Source: Thermodesulfobacteriota bacterium (GTDB lineage: Bacteria; Desulfobacterota; Desulfobacteria; Desulfobacterales; JAUWMJ01). From it: a stretch of 64,000 nt of DNA. The position numbers were made by a program, and so were the translations under genes. The stretch lies in the NCBI GenBank assembly GCA_034189135.1, contig JAXHVO010000070.1, positions 1 to 64,000 on the forward strand, in the 5' to 3' direction. The notes under the pieces are model-generated. The model was not told where the DNA came from and made no database searches. It saw only the letters and a program-made list of their open reading frames with translations. This document shows positions 1-64,000 of the stretch, in pieces (position 1 is the stretch's first letter; each line of letters starts with the position of its first letter).

Positions 1-92
1 AAAATGGATTTGGTCGCAGAACAGTAATTTTAACACAATAATACCCCTTAAGGGGTTATCAGTATCGATGCCCTTATAGGGCTTTATGCAAG

Positions 93-111
93 CCTCCGGC
101 TGGGCCGGAGG
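93..111. other. Perfect GC-rich hairpin
   Basis: An 8-bp perfect stem (CCTCCGGC / GCCGGAGG) with a 3-base loop. It is not followed by a T-run, so it is not a typical intrinsic terminator. Just upstream lie two further short palindromes (around 45-56 and 69-82). Its parent gene would lie left of the window. The function is unknown. Confidence 0.4.
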
Positions 112-152
112 TCATGACTATTTATCAGCGATAAAGAAATAAAAAAATTTTA

Positions 153-181
153 TTGACAAGCTTCGATTGTCTGATTATGTT
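153..181 (+). promoter_or_regulatory. Sigma70-type promoter for the PxxKW gene
   Basis: TTGACA at 153-158, a 17-base spacer and TATGTT at 176-181. This is a full -35 consensus with 4 of 6 bases of the -10. It precedes the leader terminator at 216-247 and the gene at 281, so transcription would begin near 188. Confidence 0.6.
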
Positions 182-215
182 TCGTAGGTTTTTCCAATAT
201 CCTGTTTTATATTCA

Positions 216-247
216 GGTCGGGAAGATTCGTTTCCGGCCTTTTTTTT
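216..247 (+). terminator. Intrinsic terminator in the leader of the PxxKW gene
   Basis: A 9-bp stem with two G-U pairs (216-224 with 231-239), a 6-base loop and eight T residues (240-247). It lies between the promoter at 153 and the coding start at 281. It could be an attenuator, or the end of a short RNA of about 60 nt. Confidence 0.65.
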
Positions 248-280
248 AGATTTTTATTATTTGCAAAGGGGGTGGTTACC

Positions 281-559
281 TTGGTTTGTACAACAATTAG
301 AGAAGGTATGGAATGCCCTTTCATGACAGCCAATGGGTGTTCTTACAACGGCGGGATTTGCCACGAGATCGTGGAGGAGTGTAATGGCTGCAATCGCAGT
401 TTGGAGTTTTCTTCCGGCTGGTTCTGCACCGCATGTCCTGATCCTGAGTTAAAGTGGAAGGCGGGAAAATGCAACATGGCAACCCATGTTGCTTCGCAAT
501 CGAACGGCTCAAAAGCAAAAATCAATCCGCTTAAGGCGTCCAAGAGAGGAAACAGGTAA
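281..559 (+). CDS. PxxKW family cysteine-rich protein
   Basis: A 92-residue protein with ten cysteines and the signature PDPELKW followed by KAGKCNMATH, which I recognise as the PxxKW family of small Cys-rich proteins of sulfate-reducing delta-type bacteria. The function is unknown. The cysteine density suggests metal or Fe-S binding, which is inference. The start is chosen as TTG at 281 (MVCTTIREG), because the purine-rich AAAGGGGGTGG lies directly upstream. A GTG at 272 in the same frame would lie inside that ribosome-binding site. The tail (about the last 25 residues) is polar and basic. The gene is monocistronic, with a promoter and attenuator-like hairpin before it and a terminator after it. 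Confidence 0.75.
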   Translation: MVCTTIREGMECPFMTANGCSYNGGICHEIVEECNGCNRSLEFSSGWFCTACPDPELKWKAGKCNMATHVASQSNGSKAKINPLKASKRGNR

Positions 560-580
560 TGCTCCTTTCGATCCTAAGGT

Positions 581-612
581 AAACCCCGTTTGGCTGCCAA
601 ACGGGGTTTTTT
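581..612 (+). terminator. Intrinsic terminator after the PxxKW gene
   Basis: A 13-bp stem (581-593 with 597-609), a 3-base loop and a T-run to 612. It lies 21 bases after the PxxKW stop codon and isolates that gene from the aminotransferase downstream. Confidence 0.85.
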
Positions 613-746
613 CTGCAATACACCCAACCCATTTTTATCTTATTGATTTTTCAACTTCTTTTCCCTTGACATCTATTATCTGCAAACTATAAGAAACTAA
701 CTTCCAATGTAAATTGCACCACATTCTTAAAGGGAGGTTTTTATCC

Positions 747-2057
747 ATGAATCCTATTGCCACCAAACTCAACCAAGATATTGAAAAGGATAATCCTATT
801 TTATTGGAGATGATGTCCGATATAGGAAGGCAACTTTTTTTCCCCAAAGGAATATTGAGCCAGGGCGCGGAAGCTAAGGAAAAAGCCCACCGGATAAACG
901 CAACCATAGGGATAGCAAAGGAAAATGGCCGGACAATGCGGTTTGATTCGGTTATGACAGCCATTCACGATATTCGCCCGGCAGAATCATTAACCTATGC
1001 ACCGTCTTTTGGGATTCCTGCATTGCGCCGGAAATGGCGGGAAGCGATATTTGAGAAGAATCCTTCCCTTTCCGGCAAGGAAATCTCACTTCCGGTGGTG
1101 ACTTGCGGCATTACCCACGGGATTAGTATTTTTGCCGACGTGTGGGTCAACCCCGGGGATGTGGTCATTTTGCCTGACATGATGTGGGGAAACTACAATA
1201 TGATTTTAAGTGTGCGGAAAGGTGCAAAAATAAGCCAGTATCCGGTTTTTAGCGAAAACGGCAAGTTTAATCTCAAAGCGTTTGAGGATAAAGTTAAAGA
1301 GGAAGCCCAAACGCATGACAAGCTGATCGTGATTTTAAATTTTCCACATAACCCAAGCGGTTATACGGTCACGGAACAAGAAGGTAACCGGATGGTTGAC
1401 ATACTTTTAAACCAGGCTGAAGCCGGTACCCACATTCTTGCGGTGACGGATGACTCCTATTTTGGACTTTTTTATGAAGAGGAATCCATAAAAGAATCTC
1501 TTTTTGCCAGGTTTTGTGGAAAAAATTCCCGACTTCTTGCAGTTAAGCTTGACGGATGTACCAAGGAAAATTTTGTATGGGGATTAAGGGTGGGTTTTAT
1601 TACCTACGGATATAAAATTGAAGGTAATCCCGTGCCTGTGTATGAGGCCCTGGAAAAAAAGACGGCGGGATGTGTCAGAGGCAATATATCCAATGCGTCT
1701 CACCTTAGCCAGTCCATCATACTCAAATCTATGCTCAGTGATGAATACCCGGCTGAAAAAGATGAAAAGTTTATGATACTCAAGAAAAGGGCCCAGCGGG
1801 TAAAACAAGTCTTGGCAGATGCAAAGTACAAGGATGCATGGGATGTTTATCCCTTTAACTCAGGCTATTTTATGTGCCTCAGGTTGAAGACGGTGAATGC
1901 CGAACGGTTGAGAGTTCACCTGCTTGATAAGTATGGAGTGGGGCTTATTTCCATTGACGAGGTGAATTTGAGGGTTGCTTTTTCCTGCGTGGAGGAAAGT
2001 GATATTCAAGAGCTGTTCGATATTATCCTGCAGGGAGTCAATGACCTGTCGGGATGA
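747..2057 (+). CDS. Class I/II PLP-dependent aminotransferase
   Basis: A 436-residue fold-type I aminotransferase. Visible features are the N-terminal substrate-loop region, HNPSG (about 201-205), the TDDSYFG stretch whose Asp contacts the pyridine nitrogen (about 235-240), and LDGCTKENFVWGLRVGF with the Schiff-base lysine at about K273. The arginine-containing C-terminal domain is complete. The family transfers amino groups between an amino acid and a 2-oxo acid in the cytoplasm. The substrate cannot be told, although the WGLRVGF region suggests an aromatic or broad-range enzyme. The ATG at 747 is preferred over an upstream in-frame start because AGGGAGG lies at the right distance. The CLC channel gene starts 9 bases after the stop and is probably co-transcribed. 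Confidence 0.85.
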   Translation: MNPIATKLNQDIEKDNPILLEMMSDIGRQLFFPKGILSQGAEAKEKAHRINATIGIAKENGRTMRFDSVMTAIHDIRPAESLTYAPSFGIPALRRKWREAIFEKNPSLSGKEISLPVVTCGITHGISIFADVWVNPGDVVILPDMMWGNYNMILSVRKGAKISQYPVFSENGKFNLKAFEDKVKEEAQTHDKLIVILNFPHNPSGYTVTEQEGNRMVDILLNQAEAGTHILAVTDDSYFGLFYEEESIKESLFARFCGKNSRLLAVKLDGCTKENFVWGLRVGFITYGYKIEGNPVPVYEALEKKTAGCVRGNISNASHLSQSIILKSMLSDEYPAEKDEKFMILKKRAQRVKQVLADAKYKDAWDVYPFNSGYFMCLRLKTVNAERLRVHLLDKYGVGLISIDEVNLRVAFSCVEESDIQELFDIILQGVNDLSG

Positions 2058-2066
2058 AAATTTATT

Positions 2067-3881
2067 ATGCTGGATCGATTAAAAAATAGTATTAAAGCCC
2101 TTGTCGGCAAGGACCATTCAGCAAATATTGCCAGGGCCGGCAAGTGGACTCTTTACTTTATCATCATCGGTATCATCGCCGGTCTTGGATCGGTGGCGTT
2201 TCATTATCTGTGCCAGCTTGGCAGTCATTATTTTATGGATTTTATGGCAGGGTACCGGCCACCTGCCCCTGCAGGCGAGCATCATTTACTTACTCCTACC
2301 GGCACCACCTTTAATCGATGGATTCTTCTTTTTCTTCCGGCAGGCGGTGGTATCCTGAGCGGGTGGCTGGTATATACCTTTGCCCCTGAAGCCGAGGGAC
2401 ACGGAACCGATGCAGCCATTAATGCCTATCACAGAACCGGAGGGTATATTCGGGGCAGAGTCCCCATTATCAAAACCATTGCCTCTGCAATTACCCTGAC
2501 AACCGGTGGCTCAGGAGGAAGGGAAGGGCCCATCGCCCAGATCGGGGCCGGTTTCGGTTCATTTCTGGCCACCAGGCTGAAGTTATCTGACAGAGAGCGC
2601 AGGATAATGATGGCTGCCGGCATAGGCGCAGGGGTCGGCAGTATTTTCCGGGCCCCTTTGGCCGGCGCTCTTTTTGCGGCGGAAGTGCTTTACCGAGATC
2701 CCGAGTTCGAATCGGAAGTGATTATACCTGCCGGAATATCTTCAGTGGTGGCTTACTGTCTGTTCTGTCTGGTGTTTGGATGGGGATCGTTATTTGACTC
2801 CCCGGCATTTAAATTTCACAATCCGCTGGAATTGGGCCCCTATGTCGTGCTGGCGATCGTTCTGGTGGGTATCGGTTTTTTCTACATCAAGTCTTTTTAT
2901 GGAGTCACCCGGCTTTTTAAAGCCATTAAAATTCCCAACCATATCAAACCGGCCATCGGCGGGCTTTGCACCGGTCTGATCGGCTTTTACTGGAGCCACT
3001 GCCTGGCTTTCGGATACGGGTTTGCCCAGATGGCGATTAATAATGAACTGACCATTCCCTTTTTACTTTCTCTGGCAGTGGGCAAAGTTCTCACCACTTC
3101 CTTTTCCATCGGGTCAGGAGGAAGCGGCGGCGTATTCGGTCCGTCGGTTGTAATCGGCGGGGCAATGGGTGGTGCGGTGGGGAAAGCGTTTCACCAGATC
3201 ATGCCGGGGGTAGTCACTGAACCGGGGGCTTTTGTTATTGTGGGCATGGCCGGTTTTTTTACTGCGGTTTCCAATACCCCGATTTCAACCATTATTTTTG
3301 TCAGTGAAATGACCAATTCATATCACCTGCTTCTTCCCAGCCTTCTGGTATGTTCAGTATCTTACCTGGCTGCACAGAAATGGACTATTTACGAAAAGCA
3401 GGTTAAAAGCAAGATAGATTCTCCGGCGCATGCGGGCGATTTTTTTGTGGATATACTGCAGACCATAAAAGTAAAAGACCTGACGAAAAATATCAAAAAG
3501 GTAAACCTTATTCCGGAAGATATGATGTTTTCAGATTTTAAAAATTATTTTTCCCAAACCAAGCAGCACTATTTTCCGGTGATGGATAAAGCCAAAAGAC
3601 TGGTCAGCATATTTTCCATTAACGACGTTCGGGAAGTTCTTTTTTCCAATGAAATAGAAAGCCTGGTCATGATGAAGGACATCGGAACTTCCGATATGAT
3701 TGTTACCACGCCTTCCGACGATCTGAATTCCGTGCTTAAAAAATTTACCGAAAAAAACATTGACAGCCTGCCGGTGGTTCAGGACGACGATCATGGTATT
3801 CTCCTTGGCATGCTGAGAAGAAGAGAGGTGATTTCATTTTACAACGAGCAAGTGCGGAAAATGAAGATGAGAAGTGATTAA
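2067..3881 (+). CDS. CLC-type chloride channel/antiporter with C-terminal CBS pair
   Basis: A 604-residue inner-membrane protein. Residues about 28-445 form the CLC transmembrane domain, with GREGP at 151-155 (E153 is the expected gating glutamate) and GSGGVFGP at 352-359. Residues about 465-600 form two CBS modules, which usually bind adenine nucleotides and regulate gating. The position corresponding to the classical GSGIP filter reads GHGTD (111-115), so the filter serine is replaced. This is seen in a subset of bacterial CLCs and makes selectivity and channel-versus-exchanger mode uncertain. It is probably an operon with the aminotransferase upstream. No intrinsic terminator is visible after it, only a palindromic repeat. 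Confidence 0.9.
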   Translation: MLDRLKNSIKALVGKDHSANIARAGKWTLYFIIIGIIAGLGSVAFHYLCQLGSHYFMDFMAGYRPPAPAGEHHLLTPTGTTFNRWILLFLPAGGGILSGWLVYTFAPEAEGHGTDAAINAYHRTGGYIRGRVPIIKTIASAITLTTGGSGGREGPIAQIGAGFGSFLATRLKLSDRERRIMMAAGIGAGVGSIFRAPLAGALFAAEVLYRDPEFESEVIIPAGISSVVAYCLFCLVFGWGSLFDSPAFKFHNPLELGPYVVLAIVLVGIGFFYIKSFYGVTRLFKAIKIPNHIKPAIGGLCTGLIGFYWSHCLAFGYGFAQMAINNELTIPFLLSLAVGKVLTTSFSIGSGGSGGVFGPSVVIGGAMGGAVGKAFHQIMPGVVTEPGAFVIVGMAGFFTAVSNTPISTIIFVSEMTNSYHLLLPSLLVCSVSYLAAQKWTIYEKQVKSKIDSPAHAGDFFVDILQTIKVKDLTKNIKKVNLIPEDMMFSDFKNYFSQTKQHYFPVMDKAKRLVSIFSINDVREVLFSNEIESLVMMKDIGTSDMIVTTPSDDLNSVLKKFTEKNIDSLPVVQDDDHGILLGMLRRREVISFYNEQVRKMKMRSD

Positions 3882-3943
3882 CCCGGCGGAGCCACTCACC
3901 AGTTTTAAATAGAAGCAGCTTGTTTTTGTGCAATGCGATACTG

Positions 3944-4066
3944 TTGCGGGTTTCGGGTTGCGTGTTTCGGGTTACGTGTTACGTGTTACGGGTTGCGTGT
4001 TTCGTGTTGCTAATCGGAAGGCTTATCTGAATTTTAGACCCGCAACTCATCACACGGAACACTGAG
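3944..4066. repeat. Palindromic 7-mer array, locus A
   Basis: Nine consecutive heptamers of consensus TTDCGKG run from 3944 to 4006, with a partial tenth to 4010. After 28 bases the opposite strand carries four heptamers (4039-4066, reading TTGCGGG, TGATGAG, TTCCGTG and CTCAGTG on the minus strand). The structure is therefore a large imperfect inverted repeat built from degenerate short tandem words. It lies between the convergent CLC and truA genes. See the related loci B to G. Confidence 0.8.
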
Positions 4067-4082
4067 GTGATAACCAAACAAA

Positions 4083-4104
4083 TAAAAAAAAACCATTATG
4101 GTTA
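4083..4104 (-). terminator. Probable intrinsic terminator for truA
   Basis: On the minus strand AACCATAATGGTT (short 5-bp stem, 3-base loop) is followed by nine T residues. It lies 22 bases beyond the truA stop codon. The stem is weak but the U-tract is long. Confidence 0.5.
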
Positions 4105-4125
4105 GCGATAAATGTCGTTGTAAGG

Positions 4126-4866
4126 TTAATATGTCACCTTCACTAGAAATAAACCCTGGGGAGGGGCAGTTGCACCGGCCCGGGACCGATCCCTGGCAAG
4201 GAGGATCTCCTTAAAATCATCATCAGTCATTTTCCCCAGCCCAACATCCACCAGAGTTCCGACAATGTTGCGAACCATGAATCTTAAAAAGCCATCCGCC
4301 TCTATTTCAATAACAATGAGTTCATTGTCCGATTCAGAAATCTTTACGTTAAAAACACATCTTGTTGTATGAGACCTGGGACTGCCGGTTCCCTCAAACG
4401 CCTTGAAGTCGTGCGTGCCGATGATGTGACGGGTTGCACGGCACATGGAAGCAAGATCAAGGGTTTTCCGTATAAACCATGTATATTGCCGGTTTATGGC
4501 TGCGGGGAGGTTGCGATTTAATATCCGGTAAGCATAGGTTTTACTTTTAACATCAAAACGTGAATGAAAACGTTCATCAACGATTTCGCATGAAATAATA
4601 ACCATATCATCTCCGGTGAGACTGTTGAGTCCGTTTTGGAAGGCCTGGGGAGAAAGGTCGGTATCACAGTGAAAATTTGCCACCTGTCCGAGCGCATGCA
4701 CGCCTGCGTCCGTCCTGCCGGAACCGGTCAGAACTGTCTTTTCACCTGTCATGGTTAACAGGGCCTTTTCGATTTCTTCCTGAACGGTAGGCTCATTCTT
4801 CTGCCGCTGCCAGCCATGATAGGAAGTACCGTCGTATTCGATTATTATTTTAAAATTTTTTAACAT
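4126..4866 (-). CDS. truA: tRNA pseudouridine synthase A
   Basis: A 246-residue homologue of TruA, which isomerises uridines 38-40 in the anticodon arm of many tRNAs. The catalytic aspartate lies in SGRTDAGVHA (D53). The N-terminal IIEYDGTSYHGWQRQ and the C-terminal FLRFMVRNIVGTLVDVG blocks are typical. The length matches the family (about 245-270). It is transcribed divergently from argJ across a 119-base AT-rich gap that must hold both promoters; I see no clear consensus hexamers there. Confidence 0.95.
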   Translation of the reverse strand: MLKNFKIIIEYDGTSYHGWQRQKNEPTVQEEIEKALLTMTGEKTVLTGSGRTDAGVHALGQVANFHCDTDLSPQAFQNGLNSLTGDDMVIISCEIVDERFHSRFDVKSKTYAYRILNRNLPAAINRQYTWFIRKTLDLASMCRATRHIIGTHDFKAFEGTGSPRSHTTRCVFNVKISESDNELIVIEIEADGFLRFMVRNIVGTLVDVGLGKMTDDDFKEILLARDRSRAGATAPPQGLFLVKVTY

Positions 4867-4985
4867 ACTTTAGTTACTTTAAATATTTTGCTTTTTGTTT
4901 AAGGATATTATAGATATAAATATGAAATCAATACAAAGTTTGTGACCATGGGGATAACTGAGTTCACAGGTATATAGGTAGAAAT

Positions 4986-6170
4986 ATGGAAAATGTAACT
5001 TGTAAAGGCTTCAAGGCAGCAGGGGTTGCATCTGGACTTAAGAAAAACGGCGAAAAGGATCTTGGATTGATATATTCTGAAGTTCCGGCAACGGTTGCAG
5101 GCGTGTTTACCAAAAACAGGGTTCAAGCCGCACCGGTTTTGCTTGACCGGGAACGACTGAAATCGGGGAACTGCCAGGCGGTTGTCGTCAACAGCGGCAA
5201 TGCCAATTGCTGCACCGGCAATCAGGGAATGAGTGATGCAATTGCAATGACTCGCTTGGCGGCATCCGGGCTGAAAATATCCGAACAGCTGGTAATGGCA
5301 GCATCAACCGGTGTGATCGGCCAGCCCTTGGATACTAGGAAAATCGAAGCCGCCATGCCGCAGCTGGTCACAGCTTTGAAACCGGATGGGGTGGCTGACC
5401 TTGCAACAGCCATAATGACCACCGATAGCGTACCGAAAATGGTGGGCCGATCGGGGGAGTTGGAAGGAAAGCCTTATACAGTAGCCGGTGTGGCCAAAGG
5501 CTCCGGGATGATCTGTCCGGACATGGCCACCATGCTGTGCTTTGTGGTCAGCGATATAAAGGTATCTCAACATTTATTGGCGGAAACGCTAGTGGCGGCA
5601 ACAGAAAGATCTTTTAATAGAATTACTGTTGACGGCGATACCAGTACCAACGATACCATACTTGTTCTGGCCAATGGTGTGTCCGGTGCAACGGTTAAAA
5701 ATTCGGTTCATCGGGAGTCTTTTCAAGTTGTGATGGATGAAGTCCTGACAGAGCTCGCCAAAATGGTGGTTAAGGATGGAGAAGGGGCGACAAAGCTGGT
5801 GGAAATTATTGTCAGGGGTGCGCTGACGGATAAAGACGCAACTAAAATAGCGGAAACAATCTCCAACTCCAGCCTGGTCAAGACAGCCCTTTTCGGAGAG
5901 GATGCCAACTGGGGAAGAATACTGGCCGCTGCAGGCAGGGCAGGGGTTCAGATGAACCCGAGCAAAACCGACATCTTTTTCGATGAGGTGATGATCGCCA
6001 AAAACGGTATGTGGTGCGGAGATAAGTCCGAGGCAGAGGCTGCAAAAATTCTCCAAAACAACGAGTTTACCATTTCTGTAGATTTGAATATGGGCCAAGG
6101 GTCGGCCTCTGTCCTAACTTGCGATTTTTCAGTTGATTATGTTAAGATCAATGCGGACTACAGAAGCTGA
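4986..6170 (+). CDS. argJ: Bifunctional glutamate N-acetyltransferase / ornithine acetyltransferase
   Basis: A 394-residue ArgJ homologue. It transfers acetyl from N-acetylornithine to glutamate (and, if bifunctional, from acetyl-CoA), closing the cyclic arginine pathway. The self-cleavage site is visible in KGSGMICPDMATML, with the nucleophilic threonine at about T182 producing alpha and beta chains. Other conserved blocks are VVNSGNANCCTG near residue 68 and the C-terminal NADYRS. A 128-bp palindromic element starts at its stop codon. Confidence 0.95.
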   Translation: MENVTCKGFKAAGVASGLKKNGEKDLGLIYSEVPATVAGVFTKNRVQAAPVLLDRERLKSGNCQAVVVNSGNANCCTGNQGMSDAIAMTRLAASGLKISEQLVMAASTGVIGQPLDTRKIEAAMPQLVTALKPDGVADLATAIMTTDSVPKMVGRSGELEGKPYTVAGVAKGSGMICPDMATMLCFVVSDIKVSQHLLAETLVAATERSFNRITVDGDTSTNDTILVLANGVSGATVKNSVHRESFQVVMDEVLTELAKMVVKDGEGATKLVEIIVRGALTDKDATKIAETISNSSLVKTALFGEDANWGRILAAAGRAGVQMNPSKTDIFFDEVMIAKNGMWCGDKSEAEAAKILQNNEFTISVDLNMGQGSASVLTCDFSVDYVKINADYRS

Positions 6171-6296
6171 TGGCGTCGTAAAGAGTCTCATCTACTGTGT
6201 TGTAGCAAATTTTCAGAAATTCGACATACTAATACGTATAGTCTCATTCCTGAAAATTTGCTACGCCTTGTATATGAGACTTTTTACGACGCCATC
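6169..6296. repeat. 128-bp MITE/REP-like palindrome
   Basis: The terminal inverted repeats are 23 bp (6169-6191 and 6274-6296) and match at 22 positions; the outer end reads GATGGCGTCGTAAA. A second nested inverted pair, TAGCAAATTTTCAG / CTGAAAATTTGCTA, lies inside at about 6203-6264. The left end overlaps the argJ stop codon. A partial copy of the right end occurs at 63465-63483, so this is a repeat family. Confidence 0.8.
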
Positions 6297-6346
6297 CAGC
6301 GTTTATTGAAAGGTTTCTGCGATAGGTCTTTATTCCAATTTTTAAT

Positions 6347-7048
6347 ATGTCTGTAATGAGACTGCAAAAATATTTGTCCAGCGCCGGGTTTTGCTCGAGG
6401 CGAAAAGGTGAGGGATATATCAAAGCCGGCATTGTCAAGGTGAACGGGGCAGTGGTGACGGAGCTGGGCACCAAGGTGGACCCGGAAAACGATCGCATAG
6501 AAGTGAATCAAACGCCTATTCAAGCAGATCAAAACAGGGTTTATATCGCTTTGAACAAACCGAGAGAATACGTCACCAGCTGTGACCATCCCGGTGAAAA
6601 AATCGTACTCGACCTGGTTGATATCCCTCAGCGCATTTATCCGGTGGGGCGACTCGACAAGGATTCCACCGGACTTTTGCTGTTAACCAACGACGGAAGA
6701 CTGCATCACCGTCTTTCACATCCGTCTTTTAACCATGAAAAAGAGTATGAAGTGACGGTAACCGGTTACATCAGCGATGGCGCCCTCAGAAGTCTGGAGA
6801 AAGGAATACCGATGATGGGAACCAAAACCAGGCCGGCAAGAATAAAGAGGCTGTCTTCCAACCGTTTTCGTATAGTACTCAAAGAGGGAAAAAACAGGCA
6901 GATACGGCGTATGGTGAGAAAAGTCGGCAGCAGGGTCACCGGGTTAAAAAGGATAAGGATTGCAAACATCAAGCTGGGGAGACTCTCCCAGGGTTCATGG
7001 CGCCATTTGGGAGAAAAGGAAAAACAGGGTCTGTTAAAAACGCTTTGA
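6347..7048 (+). CDS. RluB/RluE/RsuA-family pseudouridine synthase
   Basis: A 233-residue rRNA pseudouridine synthase. Residues 4-50 form an S4 RNA-binding domain (MRLQKYLSSAGFCSRRKGE). The catalytic block GRLDKDSTGLLLLTNDG carries the nucleophilic Asp at about D104. The KEGKNRQIRRM motif near the C-terminus is also typical. Members modify 23S (RluB, RluE, RluF) or 16S (RsuA) rRNA; overall form favours RluB but the target base is not certain. A start at the second Met (residue 4) is equally plausible. It converges on the minus-strand gene ending 10 bases downstream. Confidence 0.9.
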   Translation: MSVMRLQKYLSSAGFCSRRKGEGYIKAGIVKVNGAVVTELGTKVDPENDRIEVNQTPIQADQNRVYIALNKPREYVTSCDHPGEKIVLDLVDIPQRIYPVGRLDKDSTGLLLLTNDGRLHHRLSHPSFNHEKEYEVTVTGYISDGALRSLEKGIPMMGTKTRPARIKRLSSNRFRIVLKEGKNRQIRRMVRKVGSRVTGLKRIRIANIKLGRLSQGSWRHLGEKEKQGLLKTL

Positions 7049-7058
7049 CATAAAAGAT

Positions 7059-7913
7059 TTATTCCGAACTTACGATTTCATAGAACACAGTGTGCTCGGC
7101 CCTGTCTTTTAAAGGGATTGCGGAAATCAGGCGGGCGATTTCGACTGCCGCCAGGTTCACTGTATCCATCACTCCGTACCGGCCCTGGGTAAGAAGTCCA
7201 TCCAACAGATGAATCGGCTGGCGGGTGGCAATCACCTTGATAAATTCCGTATCTTTTCGGTGACCCGGAAGGGTGGAGACCTGGAGTTTTAAAACGTCAT
7301 TGCGATCCGTTTCAGAAGGAATCTGGTACTGCTTGAGGGCTTTGATATAGTTGCTTTTGCGAAGCCGATTGGGATAAAGAAGGATCACGCTGCCGTCAGC
7401 GGCAAAGTTTAACACCGATATGTAGCTCGGTTTGGTGGCCTTTACCCGGATAATCATCTCATCTCCGGAACGATAGACCTTTTTATTAAGCCCCACGCTG
7501 ACCTGGTAGTAGGGATCGGGTTTGCCTTTTTCAGGTTTGACCCGAGCCCTTATTTTTACCCGGTATGCCACCGAGGGCGGGCGTCTTTTGGACTCACGGG
7601 TCACATCCGCATCCCAGCTCAGTATCTCTTCGTCAATAATCCGCCCGTAAGAAACGGAGTGAATAAAGTCCGCAGCCAGCATGTTGTTGTGAATTAAGGT
7701 TTCCGCCTGGACCGACACACCGCAGACTTCTTCGATGGCATTTTGGCGTGCCCGTTTCAATGCCAGGGCCTGCGCTTCTTCAGGGGTCAGGTTGGCCATG
7801 GCAGCCACACCGGTGGAGGTCACCACCTTGCCATCCGAGGCCAAAACGTTCCCCAACAGGGTGAAAACAAGAAGAAAAATAAAACACACTTTCCACGGCA
7901 GCTGTGTTATCAT
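7059..7913 (-). CDS. Exported DUF4384-domain protein
   Basis: 284 residues with an N-terminal signal peptide (about 1-25, ending near VLASDGK). The first ~130 residues contain an alanine-rich helical stretch (LTPEEAQALALKRARQNAIEEVCGV) of the kind found in periplasmic/outer-membrane-associated proteins. Residues about 135-250 match DUF4384: VGLNKKVYRSGDEMIIRV, SYISVLNFAADGSVILLYPN and a terminal IKVIATRQPI. The start codon overlaps the caspase-like gene stop by 4 bases, so the two are translationally coupled. DUF4384 is often fused or adjacent to caspase-fold proteases (family knowledge). The cellular role is unknown. Confidence 0.75.
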   Translation of the reverse strand: MITQLPWKVCFIFLLVFTLLGNVLASDGKVVTSTGVAAMANLTPEEAQALALKRARQNAIEEVCGVSVQAETLIHNNMLAADFIHSVSYGRIIDEEILSWDADVTRESKRRPPSVAYRVKIRARVKPEKGKPDPYYQVSVGLNKKVYRSGDEMIIRVKATKPSYISVLNFAADGSVILLYPNRLRKSNYIKALKQYQIPSETDRNDVLKLQVSTLPGHRKDTEFIKVIATRQPIHLLDGLLTQGRYGVMDTVNLAAVEIARLISAIPLKDRAEHTVFYEIVSSE

Positions 7914-9142
7914 TTATATCTCACCAGAACCTGTCTATTGTTATGGGTCTTGAATGCGGGGGTCTGCTTCCGTCCCGAATGAAGGGTCCTGGCCATATAG
8001 GGAACGTGGTCGGTAACAAAGGATGAGATTTCGCTTAAGGTAATGCTTTTATCCCTGTTGGCGTCCGCCTTTCCGGTGAGACCCAGGAGGAAATAGTAGG
8101 TAAAAAGGCCGTGTCCCTTTTCCGGGTACCAGCTGGAAAGCTCGGTTCCTGCCGATGAGTTAATAATGGATGTATTTTTCAGCGCAACCAGGGGGTTTTT
8201 AACAATAATGCCCACAGGGCTTGCCTTTTTAAACAGGGTTGCTCCGGAAAAACAGGCGTCGGTGACCACCGTGATCGATTTGGCGTTAAGTTTGGCCAGA
8301 TTGCCGTAAAGCAGCTCAAGAGGATAGCCGCTGATGCTGACATTGTTGGGATTGCCGTCCACCGGCAGGATGTATCCTTTTTTCGATTCCAGGCTGGGAG
8401 CCCCGTGACCGGAATAATACACGAACACGTCGGATTTTCCCGGGGTGATGTAATCAAAAAGCATGCCCTTGTAATTTCGGACGGAGCCGAAGGTGTTTTC
8501 CAAAATTCCTTTGGTGGCATTGGTCCTGAATATGATATTGCCCTTTCTGTAGCCGAAAGTCCGAATCAGGCATTGTTTGACCCGAGTGGCGTCGGAAACG
8601 GCAAAATTGACCGGGGGGATGTCTGTGTTCTGATAATCCCGGTTGCCGATAATCACGGCCACCGCATGTCGATTGACCGATCTGGCCGGTTTAAACTCTT
8701 TCAGCTCTTCGGGTGTTTTTACAACCTCAACCACATCTTCGGGCTTTAATTTTTTCAGCTCCATTCTTGCCAGGCCGAAATATTTTTTGGCCTCATCGGT
8801 GGGGACCCTGGAAAGGGATATGTCAAGCTCCATGGCCGCCTGCCGGTACTGCTTCAGCATATAATGGCAGATTCCCTTTTCCCGGTGGGGCATATACTCA
8901 CCGTAGCGCATCCCGTAGAAACGGATTTTCTTTTTTTCCTGGCTCTTTTTGCGGATGGCGCTGGCAAAGGCTTTAACCGCCTCTTCATAGCGGCCGTTTT
9001 CCTTGTACTCCAGTCCTTTAAGATAGGATTTCTTATAAGATTCAAGGGCGTATGCATGTGATTGAAATGCTGTCGTTTGGAGCAGGAAAAGGAACAACCC
9101 CCCCCAAAGTATAAAAGCGGTTTTATGGATTAAGGTTTTCAT
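7910..9142 (-). CDS. Exported caspase-family (peptidase C14) protein
   Basis: 410 residues. A signal peptide (about 1-32) is followed by TPR-like helices (about 36-130) and then a caspase/metacaspase p20-like domain (about 158-400). The catalytic dyad is intact: His246 in YYSGHGAP and Cys297 in TDACFSGA. The domain opens with HAVAVIIGNRDY, typical of bacterial C14 proteins. An acidic segment, DANRDKSITLSE (about 353-366), resembles an EF-hand-type calcium loop. Family members cleave after Lys/Arg or Asp. Here the export signal places it in the periplasm or envelope, so a cytoplasmic suicide role is less likely. It lies between a FadL-like gene and a DUF4384 gene, overlapping the latter by 4 bases. 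Confidence 0.8.
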   Translation of the reverse strand: MKTLIHKTAFILWGGLFLFLLQTTAFQSHAYALESYKKSYLKGLEYKENGRYEEAVKAFASAIRKKSQEKKKIRFYGMRYGEYMPHREKGICHYMLKQYRQAAMELDISLSRVPTDEAKKYFGLARMELKKLKPEDVVEVVKTPEELKEFKPARSVNRHAVAVIIGNRDYQNTDIPPVNFAVSDATRVKQCLIRTFGYRKGNIIFRTNATKGILENTFGSVRNYKGMLFDYITPGKSDVFVYYSGHGAPSLESKKGYILPVDGNPNNVSISGYPLELLYGNLAKLNAKSITVVTDACFSGATLFKKASPVGIIVKNPLVALKNTSIINSSAGTELSSWYPEKGHGLFTYYFLLGLTGKADANRDKSITLSEISSFVTDHVPYMARTLHSGRKQTPAFKTHNNRQVLVRYK

Positions 9143-9209
9143 TTTAGCTGTCTCCCTTTTGGAATTGACCGATAAAAAATATATCGGTGCAAAAGGAATA
9201 TTTCTTTAG

Positions 9210-10430
9210 TTAAAATCGGTAAACCATCGACAGGCTGCCCTCTTTTATATATTGACCTGCGCCTGCGGCCAGGTCCAACTGGAACTTTTCCGTTAAAACA
9301 ACTCCGAATCCCAGGGAGAAAATATGGTCATCATCATCTCCGGGCTCACCAAAGAGCCGGAGCAAATCCGCATCATCCGTTCCGTCGTAGTATAACCGGT
9401 GGTCCGGCCGATAATAATAACCGCCTCTTAAGGCAACCGGGGTTTCATTGATATCAATGATGTATTCCAGGCCCACACGCACTTCAAATTCATCATCTAC
9501 CTCCCAGTTTCGATCCTTGACTCCCTGGTCATTGATAAAATCGTCCGCCAGATCGGAGTATTCAATGTAATTTACATCCAGAGTCGCCGTCAGGTTGGAA
9601 AGAAAACGAAAGGAAAATCCCAGGCCGTAAACGTCGGGAATCTTTAAAATATGCTCATGCTCCCATCCCAGGCCATAATATCCACCAGCAACATAACTGT
9701 ACCGCTGTTTGACGGTTTCGAATTCGGGTCCCATACGATAAACCAGACCGATATTCAGCGCTTCCAAAGGGCTCCACAGCAAAGAGACGGTATAATGCTC
9801 GGCATTATCGGTCTCGGATATACTTTCCCATTCCCTTGCATCCGGGTATGGGGGTTGGGTCGAATCGTATCTTTTGCTGTTCACATCATAATCGAGCTGG
9901 GCCATGCCAATGGACAGCCCCAGAGAAAAGGTGTCGGTCAGTTTAAAACCCGCACCGATTCCAAGGGTAACTGCATCCAAACTGACATTTAATTTCTGGG
10001 GTTCGGCAGCGGAATCCTCCCAGGTAAAATTGGTTTCCGTATTTAAAAGCTGATGCCTGAACAATGCGAAGGTGGCGTTTTCAGCAGGATAGACATAACT
10101 TAAAAAGGAAAGACCGCTGACGGTATCGTCAAACTCTTTGTTGCTGACCTGATCCTGGAAATGGGTGGTGATTTCAACCACCTTATATTCAACGGAAAAT
10201 TCAGGTTCGGTCAGTATGGTCAAGCCGGCAGGGTTGGTGTAAGCCGCCGTGGCATCGTCGGCCAAACCGATAAAAGCACCTCCCATGGCATTGGCCCTTG
10301 CCCCGGGATTGTTGAAGCGGAAATCAGTCCCCAGAATATCCGGCCCAACCACCACAGCCCAAGATCCGGTGCAGGTAAAAAAAAGAAAAAACAGGAAAGA
10401 AAATATGATCACCCACCTTTTTAATCTCAT
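9210..10430 (-). CDS. OmpP1/FadL-type outer-membrane beta-barrel protein
   Basis: 406 residues with a signal peptide ending near SWA (residue about 25). The N-terminal motif NNPGARANAMGGAFIGLADDATAAYTNPAGL, quoted only in part here as GARANAMGGAF and NPAGL, marks the FadL/OmpP1/TodX-like barrels. The rest is alternating beta strand, ending in the outer-membrane signature YRF. The family carries hydrophobic compounds or acts as a secretion accessory (PorV-like); the substrate is unknown. It is the first gene of the minus-strand cluster with the caspase-like and DUF4384 genes (67-base gap), under the promoter at 10462-10490. Confidence 0.8.
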   Translation of the reverse strand: MRLKRWVIIFSFLFFLFFTCTGSWAVVVGPDILGTDFRFNNPGARANAMGGAFIGLADDATAAYTNPAGLTILTEPEFSVEYKVVEITTHFQDQVSNKEFDDTVSGLSFLSYVYPAENATFALFRHQLLNTETNFTWEDSAAEPQKLNVSLDAVTLGIGAGFKLTDTFSLGLSIGMAQLDYDVNSKRYDSTQPPYPDAREWESISETDNAEHYTVSLLWSPLEALNIGLVYRMGPEFETVKQRYSYVAGGYYGLGWEHEHILKIPDVYGLGFSFRFLSNLTATLDVNYIEYSDLADDFINDQGVKDRNWEVDDEFEVRVGLEYIIDINETPVALRGGYYYRPDHRLYYDGTDDADLLRLFGEPGDDDDHIFSLGFGVVLTEKFQLDLAAGAGQYIKEGSLSMVYRF

Positions 10431-10461
10431 GTATCTCCTCCTTTTATGTTTAATATATGTC

Positions 10462-10490
10462 TATATATATGATTTATTGAAATAAATCAA
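10462..10490 (-). promoter_or_regulatory. Promoter of the FadL-like cluster with overlapping perfect palindrome
   Basis: On the minus strand TTGATT (10485-10490), a 17-base spacer and TATATA (10462-10467). A perfect 9-bp inverted repeat with a 2-base gap (TGATTTATT at 10470-10478, AATAAATCA at 10481-10489) covers the -35 and spacer. A dimeric repressor bound there would block the promoter. The region upstream of it to 10646 shows no gene. Confidence 0.5.
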
Positions 10491-10646
10491 TACTTTTATT
10501 AGGTGCTTACCGGCATTCAGGTGAAGTGGAGTCTTTCGGTTCATCCCAATCCATGACCATGAGAAACAGTATAAAACATGAAAAAGTGCAAGTGCTGGCG
10601 GCGTTATTTTTTTTAGCGTTTACTTGTCCATAAAAGCGTTTCCGTC

Positions 10647-10675
10647 TTGACACACCGCCTTGTTTCATTCATATT
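10647..10675 (+). promoter_or_regulatory. Possible promoter for the 79-residue protein gene
   Basis: TTGACA at 10647-10652, a 17-base spacer and CATATT at 10670-10675 (4 of 6 -10 bases). It lies 39 bases before the ATG at 10714. Confidence 0.5.
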
Positions 10676-10713
10676 CTTAGATTAAAAAAGATTGTTTGTA
10701 AAAAGAGGTTGGT

Positions 10714-10953
10714 ATGTCGCTGTTGATGGAGAAAAAACGGTTTGAAATGATTGAAGCGTTCTTGAAATTGACCCCGGAAGAAAGAGTTGCTGAATCGGAA
10801 AAACGCTTAGATGAGGTTTTGGAAAAAATGGCCCAGCTATATAACATTTCACCAGGGGAGGCTTATGAAAAACTTATTGAAAATCGTAACAAAATATTTG
10901 GATTATCGCCGAAGGTCGACGACCAGGCAAAGATGATCAAAGTAATGCGATAA
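10714..10953 (+). CDS. Small hypothetical protein
   Basis: 79 residues, highly charged and predicted helical (LTPEERVAESEKRLDEVLEKMAQLYNI in part), with no signal peptide, membrane segment or cysteine. AGAGG precedes the ATG at a suitable distance and a consensus -35 lies upstream, which supports expression. I do not recognise the family. It precedes a radical SAM gene by 73 bases and may share its transcript. Confidence 0.6.
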   Translation: MSLLMEKKRFEMIEAFLKLTPEERVAESEKRLDEVLEKMAQLYNISPGEAYEKLIENRNKIFGLSPKVDDQAKMIKVMR

Positions 10954-11026
10954 TAGAAAAAATTTAAAACAGACCCAGCTAAAAACATTCATCAGTGGGT
11001 GTATTTTAGCTGTTGTTTTTTTACTT

Positions 11027-11902
11027 ATGCGCTACGAAGGTCCCATTTACCGTCCGCCGAGTGAGGCGGATTCACTATTAATACAGGCAACCATCGGCTG
11101 TCCTCACAACCGGTGCACCTTTTGTATGATCTACAAGAATAGGCCTGGATTTAAAGTCCGGGATATCAATGAGATCAAGGAGGACATCTTAACGGCGCGT
11201 GACTGTTATGGATCTCATGTGCGTACCCTTTTTTTACCGGACGGAAATACCATTGCCATGAAGACGGACGATTTGTGCGAGATCTGTCTTTTTTCCAGAA
11301 AGGTTTTTCCGGATTTAGAGCGCATCACTGTTTACGGCAGTGCCCAGTTTATTCATAAAAAAGGCTTAAACGGGTTGAAGCGTCTGGCCGATGCGGGTCT
11401 TTCCCGGATACATGTCGGACTCGAATCGGGAGACGATGTGGTTTTAACACAGATTAAAAAGGGGACGAACAGCCTTGAGCAGATCGAAGCCGGACGCTGG
11501 GTGATGGATGCCGGTATCGAACTGAGTTTGTACGTCATTTTAGGAATCGGGGGGGTTACGCGTACACAATTTCACGCCAAGGAGACGGCAAGGGTTTTGA
11601 ATCAAATAGCTCCTGATTTTATCAGACTGCGCACCTTTGTTCCCAAGATAAACACCCCCCTGTTGGATGATGTTCAAAACGGCACTTTTCAAATGCTCGG
11701 TCCTCACGGGGTGCTGCAGGAAACCCGACTCCTTTTACAAAACATTCGGATCGCTTCCTATGTGGCCAGCGATCACTACACCAATTATATTAACCTGGAA
11801 GGGCGGCTTCCGGATGAAAAAAAACGGCTGATCAATGAGATAGACGTATCGTTGCAAAAAGATGAAACATCTTTCAGGGCCTTTTTTATCGGAACGGCAT
11901 AG
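11027..11902 (+). CDS. Radical SAM protein
   Basis: 291 residues. The 4Fe-4S cysteines lie in IGCPHNRCTFC (C25, C30, C33), a CX4CX2C spacing rather than the commoner CX3CX2C; Elp3/HemN-related branches use similar spacing. Other radical SAM features are the LFLPDGNT block after strand 2 (about 65-72), SRIHVGLESGDD (about 125-136) and the beta-5 YVILGIGG (about 169-176). No B12 or extra Fe-S domain is visible, so the reaction is unknown. The start ATG at 11027 has no strong Shine-Dalgarno sequence. Confidence 0.8.
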   Translation: MRYEGPIYRPPSEADSLLIQATIGCPHNRCTFCMIYKNRPGFKVRDINEIKEDILTARDCYGSHVRTLFLPDGNTIAMKTDDLCEICLFSRKVFPDLERITVYGSAQFIHKKGLNGLKRLADAGLSRIHVGLESGDDVVLTQIKKGTNSLEQIEAGRWVMDAGIELSLYVILGIGGVTRTQFHAKETARVLNQIAPDFIRLRTFVPKINTPLLDDVQNGTFQMLGPHGVLQETRLLLQNIRIASYVASDHYTNYINLEGRLPDEKKRLINEIDVSLQKDETSFRAFFIGTA

Positions 11903-11958
11903 AAGAGTAATCAACAAATCAGGACAACATGAAAGAAAAACGATAATGGAGAAAAAAG

Positions 11959-13269
11959 ATGGTTACATTTGAATCGCTGGCTGAAGGAAAAGAAAAAATA
12001 GCCGTAGTGGGGCTTGGTTATGTGGGTCTTCCCCTGGCCGTGCATTTGTCGGAACATTTTGATGTTAAAGGGTATGATCTTAAAGATGAGCGGATTAAAG
12101 AGCTGAAATCCGGCCTTGACCGGACATTGGAAGTGTCCGAACAGCGGCTCGGAAAAGCGGAAATATTCTTTACCAGTGAACCCAAAGAACTTTCCGCATG
12201 CAAGCTCATCATTGTTGCCGTACCGACGCCCATCGATGAATACCGCATCCCGGATTTGAGCCCGCTGCGCGGGGCCGCTAAAATTGTTGGGAAACAAATG
12301 GTTAAAGGATCCTGTGTCGTATTTGAGTCAACGGTCTATCCCGGAGCCACCGAAGAGGTCTGTGCTCCCATTTTAGAAAAAGAGTCGGGGTTCACCCTGG
12401 GTATCGATTTTACCCTTGGCTATTCACCGGAAAGAATAAACCCGGGGGATAAGGTGCATACCATTGACAAGATTATGAAGATCGTTTCCGGCTCCGACGA
12501 TCAGACTCGCCTGCTTTTGGCTGAAGTTTACGGCAAGGTGGTCAAGGCCGGAATCCATCAGGCATCTTCAATAAAGGTGGCTGAAGCCGCCAAAGTGATA
12601 GAAAATACGCAAAGAGACCTGAACATCGCTTTGATGAATGAACTGGCCATGATTTTTGATAAGGCCGGTATTGATACCACTGAAGTGCTTGAGGCGGCGG
12701 GAACCAAATGGAATTTTTTGCCTTTCAGGCCCGGCCTGGTGGGAGGGCACTGTATCGGGGTTGATCCTTACTATTTAACGGTAAAGGCTGAATCCCTTGG
12801 GTATCATCCGGAAATGATACTGGCAGGCCGGCGGATAAACGACGGCATGGGGAAATATATTGCCGAAAAGGCCGTAAAGCTTCTGATAGGCGCTGACAAA
12901 CAGGTTCACGGTGCCAAGGTTGCCGTGATGGGAATTACCTTCAAAGAGGATGTCCCTGATTTAAGGAATACAAAGGTGGTGGGTATTATCAGCGAGCTGA
13001 CCGAATACGGCATTGAGGTGCTGGCCCACGATCCCCTGGCAGATGCCAAAGAAGCAGAAAATTACTATAATCTTGAATTGAAAAAGATGGACGACCTTGA
13101 AGGTGTGGATGCCGTGATCGTTGCGGTGATGCACCGGGCGTACAGAGAGATGGGGCTTGAGAAAATTGTCGGATTGTGCTCGGGAAACATTCCTATTATT
13201 ATGGATGTAAAAAGCGGGTTCAGCCCAAAGGATGTGGAAAAAGGGAGTATGGTTTACTGGAGGCTATAA
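11959..13269 (+). CDS. UDP-sugar (nucleotide sugar) 6-dehydrogenase, WbpA/TviB/WecC-type
   Basis: 436 residues. It has an NAD-binding Rossmann motif, VVGLGYVGLPLA (17-28), a central helical domain, and a catalytic cysteine in VGGHCIGVDPYY (C265). The C-terminal UDP-binding domain carries GITFKEDVPDLRNTK. The family oxidises the 6-OH of UDP-Glc/GlcNAc/ManNAc to the uronic acid in two NAD-dependent steps, supplying O-antigen or exopolysaccharide. The VGGHCIGVDPYYL form favours the GlcNAc/ManNAc dehydrogenases over Ugd. No polysaccharide genes flank it; a palindromic repeat follows. Confidence 0.9.
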   Translation: MVTFESLAEGKEKIAVVGLGYVGLPLAVHLSEHFDVKGYDLKDERIKELKSGLDRTLEVSEQRLGKAEIFFTSEPKELSACKLIIVAVPTPIDEYRIPDLSPLRGAAKIVGKQMVKGSCVVFESTVYPGATEEVCAPILEKESGFTLGIDFTLGYSPERINPGDKVHTIDKIMKIVSGSDDQTRLLLAEVYGKVVKAGIHQASSIKVAEAAKVIENTQRDLNIALMNELAMIFDKAGIDTTEVLEAAGTKWNFLPFRPGLVGGHCIGVDPYYLTVKAESLGYHPEMILAGRRINDGMGKYIAEKAVKLLIGADKQVHGAKVAVMGITFKEDVPDLRNTKVVGIISELTEYGIEVLAHDPLADAKEAENYYNLELKKMDDLEGVDAVIVAVMHRAYREMGLEKIVGLCSGNIPIIMDVKSGFSPKDVEKGSMVYWRL

Positions 13270-13340
13270 TCCTGCAGCGATATTCATCGTTAAGCCTGAT
13301 ACGGCTTTTTCAACTTGTTTGTTTGCCTGTTAACCAGGTG

Positions 13341-13414
13341 TTGCGGGTTGCGAGTTGCGCGTTTAAAATCCGGATGAATGTTTTTATTAATAACACGAAA
13401 CTCGCAACCCGCAA
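13341..13414. repeat. Palindromic 7-mer array, locus B
   Basis: The left arm 13341-13361 is three heptamers (TTGCGGG, TTGCGAG, TTGCGCG). The right arm 13394-13414 is its inverse, with TTGCGGG, TTGCGAG and TTTCGTG on the minus strand. Arms match at 18 of 21 positions with a 32-base centre. The words are those of locus A. It lies between a plus-strand gene and the end of the minus-strand transglycosylase gene. Confidence 0.8.
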
Positions 13415-13482
13415 CTATATCGCATGACATGAAAATAACCTGCTGCTAACTAAAGCTAATAGGTTAGCTTGCCGAGATAACC

Positions 13483-15366
13483 TCATTCCACATACAACTG
13501 CTGCCCTGGGTAAATTTTGCTTCCGGCGGTTAATTTGTTTATTTTAAGCAGACGATCCAAAGACATATTATTTTGTTTTGCAATGGTAAAGGGGGTGTCT
13601 CCGTTTCTGACTTCATAGGCCTTTAAACCATTTTTTAACCTGACTTTATTATTTCTCCTCGGCAGTTTTATTACCTGGCCGATATGAAGATCGGTACCGG
13701 GCAGGTTGTTGAGTTTCTGGATTTCCTTAGCGGTGGTGCCATAGCGTTTGGCAATAATCCAGAGCGAATCGCCACTTGTCACCTTATAGACATAACTTTT
13801 TTTGTATTTCCTTTTTACCGTCTTTCTTGTCGGATATCTGTATCCTCTTTGCGGTATCTTCAGCAATCTGCCGGCAATAATATAGTTGGATCTGCGAAGG
13901 TTGTTTGCCCGCTTAATACGTCGGACGGATGTTTTATATCGTCTGGCGATGACCGACAGTGTTTCTCCCCGCCTTATTCGGTGATAAACAAACTTTCTTG
14001 CCGGAGGAGATGAAACAGGTATTTTATCAAGTTTGGAAAGCAGTGTTTCCGTTGACCCGGGAGGAAGCCTCAAAGAATATTTCTCCGGGGGGAGTATCTT
14101 ATAGCGAAGTTCCGGGTTAAGGAGCTCCAGGATTTTTGGTGATACATCGATATGTTTGGCCACGTTTTTAATATGCACCTGTTTGGATACATCAACTGTC
14201 TCATACTCTAATGGCGGGTCTGGTTGGTTTAAATCGAGTCCGTATTTTTTCGGGTCCTTTATTATATGAAGGGTGGCAAAAAATCTGGGAACGTACCGTG
14301 CGGTTTCAAAAGGAAGACGTTCGTAAAGATCCCAGAAATTATCGAGATAGTTTACATTCTGTTTCCGTATGACTTGCAGGACCTTACCCTCTCCGCAGTT
14401 GTATGCAGCCAGAACGGTAGACCAGTCGCCAAATATATGATGGAGTTCCTTCAGATATTCAATAGCCGCTTTGGTGGATTTGACAGGGTCCAAACGTTCA
14501 TCGATAAACTTGTTCCGGTTCAAACCGAATTTATATCCTGTTGATGGAATAAACTGCCACAGCCCGAGGGCTCTTGCCCGGGAGAGAGCACGCACTTTAA
14601 ATCCGCTTTCAATAAGGGGAAGCCATGATAACTCAACGGGAAGGCCTGCAGCGATAAGCTCCGGGACAATGCGGGGTCGAAACATACCCGAGCGCTGGTA
14701 TGATTCGGTAAAGTAGTTCTTTTCTTTTCCTTTGGTAAACAGATCAATTTCATTTTGGATGTATTTGTTCATTACCAGGGGAATGGCTTTATGGTTTCCG
14801 TTTACCACAATATTACGGGATGCATAAATTTCAAGAATGCGCTTTGAAATTAAGAATCGGAGATCTTCCTTCTGCTGGATGAGTTTTGGCTTGTCGTAGG
14901 TGTCAATATCGAGGATCAAAGCATAAGCTCTGTCAAGGGCTTCCAGTGCATTTTCCAGTTCGCCTTTTTGCCAGAATTCCTGAGCTGCCTGACAAAATTC
15001 GAGGGCATCGTCTAAAACCGGCTGGAATTTTTTATAGGGGGAAAAAGGTTCTTTTTCTTTTTTTTGTATTGGAGGATGGTTTTCTTGTTTTGAGTCAGCT
15101 CGCTGGTCTTGCGCAGAATCAGACCGCTTGTCTCCCTGAGGATCGATCTGTTTGTCTTCCGGAGAATCAACCTTTTTGTTTTCCTGATGAATGTCGGTGG
15201 CAGTTTCCTCTGGTGGGCTTGATTTCAGAGTATTTGTTTCGGTTTTTTCCAGAGGGGGGTCTGGGGAGATATCTTTTTTGATAAAAGGCTGGAGGCATCC
15301 ACACAAAAGGAATAACAGAGTAAAAAACAGTGTAAAGGGCAGAATTTTTTTTAAACGAAGTCTCAT
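13483..15366 (-). CDS. MltD-like lytic transglycosylase lipoprotein with three LysM domains
   Basis: 627 residues. A lipoprotein signal ends in LLCGC (lipidated Cys24), followed by a polar linker (about 40-100) with roughly eight-residue Asp/Lys repeats. The SLT catalytic domain spans about 225-350, with the glutamate in LPLIESGF, plus GLWQFIPSTG and VLAAYNCGEG. Three LysM peptidoglycan-binding modules occupy about 460-627. It should cleave the MurNAc-GlcNAc bond non-hydrolytically from the outer or inner membrane face of the periplasm. It is monocistronic, with a consensus-like promoter at 15422-15449. Confidence 0.93.
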   Translation of the reverse strand: MRLRLKKILPFTLFFTLLFLLCGCLQPFIKKDISPDPPLEKTETNTLKSSPPEETATDIHQENKKVDSPEDKQIDPQGDKRSDSAQDQRADSKQENHPPIQKKEKEPFSPYKKFQPVLDDALEFCQAAQEFWQKGELENALEALDRAYALILDIDTYDKPKLIQQKEDLRFLISKRILEIYASRNIVVNGNHKAIPLVMNKYIQNEIDLFTKGKEKNYFTESYQRSGMFRPRIVPELIAAGLPVELSWLPLIESGFKVRALSRARALGLWQFIPSTGYKFGLNRNKFIDERLDPVKSTKAAIEYLKELHHIFGDWSTVLAAYNCGEGKVLQVIRKQNVNYLDNFWDLYERLPFETARYVPRFFATLHIIKDPKKYGLDLNQPDPPLEYETVDVSKQVHIKNVAKHIDVSPKILELLNPELRYKILPPEKYSLRLPPGSTETLLSKLDKIPVSSPPARKFVYHRIRRGETLSVIARRYKTSVRRIKRANNLRRSNYIIAGRLLKIPQRGYRYPTRKTVKRKYKKSYVYKVTSGDSLWIIAKRYGTTAKEIQKLNNLPGTDLHIGQVIKLPRRNNKVRLKNGLKAYEVRNGDTPFTIAKQNNMSLDRLLKINKLTAGSKIYPGQQLYVE

Positions 15367-15421
15367 ACTATTGGTTTCAGGTTACAACTGAAAATCTTTA
15401 GTCATTTTAAAATGATGTCCC

Positions 15422-15449
15422 CATATACATATAATTGCATTCCTGTCAA
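15422..15449 (-). promoter_or_regulatory. Promoter of the transglycosylase gene
   Basis: On the minus strand TTGACA (15444-15449), a 16-base spacer and TATATG (15422-15427). This places the transcript start about 50 bases before the coding start. Confidence 0.55.
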
Positions 15450-15798
15450 GCTTTGTTCGCTAGTAAACGTTACGAGGTAGGATCATGGGTTTTGTGTTTT
15501 ATGCCAGGGGTTGGTATTTCTTCCGCTTTTGGTGGATCTTTCTCTATCGTTCCAACGGGTTGCAGTTTAATAAGAACGAAAAAAACAGTAAAAGTTTAAT
15601 ATTGATAGTAAATAGGCGATAATAATATTAATTAACTTATTAATCAACAAAAATTGCTTAATATGGATGATAAAAGGGATATATCATGGTTGATATTTAG
15701 AAAATAGACAGTTAGATAGATAAGTTCTTTTTTTTTCTGAGTGATTTGCTTTGTTAGAAGTAACTCTTTTATATAATTACAATTATGCAAATATGCGC
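15450..15798. other. AT-rich gene-free spacer before the tRNA cluster
   Basis: I see no coding frame with a ribosome-binding site and no repeat. Near the right end TATAAT at 15772-15777 is a good -10 for the tRNA-tuf operon, with the first tRNA starting at 15799. The matching -35 is weak (TTGTTA with a 15-base spacer or TTGCTT with 20). The stretch 15600-15780 is strongly AT-rich, which could act as an UP element. Confidence 0.45.
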
Positions 15799-15874
15799 GC
15801 CAGCGTAGCTCAGCTGGTAGAGCTACTGATTTGTAATCAGTGGGTCGGGGGTTCGAGTCCCTCCGCTGGCTCCA
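15799..15874 (+). tRNA. tRNA-Thr (anticodon TGT)
   Basis: A 76-base cloverleaf. The acceptor GCCAGCG pairs with CGCTGGC, the D arm is GCTC..GAGC, the anticodon loop is TTTGTAA with anticodon TGT, the T arm contains GTTCGAGTC, and CCA is encoded. It is first of the Thr-Tyr-Gly-Thr cluster before tuf, the same order as E. coli thrU-tyrU-glyT-thrT-tufB. Confidence 0.97.
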
Positions 15875-15885
15875 TTTGCTATTGA

Positions 15886-15970
15886 GGTGGGGTTCCCGAG
15901 TGGTCAAAGGGAACAGACTGTAAATCTGTCGGCGAAGCCTTCGGAGGTTCAAATCCTCCCCCCACCACCA
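15886..15970 (+). tRNA. tRNA-Tyr (anticodon GTA)
   Basis: An 85-base class II tRNA. The acceptor GGTGGGG pairs with CCCCACC, the anticodon loop CTGTAAA gives GTA, and a long variable arm (CGGCGAAGCCTTCG) and an encoded ACCA end are present. It begins 11 bases after tRNA-Thr. Confidence 0.97.
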
Positions 15971-16135
15971 ACCTCAATAAAAGTTGTATGTAGGAGATTT
16001 CGTAACGGTTATCGGGATCGACAGTAAAAACTACATGGCTTCCTTCATGAATCTTACTGCAATTTTTTAAGGAAAGGTTTTGTATTTTATTGATTGATTG
16101 GATGATTCCTAGGGTTTCAATATGAAACATCATGA

Positions 16136-16211
<76 letters not shown>

Positions 16212-16265
16212 GAATCAAAATGATTTAAAACCGGAAAATGATCTACCTGTACATGAAAAAACGAT

Positions 16266-16342
16266 GCCCACGTAGCTCAGTCGGTAGAGCGCTTCCTTGG
16301 TAAGGAAGAGGTTCACCGGTTCGATTCCGGTCGTGGGCTCCA
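16266..16342 (+). tRNA. tRNA-Thr (anticodon GGT)
   Basis: The acceptor GCCCACG pairs with CGTGGGC, and the anticodon loop TTGGTAA gives GGT on a CTTCC/GGAAG stem. CCA is encoded. It is followed 67 bases later by tuf, as in the classical tRNA-tufB operon. Confidence 0.97.
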
Positions 16343-16409
16343 TAAAAAAGAACGTTTTAATTTGTCAAGCAAGATAAAAATACCAAAAAAATAATGGGAG
16401 GACGGAAAG

Positions 16410-17603
16410 ATGGCGAAGGAGAAATTTGAGCGAACGAAACCGCATGTTAATGTAGGGACGATTGGTCATATAGATCATGGGAAGACGACATTAACGGCAG
16501 CCATAACCAAGCATATGGGGTTAAAGGGTTTAGCGGATTTTGTTCCGTTTGATCAGATTGACAAGGCGCCTGAGGAGAAGGAGCGGGGGATCACGATAGC
16601 GACCGCACATGTGGAGTATGAGACGGCGAAGCGTCATTATGCCCATGTGGACTGTCCCGGGCATGCCGATTACATCAAGAACATGATCACCGGAGCGGCC
16701 CAGATGGACGGTGCGATTTTGGTAGTTGGTGCGGATGACGGGCCCATGCCCCAGACACGTGAGCATATATTGCTGGCGCGTCAGGTCGGTGTTCCCAGGA
16801 TAGCGGTATTTTTAAACAAGTGCGACATGGTGGATGATGAGGAGCTTATCGAGCTGGTTGAGTTGGAGCTTCGGGAGCTTTTGGACAAGTATGAGTTTCC
16901 CGGGGATGACACGCCGATTATACGGGGCAGTGCATTAAAGGCATTGGAGAGCGATAATCCCGACAGTGATGAAGCAAAATGCGTATTTGAGTTAATGGAT
17001 GCCATTGATGATTATATTCCTGAGCCGAAGCGGGATATAGACAAGCCGTTTTTAATGCCCATCGAGGATGTGTTCAGCATATCGGGTCGTGGTACGGTGG
17101 TGACGGGTCGAGTAGAGCGGGGAATCATCAAAGTTGGTGATAATGTAGAGATTGTAGGCATACGGGAGACCTTAAAGACGGTGTGCACCGGTGTAGAGAT
17201 GTTCAGGAAGCTGTTGGACGAAGGTCGAGCGGGTGACAACATCGGCGTATTGATACGCGGAACCAAGCGGGAAGAGGTTGAGCGCGGTCAGGTGGTGGCA
17301 GTGCCTGGATCGATCAAGCCTTACACCAAGTTTGAGGCAGAGGTATATATATTGAGCAAGGAAGAGGGAGGTCGTCACACGCCGTTTTTCAGCGGGTATC
17401 GGCCGCAGTTTTATTTTCGGACAACGGATGTAACGGGCATATTGAATTTACCAGAGGGAGTAGAGATGGTGATGCCTGGAGATAATGTAAAGATATCCGC
17501 AGAGCTTATCACTCCGATAGCGATGGAAAAAGAGTTGCGGTTTGCGATAAGGGAAGGTGGCCGGACAGTCGGCGCAGGCGTTGTAAGCGAAATAATTGAA
17601 TAA
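16410..17603 (+). CDS. tuf: Elongation factor Tu (copy 1, tRNA-linked)
   Basis: A 397-residue EF-Tu that delivers aminoacyl-tRNA to the ribosome. The G domain has GHIDHGKT (P-loop), DCPGHADY and NKCDMVDD; domains 2 and 3 are complete. The protein is identical to copy 2 at 31686, and the DNA differs at a single base I can find (G at 16481 against C at 31757, a silent Gly codon). Identity runs from 16393 to 17605, so it includes the GGGAGG ribosome-binding site. Codon choice (GAG, CGG, ACG) is richer in G at third positions than in the flanking genes. Confidence 0.98.
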
Positions 17604-17621
17604 AGCAAAGGAGTTTTGCTG

Positions 17622-17771
17622 GTGAGAATAATTGTGACACTTGCGTGTAGTGAATGCAAAAGAAGAAATTACACGACAACAAAAAATAAACGGACAACGC
17701 CTGATAAACTGGAGTTTAATAAATACTGTAGATTCTGCAGAAAGCATACTTTGCATAAAGAGACCAAATAA
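17622..17771 (+). CDS. rpmG: Ribosomal protein L33
   Basis: A 49-residue protein starting at GTG with AAAGGAG upstream. The zinc-ribbon cysteines are intact (C9, C12, C36, C39), so this is the zinc-binding C+ form. The sequence [17 protein letters not shown] and the C-terminal [15 protein letters not shown] are diagnostic. It lies between tuf and tRNA-Trp, the usual position in delta-type genomes. Confidence 0.95.
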
Positions 17772-17850
17772 AGACCTCTTTGATTTTTAACCAGTTCATC
17801 AAAATTAAGAGTCGTAAAGTAAAAAAAAGTTGCTTTAACAAACGATTTTG

Positions 17851-17926
17851 CAGGCCAGTAGCTCTAACGGTAGAGCGTCGGACTCCAAATCCGGGTGTTG
17901 GGGGTTCGAATCCCTCCTGGCCTGCC
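17851..17926 (+). tRNA. tRNA-Trp (anticodon CCA)
   Basis: A 76-base cloverleaf. The acceptor AGGCCAG pairs with CTGGCCT, the anticodon loop CTCCAAA gives CCA, and the discriminator G expected for tRNA-Trp precedes the encoded CCA. It lies between rpmG and secE, a common arrangement. Confidence 0.97.
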
Positions 17927-18020
17927 AATTCTTGATGGCAAAGCTCAAAGGCTGTGGCATGGATTGATTGAGCTCCATGGTCGCTTTAACTTTGAGCTTT
18001 TGACCGTTTTAGGAGAGAAA

Positions 18021-18389
18021 GTGGGACGCTTACAAAGAAAAAAAGCATCAAACGTAAAGAAAAAGAAAGCAAAGGCACAGCGCCCATTGCCGGCCGTCAA
18101 AGATGCTTCTATAAAACAGGCTGATGGTTTTACTAAGGAAAAGAAAAAGAAACAGGTAACCAAAGCAATTACCAAAACCGCAGCAACCAAACCCAAAAGT
18201 AATTTTATTACCAGTAGCATTCAGTTTCTTAGAGAAGTTAAGTTTGAGCTTAAAAAAGTAACATGGCCGACACGCAAGCAAACAATGGGATCTACAGTCG
18301 TGGTGATTATTCTGGTTACCATAATCGCATTTTTTCTTGGGGCTGTAGATATAGGTCTATCGAGTCTGGTAAAGTTGGTTCTTCAATAG
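18021..18389 (+). CDS. secE: Preprotein translocase subunit SecE
   Basis: 122 residues from a GTG start with AGGAGA upstream; a longer in-frame reading would run back into the tRNA-Trp gene. The first ~65 residues are Lys-rich and look disordered. The conserved SecE core follows, with FLREVKFELKKVTWPTRKQT and one membrane helix (STVVVIILVTIIAFFLGAVD). SecE clamps SecY in the inner-membrane translocon. nusG starts 17 bases later. Confidence 0.93.
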   Translation: MGRLQRKKASNVKKKKAKAQRPLPAVKDASIKQADGFTKEKKKKQVTKAITKTAATKPKSNFITSSIQFLREVKFELKKVTWPTRKQTMGSTVVVIILVTIIAFFLGAVDIGLSSLVKLVLQ

Positions 18390-18406
18390 GATAAGGAGAG
18401 AATCGG

Positions 18407-18937
18407 GTGGCGCTTAAATGGTACATCGTTCATGTCTATTCGGGTTTTGAAAGCAAGGTCAAGTCCGCTCTGGAAGAAAAGATAGCCTCTTCGCTTTATC
18501 CGGAAAAATTTGGCAAGGTTCTTGTGCCCACGGAAGAAATTGTTGAACTTGCCAAAGGAAAAAAGAAGACGTCTTCTCGAAAATTCTATCCCGGATACAT
18601 ACTTGTCAGGATGGAACTGGATGATGAAACATGGCATATTGTAAATAGCACAGCTAAGGTTACCGGATTTTTAGGTGGCAGGGAGAAGCCGACACCGATT
18701 TCAGATGAGGAAGCAGAAGTGATTTTAAACCGGATGGAAGCCGGAAAACTCAAACCCCAGCCCAAATATTTTTTCGAATCAGGGGACGAAATTCGTGTGG
18801 TTGACGGGCCCTTTACCAACTTCAATGGTACGGTGGAAGAAGTCAACCCTGAAAAGGGAAAGATTAAGGTTTTAGTCAGTATTTTCGGTCGTTCAACACC
18901 GGTCGAGTTAGAATTTGTTCAGGTCGTAAAGATATAG
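18407..18937 (+). CDS. nusG: Transcription termination/antitermination factor NusG
   Basis: 176 residues, GTG start with AAGGAGA upstream. The NGN domain ([12 protein letters not shown] to about residue 115) binds RNA polymerase across the cleft. The C-terminal KOW domain ([22 protein letters not shown]) contacts Rho or ribosomal protein S10. The gene is of normal length and in the standard secE-nusG-rplK order. Confidence 0.97.
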
Positions 18938-19002
18938 GAAACAGAGATACAGCTGAGAAAGTCAACACGCGATTAAATACAAACGGGAGTAAAAAGAAAA
19001 AA

Positions 19003-19428
19003 ATGGCAAAAAAAGTGATGGTGATGATAAAACTGCAGGTTGAGGCAGGTAAGGCCAATCCGTCGCCTCCGATTGGCCCTGCTTTGGGGCAGCATGGCGT
19101 AAATATAATGGATTTTTGCAAGGCGTTTAATGCCAGGACTGCAAATGATGAGGGGATGATCATACCTGTGGTTATCACCGTATTTCAGGATAGGTCATTT
19201 ACTTTTATTACAAAAACACCACCTGCATCAATTCTGTTAAAAAAAGCGGCAAAAATAGCAAAAGGAGCCGGTGATCCAAAGCGTGACAGAGTGGGTCAGG
19301 TGACTCGCAAACAGGTGGAAGAGATCGCCAACCTGAAAATGGTTGATTTAAATGCCTGTGATTTGGAAGCAGCCTGCAGGATAGTGGAAGGTACGGCCAG
19401 GAGTATGGGGATTGATGTCGAAAAATAA
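19003..19428 (+). CDS. rplK: Ribosomal protein L11
   Basis: 141 residues, the typical length. The N-terminal domain ([20 protein letters not shown]) contains the thiopeptide-contact proline helix, and the C-terminal domain binds the 23S GTPase-centre RNA. It is the first gene of the L11-L1 pair; in E. coli L1 represses this pair by binding the rplK leader. Confidence 0.97.
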
Positions 19429-19444
19429 GGAGTGAATAAAAAAG

Positions 19445-20149
19445 ATGCCTAAACGGGGTAAGAAATATATTGAGTCAAGAAAGAAGACAGCGGTAAATAA
19501 TAAAAATGATTTTAATGAGGCCATCAAGCTGATCGTAGATTCATCTTTTGCAAAATTTGATGAGACCATTGATGTGGCTGTGCGACTTGGTGTTGATCCG
19601 CGCCATGCCGACCAAATGGTTCGCGGGACGGTTGTGCTGCCTAATGGTCTTGGCAAAGAGGTCAAAGTGCTGGTATTTGCCAAAGGAGAAAAAGAAAAAG
19701 AGGCCACAGATGCAGGGGCCGATTTTGTGGGAAATGAAGATTTAATTGACAAGATTAAAGAAGGATGGTTCGGCTTTGATAAAGCGATAGCCACGCCCGA
19801 TATAATGGGGACTGTTGGAAAAATAGGGAGAATTTTAGGTCCACGGGGACTCATGCCCAATGCAAAGACCGGAACGGTTACCTTTGATATTGCAAGAGCA
19901 GTTAAAGAACTTAAAGCCGGGAAGATAGATTTCAGGGTTGAGAAAGCAGGTATTATTCATGCACCTATGGGCAAGGTCTCATTCGGAGCAGAGAAGATCG
20001 TTGAAAATGTCGCTGCATTTTTAGAAACGGTAATTCGTCTCAAACCGTCTTCAAGTAAAGGAACCTACCTGAAAGGTATCTCAATATCAACTACAATGGG
20101 GCCTGGAATCAAAATAGACATTTCCAGTGTTAAAGATTTAGTGAAATAA
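19445..20149 (+). CDS. rplA: Ribosomal protein L1
   Basis: 234 residues, full length. It contains [18 protein letters not shown] and the C-terminal TMGPGIKID. It forms the L1 stalk and, by analogy, represses its own mRNA. It starts 16 bases after rplK, and a palindromic element follows within a few bases of the stop. Confidence 0.97.
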
Positions 20150-20153
20150 AATT

Positions 20154-20281
20154 AACGTTTACAGGAGCCGCATCTGCGCGTGACCAGGGCACCCGGAATA
20201 ATAATTGCTATTTTCCAGTGATCTCAGGCCCTAGCGGATCGCCATAATTGCGCACATCTGTACCGACCGTAATTGTTTACC
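20154..20281. repeat. Degenerate copy of the palindromic element found at 46834
   Basis: About 38 bases starting near 20155 match the left arm of the element at 46834-46940 at 29 positions, including CCGCATCTG and CAGGGCA. The right arm is decayed, so the copy is no longer a clean palindrome. It fills the first part of the 494-base rplA-rplJ gap. Confidence 0.55.
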
Positions 20282-20546
20282 GGAAAGATATTATTCTTTT
20301 CGCATAGATTTTTATGCCCGACTGGGCCCATAGGCCATTCCCCGGTCGAACCGGGCTAAAATGGAAAAACGTATGTTTGTTTCTAATGAATATATCATCT
20401 TAATATTACGGAAAAAGGTGAACAGGTATACATAAATTAATTTAACAATTCCTGTCAAAGACCGCAGGTGCGCTTGAACTGACTTTGTTGCATAGCGTTT
20501 AATTGGTACTCCATGCCTGCATAGACAGTTATGATTTGTTATTTAT

Positions 20547-20635
20547 GATTGAAACCACACCCATGTGTTTGGAATCAATCAAAGTCAGAAGACGCAAATC
20601 ACCTTTGGTTTTTACAGGTCGGGAAAGGGGGTGTG
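20547..20635 (+). promoter_or_regulatory. Probable L10(L12)4 autoregulatory leader of rplJ
   Basis: A hairpin at 20547-20580 (GATTGA with TCAATC, then CCACAC with GTGTTTGG) holds the sequence CACACCC (20556-20562). The same CACACCC can instead pair with GGGTGTG at 20629-20635, which overlaps the rplJ ribosome-binding region. These alternatives fit the translational autoregulation known for rplJL leaders. The gene-free stretch 20282-20546 shows no clear promoter or frame. Confidence 0.5.
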
Positions 20636-20643
20636 ATCAAGAC

Positions 20644-21165
20644 GTGAAAATAGATGAGAAGAAAAGAATCGTTGAAGAACTCCATGAAAAGTTTTCAAAA
20701 TCAGAAGTTGTAATCCTGACCGATTATAAAGGCCTTGACGTCGATTCTATCAATGATTTGCGGAGAAAGCTGAAAGAATCACAGGTTCAGTATCAGGTGG
20801 TTAAAAATTCACTTTTAATCAGGGCTTCCGAAGATACTGATGTTGAATTGATAAAAGACAGGTTCAAGGGGCCAAGTGCAGTGGCATTGAGCTTTGAAGA
20901 CCCGGTCTCACCTGCAAAGGTTTTGACCAAATTTGCAGGGGAAAATGAAAAACTTGAAATTAAAGCAGGGGTCATGAACGGAAAGGTGCTTGATATAAGC
21001 GCAATTAAGGCTTTATCGGATCTGCCTTCCCGTGAAGTACTCATCGGGCAGTTGCTTTCCACAATGAATGGTGTACCGACCAGCTTTGTGAGAGCTCTGG
21101 TTGACGGGCAACGACGGCTGCTTAATGTGTTGATGGCAATTAAAGAACAAAAAGAGGCTGCCTAA
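20644..21165 (+). CDS. rplJ: Ribosomal protein L10
   Basis: 173 residues from GTG at 20644 (MKIDEKKRIVEELHEKF), the length expected for L10. Reading further upstream gives residues unlike any L10. The N-terminal domain binds 23S rRNA with L11 and the C-terminal helix (LNVLMAIKEQKEAA) carries L7/L12 dimers. Translation is probably controlled by the leader at 20547-20635. Confidence 0.95.
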   Translation: MKIDEKKRIVEELHEKFSKSEVVILTDYKGLDVDSINDLRRKLKESQVQYQVVKNSLLIRASEDTDVELIKDRFKGPSAVALSFEDPVSPAKVLTKFAGENEKLEIKAGVMNGKVLDISAIKALSDLPSREVLIGQLLSTMNGVPTSFVRALVDGQRRLLNVLMAIKEQKEAA

Positions 21166-21236
21166 AATTTTAAAAACATAAAAATTGATGAATTTAATTA
21201 ATTAAATTCATTGAGTGATTTCGGAGGAAAAATAAA

Positions 21237-21623
21237 ATGGCAAAAATTACCAAAGATGATGTAATAGATTTTATTGCGAATATGTCAGTACTAGATCTGT
21301 CTGAGCTTGTTAAGGAAATGGAAGAGAAATTCGGAGTGTCGGCTGCTGCTCCGGTTGCCATGATGGCCGCAGGCCCCGCAGGTGATGCTGGAGGCGCAGC
21401 AGCGGAGGAAAAAACAGAGTTTGATGTTATTTTGACCTCATTTGGTGATAAGAAGATTCAGGTGATTAAGGAAGTCAGAGCGATTACCGGTCTCGGGCTA
21501 AAGGATGCCAAAACCCTTGTAGATGAAGCTCCAAAGCCGGTTAAGGAAGGTGTTCCAAAGGATGAGGCAGAAAAAATCAAGAGCCAGCTTGAAGAGGCGG
21601 GAGCTCAGGTTGAGGTAAAATAG
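21237..21623 (+). CDS. rplL: Ribosomal protein L7/L12
   Basis: 128 residues. The N-terminal dimerisation helices are followed by a flexible Ala/Gly/Pro hinge (about 36-57) and the globular factor-binding domain with [29 protein letters not shown] precedes the ATG. The long gap to rpoB contains a palindromic element. Confidence 0.97.
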
Positions 21624-21642
21624 AACAACAAGAATAACCTTA

Positions 21643-21798
21643 GGGCTTGCACAAAAATAATTTTGTATCACATCACACCAATGCATCTCGCCCGACTGCG
21701 TGCTGAGAACTATGAATATGCTCGATATTCATGTTTTTCGTGTTTTGTCAGCCGGGCGCTTCCGCATGGGAAATGGCGAACTTATTTTATGCGAACCC
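21643..21798. repeat. 156-bp palindromic element between rplL and rpoB
   Basis: The imperfect terminal arms (21643-21665 and 21777-21798) pair as GGGCTTGCACAAAA against GGGTTCGCATAAAA. Inside, CGCCCGACTG pairs with CAGCCGGGCG, and the centre ATGAATAT-GCTCG-ATATTCAT is a perfect 8-bp stem. It would form one long hairpin in the rplL-rpoB mRNA. Confidence 0.65.
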
Positions 21799-21817
21799 GT
21801 AATTTCTGGGAGTAGCC

Positions 21818-24800
21818 ATGTCCAAAAGGTCTCTGGCAATTAAGCGTATAAGAAAAAACTTTGGTAGAATAAAAAAAATCATTGAAATTCCTGATCTTAT
21901 CGGAATGCAACGGGAGTCTTTTAGGCGGTTTTTACAAATGGATGTTCCACCGGAAAAACGTGAGAATATCGGTTTGCAGGCTGTTTATAATTCAGTATTT
22001 CCCATCAAGGATTTTACCGGAAGCGCTTCCCTTGAATTTGTTTCATACAGATTTTCTGAGGTGAAGCACAGTGTGGAAGAATGCGTTCATCGGGGGATGA
22101 GCTATGAAATTCCTCTGCGCATTACCGTCCGGCTGGTCGTTTATGATATAGACAGCGAAACCGGGGTTTCAAATATTCGCGACATTAAAGAGCAGGAGAT
22201 TTATTTCGGCACACTTCCGTTAATGACCGAAAAAGGTACATTTATCATAAACGGAACAGAAAGGGTCGTCGTCAGCCAGCTGCACCGCTCATCCGGTGTT
22301 TTCTTTGATCATGACAAAGGAAAGTCCCATTCAAGCGGTAAAATTATTTACAGCTCCAGAATCATCCCTGTTCGTGGTTCCTGGATTGACATGGAAATAG
22401 ATCCAAAAGATATTGTGCATATCAGGATCGACAGAAGACGTAAGTTTCCGGTTACGATTTTATTTAAAGCGTTTGGCTATAGCGTTGAAGATATCCTTAG
22501 CTTTTTTTATAAAACGGATAAAATAATTCTTCGCGGTAAGAGCATTTTTAAACAGTTTGATGCCGATCTTGTTAAGGGACAGCGTATCGGCAAGGATATC
22601 AAAGACCCTGAAACCGGTAATATTCTAGTTAAGAAAGGTAGGATCATTACCCAGAAGGCAATTAAAAGACTTAAGACCACCAAGGCCAAGATGATCCGCA
22701 TAGCGGAATCGGATATTATGGATAAAGTGGTTGCCCACGCCATTATCGATCCTGAAACCGGAGCACCTATTCTCAAAGCCAATGAAAGTATTGATGAAGA
22801 AATACTTATGAAATTAAAAGATGTCGGTATTACAGAATTTGAAGTGCTGTTTATTGACATGGTGACCACCAGCGACTCTATTTGCAAGACCCTGGTGCTC
22901 GATAAGGTCGAGACCAAAGAGGAAGCCATTATCGAGATATATAGAAGACTCAGACCGGGAAACCCTGCAACACCGGAAGTGGCCCAGGCTTTTGTGGACA
23001 ACTTGTTTTTCAAGACAACCTATTATGACCTTTCAGACGTTGGCCGGCTGAAAATCAAGCAGCGCCTTGGCATTGAAAGTTCGATTAACCTGAGAACTCT
23101 CAGGAAAGAAGACATACTGCTTACCGCCAAAGCCCTTATCGCACTGAAAGATACCCAGGGGACCGTTGATGATATCGATCATTTGGGCAACCGGCGTGTC
23201 AGAGCTGTGGGGGAGCTTCTTGAAAACCAGTATCGTATCGGACTGGTTCGTATGGAACGGGCTATTAAAGAACGGATGAGCCTTCAGGAGGTCGATGCAC
23301 TTATGCCCCACGACCTCATTAATCCAAAACCGGTTTCCGCTGTAGTAAAAGAGTTTTTTGGGACCAGCCAGCTGTCACAGTTCATGGATCAGACAAATCC
23401 ACTTTCAGAAACGACCCATAAAAGGCGGCTCAGCGCTCTGGGGCCGGGTGGGCTTACCCGTGAACGTGCCGGGTTTGAAGTAAGAGATGTACATCCTTCC
23501 CATTACGGCCGGATTTGCCCCATTGAGACGCCTGAAGGACCGAACATCGGGCTTATCGTATCCTTGAGCACTTATGCAAGGGTTAATAATTACGGGTTTA
23601 TCGAAACACCGTACCGGGTGGTCGAAAACGCAACCATTTCAAAAGAAGTGAAGTTCTTTGATGCATTTGAAGAAAGAGAACATCCCATTGCCCAGGCGAA
23701 TGCACCGGTAAATGAAAAGGGTGAGTATGTGAATCCACTTGTTACCTCACGTGTTGCCGGTGAGTTCATGATGGTTAAGCGTGATGATATAGAGCTTATG
23801 GATATATCTCCCAATCAGCTGGTGAGCATCTCAGCCTCGCTTATTCCTTTCCTGGAAAATGATGATGCCAACAGGGCGTTGATGGGATCAAACATGCAGC
23901 GACAGGCAGTTCCCTTGCTGACATGCGAATCGCCGCTGGTCGGTACCGGTATTGAGGCCATAGTAGCCAGAGATTCGGGGGGCTCGATCGTGGCAAAAAG
24001 AGATGCAGTGGTGGTGGATGTGGATGCTTCCCGAATTGTCTTGAAACATGATCCATCGGGGGTTTCTTCAGAAAAGGATGTCACCATCTATAACCTTTCA
24101 AAATTTATTCGAAGCAATCAAAATACATGTTTCAACCATCGTCCGATTGTTAGACAGGGTCAGCGGGTTAAAAAAGGAGAGATCATTGCTGACGGACCGG
24201 CAACGGAGAGGGGAGAGCTGGCTCTTGGAAAAAATGTCACTGTCGCCTTCATGCCATGGGGTGGATACAATTATGAGGATTCTATCTTAATTGGTGAAAG
24301 ACTTGTAAGAGAAGGCATCTTCACATCGGTTCATATTGTCGAATTTGAGATAGTGGCAAGGGATACCAAACTGGGAAAGGAAGAAATCACCCGGGATATA
24401 CCGAATGCCGGAGATGAGGCTTTAAAAAACCTTGATGAGAGCGGTATTATTAGACTGGGGGCTGAAGTCGATGCCGGCGATGTTCTGGTTGGGAAAATTA
24501 CGCCTAAGGGAGAGACCCAGCTTTCTCCGGAAGAAAAGCTGTTGCGAGCCATATTTGGTGAAAAAGCAGGGGATGTGAAAGATACCTCTCTGCGAGTTCC
24601 CCCAGGTGCAAAAGGGATTGTTATTGATGCCAAAGTTTTTTCAAGGCGTGGCGTGGAAAAAGATGATCGTACCAGCATGATAGAAGACGAGGAGATCACC
24701 GCACTTAAAAAAGATCAAAAGGATGAACTTGCTGTCATCGAGGAGGTGGTTCGCGATGAGATCGAGCAGTTGCTTTGCGGACAAAAATGTTACGCTTCTT

Positions 24801-25909
24801 TGAAAAAAGGTAAGAAGGTTCTTATTCCAAAAGGCACCACCATAGACTCTAAAATACTTGCCGGGATTCCTGTGGCCCAGGTTGAGGGGATTGTTTTGAA
24901 AGATCCTTCAACTACGGAAAAGGTACATGAAATTCTTGAACGTTACCGAGACCAGCGCGAGCTTTGCAGGATGGTCTATGAACAGCAGATTAGCAGGTAC
25001 GAAAAAGGGGATGACCTTCCGCCGGGCGTCATTAAGATGGTCAAGGTTTATGTGGCCATGAAGCGGAAGCTTTCCGTGGGAGACAAGATGGCTGGTCGCC
25101 ACGGTAACAAAGGTGTGGTGTCAAGAATTCTTCCTCAGGAAGATCTGCCCTATTTTGCCGATGGAACTCCTGTGGATATGGTTCTTAATCCTCTGGGGGT
25201 GCCGTCTCGTATGAATGTCGGGCAGATTCTTGAGATCCATTTAGGACTTGCCGCCAAAGGTCTTGGTAATCAGCTGAATAAACTGCTTGAAGAATATAAG
25301 ACAAAAGAGCTTAGGGATAAATTAAGAAAAGTATTTTCTGATAAAGAAACAAAAAAAATGATCAATGGCATGGACGAAACCGGGATTTGTGATTTTGCCG
25401 ATAATTATAAAAATGGGGTTCACATGGCCACTCCGGTTTTTGATGGCGCCAAGGAAGATGAAATCAAATCACTTCTTGATGAAGCGGGTTTTGATATCAG
25501 TGGCCAGGCAACCTTGTATGACGGCCGCACAGGGGAGCGCTTTGATAAAAAAATTACGGTGGGCTCAATGTATGTGATGAAACTGCATCACCTGGTGGAT
25601 GATAAAATACATGCACGGTCTATTGGCCCTTACTCACTCGTTACCCAGCAGCCTCTTGGCGGAAAAGCGCAGTTTGGTGGTCAGAGGCTGGGTGAAATGG
25701 AAGTCTGGGCGATGGAGGCTTATGGCGCTGCTTATGCCTTGCAGGAATTTCTCACCGTTAAGTCGGATGACATGGCTGGAAGGACGCGTATGTATGAAAA
25801 GATTGTAAAAGGTCAGAATGTACTTGAACCGGGTATACCGGAGTCTTTCAGGGTTATGACAAAGGAATTGAAAAGCTTGGGTTTGAATATAGAGCTTCTG
25901 GAAGAGTAA
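21818..25909 (+). CDS. rpoB: RNA polymerase subunit beta
   Basis: 1363 residues, close to the 1342 of E. coli. The rifampicin-binding region ([17 protein letters not shown] and [20 protein letters not shown]) has wild-type residues, so rifampicin sensitivity is predicted. The block [20 protein letters not shown] (fork/switch region) and the C-terminal clamp anchor ([13 protein letters not shown]) are present. No unusual insertion was noticed. rpoC follows after 92 bases. Confidence 0.99.
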
Positions 25910-26001
25910 CAATAAAAAACAATTATATTAATTTGAAATATTATGCATATTCCAGGCCAATGCTCAGAAGATGTGGCCATTAGTGCTTAAGAGGACAAAA
26001 T

Positions 26002-29000
26002 ATGGAAAATTTATACGACTTCTTCGCAAAACCCACCAATCCAAAACGTTATTCATCTGTCAAGGTTTCACTGGCTTCTTCCGAACAGATTCGGGAATGG
26101 TCCTATGGAGAGATAAAAAAGCCGGAGACAATAAACTATCGTACCTTCAAACCGGAACGGGATGGCCTTTTTTGTGCCAAGATTTTCGGTCCGACCAAAG
26201 ACTACGAATGCAATTGCGGCAAATACAAACGGATGAAACACAGAGGGGTGATTTGCGAAAAGTGCGGCGTAGAAGTCATTCAATCCAAGGTACGAAGAGA
26301 ACGCATGGCTCATATAGAACTGGCCACTCCTGTTTCACATATATGGTTTTTAAAAAGCCTTCCCAGTAAACTGGGAAATCTTTTGGATATGACGCTTAAA
26401 AATTTGGAGAAAGTTCTTTATTTTGATAATTATATCGTAATCGATCCAAAAGATACCGGGCTGACCCGTTGTCAGCTCTTGTCGGATGATAAATACAGAG
26501 AGGCGCTTGAATTATACGGATCAGAATTTAAAGCGGGAATCGGTGCAGAAGCGGTAAGGGAAATACTGGAAGATATTAATCTTGATGAAATATATAATGA
26601 AATCAGAGCTGATATCCGCAGTACCGGATCGGTGGCAAAGCGGCAGAAGTTGGCAAAACGCCTTAAAGTCATCGATGCTTTCAGACGAAGCGGTATAGAT
26701 CCGGTTTGTATGATTATGGATGTCATACCCGTTCTTCCGCCTGATCTCCGGCCTCTGGTCCCGCTTGAAGGTGGCCGGTTTGCAACATCCGACCTTAATG
26801 ATCTTTATCGCCGCGTCATTAATCGAAATAACCGGCTAAAACGTCTGATTGATTTGAAAGCCCCGGATATTATCATTCGTAATGAAAAAAGAATGCTTCA
26901 GGAGTCGGTGGATGTTTTGTTTGATAACGGTCGACACGGAAGAGTCATTACCGGAACGAATAAACGACCGCTGAAATCTTTAAGTGATACCTTAAAAGGG
27001 AAACAAGGCCGTTTTCGTCAGAACCTGTTGGGGAAAAGGGTCGACTATTCGGGTCGTACGGTTATTACGGTGGGGCCGAATTTAAGATTGCACCAATGTG
27101 GTCTGCCGAAAAAGATGGCTCTGGAACTGTTCAAGCCATTTGTTTATTACCGGCTGGAACAAAAAGGTTTGGTGTCCACCGTTAAGAGTGCCAAAAAGAT
27201 GGTGGAAAGAGAAGTTCCTGAAGTATGGGATATGCTGGATGAAGTGGTTAAAGAGTACCCCGTTCTTTTAAATCGGGCACCCACATTGCACCGACTTGGA
27301 GTTCAGGCTTTTGAACCGATTCTAATTGAAGGTAAAGCCATGCAGCTCCACCCGCTTGTTTGTACGGCATTTAACGCGGATTTTGACGGAGACCAGATGG
27401 CCGTTCACGTCCCACTTTCCGTGGAGGCGCAGATAGAAGCACGCGTTTTGATGCTTTCCAGTAACAACATACTTTCGCCTGCAAGCGGGAACCCGATTAT
27501 CGTTCCGAGTCAGGACATTGTTCTGGGTCTGTATTACATGACAAGAGGGCTTATCGGCTCCAAGGGTGAAGGCAAACTGTTTGCCAGTGCTGATGAAGTC
27601 AGGTCTGCATACGATTCCGCTAGTGTTGATCTCCATGCTCAGATATCGGTTCGGATAAACGGAGAAATGGTGGAAACCACGGTGGGGCGTATTCTCTTAT
27701 GGGAAATCATTCCTGAAGATTTTATTGCAAATATGCTCCATATCATGGTTGCTGATGAAGATGAAGCCAAAGATATACTTAACAGATTAAATGATGGCGA
27801 GCCATTCACTGATCTGGTGAAACGCTTTTCACTAAGTCCGGACAAAGACAATGAAGGTATGGTGGGGTTGCTCAAAAAAGATGAATTTCTCGATGTGTTT
27901 AAAACAAGAGAGGAAGATGCCGACAATATTTTTTCCCTCGAAAAAGGAGAGGTTAGCCCAATCATTTTTGCCGATCAGGCCCATCATATTTTTAAAATGA
28001 TTGAAAAGAAAGCCGCGATATCTTTTGAGGCGGTGAACCATGTCATGGATAAAAAAGCCCTTCGCGAACTTGTCGATTATGTTTACAGACATTCCGGGCC
28101 AAAGGCCACGGTCATCCTGTCCGACAGGTTGAAAAATATTGGCTACCAGTATTCGACCCAGGGCGGGCTTTCCATTTCAATTGATGCCATGATTACACCT
28201 GCTGTGAAGTGGGATCTGATCAAGAAGGCGGAAAATCAGGTTGGAGAAATCGGCAGACAATATATTGAAGGTCTTATTACGCAGGGTGAAAAATATAATA
28301 AAGTGGTCGATATATGGGCCAAGGCCACTGATGATGTGGCCAATGAGATGATGAGTGCAATGAAAATTGCGCCTGTGACAGACCAGGAAGGCAAACCTGT
28401 TTTAAACAAGAAGGGCAAACCGCTTACCACGGAGAGCTTCAATCCCATATACATGATGGCTGATTCAGGAGCAAGGGGAAGTAAAGATCAGATGCGCCAG
28501 CTCGCAGGGATGCGAGGTCTGATGGCAAAACCTTCAGGTGAAATTATAGAAACCCCGATCACGGCAAATTTCAGGGAAGGGCTTACCGTGTTGCAATATT
28601 TTATATCCACCCATGGTGCGCGGAAAGGTCTTGCAGACACAGCGCTTAAAACAGCGAACTCGGGGTATCTGACCAGGCGGCTGGCGGATGTTGCCCAGGA
28701 CTGCATTGTTAGCGAAGAGGATTGCGGATCCATGGTGGGGGTTGAGGTTGGATCTCTGGTTGAGGGAGGAGAAGTGATACAGCGTCTTGGGGAACGTATT
28801 CTGGGGCGTTTTGCCGCAGAGGATATTCTGGATCCGTTTACGGACGAGGTGCTTATCAGTGCCGATACGAACCTTGATGAGGATGCTGTCCAAAAGATTG
28901 AAGATGCAGGAATAACCAAGGTGACGATAAAATCTGTGCTGACATGTAAATCTGCTCATGGCGTCTGCAGAAAATGCTATGGCAGGGATCTTGCTCATGG

Positions 29001-30399
29001 CCAAACGGTCGAAATAGGGCAGGCGGTGGGAATTATGGCGGCACAATCTATTGGTGAGCCGGGCACCCAGTTAACCATGCGTACCTTTCATATTGGAGGA
29101 ACTGCCAGTCGAAGGGTTGAACAGGCAGATATCAAGGCCAGGGTGGACGGTACCATAAAATTTATTGGACTGAATATAGCCAGGAATAGTGAAAATGAAG
29201 TGGTGGTAATGAACCGCAGAGGTGGAAAATTAACCATCGTCAGTGAAACCGGGCGAGAACTTGAAAGTTTTCCAGTTATTTATGGTGCTCATATTACAGC
29301 TGGAAACGGGAAAAAAGTAAAAGCCGGTGATTTGCTTGCATGGTGGGACCCTTTTACCACTCCGATTCTTACCGAGGTGGATGGTACGGTCAAGTTCGGT
29401 GATATCGTTCAGGGAAAAACCATGCAGGAAAAAGTTGACCCTGTCACCGGGAAGTCCAGCCGCATGATCATTGAGTCTAAAAGTGCCGATGATCGTCCCA
29501 GGATTTCAATAAAGGATAAGGACAATAAAACAGCTAAATTACCGGGATCATCTTCGGTGGCGCGCTATATTCTGCCCATAGACGCAATCTTACTGGTGGA
29601 AGAAAGTGACACGGTTAAGGCGGGTGATACTATTGCCAAACTGCCGCGAGCAACCACCAAGACCAAGGACATTACAGGTGGTCTTCCAAGAGTGGCTGAG
29701 CTTTTTGAGGTACGAAAACCAAAAGAGATTACGGTGTTAAGCGAAATTGATGGTTTTGTTTCGATTTCAAAGGGGACCAAAAAAGGAAAGCAGAAAGTGA
29801 CTATTACACCTGCAGATGTGGGTGACAAAAAAGAATATCTCATTCCTCGCGGCAAACATATCAACGTTTATGAGGGAGACTACATCAGGGCCGGCGAGCC
29901 CCTTATAGGCGGGGCGGCTATTCCTCAGGATATATTGAATATTAAAGGGGAAATAGCTTTGGCACGCTATCTCGTCGATGAGGTTCAGGAAGTTTACCGC
30001 CTGCAAGGTGTTCGCATAAACGATAAACACATAGAAGTGATCGTACGACAGATGATGCGACGGGTTAAAGTGCTTAATGTGGGCGACACTGACTTTGTGG
30101 ATGAAGAGCAGGTCGATCGGGTATTATTTGAAGAGGCCAACAAGGCTGTTATCGAAAAAGGAGGCAAGCCGGCGGTTGCCGAGCCCCTTATTCTTGGGAT
30201 TACCAAGGCATCTTTAAGTACGGAAAGTTTTATCTCCGCAGCTTCTTTTCAAGAGACGACTAAAATATTGACCAATGCCTCTATTGCCGGAGCTGTGGAT
30301 CATCTGAGGGGGCTTAAGGAAAACGTTATTATGGGCAGGCTTATTCCGGCCGGAACAGGGTTTCCGCTATACAGCGACGTTGCCGTTGATGGAAGTTAA
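26002..30399 (+). CDS. rpoC: RNA polymerase subunit beta-prime with a parvulin-like insert
   Basis: 1465 residues. The N-terminal zinc ribbon has C70, C72, C85 and C88, and the catalytic [10 protein letters not shown] lies at 458-467, both at E. coli positions. The bridge-helix/trigger-loop region is followed by a proteobacterial SI3-type insert, and [11 protein letters not shown] is present. The oddity is at about residues 574-671. After [15 protein letters not shown], where E. coli continues directly to the ALGKKA helix, there are ~98 extra residues resembling a parvulin prolyl isomerase, before the normal [12 protein letters not shown] resumes. The frame is open throughout, so the insert is translated. 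Confidence 0.99.
27721..28014 (+). other. Parvulin (PPIC)-like domain inserted in RpoC
   Basis: Residues 574-671 of RpoC follow the parvulin pattern. The first strand [15 protein letters not shown] has the conserved His (H580). Next come [20 protein letters not shown] and [22 protein letters not shown] in place of the usual [26 protein letters not shown] and [14 protein letters not shown] then match the final G[YW]HI strand, with H661/H662. The GGDLG loop is degenerate, so catalysis is uncertain. Confidence 0.75.
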
Positions 30400-30472
30400 C
30401 TTGCGGTTTCATTAGGGGAAATGGATTTAGTAAAATTGGATCCAACAAAAACATTAAATATTATAAAAAAGC

Positions 30473-30501
30473 TTGACAATATAAGACTTGAAGGATACAT
30501 A
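30473..30501 (+). promoter_or_regulatory. Possible promoter of the rpsL (str) operon
   Basis: TTGACA at 30473-30478, a 17-base spacer and TACATA at 30496-30501. It lies in the 257-base rpoC-rpsL gap. The -10 is weak (3 of 6), but the full -35 and the position support it. Confidence 0.4.
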
Positions 30502-30656
30502 TCGCTATTTTTGTCTATATAGATTGACCATTTTGCGTTTGGGTGTGTGATTATTTTAATGTCATGTTTGAATAATTTGTCACTTCCGGCACAAAGAATG
30601 AAAACAGATTGATAACGAAACACCTCATAACCTGACAAGTGATATAAGGAAAGAAT

Positions 30657-31028
30657 ATGCCGACAATTAACCAGTTAGTAAGAAAGGGCAGAAAGCGAAT
30701 AAAGAAAAAAACCAATACACCTGCGCTTAAAGGAGCCCCACAAAAAAGAGGTGTGTGTACACGCGTATATACATCTACACCCAAGAAGCCTAATTCTGCT
30801 TTGCGTAAGGTTGCAAGGGTCAGACTAACCACAGGGATTGAGGTTACCGCTTATATCCCTGGAATAGGGCATAACCTCCAGGAGCATTCGGTGGTTTTAG
30901 TCCGGGGAGGTCGTGTGAAGGATTTGCCCGGTGTAAGGTATCATGTGGTAAGGGGTACCCTTGACACACTAGGTGTGGATGATCGAAGAAAGGGCAGATC
31001 GAAATACGGTGCCAAAAAACCTAAATAA
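30657..31028 (+). CDS. rpsL: Ribosomal protein S12
   Basis: 123 residues, typical. It has the decoding-centre loops [11 protein letters not shown] and [13 protein letters not shown], with wild-type lysines at the streptomycin-resistance positions. AAGGAAAG precedes the ATG. It is the first gene of the str operon. Confidence 0.98.
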
Positions 31029-31057
31029 AAGAAAAAAATGTTTCAGGTTGAATTGAA

Positions 31058-31120
31058 TTCCGCCCCGGCGGAATCGATCAAGGAACTGCAGTTAAAGAAA
31101 TTTACCATTTAAAGTTCCTT
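31058..31120 (+). promoter_or_regulatory. Two hairpins in the rpsL-rpsG spacer
   Basis: TTCCGCC pairs with GGCGGAA (31058-31073), and AAGGAACT (31080-31087) pairs with AGTTCCTT (31113-31120). In E. coli the S7 repressor site lies in the same rpsL-rpsG spacer, so these could be the equivalent; the sequence itself does not prove it. Confidence 0.35.
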
Positions 31121-31171
31121 GTTAGCTTTTACAAATGCCTAATAATGATAACTAGACGGATGGTATAAAAT

Positions 31172-31642
31172 ATGCCAAGAAGAAGAGAAGTACCTAAACG
31201 ACAGTTGGCGGGTGACCCAAAGTATGACAACAAGCTGGTGGCAAAATTTATTAAATCGATTATGCGTGACGGTAAAAAAAGTCTGGCTGAATCGATACTT
31301 TATGATGCATTTGATGTCATAAAAGAAAAAACCAATGAAGAACCCATCAAAATATTTGAGCAGGCGATCGAAAATATAAAGCCAAAGATTGAAGTAAAAT
31401 CGAGGCGTGTCGGTGGATCGACATATCAGGTTCCAACGGAAGTTCGTCCATCCAGACGGATGGCCTTAGGAATTAGATGGATTATAGGGTTTTCACATAA
31501 ACGGCCTGAGAAAGGGATGGCGAATAAACTTGCGGCGGAAATTATGGATGCTTCCAATAATAGAGGGGCTTCCATTAAGAAAAGAGAAGACACCCACAAG
31601 ATGGCCGAAGCAAATAAAGCATTTGCCCATTTTCGATGGTAA
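31172..31642 (+). CDS. rpsG: Ribosomal protein S7
   Basis: 156 residues, typical length, beginning [11 protein letters not shown] and ending FAHFRW. It organises the 3' major domain of 16S rRNA. The gene normally next in this operon, fusA, is absent: tuf copy 2 starts 43 bases after the stop. Confidence 0.98.
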
Positions 31643-31685
31643 CAAACAGGGTTAATGAATTCCGATTAAATGGGAGGACGGAAAG

Positions 31686-32879
31686 ATGGCGAAGGAGAAA
31701 TTTGAGCGAACGAAACCGCATGTTAATGTAGGGACGATTGGTCATATAGATCATGGCAAGACGACATTAACGGCAGCCATAACCAAGCATATGGGGTTAA
31801 AGGGTTTAGCGGATTTTGTTCCGTTTGATCAGATTGACAAGGCGCCTGAGGAGAAGGAGCGGGGGATCACGATAGCGACCGCACATGTGGAGTATGAGAC
31901 GGCGAAGCGTCATTATGCCCATGTGGACTGTCCCGGGCATGCCGATTACATCAAGAACATGATCACCGGAGCGGCCCAGATGGACGGTGCGATTTTGGTA
32001 GTTGGTGCGGATGACGGGCCCATGCCCCAGACACGTGAGCATATATTGCTGGCGCGTCAGGTCGGTGTTCCCAGGATAGCGGTATTTTTAAACAAGTGCG
32101 ACATGGTGGATGATGAGGAGCTTATCGAGCTGGTTGAGTTGGAGCTTCGGGAGCTTTTGGACAAGTATGAGTTTCCCGGGGATGACACGCCGATTATACG
32201 GGGCAGTGCATTAAAGGCATTGGAGAGCGATAATCCCGACAGTGATGAAGCAAAATGCGTATTTGAGTTAATGGATGCCATTGATGATTATATTCCTGAG
32301 CCGAAGCGGGATATAGACAAGCCGTTTTTAATGCCCATCGAGGATGTGTTCAGCATATCGGGTCGTGGTACGGTGGTGACGGGTCGAGTAGAGCGGGGAA
32401 TCATCAAAGTTGGTGATAATGTAGAGATTGTAGGCATACGGGAGACCTTAAAGACGGTGTGCACCGGTGTAGAGATGTTCAGGAAGCTGTTGGACGAAGG
32501 TCGAGCGGGTGACAACATCGGCGTATTGATACGCGGAACCAAGCGGGAAGAGGTTGAGCGCGGTCAGGTGGTGGCAGTGCCTGGATCGATCAAGCCTTAC
32601 ACCAAGTTTGAGGCAGAGGTATATATATTGAGCAAGGAAGAGGGAGGTCGTCACACGCCGTTTTTCAGCGGGTATCGGCCGCAGTTTTATTTTCGGACAA
32701 CGGATGTAACGGGCATATTGAATTTACCAGAGGGAGTAGAGATGGTGATGCCTGGAGATAATGTAAAGATATCCGCAGAGCTTATCACTCCGATAGCGAT
32801 GGAAAAAGAGTTGCGGTTTGCGATAAGGGAAGGTGGCCGGACAGTCGGCGCAGGCGTTGTAAGCGAAATAATTGAATAA
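31686..32879 (+). CDS. tuf: Elongation factor Tu (copy 2, str operon)
   Basis: A 397-residue EF-Tu, identical in protein to copy 1 and almost identical in DNA (one silent difference seen, C at 31757). Identity starts at 31669, 17 bases before the ATG, and ends two bases after the stop (32881). Beyond these points the flanks are unrelated. This is the pattern left by gene conversion. It takes the place of fusA directly after rpsG and leads into the S10 operon. Confidence 0.98.
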
Positions 32880-32896
32880 AGAGAAAGAATAAACTA

Positions 32897-33208
32897 ATGA
32901 TAACAAACACAAAGATCAGGATCAGGCTTAAGGCATATGATCATAAGCTTCTGGATCAGTCTGCATCGGATATTGTTGATACGGCAAATAAAACGGGAGC
33001 AAAGGTAGTTGGGCCAATACCTTTGCCGACACGGATTAATAAATACTGTGTTCTTAGATCTCCTCACGTCGATAAAAAATCACGAGAGCAGTTTGAAATG
33101 AGGACCCATAAAAGGATTTTGGATATTTTGGAGCCAACCCAACAAACAGTTGATGCGTTGATGAAACTTGATCTTTCACCGGGAGTTGATGTTGAGATAA
33201 AACTATAG
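32897..33208 (+). CDS. rpsJ: Ribosomal protein S10
   Basis: 103 residues, full length. [17 protein letters not shown] and the loop [29 protein letters not shown] are diagnostic. S10 also binds the NusG KOW domain and NusB. It lies 17 bases after tuf, so it is probably read from the same transcript. Confidence 0.97.
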
Positions 33209-33319
33209 CCGGAAAGGTTTATGGTTAGAGTTTTAACAGCGTCTATGCGGGTGTTTGATAATTTATCGAGTGTTGATCGTTGCAATACAAATTGATTTAA
33301 AGGAATAAATATTCAGATT

Positions 33320-33955
33320 ATGTGTAAAGGATTAATAGGAAAAAAATTAGGAATGACGGGGCTGTTTACTCCTGAAGGCAGCTATATACCGGTAACGGTC
33401 GTCGAAGTCGGTCCCTGTGTGGTTACCCAGATAAAGACGGTCAACACGGATGGGTATGATGCACTTCAGTTGGGATTTGAGGAGAAGAAAAGATCACGTG
33501 TGAACAAACCGAAACAAGGTCATATGAAAAAAAGTGGAGAGACCTGTTTTGCATTTCTTAAAGAATTTCCCACAGATAATCCGCAGGATTACACACTGGG
33601 TCAAACGTTAAATTTAGATTTGTTTGAAATCGGTGAGAAAGTTGATGTGGTAGGAACCACCAAAGGGCGAGGTTTTTCAGGCGTAATGAAAAGGCACGGA
33701 TTCCGCGGTGGGCGAAAATCCCATGGAAGTAGAAGCCACAGGATCCCCGGTTCCATAGGTTGCAGCGCATGGCCTGCTAAAGTTATTAAAGGGAAAAAAA
33801 TGCCCGGCAGTTACGGAAACAGCCAGATGACGACCCGCAACCTGAAAATTGTAGATATCAGACCGAAGGAGAACCTGCTCCTGTTAAAGGGCGGTTTGCC
33901 TGGTGAAAAATCGGGGTTAGTGTTTATTCATAAAGTGAAATTCAATAAAAAATAA
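33320..33955 (+). CDS. rplC: Ribosomal protein L3
   Basis: 211 residues, usual size. It contains LIGKKLGMTGLF and the extended loop near the peptidyl transferase centre (SIGCSAWPAKVIKGKKMPG in part). The loop wording differs slightly from the usual ASS[YF]P. The start is ATG at 33320 (MCKGLIGKK). Confidence 0.96.
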   Translation: MCKGLIGKKLGMTGLFTPEGSYIPVTVVEVGPCVVTQIKTVNTDGYDALQLGFEEKKRSRVNKPKQGHMKKSGETCFAFLKEFPTDNPQDYTLGQTLNLDLFEIGEKVDVVGTTKGRGFSGVMKRHGFRGGRKSHGSRSHRIPGSIGCSAWPAKVIKGKKMPGSYGNSQMTTRNLKIVDIRPKENLLLLKGGLPGEKSGLVFIHKVKFNKK

Positions 33956-34011
33956 AGATGCTGCAGGATGCATGATACTAATATTCTGTATCAATATTAA
34001 GCGGAGAGATT

Positions 34012-34635
34012 ATGAGCGTAGTAGATGTTTTGAACTGCAAAGGGGAGAAAGTGTCTCAAAGAGAGCTTGACGGTTCACTTTTTGATGTCCCAATAAAGCC
34101 AAGTGTTCTTCATGAAGTTGTGACCATGCAGTTGTCATGCAGGCGTTCTGGATATGGCACTGTAAAGCATCGCAGCGATATCAGGGGCAGCGGCAGGAAG
34201 CTTTTCAGGCAAAAAGGAACAGGAAGAGCGCGTCGTGGTGATATAAAATCGCCTTTGCTCAGAGGGGGTGGCGTTGTTTTTGGTCCGGATGACAGATCGT
34301 ATGCATACAAAGTTCCCAAAAAGAAAAAAAAATTAGCCCTTAAAATGGCTTTAAGCAATAAATTAAAACATCATGAAATTATTGTGCTTGATCAGTTTGA
34401 ACTGGAAAATATCAAAACCAAGGCGTTTATAGAAGTGATGGACAGTTTGGATGTGAACAATGCCTTAATCGTAACAGAAAAAAAGAATGATAAACTAGAT
34501 CTATCCTCCAGGAATGTTCCCCACATAAAGGTGATGAGAGCCGAGGGAATCAATGTTTATGACATTTTAAAATATAAATATTTAGTTTTACTGGAGTCTT
34601 CCATAGATGAAATTGAAAGGAGGCTTCTGAAATGA
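34012..34635 (+). CDS. rplD: Ribosomal protein L4
   Basis: 207 residues. The exit-tunnel loop [23 protein letters not shown] is present in normal form, along with [14 protein letters not shown]. In gamma-proteobacteria L4 also regulates this operon; here there is no obvious L4 leader before rpsJ. It overlaps rplW by 4 bases. Confidence 0.96.
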
Positions 34636-34919
34636 TTGACTATGGTATTATACGACGGCCTTTGGTCACGGAAAAGACAAGCATTCAAAAAGAACAGTCA
34701 AACCAGATTACGTTCGAAGTGGATCGCAAAGCCAACAGGATCGAAATTAAAAGGGCCATCGAAAAAATATTTAAGGTGAATGTCGCTCATGTCCGTACCA
34801 TGCAGGTCAAGGGTAAAACCAAACAAAGAGGCCGGATTATCGGGAAACGCAGGGACTGGAAAAAAGCAATTATCACATTGCTGCCCGGTGAACGGATAGA
34901 ATTTTTTGAGGGTGTTTAA
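34632..34919 (+). CDS. rplW: Ribosomal protein L23
   Basis: 95 residues, beginning [16 protein letters not shown]23 sits at the polypeptide exit and docks trigger factor and SRP. The ATG overlaps the rplD stop (ATGA), implying coupled translation. Confidence 0.96.
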
Positions 34920-34921
34920 AT

Positions 34922-35749
34922 ATGGCTGTAAAAAAAGTAAAACCAACCTCGCCTGGAAGACGATTTCAGGTATATTCAACATTTGATGAAATTACAAGTT
35001 CAACTCCAGAAAAGAGTTTGCTGAAACCTATAAAAAAAACAGGTGGACGTAATGCCCATGGGAGAGTTACCTGCAGGCATCGTGGAGGCGGGCGGAAAAG
35101 GCATTATCGAATGATCGATTTTAAACGGGATAAGACGGGAATCCCCGCTAAGGTTGCCTCAATAGAATATGACCCGAATCGCAGTGCGAGAATCGCACTT
35201 TTGCATTACGCGGATGGCGAAAAACGGTACATTCTGGCCCCTGTGGACCTTAAAGTAAATGACAAGGTTGAATCCGGTCCGGATGCGGATATTAAACCGG
35301 GAAATACGCTTCCGTTAAGTAATATTCCACTGGGAACACACATCCATAATATTGAACTGAGCGCAGGCAAAGGAGGGCAGATTGTCAGAAGTGCGGGAAC
35401 TTTTGCACAGTTAATGGCAAAAGAAGACCGGTATGCGCTGATAAAACTTCCATCCAACGAAGTTCGCATGGTCCTGTTAAATTGCAAAGCCACCATTGGG
35501 CAGATAGGGAATGTGGTTCATGAAAATATTTCTCTTGGCAAAGCAGGTCGAAAACGCTGGCTGGGTCGAAGACCAAAAGTACGGGGAGTTGCTATGAATC
35601 CGGTGGACCATCCGATGGGAGGCGGTGAAGGGAGGTCTTCCGGAGGGAGGCATCCATGTAGCCCATGGGGTGTGCTGGCTAAAGGGTACAAGACCAGGAA
35701 GAATAGAAAAAGTGATCGCCTGATTGTCAAAAGGCGAACGAAGAGATAG
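34922..35749 (+). CDS. rplB: Ribosomal protein L2
   Basis: 275 residues. It carries the essential histidine block [21 protein letters not shown] (positions about 225-245) and [13 protein letters not shown]. It starts 2 bases after the rplW stop. Confidence 0.97.
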
Positions 35750-35825
35750 AACAAGTCAGGTTATGGCTCACATTAACCGCTGATCATTTATTGGCGGGTG
35801 GGTCATAAACCTTCAAGGAGAGACT

Positions 35826-36107
35826 ATGCCACGATCGTTAAAGAAGGGTCCATATATTGAACCAAAACTGTTAAGAAAGGTGATGATCGCCCAGGAAAGC
35901 CGAAGCAACAGGGTGATTACCACATGGTCAAGGCGATCGACGATCGTTCCCGAGATGGTTGGTATCACCATTGCTGTTCATAACGGAAGAAAACTTATTC
36001 CGGTTTTTATTTCAGAAAACATGGTGGGCCACAAACTGGGTGAATTTTCCCCCACAAGGACTTTCTACGGTCATTCCGGGGATAGGAAATCGAAATTAAA
36101 GCCATAA
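35826..36107 (+). CDS. rpsS: Ribosomal protein S19
   Basis: 93 residues, [16 protein letters not shown] at the N-terminus and [14 protein letters not shown] near the end, both typical. AAGGAGAG precedes the ATG. Locus C, a palindromic repeat, separates it from rplV. Confidence 0.96.
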
Positions 36108-36118
36108 AATATAACCGG

Positions 36119-36194
36119 CTTTAAGTTTTAAGTGAATGGTTTCAACGAGATGATTTGACGTCATTAATTAACACCCAACACCTAAAACTTAAAA
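36119..36194. repeat. Palindromic 7-mer array, locus C
   Basis: The left arm 36119-36146 begins with heptamers CTTTAAG and TTTTAAG. The right arm 36167-36194 reads TTTTAAG, TTTTAGG, TGTTGGG and TGTTAAT on the minus strand. It fills most of the rpsS-rplV gap, inside the S10 operon. Confidence 0.65.
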
Positions 36195-36220
36195 TTATGG
36201 AATAAAGGAAACGTTTATCA

Positions 36221-36553
36221 ATGGAGTTTAAAGCTGTGTTAAAGCATGTGCGAATTTCTTCCCAGAAAGTTCGCAAACTTATTGATGCTGTGAAGGGGCA
36301 GCCGGTCGAAGCCGGTTTGAATATGTTAAAATTTATGCCATTGAAAGCTGCAGCTATTGTTGAGAAAGTGGTTAAAAGTGCCTTGGCAAACGCTGAACAA
36401 AAAGAAGGTGTTGATATAGATTCGTTGGTAATTAAGAATATTATCGCAGATCAGGGGCCCACTCTAAAACGTTTTAGAGCAAGAGCTCGGGGCAGGGGCA
36501 CCCGTATATTAAAAAGAACGTGTCATATTACGGTTATTTTAGCTGAAGAATAG
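36221..36553 (+). CDS. rplV: Ribosomal protein L22
   Basis: 110 residues, with the tunnel-lining beta-hairpin [21 protein letters not shown] near the C-terminus. The wild-type loop lacks macrolide-resistance deletions. AAAGGAAA precedes the ATG. Confidence 0.96.
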
Positions 36554-36576
36554 ATATAAATGAAGGAGGTAAAAGC

Positions 36577-37239
36577 TTGGGCCAGAAAGTAAATCCTATA
36601 GGGTTAAGGTTAGGAATAATCAAAACGTGGGAATCACGTTGGTATGCAGGAAAAAATTATGCTGACTATATTCTTGAAGATTATAAGATAAGGAAATTTG
36701 TAAAAAGCAAACTTCATCACGCAGGCATTTCCAAGGTTGAAATCGAAAGATCGTCCAAGCATATCAGGCTCAGAGTTTTTACCTCACGTCCGGGAATTGT
36801 AATTGGAAAAAAAGGAGCGGAAATTTCTAAGCTGAAAAAAGAGATTGAGGATAAAGTATCTCATGAAGTCATGATAGATATTCAGGAAGTTAGAAAGCCG
36901 GAGATTGATGCGCAGCTTGTTGCAGAGAATGTTGCACTTCAAATTGAAAGAAGGGTTGCCTTCAGGAGGGCCATGAAACGCGGTGTTTCATCTGCTATGA
37001 GATTTGGCGCCATGGGTGTAAAAATTAGATGTTCAGGGCGTCTGGGCGGAGCTGAAATGGCAAGGACCGAATGGTATAAGGAGGGCAGGATACCCTTACA
37101 TACATTGAGAGCAGACATCGACTATGGTTTTATTGAAGCACGTACGACTTACGGGATAATCGGGGTTAAGGTATTTGTTTTCAAAGGTGAGATATTAAAA
37201 AAAGATGAGCTTGAACCTGGGCACGGATTAGAAAAATAG
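36577..37239 (+). CDS. rpsC: Ribosomal protein S3
   Basis: 220 residues from a TTG start ([14 protein letters not shown]) with a strong GAAGGAGGT in front. The KH domain motif [16 protein letters not shown] and the conserved C-terminal domain ([19 protein letters not shown] in part) are present. This is one of five TTG-initiated ribosomal genes in the cluster. Confidence 0.97.
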
Positions 37240-37334
37240 AGAGCCCCTACAGGACATAGATGGTTCAACCTTTTTATGCCGAACGGGCGTGCATGGAAAG
37301 AAAAATATAACAGGCAAAGCGGAGATATAAAAAA

Positions 37335-37751
37335 ATGCTGAGTCCCAAGAAAGTGAAATATCGCAAGCAACAAAGAGGCCGAATGAGGGGCACGGCCAGG
37401 CGTGGATGTAATCTGAATTTCGGTGAATTTGGATTGCAGGCAGAAGAATGCGGTACGATAAGTTCAAGACAGATTGAAGCCGCCCGTATCGCAATGACCA
37501 GGCACGTAAAAAGAGGCGGCAAGATGTGGATTAGAATTTTTCCTGATAAGCCTATTACCAAGAAACCTGCTGAAGTCAGGATGGGAAAGGGAAAAGGAGC
37601 ACCTGAAGGATGGGTTGCAGTCGTTCGTCCTGGTAGAATCATTTATGAAATGCAGGGAGTTCCAAAGGATATAGCAAAGGAAGCTTTCAGACTGGCTTCT
37701 CATAAGCTATCGGTTAAAACAAAATTTGTCGAGAGGAGCGATATGCAATGA
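37335..37751 (+). CDS. rplP: Ribosomal protein L16
   Basis: 138 residues, [19 protein letters not shown] at the N-terminus and the arginine-rich loop contacting the A-site tRNA. It overlaps rpmC by 4 bases (ATGA). Confidence 0.97.
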
Positions 37752-37957
37752 AAGCGAGTGAGGCAAGAGATTTGAACATAGAAGAAAGAAAACAAAAAGT
37801 TGTCGAGCTTGCGGAAGAATTATTTAATCTGCGTTTTCAGCACGAAATTGGACAGCTGGAAAATCCACAGAAAATGAAACAGACCAAACGCGAGATTGCC
37901 AGGCTAAAAACCATAATCAATGAAGAGGCCGAAAAAAACAAAGCAGGTGAAAAATAG
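37748..37957 (+). CDS. rpmC: Ribosomal protein L29
   Basis: 69 residues, a helical hairpin ([20 protein letters not shown]) at the tunnel exit. Its ATG overlaps the rplP stop codon; rpsQ starts 8 bases later. Confidence 0.96.
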
Positions 37958-37965
37958 TAACTATC

Positions 37966-38223
37966 ATGAAAAAACAGGGAAAAAAAAGACAGATGATTGG
38001 GACGGTTGTAAGTGACCGTATGGACAAAACCATTGTTGTGCTGGTTGAAACCCTTGTTAAACATCGACTTTATCAAAAATATATAAAGAGACAGACTAAA
38101 TTTAAAGCCCATGACAAAGATAACACCTGCCGGGTCGGAGACAAGGTTCTAATCACCGAATCGAGACCGTTAAGTAAAACCAAAAAATGGCGTTTATCCC
38201 GTGTCGTTCAAAAAGCTGTCTAA
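37966..38223 (+). CDS. rpsQ: Ribosomal protein S17
   Basis: 85 residues, an OB-fold protein with [17 protein letters not shown] and [15 protein letters not shown]. It closes the S10-type block; a 117-base gap precedes rplN. Confidence 0.96.
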
Positions 38224-38340
38224 TATTGTTGAACCGGTAACAGTTGAATTTATCAGCCCCGTCCGGGCGGAAAAAAGCGCTTCGTAAAATAAAATTTTTA
38301 CTTTTTGCGAACCGATCAATATTAAAGGAAATAAAAGAAG

Positions 38341-38709
38341 ATGATTCAGGCAGAGACGAGATTAACCGTGGCAGATAATTCGGGGGCCAAAGTTTTGTAT
38401 TGTATAAAGGTTCTTGGCGGTTCCCGAAGGCGGTACGCAAGCATAGGAGATATTATTGTTGTGTCCGTAAAAGAAGCCATTCCCAATGCCAAGGTCAAAA
38501 AGGGAGATGTGCTAAAGGCTGTTGTCGTTCGGACCAAAAAAGAAATCAAAAGGCCTGACGGTTCATTTATAAGATTTGATGATAATTCAGCAGTGTTAAT
38601 TAGCGGAAACAAAGAACCTGTGGGGACCCGTATATTTGGCCCTGTAGCAAGAGAGTTAAGGGCCAAGAGATTTATGAAAATCATTTCACTGGCACCGGAG
38701 GTGTTATGA
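38341..38709 (+). CDS. rplN: Ribosomal protein L14
   Basis: 122 residues, [17 protein letters not shown] at the start and [23 protein letters not shown] at the end, exactly as expected. It is the first gene of the spc block. Confidence 0.97.
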
Positions 38710-38767
38710 TTAAGTTGGTGATTGAAGATATGGACAGACCGATTGAAATGCGGAGAAATGACTGATC

Positions 38768-39094
38768 ATGAGAAATAGATGTCTGATTAAAAAAGACGAC
38801 AAGGTGAAGGTGATTACCGGTAAAGATAAGGGAAAGATCGGTAAGGTCTTACAAGTAATAAAAAAGAAAAACAAAATTCTTGTCGAAAATATAAATATGG
38901 TTAAACGGCATTCAAAACCGAGCGCAAAAAGCAAGCAGGGCGGTATTATTGAAGGGGAAGCAGCGATCCAGCGGTCCAATGTCATGTTGGTGTGTAACAA
39001 GTGTATTAAACCTGCCCGCATAAAAACACAACGCCTTGAGGATGGTAAAAAGATACGTGTTTGCGCCAAGTGTAACGAAGCCTTAGACAAATAG
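38768..39094 (+). CDS. rplX: Ribosomal protein L24
   Basis: 108 residues. A KOW motif (KVITGKDKGKIGKVLQV) sits at the N-terminus. The C-terminal part keeps CNKC and CAKC, a zinc ribbon, so this is the C+ form. L24 starts 50S assembly. Confidence 0.96.
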   Translation: MRNRCLIKKDDKVKVITGKDKGKIGKVLQVIKKKNKILVENINMVKRHSKPSAKSKQGGIIEGEAAIQRSNVMLVCNKCIKPARIKTQRLEDGKKIRVCAKCNEALDK

Positions 39095-39129
39095 GAAAAT
39101 AAACACGATTATGTGCTAAAGGAGCATAT

Positions 39130-39669
39130 ATGTCCCAGCTAAAACAGTACTATGAAAAAGAGGTTGTATCAAAGCTGATTGAGACCTTTGGATATAAAAA
39201 CGCCATGCAGGTTCCTAAACTGGAAAAAATAATCTTAAACATGGGACTTGGGGAAGCCATTCATAATATCAAATTATTAGATTCAGCAGTGGAAGAGCTT
39301 ACCATCATTTCAGGACAAAAACCGGTCATTACCCGGGCAAAAAAGTCTATTGCAGCCTTCAAGCTGAGGGCAGGAATGCCCATCGGCTGCATGGTGACTT
39401 TACGGCGTATTCGCATGTATGACTTCTTTAACCGGCTGGTTAATATCGCTCTTCCACGTGTCCGGGATTTCCGAGGCGTTTCGGGAAAAGCCCTTGATCG
39501 CAAAGGGAATTACTCTATGGGTATAAAGGAACATATTATTTTCCCGGAGATCGATTATGATAAAATCGACAGGATTAAAGGGCTAAACATAACCATCGTT
39601 ACCAGTGCCAAAACCGATGAAGAAGGAAAAGAACTGCTTAAACTGCTTGGAATGCCGTTTAAGAATTAG
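39130..39669 (+). CDS. rplE: Ribosomal protein L5
   Basis: 179 residues, full length. It has [18 protein letters not shown], the 5S rRNA-contact region and [28 protein letters not shown] precedes the ATG. Confidence 0.97.
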
Positions 39670-39805
39670 TCGTTCTAATTTGATAAAGAAATACCCCGTT
39701 AAAAGTTCTCCAGTTGTTCATTCATTCGGACAAACGGCTTAGTGGATATTTGGCGGGAAAAGCATTTTCTACTCAACTGATTTACCATGTCTGGAGGAGG
39801 ATAAT

Positions 39806-39991
39806 TTGGCGAAAAAAGCGCTAAGAATGAAGGCGGCGAAGGAACCGAAGTTTAAAGTGAGGGCATATAACAGATGCCCGATTTGTGGCAGATCGAGAGG
39901 ATTTATTAGAAAATTTGGGATTTGCCGTATTTGTTTCCGGTATTTTGCTTCACACGGTAAGCTTCCAGGCGTAACAAAATCGAGTTGGTAA
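39806..39991 (+). CDS. rpsN: Ribosomal protein S14, zinc (type Z) form
   Basis: 61 residues from a TTG start with GGAGGAGG upstream. The short form has two CxxC pairs ([20 protein letters not shown]), so it binds zinc. It lies in its standard place between rplE and rpsH. Confidence 0.96.
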
Positions 39992-40150
39992 TATTTTTTA
40001 ATTAGGAACCTTTATGTTACCACTCATACACCAGGACATTGAGAAACAATAACGAGGTGATTTTAACATAATTATTTTCTTGTCTTTGGGGCAGAACAAA
40101 TTTTATTCAGCTTTGTCCGGGCATGTTTAAATTTTAATCGGAGAAAAAAA

Positions 40151-40549
40151 ATGGCAATGAGTGACCCAGTGGCCGATATGTTAACACGTATAAGAAATGC
40201 AGCAAAGGCCAAGTTTAACAGTGTTGATATTTCAGGTTCAAAGCTAAATAGCGAATTGGCAAAAGTATTAAAAAATGAGGGCTTTATCCGTAATTATAAA
40301 TTTATCAAGGATGGAAAGCAGGGAATTTTACGTATTTATCTTAAATACAGTAAAGACCAGGTCAATGCAATATATGAGCTCAAACGTATCAGCAAACCGA
40401 GCAGGCGGGTTTATACCAAGAGTAAAGATATAAAGCCTGTGTTCAATGGTATGGGAATAGCGATTTTATCGACATCTAAAGGAATAATGACAGATAAAAC
40501 CGCAAGGAAGCAGAATGTGGGAGGGGAGATTCTCTGCAACATCTGGTAG
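40151..40549 (+). CDS. rpsH: Ribosomal protein S8
   Basis: 132 residues, SDPVADMLTRIRNA at the N-terminus and a C-terminal GGEILCNIW in place of the usual GGE[IVL]LCxVW. In E. coli S8 represses the spc operon by binding at rplE; no equivalent site was identified by eye. The upstream 159-base gap shows no other feature. Confidence 0.97.
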   Translation: MAMSDPVADMLTRIRNAAKAKFNSVDISGSKLNSELAKVLKNEGFIRNYKFIKDGKQGILRIYLKYSKDQVNAIYELKRISKPSRRVYTKSKDIKPVFNGMGIAILSTSKGIMTDKTARKQNVGGEILCNIW

Positions 40550-40568
40550 ATTCAAAAGGGAGCAACAA

Positions 40569-41108
40569 ATGTCTCGAGTAGGAAAAAAACCGATAACGAT
40601 ACCTGAAAAGACAAAGATAACTTATAAGGACAGGATAATTACCGTACAGGGTGAAAAAGGCGTATTGACCCGATCAATTAATCCCATGATCGACCTGGAG
40701 ATCAATGAGGGTATTATTAATGTAACGATGATGAAAGAAGACCGAGTGGGTCGATCTTTGCAAGGTCTTACACGGAGTCTGGTGGCAAATATGATAATCG
40801 GCGTGAACCAAGGATTTGAACGGGCGCTGGAAATTAGCGGGATCGGTTATCGAGCTGAATTAAAGGGAAAAACAATTGTATTAAATCTTGGATATTCAAA
40901 TCCTGTTCACTTTGAACTTCCTGAAGGAATATCAGCAGCAGTTGACCGAAACAATATTATTAAGCTTTCCGGAATCGATAAGGAGAAGCTGGGGCTGGCA
41001 GCTGCAGCGATAAGACAACTAAGGCCGCCGGAGCCTTATAAGGGAAAAGGAATTAAATACGCAGGGGAACGGATACAAAGAAAAGCCGGTAAAACCGGAG
41101 TGAAATAG
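40569..41108 (+). CDS. rplF: Ribosomal protein L6
   Basis: 179 residues from ATG 40569 (MSRVGKKPITIP), 19 bases after rpsH; a longer frame reading into rpsH is not L6-like. Two L6 repeats and the C-terminal RPPEPYKGKGIKYAGE are present. Confidence 0.97.
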   Translation: MSRVGKKPITIPEKTKITYKDRIITVQGEKGVLTRSINPMIDLEINEGIINVTMMKEDRVGRSLQGLTRSLVANMIIGVNQGFERALEISGIGYRAELKGKTIVLNLGYSNPVHFELPEGISAAVDRNNIIKLSGIDKEKLGLAAAAIRQLRPPEPYKGKGIKYAGERIQRKAGKTGVK

Positions 41109-41129
41109 GCATAACAGGGATATTAAAAG

Positions 41130-41498
41130 ATGGGGTCTTTAGATTTAAAAAAGCAGGCACGGCTAAAGAGAAAAAAGAGAATAAGGAAAAAGGTGTTCGG
41201 CAGCCAGGAGAAGCCAAGGCTATGTGTGTTTCGAAGTGCAAGGCATATATATGCACAGGTGATTGATGATACTGCGGGTTGTACTCTTGTTTCGGCGTCG
41301 AGTATGGAAAAAGACGCAAAACAACATGTAGAAAAAGGCAATAAGGCTGCAATAGCTAAATACATCGGTAAAATTGTTGCTGAACGCAGCATGGAAAAAG
41401 GTATTAAAAAAGTCGTATTTGACCGAAACGGTTTTTTATACCACGGGCGTGTTAAGGCCGTTTCTGTGGGTGCACGGGAAGCAGGGCTTAAATTTTAG
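41130..41498 (+). CDS. rplR: Ribosomal protein L18
   Basis: 122 residues. A basic N-terminus is followed by [18 protein letters not shown] and the end AREAGLKF. It binds 5S rRNA with L5 and L25. Confidence 0.97.
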
Positions 41499-41537
41499 CC
41501 GAATTAAAATTTAAGTGAATCCGAAGGAGGCAGATAC

Positions 41538-42032
41538 TTGTTTAAACAAAATGCAGATGATAACCAGTTAATGGACAAAGTCGTTCATATTAACCGGGTT
41601 GCAAAAGTGGTAAAAGGCGGTCGCAGGTTCAGCTTTAGCGCAATCGTTGTGGTGGGTGATGGTGAAGGGTCTGTGGGTTTTGGGTTGGGTAAGGCAGGAG
41701 AAGTACCGGAAGCCATTCGAAAAGGTATGGAAAAAGCCAAGAAAAGCATGGTTAATGTGCCCCTGGTCGGTGGAACAATCCCTTACGAAACAATAGGCAG
41801 GTTTGGGGCGGGAAGAGTTCTGCTTAAACCCGCATCCCAGGGAACAGGCGTTATCGCCGGAGGTGCTGTAAGAGCGGTTCTCGAGGTTGCCGGTATTCAA
41901 AACATTCTTACAAAATGCATGGGATCTCACAACCCGCATAATGTGGTTAAAGCGACTTTTACCGGTCTTAAACAACTTCAGAGTAAAGAGCAGGTTGCCG
42001 CCAGGCGCGGTATAAACATCGAAGACCTTTAA
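41538..42032 (+). CDS. rpsE: Ribosomal protein S5
   Basis: 164 residues from a TTG start with GAAGGAGG upstream. The dsRBD-like N-terminal domain ([19 protein letters not shown]) and [16 protein letters not shown] are typical. No spectinomycin-resistance change was noticed. Confidence 0.97.
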
Positions 42033-42124
42033 ATGATAGATTGTCGATTAAAATGAGTCATTTTTTTACTTTGGGAAAGCACGCTATAGAATCAGTCGGT
42101 ACAGACAGCCAAAAGGAATGATAC

Positions 42125-42322
42125 ATGGCAGGAACATTGAAAATAACGCTTGTCAAGAGCATGATAGGAAGACCTGAAAAGCATAGAAAGGTGTTACGTG
42201 GTATGGGATTACGAAAGGTGAACAGGAGTGTAGAACTTCAGGATACGCCACCCATACGAGGGATGATCAATGCTGTTACGCATTTGGTGAAAGTTGAGGA
42301 GAAAGCCGATGAAGTTAAATGA
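42125..42322 (+). CDS. rpmD: Ribosomal protein L30
   Basis: 65 residues. [27 protein letters not shown] is diagnostic. Its last 14 bases overlap the beginning of rplO in another frame. Confidence 0.95.
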
Positions 42323-42749
42323 ATTGTCGCCGGCAAGCGGGTCACATAAAAATAAAAAACGGCTGGGACGGGGTGTTGGATCCGGGAAAGGAAAAACAGC
42401 AGGTAGAGGAACCAAAGGACATAACAGCCGTTCCGGTGGAGGCGTGAGGCCTGGTTTTGAGGGCGGCCAGATGCCGATCCATCGCCGGTTGCCAAAACGC
42501 GGCTTCACAAATATTTTCCGAAAAAAAATAATAGAAATAAATATTCGTGATCTGGCGAGATTCGAAAGCGGCAGCACGGTCGATGAAGCTGCACTCATAC
42601 GTATGGGACTTGTTAAAGGGAAAAGAGACGCAATAAAACTCCTTGGTAAGGGTGAGATAAGTATCCCGCTTAAAATCAAGTTAAACAGGGTGAGTAAAAG
42701 TGCCGGAGAAAAGATCGTATCGGCCGGCGGAAGCGTAGAGGTTGTATAG
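42309..42749 (+). CDS. rplO: Ribosomal protein L15
   Basis: 146 residues from ATG 42309 ([18 protein letters not shown]), with GAGGAGAAAG upstream inside rpmD. It has [18 protein letters not shown] and [15 protein letters not shown]. secY starts directly after its stop codon. Confidence 0.96.
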
Positions 42750-44048
42750 ATGATTGGCGGCGGGTTTGGCAATATATTCAAAATCCCCGAGTTGAAAAAA
42801 AGAATTTTTTTCACGCTCGCATTTCTGATTATATATCGTGTGGGAGTGCACGTTCCGGTTCCCGGTATAGACGCTGCCGCTCTTGCTGAAATTTTTGCCA
42901 GGGCAAAAGGGACCATACTGGGGATTTTTAATATGTTTTCCGGAGGTGCGTTGGAGCGATTATCTGTTTTTGCTTTAGGGATTATGCCATATATCAGCGC
43001 ATCGATTATTTTACAGCTGATGACAGTGGTTGTGCCACATCTTGAACGCTTGAAAAAGGAAGGGGAGCAGGGGCGTAAAAAGATTACCCAGTATACCCGT
43101 TACGGTACCGTGATACTGAGTATTATCCAGGGATTCGGTATCAGTGTCGGTCTTGAAAGAATGGGTGCGGTTATTACCCCGGGGTGGAGTTTTAGGCTCA
43201 TGACAGTGATCACGCTGACCGCAGGAACCGCATTTATTATGTGGCTGGGAGAACAGATTACCGAGCGTGGTATCGGCAACGGTATTTCGCTGATTATCTT
43301 TGCAGGAATCGTGGCCAGGATGCCGACAGCCATCGCCAATGTATTTCGCCTTGTTTCCACCGGAGCGATGGGTATATTTCCTGTACTGATTTTGACTATT
43401 TTAATGGTTCTGGTGGTGGCTGTGATTATATTCGTCGAACAGGCTCAGCGCAGAATACCGGTACAATATGCCAAAAGGATTATCGGCAGAAAAATGTATG
43501 GCGGACAGAGTACGCATCTGCCCCTTAAGATTAATACTTCGGGAGTTATTCCACCGATTTTTGCTTCGTCCATTATGATGTTTCCGGCAACTGTGGCCAG
43601 CTTTATAACGATTGCCTGGATGCAGAATATTGTTTCTTCGATCACACCGGGTAATTTAGTATATGAACTGTGTTATGTGGGGATGATATTCTTTTTCTGT
43701 TATTTTTATACAGCCGTTACCTTTAATCCGGTTGACGTGGCGGATAATATGAAAAAACAGGGCGGTTATATTCCGGGTATTCGACCGGGTAAACGTACCG
43801 CAGATTATATCGACAAGGTATTAACCCGTATTACTCTTGGCGGGGCTGTATATGTTTCAGCAGTATGCGTTTTGCCATCCATCCTGATCACAAAATTTAA
43901 TGTTCCTTTTTATTTTGGCGGGACGGCACTTTTGATTGTGGTAGGCGTGGCAATTGATACCATTGCGCAGATGGAATCGCACATGTTAAGCCGCCATTAC
44001 GAGGGCTTTTTGAAAAAAGGTGGGGCGAAAATGAAGGGGCGTTTTTGA
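42750..44048 (+). CDS. secY: Preprotein translocase subunit SecY
   Basis: 432 residues with ten predicted membrane helices. It has the plug region ([17 protein letters not shown]) and the cytoplasmic loop [19 protein letters not shown] in which SecA and the ribosome bind. SecY forms the protein-conducting channel with SecE (18021). The ATG abuts the rplO stop. Confidence 0.97.
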
Positions 44049-44049
44049 T

Positions 44050-44808
44050 ATGGTGGTTTTAAAATCACCCAAAGAGGTTGAAAAGATACACGCAAGCAAT
44101 CAAATTGTTGCCAAAATTCTTTCTGTACTTGAATCAGAGGTCAAACCGGGAGTTAACACGCTTTATTTAAACAACCTGGCAGAAGAATTGACCAGGAAGA
44201 ACGAAGCAAAGCCGGCATTTAAAGGTTACAGGGGTTTCCCATATTCACTTTGCGCTTCGGTTAATGAAGCAGTGGTTCATGGATTTCCCTCTAAAAGGCC
44301 GCTCAAAGAGGGCGACATTTTAAGCATGGATTTCGGAGTTCTTTTTGGCGGTTATTATGGAGACTCTGCCTTGACCGTGGGTGTGGGGAACATATCAAAA
44401 ACTGCCCGACGGCTTATGGATATTACCGAGCAGTCACTGTATAAAGGAATTGAAAAGGCAGTTGTAAATGGTCGGCTGTCAGATATTTCCAATGCGGTTC
44501 AAAAGCACGTGGAAGATGCCGGGTTTTCCGTTGTTCGCATATTCGTAGGCCACGGTATTGGCAGCAACCTTCATGAAGATCCCCAGATACCTAATTTCGG
44601 GAAACCGGGCATGGGAATACTATTAAAACCGGGGATGACCATAGCCATTGAACCCATGGTCAATGAAAAAGGCTATGAGGTTGAGATACTTGAAGATGGA
44701 TGGACAGCGGTAACCAAAGATGGGGGACTGTCCGCCCATTTTGAACATACCATAGCAATTACCAATGAGGGCCCAGCTATTTTAAGTGCGCGAAACGGGA
44801 GTAAATGA
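44050..44808 (+). CDS. map: Methionine aminopeptidase, type I
   Basis: 252 residues. Metal ligands are visible in [18 protein letters not shown] (two Asp), [13 protein letters not shown] (His), TIAIEPMV (Glu) and FEHTIAIT (His/Glu region). It removes the initiator Met from nascent proteins. It starts 1 base after the secY stop. Confidence 0.97.
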
Positions 44809-45026
44809 TGGCTAAAGAGGAATTGATAAAAACAGAAGGAACTGTCCTTGAAACTTTGCCCAATGCAATGTTCAAAGTGGAGCTGGAAAATAAGCACCAG
44901 GTTCTTGCACACATTTCCGGGAAGATGCGGATGCATTTTATCAAAATATTACCTGGAGACAAAGTTTCTGTTGAGCTTTCACCCTATGATCTCAGCAGGG
45001 GCAGGATTACTTACCGGGCAAAATAA
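44805..45026 (+). CDS. infA: Translation initiation factor IF-1
   Basis: 73 residues, an OB-fold protein ([41 protein letters not shown] in part). It blocks the ribosomal A site during initiation. Its start overlaps the map stop by 4 bases. Confidence 0.97.
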
Positions 45027-45078
45027 GGTCTGCCGGTTTTCGGTTCGCTCCATCGGATCAGGAAAAAAGGAGTTTTAG

Positions 45079-45192
45079 ATGAAAGTCAGAGCGTCGGTTA
45101 AAAAAATGTGCAGAAAATGTAAGATAGTTCGCAGAAAAGGGGTTGTAATGGTAATCTGCGAAAATAAAAGGCATAAACAAAGGCAAGGATAA
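45079..45192 (+). CDS. rpmJ: Ribosomal protein L36
   Basis: 37 residues, [19 protein letters not shown] and [12 protein letters not shown]. Zinc ligands C11, C14, C27 and H32 are all present (C+ form). AAGGAG lies just upstream. It is too short for many gene finders but unmistakable. Confidence 0.96.
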
Positions 45193-45206
45193 AAGGAGGA
45201 TAAGCT

Positions 45207-45590
45207 TTGGCAAGAATTGCGGGTGTAGATTTACCCAAGCGCAAACGAATTGAGATCGGTTTGACATATATTTATGGGATTGGCAGGTCCAGATCAAATG
45301 TAATACTGAAACAACTTAAAATTGACCCGGATACAAATACCGATAAACTGTCAGAGTCGGAGATTAACAGTATCCGCAAAGTAATCGACAGTGAATATAA
45401 AGTGGAAGGTGAACTCCGTACGGAAGTATCCATGAATATTAAAAGACTGATGGATCTTGGATCATACCGCGGGCTTCGTCATAGAAAATCACTCCCGGTT
45501 CGAGGCCAGAGGACAAGTACAAACGCACGGACGCGTAAGGGACCCAAAAGATCGGCTGTAAAGAAGAGAGGCGGGATCAAGAAAAAATAA
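45207..45590 (+). CDS. rpsM: Ribosomal protein S13
   Basis: 127 residues from a TTG start ([26 protein letters not shown] in part) with AAAGGAGG upstream. The C-terminal basic tail [17 protein letters not shown] contacts the P-site tRNA. Confidence 0.97.
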
Positions 45591-45697
45591 TGAGGCAAAA
45601 TAAATAAAAGTCTAGTTTTATCACAGTCTTATAATTTTTATTGCCGGGCAGATTAAACAGTACATTCATTACCAGATAAAATATAGGAACTTTATAC

Positions 45698-46084
45698 ATG
45701 GCTAGAAAAATCCGTACCAAAAAAAAGGAAAAAAAGAATATAGCCAGTGGGGTGGTGCACATACAGGCTACTTTTAATAATACAATCGTTACCATAACGG
45801 ATCCAGGCGGAAATGTGGTGGCATGGTCAAGCTCCGGAATTCAGGGTTTTAAAGGGTCACGTAAAAGTACACCTTTTGCCGCCCAGCTGGCAGCCGAAGA
45901 CGCCGCAAAAAAAGCAATGGAACATGGGATGCGAAATGTTGAAGTCTATGTGAAAGGGCCCGGGCCGGGAAGAGAATCAGCACTTCGGTCGTTGCAGGCC
46001 ACCGGATTCAAGGTCTTGGTTATTAAAGACGTAACCCCTATTCCGCATAATGGTTGCAGGCCACCCAAAAGGCGGAGGGTATGA
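45698..46084 (+). CDS. rpsK: Ribosomal protein S11
   Basis: 128 residues. It has [19 protein letters not shown] and the C-terminal [17 protein letters not shown]. The 107-base gap before it is plain; the gap after it holds palindromic locus D. Confidence 0.97.
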
Positions 46085-46100
46085 GAACTCTTTGGGAATT

Positions 46101-46185
46101 GGTTAACTGACGATGTGGTTAAACGGTTGAGTAGTTAAAAAAAGAAGTATACCAATTAACCGATTAACTGTTTAGCTGTTTTAGA
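46101..46185. repeat. Palindromic 8-mer array, locus D
   Basis: The left arm 46101-46140 is five octamers, among them GGTTAACT, GGTTAAAC and GGTTGAGT. The right arm 46154-46185 reads GGTTAATT, AGTTAATC and AGCTAAAC on the minus strand (consensus RGYTAAHY). It occupies the rpsK-rpsD gap inside the alpha operon. The period is 8 here, against 7 at loci A-C, E and F. Confidence 0.7.
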
Positions 46186-46202
46186 TAAAAAAGGAGGAAG
46201 AC

Positions 46203-46832
46203 TTGGCAAGATATACAGGTTCGGTATGCCGCTTATGCAGGCGAGAAAATATTAAAATGTATCTTAAGGGAGATCGCTGTTATTCTGACAAGTGTGCGTT
46301 TGATCGACGGGGATATCCACCGGGACAACATGGCCAGCGTCGCGGAAGGAAGATATCTGATTATGGTATTCAGCTTAGAGAAAAGCAGAAGGTAAAACGT
46401 ATTTACGGTTTGTCGGAAAAACAGTTTCACCTGTTTTTTGAAAGAGCGGATCGCAAAAAAGGTATCACCGGATCAAATCTTCTTACCATGCTCGAAAGGA
46501 GATTTGATAATGTCGTATATCGTTTGGGTTTCGTTAATTCACGTACCCAGGGGCGACATTTTGTAAAGCACAATCATTTCCAGATTAATGGTAAAAAAGT
46601 TAATATTCCGTCATATCTTGTCAAAGAAGGTGATGTGATAGAAATACGGGAGAAAAGCCGGAAAATGCAGGCCATTAATGACGCCCTTGATGCTGTTGTA
46701 CGAAGAGGAATTCCACAATGGCTCGAACTGGAAAAGGATAACATGAAAGGAATAGTCAATAGTTTTCCTGAACGGGAAGATATTACAATGCCAATGCAGG
46801 AGCAGCTTATAGTTGAGCTGTACTCCAAATAA
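46203..46832 (+). CDS. rpsD: Ribosomal protein S4, zinc form
   Basis: 209 residues from a TTG start with AAGGAGGA upstream. It keeps the zinc site CRLC...CysX4Cys (C9, C12, C26, C31) and the S4 RNA-binding domain (LERRFDNVVYRLGF). S4 nucleates 30S assembly and can antiterminate rRNA transcription. Confidence 0.97.
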   Translation: MARYTGSVCRLCRRENIKMYLKGDRCYSDKCAFDRRGYPPGQHGQRRGRKISDYGIQLREKQKVKRIYGLSEKQFHLFFERADRKKGITGSNLLTMLERRFDNVVYRLGFVNSRTQGRHFVKHNHFQINGKKVNIPSYLVKEGDVIEIREKSRKMQAINDALDAVVRRGIPQWLELEKDNMKGIVNSFPEREDITMPMQEQLIVELYSK

Positions 46833-46833
46833 C

Positions 46834-46940
46834 GTAATCGTCCACAGGCACCGCATCTGCACGCGCTCAGGGCAGCCAGCATAGTAGACTATAGCTGGCT
46901 GCCCTGACCACGCACATATGCAGCACCTGTGAACGATTAC
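46834..46940. repeat. 107-bp near-perfect palindrome between rpsD and rpoA
   Basis: The arms of about 47 bases pair almost throughout, with CAGGGCAGCCAGC/GCTGGCTGCCCTG next to the loop and GTAATCGT/ACGATTAC at the ends. The loop is about 12 bases. It starts 1 base after the rpsD stop. A degenerate relative lies at 20154-20281. In the mRNA it would fold into one very stable stem ahead of rpoA. Confidence 0.85.
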
Positions 46941-46996
46941 AAAACTGAGATAATAAATAATATATCAGCCAAACCGTTAAAAACTGGAGATAATAA

Positions 46997-48019
46997 ATGC
47001 CATCAAGTGAACTGATGTACATTAACTGGCAAGAGATGATAAAGCCGGAAAAGGTTCAGGTAAGCAGTAGGCCATCATATGGAAAGTTTGTTTGCGAACC
47101 TCTTGAAAGAGGATTTGGTCTGACAATTGGAAATGCTTTAAGAAGAATCATTCTTTCTTCTCTTTACGGAGCTGCCATAATCTCTGTAAAGTTTGACGAT
47201 GTCATGCATGAATTCAGCGTCATTGAGGGCGTTTTCGAGGATGTATCCGAAATTATACTTAATTTAAAGGAAGTTCGTTTAAGTCTTGCCGATAATGAGC
47301 CAAAGGCATTACGAATTGATGCCCAGGGACCTAAGGAGGTTACCGCCGCTGATATAATCAGTGATGACGGAAAATGTGAAGTGCTTAACCCCGCGTTGCA
47401 TATTGCCACACTTTCGGATAAGGCTGATTTAAAAATGGATATGATTGCCAAGATCGGGAAGGGGTATTCTCTGGCTGAATCAAATAAGGATCAAGACGCA
47501 CCTGTAGGAACGATTCCGATAGATTCAGTATTTTCACCGATTAAACGTGTCAGCTATGTGGTCGGCAATGCCCGTGTGGGTCAAAAAACAGACTATGATA
47601 AGCTGACCATGGAGGTCTGGACAGACGGGAGCGTGAAACCAGAGGATGCGGTTGCCTATGCGGCTAAAATATTAAAAGAACAAATGGCAATTTTTATTAA
47701 TTTTGATGAACAACTTGAACCGGAGCCTGAAAAGAAATCGGGTGAAACGCAAAAACCAAAATTTAATGAAAATCTTTATCGAAGTGTTGAAGAGCTGGAG
47801 CTTTCGGTAAGAAGTGCCAATTGTCTGAAAAATGCAAATATTTTGAAAATTTACCAGCTAGTAAATAAGACAGAAGGTGAAATGCTCAAGACAAAAAATT
47901 TTGGTAGAAAATCATTGAACGAAATTAAAGAAGTTTTAAGTGAAATGGGTCTTTCTCTTGGAATGAAACTCGAAGGATTTATTGCGCCTGAAGAGGATAC
48001 AGAGGAAGAAGGCGAATAG
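46997..48019 (+). CDS. rpoA: RNA polymerase subunit alpha
   Basis: 340 residues. The N-terminal dimerisation domain (about 1-230) and the C-terminal UP-element/activator-binding domain are joined by a Pro/Glu linker ([14 protein letters not shown]). The DNA-contacting block [15 protein letters not shown] keeps the Arg, Asn and Lys equivalent to E. coli R265, N268 and K271. Confidence 0.98.
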
Positions 48020-48063
48020 AGACATACATTGTGCAATATGACTTTTTATAAGGGCATCAATAA

Positions 48064-48984
48064 ATGAGACATAGAAAAGCCGGCATCAAATTAAATAGAA
48101 CAACCTCCCACAGGAATGCCATGCTGAGAAACATGGTGACATCTTTATTTAAGTATGAACGAATCCGAACGACCGGGGCGAAGGCCAAGGAGTTAAGAAG
48201 ATGGGCAGATCATTTGATCACCCTTGCCAAACGGGGTGATTTACATGCAAGACGGCAGGCACTTTCGATTATAAGAGAGAAGACTGTTGTTTATAAACTA
48301 TTTAAAGAGGCTGACGAAAAGTATGGTAAAGTATCCGGGGGCTATACCAGAATTGTTAAAATCGGACGGCGTCCTGGTGATGCGGCTCCTGTTTCTCTGA
48401 TAGAACTTGTGGCAGTTGAAAAGCCGAAAAAGAAAAAAGTGACAAAGAAAAAAGGCAAGGTGGCTGCAGGAAAGAAAAAAATTACAGAAGAGAAGGCTGC
48501 GGTTGAAGAAAAAGAAGAAAAGACAAAAGAGACAGAGAAAAAGACCGCGGTAAAGAAAGAAGCGGTTAAGAAAAAAGATGAGCAACCTGAAAAAAAGCGC
48601 AAAAAACCGGCAGTAAAAAAGGCGGCAGCTGGAAAAACAGAAAGCAAACCTGAAAAAACGAAGAAAAAGTCGGAGGCCAAGAAAGTCAAAGCGGATAAAA
48701 AAGAGGATAAACCTGCAAAAGAGAAAAAACCTGCCGTAGCGAAAAAAGCAGCCGATAAACCGGTAAAAGAAAAAAAATCTGTTGCGAAGAAACAGGTAGC
48801 CGACAAAAAAGAAACCAAAGCTGAGCAAAAGAAGAAAAAGCCAGCTTCCAAGAAAACCGATGCAAGCAAAGAAAAAAAGGCTGAAAAGAAACCGTCTGCT
48901 GAAAAGAAAGCCAAGGCGGTAGAAAAAGAAGCTAAAACTGAAAAGAAAAAGGCTAAACCCAAGGATACCAAAGAAAAAAAATAG
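48064..48984 (+). CDS. rplQ: Ribosomal protein L17 with a long Lys-rich C-terminal tail
   Basis: 306 residues against about 120-130 in most bacteria. Residues 1-119 are a complete L17 ([20 protein letters not shown] to [11 protein letters not shown]). Residues about 120-306 consist almost only of Lys, Ala, Glu, Pro, Thr and Val in KKPAVKK-like repeats, resembling histone H1 or bacterial H1-like proteins. The frame is open to a normal stop and the terminator follows at once, so the tail is genuine. It may bind nucleic acid; this is inference. Confidence 0.95.
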
Positions 48985-49026
48985 CCTGATGTTGATGAAA
49001 CAGAGACCTTAAAAAAAGACATATCC

Positions 49027-49061
49027 AATGCCCTGCGGTTAATAACAAGCGGGGCATTTTT
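49027..49061 (+). terminator. Intrinsic terminator of the ribosomal supercluster
   Basis: A 10-bp stem with one G-U pair (AATGCCCTGC at 49027-49036, GCGGGGCATT at 49049-49058), a 12-base loop and a T-run. It lies 43 bases after rplQ. Confidence 0.88.
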
Positions 49062-49115
49062 ATGTTGACCATCCCAACGCGATAATATCCAGCAATTACT
49101 AAGAAGAAATAGCGG

Positions 49116-50156
49116 TTATTTTTTCATAGCAGTCTTTTTCCTGGCAGCTTTTGCTACATACAACATTTCGTCTGCTTTTTTTAAAAGCATGTCCGGGTTT
49201 TTAATTGACTTGTCTTCAGTGGATGCAACACCGAAACTGATGGAGACGGGGATTGTGGTTTCTGCTGTACTCAAAGGGTGGCGCATGAAATAATCCTGGA
49301 GACGATACATCAGAGTTTTTGTGCTTGTAGCCGAAGTCTCCGGAAGGATAAAAATGAACTCGTCTCCGGCAAATCTTGCCACCACATCCGTGTCCCTGCT
49401 TATATTGAACAATTGATTCGCCACGTACTTTAGCAGTTCATCGCCCCGATCATGTCCATACATATCGTTCACGCTTTTGAAATCGTCAAGGTCTATAAAA
49501 ACGACCGAAAGTGTTCTCTTATAGCGCTTTTCACGGTTGAACTCCCTTTTGAGTGCACTTTCCATCGCCCTGCGGTTAAGCAAGCCTGTTAACGGGTCGG
49601 TGTAGGCGAGAAACTTCAACTTCTCATGAGCGGTCACATTAGACAAACAAACAGAGACTTTTACTGCCAGTTGCTCAAGGGAACTTGTATCCAGTCCCGG
49701 TTTGAAATGTCCGGGTAAAATGTGCGCCTGATTTAAACTTCCGATTATCTCTCCGTCAAAAGAAATGGGCGATATGGCAATAGAGCGGATGGTATATCTG
49801 TCCTGCCGGGGAATAAGCTCAGCGAAAGCTTTCAAGTTATCATTAATAAGGATGGGGGTTGTGTTGGTGCCGATCAATTTTAAAAAAGTATTTTTATCAA
49901 CCACATTCATGTTTTGTTTTAAGATCTCGGAACTTTCAAGATGTTCTATGAAACGCATGACTTCGCTTTTATCAATAAGGGAAATCCAGACATAAGGCAT
50001 ACTGAATTTCTTTTTGATTTCATCCAACAGGGTTTCAAAAAGATCTTTATAATTTAAAATTGAAAGAATTCGCTTTTCAATTTCAAAAAACTTTCGGGTC
50101 GTCTCATCGTTCAGCTTAATTTGCTCGATAAGTTCTTTGTTGCTTTGATTTTGCAT
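49116..50156 (-). CDS. Diguanylate cyclase with N-terminal DUF484/GAF-like sensor
   Basis: 346 residues. Residues about 25-175 are a GAF-like DUF484 module (YTIRSIAISPISFDGEIIGSL; FKPGLDTSSLEQLA). A GGDEF domain spans about 185-340 (TDPLTGLLNRRAME; RFAGDEFIFIL at 261-271). The active-site loop is AGDEF, a variant compatible with activity. An RxxD inhibitory site (RDTD, 254-257) lies the usual five residues upstream, so product inhibition by c-di-GMP is expected. No membrane segment is seen, so it is cytoplasmic. It converges on the rplQ terminator. Confidence 0.88.
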   Translation of the reverse strand: MQNQSNKELIEQIKLNDETTRKFFEIEKRILSILNYKDLFETLLDEIKKKFSMPYVWISLIDKSEVMRFIEHLESSEILKQNMNVVDKNTFLKLIGTNTTPILINDNLKAFAELIPRQDRYTIRSIAISPISFDGEIIGSLNQAHILPGHFKPGLDTSSLEQLAVKVSVCLSNVTAHEKLKFLAYTDPLTGLLNRRAMESALKREFNREKRYKRTLSVVFIDLDDFKSVNDMYGHDRGDELLKYVANQLFNISRDTDVVARFAGDEFIFILPETSATSTKTLMYRLQDYFMRHPLSTAETTIPVSISFGVASTEDKSIKNPDMLLKKADEMLYVAKAARKKTAMKK

Positions 50157-50295
50157 AAACTTAGTTTTTTAAAAGTTATTGTTGATTGGTTTGTAACCAG
50201 TCGAATTTAATTCGTAAATCTCTGAGATAGCTATACAAAATATTCTCTACGTTCTCTGTGAACTCAGTTATAATAAAAAACTTTTTACCAGAACG

Positions 50296-51189
50296 TCATT
50301 GTTGTTTGGAAATATATCTTAGCATCTGTCCGGTTACCAGAGCAATAATATCTCTATGCAGAAAATCATCTGGCGCATTTTCCATCAGCATGTCTGTCAT
50401 TTCTTCCGTGCTCTGGTTTATATCTTTGGTTCGGGCATAAGATGCTTCAAGAACAGCTCTGGCATTTTTGGCGAAATCGATTGATCTGTTCAGGAAACTG
50501 CTGGCGTCTTTGCCGGTTCTGGCGCCATAATGTTCGGCAAGATAAACGTCGATTTCATATCCTGCCATCTTTTCCAGGCTTTCCTGGTATTTGTCAAAAT
50601 TGGAATTTGCACAGGTGAAAATCTGGTCTCCAAAAGGAATTCCTCCAGCATCGGACCCAAACATGGCTTTTTCTTCTGCCACGTAGGCGGCGATGGAACA
50701 AGAAGAGTGGCCGGGGACCTCTATTATTTCAATGGTCAGGTCACCGCATGGAATTTTATCCCCTTCTTTAACCACCTCTTCCACCTGGATTCCTGAGAAC
50801 CCGAGTCCCAGGTCTTTGGCCTGATCCTCCCTTTCCTTTTCCTTTAAAAGTGCCTGATTCATAAATTGAATGGCTTCTATCACCTTAGGGGCAGCCAACA
50901 GTTCTTTTGCCCTTTGAGATGCTGTGATCTTGGCCCACGGCCAGTGTTTTTTTAAAAAAGGAACCACCCCGCAGTGATCAAAATGGGAATGCAAAATAAA
51001 GATTCGCTTTATCCTCTCTTCTTCAATTTGAAATTGCTTAAGCTGCTCAATCATTTCCGGAACCATATGGACCATGCCGCCGCCCAAAACGGCGTATTCA
51101 TCTTTCCCTTTTAGAATATAAACAGATGATTCGTTAACACCCAGCAGCAGAATTCTATCGGTCACTTTCCCGGGGTTGGTGATTACCAT
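50296..51189 (-). CDS. Metallo-beta-lactamase-fold hydrolase
   Basis: 297 residues. Zinc ligands appear in HSHFDHCG (H67, H69, D71, H72), EVPGHSSCS (third His), GSDAGG (bridging Asp) and AEHYGA (last His). The helical C-terminal third (about 210-297) ends in a stretch that may be a dimer or substrate cap. The substrate is unknown; glyoxalase II-like or related thioesterase activity is typical of such proteins. The 306-base gap to the divergently transcribed TRAP operon holds an 8-bp hairpin at 51362-51390 and the TRAP promoter. Confidence 0.85.
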   Translation of the reverse strand: MVITNPGKVTDRILLLGVNESSVYILKGKDEYAVLGGGMVHMVPEMIEQLKQFQIEEERIKRIFILHSHFDHCGVVPFLKKHWPWAKITASQRAKELLAAPKVIEAIQFMNQALLKEKEREDQAKDLGLGFSGIQVEEVVKEGDKIPCGDLTIEIIEVPGHSSCSIAAYVAEEKAMFGSDAGGIPFGDQIFTCANSNFDKYQESLEKMAGYEIDVYLAEHYGARTGKDASSFLNRSIDFAKNARAVLEASYARTKDINQSTEEMTDMLMENAPDDFLHRDIIALVTGQMLRYISKQQ

Positions 51190-51393
51190 TTCATTCTCCT
51201 TTTTTTTGTTGAATTTTTCCCTTTATGAAAATAACGATTCATAAAGCATCTGTCAAAAAATTTCAATCACATATCAATGACCGTATCAAAGGAATCATAA
51301 AAAATCGTCACAATGCCTTAGATGGGGTTTTAAATGACGCCATCAGCATTAGAACAAAGAAAAAGTAGACCTGGATCGGAGCTACTTTTCTCT

Positions 51394-51424
51394 TGACAAA
51401 ATAGGATGTAGCTGCAATATAGCT
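51394..51424 (+). promoter_or_regulatory. Promoter region of TRAP operon 1 with motif shared by TRAP operon 2
   Basis: TTGACA at 51394-51399 is followed after 9 bases by GTAGCTGCAATATAGC (51409-51424). The -10 would be CAATAT (51416-51421, 16-base spacer). The same arrangement occurs before the second TRAP operon at 60394-60425, matching 14 of 16 motif bases. Confidence 0.55.
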
Positions 51425-51495
51425 TTTAATCATCTTTGGCAAATGAATGAAGTTTAGTAAATTGTTGTAACAACTAATTTCAAAAGGAGGCGTAG

Positions 51496-52578
51496 ATGGC
51501 ATTAAAAAGATTGGTAATTGTTATTTTGGTATGTATGGTTAGCTTTGGTTTGCTGGTTGGTCCGGCAATGGCAAAAAAGAAACCATCTCTGGATGCATGG
51601 AAAGCTAAATTTGATCCTTCAACTGCAAAATACAAATGCATAGTTTCCAATGTGTCCCATCCGGTGCTTAAGGGGACTTACGCCGGGTTTGCCATTCGGG
51701 ACGAACTGTGGAAAAGGACGAACGGCCAGATTTATGTCGATTACAAGCCATTTTCCATGCTTGGCGGAGAGGTGGAGGTTTTAAACCAATTGCAGATGGG
51801 CGCCATCCAGGGTATGGGCTGTAGTTCTGTGGCATCGACAAATCTGGGTCCCAGATTCGGTCTGGTAAACCTGCCCTTTCTGATTAATTCTTTTGATAAA
51901 TTGGACAAATTTGTCAAAAGCGGAAAGCTTTTTGATCATTTCATGATGGCCATGGATCATCAGGGTATCATAGGTATTGATATCAGTAGTTATGGTAATT
52001 ATGGCTGGGCAACGACCATACCGGTTAAAACTATTGCAGACGCTAAAAAGGTTAAATTTCGTATTGCTGAGGCAGCGGTTAACAAGCTGTCTTACAAGGC
52101 ATGGGGATTCAATCCTGTGGTTATGCCATGGCCTGATGTACCTGTAGCACTTAAGCAGGGGGTTATTACAGGTCTTGATCATACACTTACAGTGTGCAGT
52201 GTTACCAAGAAATTTGAGGTGGCTAAGTATTATACACAGCTTAATTATGCCCAGGGCCTTTTCATTTGGATCTTTAATAAGGCATGGTATAACAAACTTC
52301 CCAAGGACCTTCAAAAAATATTCAAAGAGACCGTGCATGATGTATGCGCAAAGGCCCGTAAGGCGGATATACAACAGGAAGCGGATCAGATTAAAGCGGC
52401 AACGGAGAAATATGGTGTAAAATTCTTTAAATTGTCTGATAAAGAAATGAGGAGCTTGGCCAAAAAGTCAAATTCGGTTCACAAAAAATTTGCTCCTGAA
52501 ATCAACAAGCTTTACAAAGGGGACAAATACCGACCTAAAAATTACCTGAAAGAAGTTCAGAAATATATGGGCTATTAG
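51496..52578 (+). CDS. TRAP transporter substrate-binding protein (DctP family), system 1
   Basis: 360 residues. A signal peptide of 26 residues ends in GPAMA, so the protein is periplasmic. The DctP fold is shown by SFDKLDKFVKSG, the KVKFRIAEAA block with the carboxylate-clamping Arg, and VALKQGVITGLDHTL. The ligand is a small organic acid; the ACT protein at the end of the operon hints at an amino-acid-derived compound (inference). A hairpin after the gene probably raises its expression over the membrane subunits. Confidence 0.9.
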   Translation: MALKRLVIVILVCMVSFGLLVGPAMAKKKPSLDAWKAKFDPSTAKYKCIVSNVSHPVLKGTYAGFAIRDELWKRTNGQIYVDYKPFSMLGGEVEVLNQLQMGAIQGMGCSSVASTNLGPRFGLVNLPFLINSFDKLDKFVKSGKLFDHFMMAMDHQGIIGIDISSYGNYGWATTIPVKTIADAKKVKFRIAEAAVNKLSYKAWGFNPVVMPWPDVPVALKQGVITGLDHTLTVCSVTKKFEVAKYYTQLNYAQGLFIWIFNKAWYNKLPKDLQKIFKETVHDVCAKARKADIQQEADQIKAATEKYGVKFFKLSDKEMRSLAKKSNSVHKKFAPEINKLYKGDKYRPKNYLKEVQKYMGY

Positions 52579-52599
52579 CCATAATTTTTTGAAATAAAT

Positions 52600-52624
52600 A
52601 AAGGGGGCTAATAAAAGCCCCTTT
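52600..52624 (+). terminator. Hairpin between dctP and dctQ (partial terminator)
   Basis: AAAGGGG pairs with CCCCTTT with one bulged G around a short A/T loop, followed by a broken T-rich run. This type of leaky stop or 3'-stabilising stem after a binding-protein gene gives excess binding protein over the permease. Confidence 0.5.
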
Positions 52625-52693
52625 ATTGCTTTTTAAATACCCTGTCTTTTTTGATGGGGTAATTATTTACAAAGTGCGTTAAAGGATTATCCT

Positions 52694-53197
52694 ATGTTAG
52701 GAAAGATTCTGGACTTTTTAGACAAGATATTGACCTTTTTTGAGGAGTGGACGCTTTTTATTACTGTAATGGTAGCGTTGATTGCACTCTTTTTTAACGT
52801 GGTTTTAAGATACGGGTTTAATTATTCCCTGGCCTGGTCGGAGGAACTGGTCAGAGAGGTGATTATTTACACCACTTTTATCGGCTGCAGCGCTGCTGTA
52901 AAAAATCGTTCCATGATCAAAATTGATGCTTCTGTTCAGCTTTTACCCAAGCTGAAAATGTCGCTGACTTATTTCAGTAATTTTGTAACCATAATCTTTT
53001 CAGGCATGATGATTTATTATGGCTGGCTCATGGTAGCGCTTCAGGTGCGTACACATCAAAAGACCATTATCATGCAGATCCCACTGGCATATCTTTACGC
53101 AATACTGCCGCTTATGGGGATAATGATGCTGATTCGCACCATCCAGGTTATCCATCAGGACTTTACCGAACAACGGGCCAAGAAATCACCGGAATAA
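52694..53197 (+). CDS. TRAP transporter small permease (DctQ), system 1
   Basis: 167 residues with four hydrophobic segments (about 15-38, 50-70, 90-110, 130-150). RYGFNYSLAWSEELVREVIIY carries the DctQ signature W-[ST]-EE. It forms the inner-membrane complex with DctM. It lies 46 bases before the large subunit. Confidence 0.9.
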   Translation: MLGKILDFLDKILTFFEEWTLFITVMVALIALFFNVVLRYGFNYSLAWSEELVREVIIYTTFIGCSAAVKNRSMIKIDASVQLLPKLKMSLTYFSNFVTIIFSGMMIYYGWLMVALQVRTHQKTIIMQIPLAYLYAILPLMGIMMLIRTIQVIHQDFTEQRAKKSPE

Positions 53198-53243
53198 TAA
53201 AAAAGATAGTTTCGAGTTTGTTCACTTAAAGGAGATCCAGTTT

Positions 53244-54539
53244 ATGGAATTCAGTCACCTTATTATCCTGCTGATTCTTTTAGGATGCATGGCAACCTAT
53301 ATTCCTGTGTTCATGTGCCTTTTCTTTACAGCGGTACTGGGATTTATTTTTTTTACCGACCTGCCGCCTCTCCTTCTTGCCCAAAGCCTCTTCAGGAGTA
53401 TGGACAAGTTCGCCCTTGTTGTTGTTCTCTTCTTTATATTATGCGGCAATATTATGACAGCCGGCACTATTGTGGAAAAGCTTATCAAAGTTGCAAATTC
53501 ACTTGTGAGCTGGCTTCCCGGCGGTCTTGGCATGGCCGGTGTTTTAGCATGCGGGCTGTTCGGTGCCATCTCAGGCTCAACAGTAGCAACTGTGGTGGCC
53601 CTGGGCGGATTTATGATTCCGGCTCTCCTCGATAACGGATACCCGGAAAAATACACTCTTGGTCTTATGACCACATCTCCTAATCTGGGTGTGATTATTC
53701 CTCCGAGTATCGGGATGATTCTTTACAGCATGATCAGCAATGTATCTTTGGAAGGGCTGTTTTTGACCGGCTTTCTCCCCGGGATTTTGATCATTCTGGG
53801 CACATGTTTTTATTCTTATTTCTTTTTTAGAAAAAAGAAAGAAATCGTTCGTATGCCGGTACCAAGTAACAGGGAAGTTCTGGCTGTATTAAAAGAAGGA
53901 TTCTGGTCACTCATGTTGCCAATTATTATCTTTGGCGGGATTTTTTCCGGTGCTTTCACTGCCAATGAAGCCGCTGTTGTGGCCTGTGTCTATGCCTTTA
54001 TTGTGGAGATTTTTATACACAAATCCATGAAACTGAGCCAGGCAAAAAAGATTACAGTCAATTCTGCCGTGACATCTGCAACTCTTTTGATCATCGTGGC
54101 AGGGGCTACCTGCTTTGGACGGCTCCTCACTCTCGAAGATATCCCAGGAAAGATCACCGAAGCCGTGCTTGCAGCAATCAGCTCACCTGTTGTTTTCCTT
54201 TTAGCTATGAATGTTCTGCTTATTTTTATAGGTATGTTCATGGATATCATTTCTGCAACAATGATCCTGGGTCCTGTATTTTTGCCCATGCTGGATGCAT
54301 TTAATATAAGCTGGATGCATTTTGGTTTGATTATGACGGTAAACCTTGGTATCGGGTATTGTACACCTCCCATGGGAGTCAGTTTATACATTACAGGAGC
54401 TATTGCCAACAGGGATATTGTCTATGTGTCCAAGGCTGTCATGCCGTTTATCGCTATACAAATTGCCGTATTGCTTTTTATGACATACATGCCTGATGCG
54501 GTTTTATGGCTACCAAAGGTTATGGGTTTCTTGGAATAA
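53244..54539 (+). CDS. TRAP transporter large permease (DctM), system 1
   Basis: 431 residues with about 12 membrane segments. Typical DctM motifs are GAISGSTVATVVALGGFMIPAL, SPNLGVIIPPSIGMILYSM and TANEAAVVACVYA. It uses sodium or proton gradients to import the compound caught by the periplasmic protein. The operon continues to an ACT protein 42 bases later. Confidence 0.93.
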   Translation: MEFSHLIILLILLGCMATYIPVFMCLFFTAVLGFIFFTDLPPLLLAQSLFRSMDKFALVVVLFFILCGNIMTAGTIVEKLIKVANSLVSWLPGGLGMAGVLACGLFGAISGSTVATVVALGGFMIPALLDNGYPEKYTLGLMTTSPNLGVIIPPSIGMILYSMISNVSLEGLFLTGFLPGILIILGTCFYSYFFFRKKKEIVRMPVPSNREVLAVLKEGFWSLMLPIIIFGGIFSGAFTANEAAVVACVYAFIVEIFIHKSMKLSQAKKITVNSAVTSATLLIIVAGATCFGRLLTLEDIPGKITEAVLAAISSPVVFLLAMNVLLIFIGMFMDIISATMILGPVFLPMLDAFNISWMHFGLIMTVNLGIGYCTPPMGVSLYITGAIANRDIVYVSKAVMPFIAIQIAVLLFMTYMPDAVLWLPKVMGFLE

Positions 54540-54581
54540 AAAATAAACTAATCATGAAAAACATTTATTGCGGAGGTTTTC

Positions 54582-55013
54582 ATGAAGCTAAAGCAAATAG
54601 TAATATCTATTGAAAATTCACCCGGACGCCTTTTAGAAGTTACGAGAACTCTTGGTGAAGCCGGAATTAATTTAAGGGCGTTGAATCTGGTAGATACCGG
54701 TGCCTTTGGCCAGCTTCGGCTTCTGGTTTCCGATATAGTTTCCGCCAGGCGAATTTTGATGGAAATGCAAATTCCTGCATTTGTAAATGAGGTCATTGCG
54801 GCTGAAATTGAAGATAAACCGGGAAGCCTGGCCAAGTTGCTTGAACCGCTCGGAGAGGTCAATATAAACGTGGTTTTCATGTATGCGTTTATAGGTTTTT
54901 CATCCGAAAAGGCGGTAATGATTTTTCGTTTCAGTGATAACGACAAAGCCATCGAGGTTCTTCAGGCCGGCGGAATAAAGCTGCTTGATGCCAAAGCCTT
55001 TGGAATTCTATAA
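54582..55013 (+). CDS. Tandem ACT-domain protein
   Basis: 143 residues forming two ACT modules (about 3-70 and 72-143): QIVISIENSPGRLLEVTRTLGEAGINLRAL (in part) and AAEIEDKPGSLAKLLEPLGEVNINV. ACT domains bind amino acids. No catalytic domain is attached, so this is a free-standing sensor. AGGAGGTTTTC lies upstream. Its place at the end of TRAP operon 1 suggests sensing of an amino-acid-like substrate, which is inference. Confidence 0.85.
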   Translation: MKLKQIVISIENSPGRLLEVTRTLGEAGINLRALNLVDTGAFGQLRLLVSDIVSARRILMEMQIPAFVNEVIAAEIEDKPGSLAKLLEPLGEVNINVVFMYAFIGFSSEKAVMIFRFSDNDKAIEVLQAGGIKLLDAKAFGIL

Positions 55014-55068
55014 AGATTGAAAAGACAATTTATCTTCCTTGCCTTTTAAAAAATAATGTAGCCATTAA

Positions 55069-55161
55069 CAGTTGTCGGTTTACAGTTCTCAGTTTTTCAA
55101 TGAATTTGTGATGCCTTTCGTTTATTTCAACGGTGAACCGCTAACTGTAAACCGTGATCGG
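55069..55161. repeat. Palindromic 7-mer array, locus E
   Basis: The left arm 55069-55096 is four heptamers (CAGTTGT, CGGTTTA, CAGTTCT, CAGTTTT). The right arm 55127-55161 gives five on the minus strand, including CGGTTTA and CAGTTAG. The consensus is CRGTTNN. It lies in the ACT protein to sensor kinase gap, 55014-55267, in which I see no other feature. Confidence 0.7.
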
Positions 55162-55267
55162 TTACAATAATAGGCATACCTTCCAATTCAAACCAGATGA
55201 TAACGATCATTTGCCTTGCGAAAAAATATCTGCCACTGATTTATTCTGATTTAGATTGTGATAAACC

Positions 55268-57670
55268 ATGAAGAAAAAACCAGATTCAAATTTGAAATCC
55301 AGAAAGCGAAATTCTGGACTAATGCAAATGAACGAACCTCTATCAAACCATCCTGTCAGAAACGAAGAACTTGAAATCGAGCGGGATCGTTATCGGGTAT
55401 TTATCGAAGATGTGGCGGATGGCTTTTTCGAAACCAACCTTCGGGGGAATTTTATTTTTTTTAACGATGCCATGTGCCGTATTTTCGGGTTTTCGCGAGA
55501 AGAGATCAAAGACCGTAATTTTCGGGAATTCATGGATGAAAAAAATGCGCAAGTTGCCTATGAGAGCTTTAACAAGCTCTATAGCAGCGGCAAAGGTGTG
55601 ACGGACATTATATGGGAGATTAATAGAAAAAACGGACAGATCTGTATCTTGGAGATTTCTTCTAACCTGATTATTGATAAAAATGGCGAAAAAACCGGGT
55701 TTAGGGGCATTGCCCGCGATGTGACCGAAAAGCACCTGGCCCAAAAGCGTGCCATCGAGTCTGAACAACTTGCCCAGAAACAGTATGAGGCAAGTCGCCG
55801 TGCTGAAAATCGCTACCGCGCGTTCCTTAAATTTTTGCCTGATCCGGTTTTTGTTTTCAACCTGGACAGCACGGTGGTTTATTTGAACCCTGCTTTTGAG
55901 AAAGTTTTTGGGTGGAACCTTAAGGAACTGAAAGGCAAGCAGATTCCCTTTGTCCCCTATTTTTTAAAGGAAGAGACACGTCAGGGAATTCAGAATCTGC
56001 TTGAAGAAAAGGTCGTTAACAACTTTGAAACGAAAAGATTGACCAAAGACGGGCGATTGCTTGATATCATCATTGACGGTGCCGTTTTTTTGGATGAAAA
56101 TAAAAAACCGGCCGGCCAGGTGATCACCCTCAGGGATGTGACACAGGAAAAGCGGATTGCTTTGAGCAATCAAACCCTGTTTCGAATTGCAAAGGCGCTC
56201 CATCACTACCGGGGTCTGGATGGACTGTTGGCTTTCATTACCAAAGAAACTCAAAATCTGATCGCTGTGGAAGGATCGTCCGTTATTCTGCTTGATGAAG
56301 AGAAAAAAGAGTTTTATTTTTTTGCAGCCACTTATGATGACAAGGTAGCAGGAAAAAAGTTTAAAGAGATCCGGTTTCCGGTAGATAAAGGAGTGGCAGG
56401 ACAGGTCTACAGGACAGGGAAACCGTTGATTGTCTCGGATACATCTAAAAGTCGGTATTTTTTCCATGGGGTGGATGAAAAATCAGATTATCAGACCAGA
56501 AACATGGTTGACGTCCCCATAAAGATTCAGGACCGGATGATCGGTGTGTTGTGCGCCGTTAATAAAAAAGAAGGGGAATTTGATCAGACGGATGTTGATT
56601 TGATGAGTACCATTGCAAATACTGCCGCCCTTCCCATTGAAAATGCCAGGATTAACCAGGAACTCAAACGTTCTTACGAGGAGGTAAAGAGCTTAAACCG
56701 AGCAAAAGATCGGGTCATTCATCATCTTTCCCATGAACTAAAAACACCGATTTCCGTTATGTCCGCCTCTATGGGTCTTTTGCAAAAAAGGCTTTCGGCG
56801 CTTAAGGATCGGAGCTGGGAAAATATTTTCACTAGAGCGAAAAGAAACATCAATCGTATTCTTGACATGCAATGCGTGATAGAAGATATCCTGCGAGAAA
56901 GAAATTACAAAACATACCATATGCTTTCCACCCTCCTTGACGCATGTACTGATGAACTGGAGGTGTTGATATCTGAGGAACTGGGCAAAGAGGATGCGGT
57001 TAAAAAGATACGACGGCGCATTGAGGAACTGTTTGGACCCCGAGAATCTATTCCCCAACAAATAAGGCTGAATGACTTTATCAGTGATAAGATTGAGAAG
57101 CTGCGACCAATGTTTGCCCACCGTAGGTGTCAACTGATAACAAAAGTGGAACCGGTTCAACTGATATCCATTCCTCCGGATGTCCTGGGGAAGATCGTAG
57201 CGGGTTTGATTCGGAACGCGGTGGAAAATACACCGGATTCAGGGAGAATTGAAGTGACGGTAAGTCAGGGAAATACAGGACCAGAATTTACCGTAAAAGA
57301 CTTCGGTGTTGGGATCACCGATGAAAACCAGCGGCTTATTTTTGATAATTATTTTACCACTTACGAAATCATGAACTATTCATCCCGGAAACCTTATGAT
57401 TTTATGGCTGGCGGCAAAGGGTTTGATTTGCTTCGCATAAAGATATTTTCCGAAAGGTACAATTTCAAACTAGAGATGGTTTCCACCCGGTGTGGTTTTA
57501 TTCCCCAACAAGAAGATTTTTGTGTTGGCAATGTGAATGATTGTGAGCATATAAAAAGCCAAAAAGACTGTTTAAATTCAGGGGGAACAACAATGACCAT
57601 AAAGTTTCCACCTGTCGAACAGGGGTCTTTAAGTGATAATAGTGGATTAAACAATGAAACAAATAAATAA
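55268..57670 (+). CDS. PAS-PAS-GAF hybrid sensor histidine kinase with Cys-rich ATPase lid
   Basis: 800 residues, no membrane segment, so a cytoplasmic sensor. PAS1 spans about 38-155, PAS2 about 182-297 and GAF about 303-460. The HisKA box HHLSHELKTPISV has the phospho-accepting H489. The HATPase N-box is GLIRNAVENTPDSG, then KDFGVGI. Late in the ATPase domain there is an insert with four cysteines (C742, C752, C759, C768; CX9CX6CX8C) before GGTTMTIKFPP. The start has no strong ribosome-binding site, and a Met at residue 19 or 21 is an alternative. It overlaps the next kinase gene by 17 bases. Confidence 0.88.
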   Translation: MKKKPDSNLKSRKRNSGLMQMNEPLSNHPVRNEELEIERDRYRVFIEDVADGFFETNLRGNFIFFNDAMCRIFGFSREEIKDRNFREFMDEKNAQVAYESFNKLYSSGKGVTDIIWEINRKNGQICILEISSNLIIDKNGEKTGFRGIARDVTEKHLAQKRAIESEQLAQKQYEASRRAENRYRAFLKFLPDPVFVFNLDSTVVYLNPAFEKVFGWNLKELKGKQIPFVPYFLKEETRQGIQNLLEEKVVNNFETKRLTKDGRLLDIIIDGAVFLDENKKPAGQVITLRDVTQEKRIALSNQTLFRIAKALHHYRGLDGLLAFITKETQNLIAVEGSSVILLDEEKKEFYFFAATYDDKVAGKKFKEIRFPVDKGVAGQVYRTGKPLIVSDTSKSRYFFHGVDEKSDYQTRNMVDVPIKIQDRMIGVLCAVNKKEGEFDQTDVDLMSTIANTAALPIENARINQELKRSYEEVKSLNRAKDRVIHHLSHELKTPISVMSASMGLLQKRLSALKDRSWENIFTRAKRNINRILDMQCVIEDILRERNYKTYHMLSTLLDACTDELEVLISEELGKEDAVKKIRRRIEELFGPRESIPQQIRLNDFISDKIEKLRPMFAHRRCQLITKVEPVQLISIPPDVLGKIVAGLIRNAVENTPDSGRIEVTVSQGNTGPEFTVKDFGVGITDENQRLIFDNYFTTYEIMNYSSRKPYDFMAGGKGFDLLRIKIFSERYNFKLEMVSTRCGFIPQQEDFCVGNVNDCEHIKSQKDCLNSGGTTMTIKFPPVEQGSLSDNSGLNNETNK

Positions 57671-58481
57671 CAAACAAAAAAATGCTAAACCCGATTCCCC
57701 GCAGCACTTCTTTCGTGAAATAGAAGTCGAGTTTTTGATCCATGAGTTAAAAGACCCTGTTTCAATTATTGAGACAGGTGTTCGCACTCTCCTGGAGAAA
57801 AGAGATAAATTTGGCACACTGTCATCCCGCCAGGAAAAGACCCTGAAACGTATTTTGCGAAACTCCAATAAAGCCCGTGCCATGTTGAATAGCTTACTGG
57901 AGATCGGAAGATCTGAAGCAGGCAGTTTTTACTGTTGTCATTTTCAGCCGGAAAAGACTGCCTACGTTATATTGATGGATGCTTTGGGGACCATTGGGGG
58001 GAATATTTGTGAGCAGTTCAGGACATGCAGCGAAGAAAGAGAAGCTGTTGAATTATTATCGCGTCACGGGATTTTTCTTGATATTGCTCCTCAGGTGACG
58101 GATATTAAGATGTATCAGGATGAAACAAAATTCAGGCAGATTGTGGGAAATCTGATAAAAAATGCGCTTCATTACCGTAAAGAGCGGATTGAAATAAAAG
58201 TGGATATCAAAAAAGATCATCTGATTGTTGATGTTATAGACGATGGCCCCGGCATTGATCCTGAGCATCACCAGGTAATCTTTCAACGTTATAAACAGGT
58301 GAAGGAATCTTCCGCATCTCCGCGGGGGGGGCACGGGCTGGGTCTGGCAGGAGCGCTCATTATGGCAAGGTGCCTTGGAGGGGATATAGAACTAAAAAGT
58401 AAAAAGGGAAAAGGGGCCAACTTCAGGCTGCTTCTTCCGGTTTCCTTTAAAAACGACGATGAGGAAAGAGGACGGCTTTAA
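57654..58481 (+). CDS. Histidine kinase core without sensor domain
   Basis: 275 residues. FLIHELKDPVSIIETG gives the phospho-acceptor H30, then the HATPase with GNLIKNALHY (N-box), DVIDDGPGID (G1) and GGHGLGLAGALIMAR (G2). There is no PAS, GAF or membrane part, so it probably receives its signal from the kinase upstream or from a protein partner. The ATG lies within the end of the previous gene (17-base overlap), so expression is coupled. Confidence 0.88.
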   Translation: MKQINNKQKNAKPDSPQHFFREIEVEFLIHELKDPVSIIETGVRTLLEKRDKFGTLSSRQEKTLKRILRNSNKARAMLNSLLEIGRSEAGSFYCCHFQPEKTAYVILMDALGTIGGNICEQFRTCSEEREAVELLSRHGIFLDIAPQVTDIKMYQDETKFRQIVGNLIKNALHYRKERIEIKVDIKKDHLIVDVIDDGPGIDPEHHQVIFQRYKQVKESSASPRGGHGLGLAGALIMARCLGGDIELKSKKGKGANFRLLLPVSFKNDDEERGRL

Positions 58482-58532
58482 ATAGGGTTACGAATTCACA
58501 GGAGTGATACAATATATAAAGGAGGAGCTGAA

Positions 58533-59090
58533 ATGACACAATCCGAATCAATTCTCAAAGGTAAAAATATCCTGGCGGTGGATGATGAAGAAGATATCCT
58601 GGAAACCATTGAAGACATTTTAGATGAGGCAAATGTTGAGTTTGCAGGTGACTATAAAAATGCGTCTAAAAAAATTAAAGACAACCGGTATGATCTGGTT
58701 ATCTTGGACATCATGGGTGTTGATGGACTCAAGTTGCTGGAAGAAGCTGTTGACCGGGAAATTCCAGCGGTGATGCTTACTGCCCATGCCATAAATCCTG
58801 AAACCTTGATGGAATCGATTCGCAAGGGAGCGATCTCATATCTTCCCAAAGAGACTCTTTCCGAATTGGATGTGCTTTTAAGCGATATCCTTGGCGCTCA
58901 TGAAAAAGGGAATCCCACCTGGAAACTGCTATTCGACAAACTGGGTGATTATTTTAATGAAAGGTTCGGACCGGACTGGAAAGAAAAAGATAAGGACTTC
59001 TGGTCTGATTTCAGCCGTACCTATATGATCAGCAAGGGGATTCAGAAACGACTTTTAAGCGATAAAAAGATCCTGGAAAAGGGTATTTAA
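58533..59090 (+). CDS. Response regulator, receiver domain with helical tail
   Basis: 185 residues. The receiver domain (about 11-125) has acidic residues in VDDEED, the phospho-acceptor D59 in VILDIMG and the switch Thr in VMLTAHA. The remaining ~60 residues (WKLLFDKLGDYFNERFGPDWKEKDKDFW in part) match no DNA-binding or enzyme domain I recognise. AGGAGG precedes the ATG. It is probably the partner of the two kinases upstream. Confidence 0.87.
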   Translation: MTQSESILKGKNILAVDDEEDILETIEDILDEANVEFAGDYKNASKKIKDNRYDLVILDIMGVDGLKLLEEAVDREIPAVMLTAHAINPETLMESIRKGAISYLPKETLSELDVLLSDILGAHEKGNPTWKLLFDKLGDYFNERFGPDWKEKDKDFWSDFSRTYMISKGIQKRLLSDKKILEKGI

Positions 59091-59216
59091 GACCGGTTTG
59101 TCAAATGGTTTACGTCGAACCCGGGGTTAAATATTGGTTCCTACTTTCATGATTGTTTATGAATTGTCTTCCGATTAGTTGTAGTTAATTAAGGCAAAAC
59201 AAATGGGTTGTTCCAA

Positions 59217-59651
59217 AGGATTCAAGGGGTCAGGGATTCCAGGATTCGAGTGATTTTTCATAGAACAGGGGAATATGCTATAGAATTATAAAGAGTTGAA
59301 AGTCTGGCAAAAGTCATACCAACTCCGTTTAGAGATATATAGAATAACGGCAAAATTCCCAAAAGAAGAAAGATACGGTCTGACTTCACAGATCAGAAGA
59401 TCGGTTGTTTCTATTCCTTCAAATATAGCAGAAGGATATGGAAGAAAGACAACCTTGGATTATATTAGAATGCTTTACATATCTTATGGCTCTGTGTGCG
59501 AATTGGAGACACAGATATTATTAGCAGGGGATTTAGATTTAATTTAAAAAGATGAGTTGAGTACCCTGAACAAAAACATAGCGGAAATCGAAAGAGTGTT
59601 AAAAGCACTGATAAAGTCTTTAGAAAACAAACCCTTGAATCCTTGACCCCT
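59217..59651. repeat. Palindromic 8-mer array flanking an S23-type gene, locus G
   Basis: The left array 59217-59256 is octamers such as AGGATTCA, AGGGGTCA and AGGATTCG. The right array 59628-59651 reads AGGGGTCA, AGGATTCA and AGGGTTTG on the minus strand. The arms enclose the broken four-helix-bundle gene, whose last codons lie inside the right arm. Confidence 0.75.
59275..59646 (+). pseudogene. Broken four-helix-bundle protein gene (S23 / 23S rRNA intervening-sequence type)
   Basis: The readable part, LKVWQKSYQLRLEIYRITAKFP then SQIRRSVVSIPSNIAEGYGR, is the hallmark of the four-helix-bundle (S23/IVP, Avd-like) family. Two in-frame stops break it: TAG at 59281, early after the presumed ATG at 59275, and TAA at 59545. 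Beyond the second stop the frame continues as KDELSTLNKNIAEIERVLKALIKSL, exactly the expected last helix, to a stop at 59644. It is therefore an inactivated full-length gene of about 123 codons. A shortened protein from TTG 59296 is possible but would lack the last helix. Confidence 0.8.
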
Positions 59652-59689
59652 CTTTTCCAACCAAATTGGAGAAGAACCTTGTTTATTAT

Positions 59690-60118
59690 TTATTTTTCCA
59701 GAAAAGGAATCGGCTTGCCGGTACAAAATGCCAGGGCCTGGCAAATAGCAATTAACTGGCCATCCGCATCTTTAACCTTGATATCATAGACAGCGGTTTT
59801 TTTGGTCTGGCTGACTTTCTGTGCTTCGGCCCGCAGGCGTACTCCTGTTTTCGGGCTCGATACATAAGTCACATTTATGTTTAATGCCACGGCTATGGTT
59901 CCGTCTGTTTGCCCTGCAGTTTCAAAGGCCTCATCAATAAGGGAGTATATGGCCCCCCCGTGTGCCCTTTGGTAGATGTTGTTCATGATTTCCGGGTTAT
60001 AAATCATTTCCACCGCAGAAAATCCTTTCTCCAATTCAACCAACTCCATGTTCAACGCCTGGGCATAAGGCTCCTTTTTTACTGCTTTCAAAATACACTG
60101 TTTAACCGCCTGGTCCAT
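59690..60118 (-). CDS. PaaI-family hotdog thioesterase
   Basis: 142 residues, a single hotdog domain. The catalytic-site motif is AHGGAIYSLIDEAF (about 53-66), followed by NINVTYVSSPKTGVRLRAEA. Members hydrolyse acyl-CoA or aryl-CoA esters. The gene is alone on the minus strand between accessory loci. The substrate cannot be inferred. Confidence 0.87.
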   Translation of the reverse strand: MDQAVKQCILKAVKKEPYAQALNMELVELEKGFSAVEMIYNPEIMNNIYQRAHGGAIYSLIDEAFETAGQTDGTIAVALNINVTYVSSPKTGVRLRAEAQKVSQTKKTAVYDIKVKDADGQLIAICQALAFCTGKPIPFLEK

Positions 60119-60137
60119 AATATAACTCCATATTTTA

Positions 60138-60385
60138 TTGACGATTTGAGATTTAAGATTTAAAGAAATAAAAGGTGTAACTATTCACGTAGTCAGGCTG
60201 AAGCTGTTTAGATTGAAGGCTGAAGGGGCCATAAGAGCAAGATTGCCGTGTTTTGGCGGAATGTGATTCTCACAACAAACATGGCTTAATAATGAGCTTT
60301 TTCCTAACAATCTTCAACCTTCAGTCTATCCACCTGAGTATAGCGTCTTATATAAATCTTCAATCCACCATCGTCAATGTTCAAT
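60138..60385. repeat. Nested palindromic 7-mer arrays, locus F
   Basis: The outer arms are 60138-60165 (TTGACGA, TTTGAGA and others) and 60351-60385 (ATTGAAC, ATTGACG, ATTGAAG on the minus strand). The inner arms are 60193-60228 (AGGCTGA words) and 60306-60337 (AGACTGA, AGGTTGA on the minus strand). Most of the 430-base gap between the thioesterase and TRAP operon 2 is thus occupied. Confidence 0.6.
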
Positions 60386-60393
60386 TTTTTGCC

Positions 60394-60425
60394 TTGACTT
60401 GAATACGTTGTAGCTGTAATGTAGC
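60394..60425 (+). promoter_or_regulatory. Promoter region of TRAP operon 2 with shared motif
   Basis: TTGACT at 60394-60399, a 17-base spacer and TAATGT at 60417-60422. The -10 lies inside GTAGCTGTAATGTAGC (60410-60425), the same motif as at 51409-51424. The leader to the ATG is about 120 bases. Confidence 0.55.
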
Positions 60426-60548
60426 CAAAATAAAGCTTCTTTATCAACAATAAAAAAACTTAAGCGAGGGAAAGGAGGTGCAAAAAATTTAAGCATAGGA
60501 TAACGTTTATAGTTCATTCTTATCTTTTTTATTAAGGAGGGGAGCAAA

Positions 60549-61571
60549 ATGAAAAGAAAAATCTTTTTATTCTTGGCGGTTGCATTCATCGGATTGGCCT
60601 TTATCGTCACCGGGGTCACCACGGCTGAAGCCAAAACCTTAAAACTTACCTACAGTTGTTTTTTCCCACCCACCCACATCCAGAGTAAATTAGCCGAATC
60701 ATGGTCCAAGGAAGTTGGAAAACGGACCGATGGTAGAATTAAAGTCGAATATTATGCCGGACAGACCCTGACCAAGGCCAAACAGTGTTATGACGGGACC
60801 GTAGAGGGGATTTCTGATTTGGGTTTTTCCGTTCTGGCATATACCCGCGGCCGATTTCCTCTGATGTCGGCGGTTGATTTGCCTTTGGGATATACCAGCG
60901 GGAAAGTGGCCACCGAAGTCATCAACCGGGTGTATAAGAAATTCAAACCCAAGGAACTTTCCGATGTAAAGGTGATGTATCTGCATGCCCATGGTCCGGG
61001 ACTGGTTCACACCAAAGGCAAGGCGGTGAGAACGCTCAAGGATATGAAGGGTCTCAAGCTGAGGGGACACGGAACCAGTGCACTGGTGGTAAAGGCACTT
61101 GGAGGAACACCTGTTCCCATGCCAATGCCTGAGACTTATCAGTCCATTCAGAAAGGTGTGGTTAGTGGGTCAGTATATCCCCTTGAAGCCAATAAGGGAT
61201 GGAAACTGGGAGAAGTGACCGATTATGTGACCTGTGCATTTTCTGCAGCCTATACCACATCATTTTTCGTAGTAATGAATAAGGATAAATGGAACAAAAT
61301 AGCCAAAAAAGATCAGAAAATTATCGAGCAGATCAACGAAGAATGGATTATAAAACATGGCGAAGCCTGGGACAGCAGTGATATGAAAGGGATTAAATTC
61401 TTTTTAAATCAGGGCGGACAGATGATCGGCCTTGATAAAAGAGAAGCCCAAAAATGGGAAAAGGCGGTGGCTCCCATTATTGGTGATTATGTGAAAAAGA
61501 CAGAAGCAAAGGGCCTTCCGGCTCAAAAGGTCGTTGATTTTACCATCAAGACCCTAAACAGTCTGCAATAG
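60549..61571 (+). CDS. TRAP transporter substrate-binding protein (DctP family), system 2
   Basis: 340 residues with a signal peptide ending in TTAEA (about residue 28). DctP features are WSKEVGKRTDGRIKVEYYAGQTL (in part), KGLKLRGHGT with the ligand-binding Arg, and SIQKGVVSGSVYPLEA. GGAGGGG precedes the ATG. It is only distantly similar to system 1, so a different ligand is likely. Confidence 0.9.
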   Translation: MKRKIFLFLAVAFIGLAFIVTGVTTAEAKTLKLTYSCFFPPTHIQSKLAESWSKEVGKRTDGRIKVEYYAGQTLTKAKQCYDGTVEGISDLGFSVLAYTRGRFPLMSAVDLPLGYTSGKVATEVINRVYKKFKPKELSDVKVMYLHAHGPGLVHTKGKAVRTLKDMKGLKLRGHGTSALVVKALGGTPVPMPMPETYQSIQKGVVSGSVYPLEANKGWKLGEVTDYVTCAFSAAYTTSFFVVMNKDKWNKIAKKDQKIIEQINEEWIIKHGEAWDSSDMKGIKFFLNQGGQMIGLDKREAQKWEKAVAPIIGDYVKKTEAKGLPAQKVVDFTIKTLNSLQ

Positions 61572-61652
61572 CTTTTTAGACGGGGAGGGGGCAAAATTAT
61601 TTTTGTCTTCTCCCCAAATGGGTAAGTTAGAAAAAAATAGGATAAATTTACC

Positions 61653-62141
61653 ATGAAAAAGATTTGGGAAATTTTTGAATGGGTTCTGGATAAATTAAAG
61701 ATTCTGGGCGCCACCTGTCTGGTAGGAATGACGGCTTTAACCTGTGTGGATGTGGTGGGGCGTTTTTTTGGTCACCCGGTTTTCGGTTCTGTTGAGCTGG
61801 TCACTTTTATGGCGACGCTTTCAGTGGCGCTGGCACTGCCATACACGCACCAGGTCAAAGGGCATATCGGGGTGGAAATTCTGGTCAGGTTGTTTTCCCA
61901 AAAGACCCAGACCATTATTGAACTTTGTACCAGTTTTTTAAGCCTGGGCTTGTTTGCCTTAATCACCTGGCGAATGGTTGTTTATGCCCGTACCATGCAA
62001 AAATCGGGTGAAGTATCCATGAATCTGGAGTTGCCCCAACATGCCATTATCTATGTCACCTCTTTTTGCTTTCTTATGTTCTTTTTACTGATTATCCAAG
62101 ACATCACCCGATATATTAAAGTATTAAAAGGAAAAAAATGA
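61653..62141 (+). CDS. TRAP transporter small permease (DctQ), system 2
   Basis: 162 residues with four hydrophobic segments and the conserved FGSVELVTFMATLSVALALPY region. The dctM start overlaps its stop by 4 bases (ATGA). Confidence 0.9.
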   Translation: MKKIWEIFEWVLDKLKILGATCLVGMTALTCVDVVGRFFGHPVFGSVELVTFMATLSVALALPYTHQVKGHIGVEILVRLFSQKTQTIIELCTSFLSLGLFALITWRMVVYARTMQKSGEVSMNLELPQHAIIYVTSFCFLMFFLLIIQDITRYIKVLKGKK

Positions 62142-63451
62142 ATCCGACACTAATTGGTATCATTGGTATTGTCATTATGCTGGCCCTTTTCATGACCCGC
62201 ATGCCGGTTGCCTATGTCATGGCTATGGTCGGCTTTGTGGGTTTTGCATTTATGATTTCAATTAAAGGCGGCCTTAACCTTCTATCGAGAAATATTTATG
62301 AGGTTTTTTCTTCTTACGGTCTAACCACCATCCCTCTTTTTATTCTCATGGGCCAGATTGCATTTAACGCCGGGATCAGCCGCAGGCTGTATGACACGGC
62401 ATATAAATTTTTAGGCAGCATACGGGGCGGTCTGGCAATGGCCACCGTGAGTGCCTGTACCGCTTTCGGGGCGGTCTGCGGGTCAAGTCCGGCGACTGCG
62501 GCAACCATGGCCACAGTGGGACTACCTGAAATGAGGCGTTATAACTATAACGATGAACTGTCCGCCGGTGCGGTGGCATCGGGAGGAGGGTTGGGCATGA
62601 TCATGCCGCCCAGCGTGGTATTAATCGTTTATGGCGTGTTAACGGAACAATCCATTGGCGCCCTGTTCGTTTCAGGCATTCTGCCGGCGATTCTTATCAC
62701 CATTTTGTTTATTATTTGCATATTTATTCGATGCATCATTTCTCCCGACCAGGGCCCTAGAGGCGAAAAATTTACCTGGGCGGAACGGATAAAATCATTG
62801 TCAGGAATGGGCGATACCCTGTTCGTGTTTTTAATGGTCATGGGTGGGCTTTTTTTTGGAATCTTTACACCCACAGAGGCGGCGGCGGTGGGTGTTTTTG
62901 GCGTGCTTTTGGTGTCGGTGGTTCGCCGGCAGCTGACCTGGCAGGGATTTGTTAAATCGTTATATGAAACACTGAGAACATCATGCATGGTGATGTTTCT
63001 CATCGCCGGTGCCGTGGTATTCGGTAAATTCCTTGCGGTAACCCGAATTCCTTTTAATATTGCCAGCTGGGTCGGTGGCTTTGATTTGCCCCCTTTCATG
63101 ATTTTGGCCATGATCGTGCTGGTATATTTTATCGGCGGTTGTGTGATGGACGCACTGGCTTTGATCATGCTTACCATACCTATCTTTTACCCTGTGATAC
63201 TTAATATTGGATACGATCCGATCTGGTTTGGTATTATCATCGTGCTGGTCACCCAGATGGGAGTGATCACACCACCGGTGGGAATTAACGTTTACGTGGT
63301 TTATGGAGTGGCAGAAGGGGTGGTGGGCGGTGTTCGTCTTGAATCGATCTTTAAGGGAATCATTCCATTTTTAATTGCCATAATTGTGGGAATTGTTATT
63401 TTAGTGGCATTTCCGCAGATCATTCTCGTTTTACCCAATATGATGTATTGA
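62138..63451 (+). CDS. TRAP transporter large permease (DctM), system 2
   Basis: 437 residues, about 12 membrane segments. TAFGAVCGSSPATAATMATVG, GGGLGMIMPPSVVLIVYGV and FTPTEAAAVGVFGVLLVS are DctM motifs. It is the last gene of operon 2. No ACT gene follows, unlike system 1. Confidence 0.93.
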   Translation: MNPTLIGIIGIVIMLALFMTRMPVAYVMAMVGFVGFAFMISIKGGLNLLSRNIYEVFSSYGLTTIPLFILMGQIAFNAGISRRLYDTAYKFLGSIRGGLAMATVSACTAFGAVCGSSPATAATMATVGLPEMRRYNYNDELSAGAVASGGGLGMIMPPSVVLIVYGVLTEQSIGALFVSGILPAILITILFIICIFIRCIISPDQGPRGEKFTWAERIKSLSGMGDTLFVFLMVMGGLFFGIFTPTEAAAVGVFGVLLVSVVRRQLTWQGFVKSLYETLRTSCMVMFLIAGAVVFGKFLAVTRIPFNIASWVGGFDLPPFMILAMIVLVYFIGGCVMDALALIMLTIPIFYPVILNIGYDPIWFGIIIVLVTQMGVITPPVGINVYVVYGVAEGVVGGVRLESIFKGIIPFLIAIIVGIVILVAFPQIILVLPNMMY

Positions 63452-63464
63452 TGCCATCGGTGAT

Positions 63465-63483
63465 ACTTTTTACGAAGCCATCA
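63465..63483. repeat. Relic end of the 6169-6296 element
   Basis: ACTTTTTACGAAGCCATCA matches the right end of the element at 6278-6296 at 17 of 19 positions. The rest of that element is not recognisable here. It lies just after the dctM stop. Confidence 0.6.
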
Positions 63484-63539
63484 AAAATGATTGATTCATA
63501 AGAAATTGAACTTATAATGTTTTAAGGTATGATTTTAGC

Positions 63540-63568
63540 TTGTTTTTTATGAAAAAAGGTACTATAGT
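63540..63568 (+). promoter_or_regulatory. Promoter of the cold-shock gene
   Basis: TTGTTT at 63540-63545, a 17-base spacer and TATAGT at 63563-63568. This leaves an mRNA leader of about 120 bases before the coding start, as is usual for cspA-type genes whose leaders act as thermosensors. Confidence 0.55.
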
Positions 63569-63696
63569 ATAACCAATCAATAAAGGACCGACCTTAATTG
63601 GCGGGCCGGTTTCGTTCTGAAGGAAAGATCCATTTGTCAAAGTGGCAACCTGCAGTTTGGAACCATGAGAAATTTTACATAAAGGAGGGTTTCACT

Positions 63697-63897
63697 ATGG
63701 CTAATGGAATTGTAAAATGGTTTAATAGCGGCAAAGGCTATGGCTTCATTGAGCAAGAAGATGGTCCGGATGTATTTGTTCATCATACCGGAATTAATGC
63801 AACCGGTTTTAAGACTCTTAATGAGGGTGACCGAGTTTCCTTTGACATAGAACAGGGACAAAAAGGTCCTGCTGCGGTAAATGTTACTGTGGTTTAG
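63697..63897 (+). CDS. Cold-shock protein (CspA family)
   Basis: 66 residues from ATG 63697 with AAAGGAGGG upstream; the longer frame is not conserved. RNA-binding motifs RNP1 (KGYGFIEQ) and RNP2 (VFVHHTGI) are intact. It melts RNA structure as an RNA chaperone. The paralogue type cannot be told. It is monocistronic, with its own promoter and terminator. Confidence 0.95.
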
Positions 63898-63915
63898 TTT
63901 ACCATTTATAAATTA

Positions 63916-63956
63916 AAAAAGGGCATTCCATCGTATGAGAAAGGGATGCCCTTTTT
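63916..63956 (+). terminator. Intrinsic terminator after the cold-shock gene
   Basis: A stem of 14 bases (AAAAAGGGCATTCC with GGGATGCCCTTTTT, one G-U) and a 13-base loop, ending in the T-run at 63952-63956. Confidence 0.85.
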
Positions 63957-64000
63957 ATATCTAGACAGTATGATTTGAATCTTAATGAAAGGGAAATCTT

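Follow-up and report, generated by a model that had tools for sequence, protein, structure and literature searches.

The window, a 64,000-nucleotide stretch of DNA, carries on its forward strand a decayed gene of the S23 (four-helix-bundle) family, set between inverted octamer arrays, TIRs and an 8-bp direct repeat. Profile searches identify the open reading frame at 59275–59646 as a genuine member of PF05635 and TIGR02436, scoring 132.7 bits against the former (cut-off 33.8) and, with its stops read through, 131.5 bits against the latter (cut-off 24, E = 1.3e-38). A four-helix-bundle gene with two nonsense codons had been seen here in an earlier note on this DNA, and both codons are present, TAG at 59281 and TAA at 59545. 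The adjoining genes are protein genes, and no rRNA was found between positions 54000 and 64000; the element is not an insertion in a 23S rRNA helix.

59153–59160 (no strand): target duplication, left copy, TTGTTTAT, 8 bp; perfect repeat, at the same offset in other copies
59161–59184 (+): left TIR, GAATTGTCTTCCGATTAGTTGTAG (family consensus GGATCATCTCCCGATTAGTTGTAG); end common to the copies in the same genome
59217–59250 (+): left array, about four degenerate octamers (AGGATTCA/AGGGGTCA/GGGATTCC/AGGATTCG) followed by AG; word common to S23 relatives elsewhere
59275–59646 (+): S23 (four-helix-bundle) gene, decayed; matches PF05635 and TIGR02436, with open homologues in relatives
59281–59283: first nonsense codon of S23, TAG
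59545–59547: second nonsense codon of S23, TAA
59632–59651 (−): right octamer array, CCCTTGAATCCTTGACCCCT, inverted relative to the left array; contains the last S23 codons and stop
59644–59646: final stop of S23, TGA, within the right array
59652–59678 (−): right TIR, also a palindrome; found 17 times in the genome; reverse complement GGTTCTTCTCCAATTTGGTTGGAAAAG
59679–59686 (no strand): target duplication, right copy, TTGTTTAT, 8 bp

Because the final TGA lies inside the right array, the last S23 codons are part of that array, as the earlier note had observed; the gene also ends within its right array in 74 of 141 loci elsewhere. The inverted arrangement of the arrays holds as well, with 22-nt arms that are 86% complementary and a perfect 13-nt pair. 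Local alignment of the 220 bp upstream with the reverse complement of the 220 bp downstream gives this copy an arm score of 16, only just above the 99th percentile of controls (15), while a paralogue (L001) scores 21. The limits proposed for the mobile unit, 59217–59651, proved too narrow. The full element spans 59161–59678 and consists of imperfect TIRs, subterminal inverted octamer arrays and the decayed S23 gene, with the perfect repeat TTGTTTAT directly abutting both ends.

Gene-bearing copies aligned within the source genome have sharp common ends that lie well outside the arrays. These ends are of the GGTTCTTCTCCAATTTAGTTGG type, with the TIR consensus pair GGATCATCTCCCGATTAGTTGTAG / GGTTCTTCTCCAATTTAGTTGGAGAAG, which agrees at about 18 of 24 positions in our own alignment of the two consensus ends. 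The 17 genomic occurrences of the right end, at up to three mismatches, compare with none for a reversed control pattern. When ten copies were compared at fixed offsets with the common ends as anchors, the flanks repeated at seven or more of eight bases in nine of the ten, versus one of 90 mismatched flank pairs; the direct repeats at other copies include TAAATTAA, TAACATGT, TAAAATAT, TATTTATT and GAATATCT, besides near-perfect ones. It is these direct repeats, at a fixed offset from common ends, that define the element as 59161–59678 and the 8-bp repeat as its target duplication.

S23 copies are numerous in the source genome, and most are decayed. Three copies are gene-less internal-deletion derivatives of 122–182 bp, every one with its own 8-bp duplication. 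L066 and L067 measure 122 bp between the anchors and L061 measures 182 bp; all retain both ends and short arms and have lost most or all of S23. Since L066 and L067 share the internal deletion junction CAAGCTTGGACCCTC, the gene-less form itself has multiplied. Within 1.5 kb on each side in this draft genome (95.5% complete), paired ends of the window family enclose no more than about 600 bp, and the search turned up neither an autonomous parent nor a copy in which such ends flank a transposase gene.

The arrangement extends far beyond this family. Of 247 Desulfobacterota genomes sampled, 138 have S23 matches, and 106 S23 loci from this phylum have a median arm score of 22 and a main period of 7, compared with 9 for slid windows (99th percentile 15) and 9 for mismatched pairs; 82% of the loci exceed the 99th percentile of the slid-window controls. 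A held-out set of 54 loci, six of them from viral contigs, gave a median of 21, scores above 15 in 78% (0% of slid windows) and a best period of 7 in 48. With L001 and the 106 and 54 loci elsewhere, the inverted-arm pattern is far beyond chance. Overall, inverted arrays, mostly of 7-mers, accompany about 80% of the S23 genes that lie outside rRNA, versus 0–1% of controls, and the earlier note's proposal, which would have failed had most homologues lacked such arrays, survives on this point. Arms are weak or absent at about 20% of loci, and no rRNA match was found at 18 weak-arm loci. All 12 plasmid loci (ten cyanobacterial, one from Riemerella and one from Gemmatirosa) display the layout by eye; one query of 50,697 phage records returned no S23 match.

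The arms most often comprise four to five words (mode five), in the large family as in the remaining ones, with arrays of fewer than four words under-detected in this count. Of 44 clusters, 42 have the G-rich strand of the arms pointing inward; a unit on a viral contig (L433) is an exception, with the C-rich strand inward. AGGAG-like words often stand in left arms directly upstream of the S23 start codon. The left arm may double as a ribosome-binding site, which could account for the G-rich inward polarity. A tandem cluster of near-identical decayed S23 units and their arms, with the CGAGGACTGAGGACTGAG word, was seen at G259:C1:3065483-3086641 (L389, L390), where no rRNA match was found.

The arm word tracks the S23 subfamily rather than the host genome, across at least ten phyla. 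In a cross-arm test of 199 loci, in which the left arm of one was compared with the right arm of another, a score of at least 16 was reached by about 3% of pairs whose proteins are less than 45% identical, 52% of those with 55–65% identity, 69% at 65–75% and 91% above 90%; pairs of unlike S23 proteins within one genome reached it in about 1% of cases. One large family makes up most of the 65–75% bin, and smaller families behave alike. For one Nostoc S23, relatives that share its TCAGRAG-type word occur in Cyanobacteria, Desulfobacterota, Bacteroidota, Ignavibacteria, Chloroflexi, Planctomycetes, Nitrospirae, Verrucomicrobia, Acidobacteria and Firmicutes, and the window octamer likewise recurs in close S23 relatives from several other genomes. 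The S23 elements are a very widespread class in which each subfamily has its own 7–8-bp word.

Filled and empty sites are found in several cyanobacteria, and the earlier note's idea of a mobile unit, which an immobile locus in all relatives would have overturned, is upheld. An S23 unit lies between cas10 and cmr3 in Picosynechococcus PCC 7003 and is missing from PCC 7002. On Nostoc plasmids both states occur where traM adjoins the following gene, and again at two neighbouring junctions within an operon. Another S23 gene, on a Nostoc plasmid (L160), holds an inserted gene-less unit about 190 bp long. Comparison of Trichormus plasmid C with Nostoc linckia (flanks 99% identical) reveals an insertion with a 5-bp duplication, GTAAT, and comparison of Dolichospermum L212 with L285 a duplication of 12–13 bp. 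The only clean empty site for L212 is in G299 (L285), with G311 nearly clean; G304, G306, G307 and G314 were dropped as empty sites on re-inspection. The dispersed copies with sharp common ends, the 8-bp duplications at fixed offsets, the filled/empty pairs and the arms that follow S23 subfamilies across phyla demonstrate that gene, arms and ends form a single mobile unit, inserting whole.

The duplication length varies by family (8, 5 and 12–13 bp); the window family alone has a fixed one, of 8 bp. Within the TCAG family, array-edge duplications of at least 6 bp were not significant overall (9 observed vs 5.6 expected), although individual cases, L212 (12–13 bp) and L141 (5 bp), are clean. 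Because the lengths differ and the TCAG family falls short of significance, a single mechanism for all families has not been shown. Dolichospermum comparisons over 400 kb contain many small insertions, but clean S23 arrays suited to the analysis of duplications are few. S23 units were also seen at CRISPR loci: L145 and L147, on plasmids of Pseudanabaena galeata and Anabaena sp. 90, have units with differing words at about 2501–2869, occupying the same site in two genera, with cas6 and cas4 of a type I-D locus on either side, and at a type III-B locus (L146) a unit separates cas10 from cmr3.

Several further arrays in the window have no gene:

3942–4010 (+): tandem array of heptamers with the word GGTTRCG, that of S23 element L005
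13339–13415 (no strand): gene-less inverted heptamer unit, GGTTGCG word, of the L005 family; matches the L005 arms on both strands
55069–55160 (no strand): putative gene-less inverted heptamer unit, ACAGTT/ACGGTT word; found by eye, with one weak arm match
60190–60345 (no strand; approximate limits): putative gene-less inverted unit with the word GGCTGAA, shared with S23 elements L026 and L030; found by eye, below the arm-match threshold

The earlier note had called such arrays deletion derivatives or relatives of the window element. They are relatives of S23 elements and not deletion products of this one, because they belong to other S23 families; derivatives of the kind envisaged exist elsewhere in the genome (L061, L066 and L067). 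The L005 word is represented in the source genome by one S23 gene and about 35–40 gene-less array loci. In Dolichospermum, nine of 16 genomes have 50–71 arm matches each.

The S23 protein is under purifying selection (median dN/dS 0.14 over 57 pairs), and Gln34, Ser41, Asn45, Glu48 and Glu71 of its domain are near-invariant. Both flanking genes run in the same direction as S23 at 122 loci and both in the opposite direction at 5; since the units sit in sense orientation in codirectional gene pairs, expression of S23 from the host operon is probable, though inferred. Two solved homologues have five chains per structure entry, which does not prove a pentamer in solution, and the match between a pentamer and the word count of the arms is suggestive only.

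Our preferred reading, to which we assign a probability of about 0.66, is a small transposon-like element in which an S23 pentamer binds the cognate arms and a transposase supplied in trans cuts. Mobility and the identity of the unit are established; binding by S23 and the transposase are inferred. The pentamer would recognize the arms with roughly one word per subunit, for which there are no binding data, and would bring both element ends together. Cutting and joining would fall to the transposase, none having been found; its supply in trans would account for the TIRs and the 8-bp duplication. By inference too, proteins made elsewhere would mobilize the copies that lack the gene. Y1 transposases proved uninformative, being present in 16 of 16 S23-rich genomes and also in 52 of 58 others.

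The TIRs and 8-bp duplication are also what any transposase-moved element would have, and the main rival explanation is that S23 is a passenger or accessory gene, the arrays and TIRs being parts of a MITE whose transposase ignores S23 and the agreement of word and protein reflecting common descent. We regard this as unlikely, while acknowledging that gene-less copies multiply and that S23 copies in the source genome are numerous even though most are decayed. However, the layout, polarity and length of the arms are constant around S23 in dozens of subfamilies despite very different words, and the gene is under purifying selection; a passenger need not stay tied to the ends so long. Alternatively, the arms might pair in the transcript and RNase III excise the unit from host mRNAs, which would render insertions between genes harmless. 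The sense orientation of S23 units within operons, folding of the element better than that of shuffles (z = −4.2) and the occurrence of S23 as the protein of rRNA intervening sequence (IVS) elements (PMC4990558) are in keeping with this idea. It is nonetheless improbable: G-U pairs are not in excess of A-C mispairs between the arms (290 vs 281, p = 0.74), so pairing in sense RNA is not visibly maintained, rRNA is lacking at the window locus and at the 18 weak-arm loci, and the 8-bp duplications are left unexplained.

A retroelement nature of S23 elements, with the reverse transcriptase borrowed as by Avd, a distant S23 relative, in diversity-generating retroelements, is very improbable. The duplication length does differ between families, as with target-primed insertion, and there is weak similarity to the Avd model, but its 34.6 bits fall short of the Avd cut-off (DivGenRetAVD, 80), no RVT_1 match was found in nine of the 16 genomes with at least five S23 genes, the source genome included, and S23 and reverse transcriptase are uncorrelated (rho 0.04). 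One relative genome (G050) contains 43 reverse-transcriptase matches, most of which agree in both score and frame length, marking the burst of a single reverse transcriptase-bearing element. Polymerase slippage, to which heptamer over-representation has been attributed (discussed in PMC4692102), would make the arrays simple sequence repeats unconnected with S23. This can practically be dismissed, given that the arrays are inverted on either side of S23, with one word in both arms, and that the word is also common to related S23 genes in other phyla.

The transposon-like S23 element resembles several known systems without coinciding with any of them. Its short length, TIRs, target duplication, gene-less internal-deletion copies and lack of a transposase gene recall MITEs. 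The window family meets two MITE criteria, TIRs (imperfect) and a fixed-length 8-bp target duplication, and fails that of no coding capacity, as full-length copies have S23 and only the derivatives are non-coding. No ends matching a transposase-bearing element were found in the 1.5-kb flanks of the draft genome. Unlike a MITE, the window element has a conserved non-transposase gene and subterminal arrays cognate to that gene. With REP/RAYT systems it has in common a protein gene between short inverted repeats and numerous gene-less copies in the genome; in contrast, S23 is not a Y1 transposase, the arms are tandem 7–8-mers and target duplications are present. The single Y1 match of the source genome is on a contig other than that of the window.

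In Coxiella burnetii, the 23S rRNA IVS has an S23-family gene between inverted repeats (PMC4990558). The two share this arrangement and a suspected mobile origin, whereas the S23 element lies outside rRNA with arms of degenerate tandem 7–8-mers and the IVS has one 28-bp stem; the window element, moreover, has TIRs and an 8-bp duplication and gives no sign of selection for RNA pairing. The mobility of S23 units is in line with an old conjecture in which a mobile element gave rise to the 23S intervening sequences.

'Four helix bundle protein' is a frequent and unexplained annotation, and heptamer repeats are without an agreed origin. The tie between S23 and heptamers offers a testable function for S23, arm recognition, and allows heptamer arrays to be read as footprints of mobile elements; the dozens of protein/word pairs are material on how a small protein reads a 7–8-bp word. 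We found no paper linking S23 genes to flanking heptamer arrays among open-licence full texts, an absence that is not proof of novelty.

The STRRs of heterocystous cyanobacteria are bacterial heptamer repeats. TAACTGA heptamer repeats have been reported without S23 (PMC4679880), as have GGGAATC repeats of Xanthomonas, with 70–75 convergent pairs and no mention of S23 (PMC4692102); neither is tied there to S23 or to a mobile element. All three resemble the arrays described here in being intergenic, degenerate tandem 7-mers with many copies per genome, a description met by the related S23 families and not by the octamer element itself, and the GGGAATC convergent pairs have the polarity of S23 arms. 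The S23 element can account for many scattered bacterial heptamer repeats. The link has been shown for several words, not for TAACTGA or GGGAATC; the Xanthomonas S23 protein XCC0516 (PDB 2gsc), which was not found among the plasmids, viral contigs and sampled phylum, is predicted to have GGGAATC-like arms. A more far-reaching reading makes S23 elements a distinct class of mobile DNA: mobility would rest on the S23 pentamer, with its near-invariant residues, working on ends built of its cognate tandem words, and bacterial heptamer repeats at large (STRR, TAACTGA and GGGAATC) would be such ends and their gene-less descendants. This is a tentative proposal that we hold to be possible but doubtful. 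Many small insertions were seen in Dolichospermum G304, G307 and G314 (L309–L368), and in some Dolichospermum insertions heptamer runs lie inside larger MITE-like units (AGTAGGTTGGCG ... ACCTACT ends).
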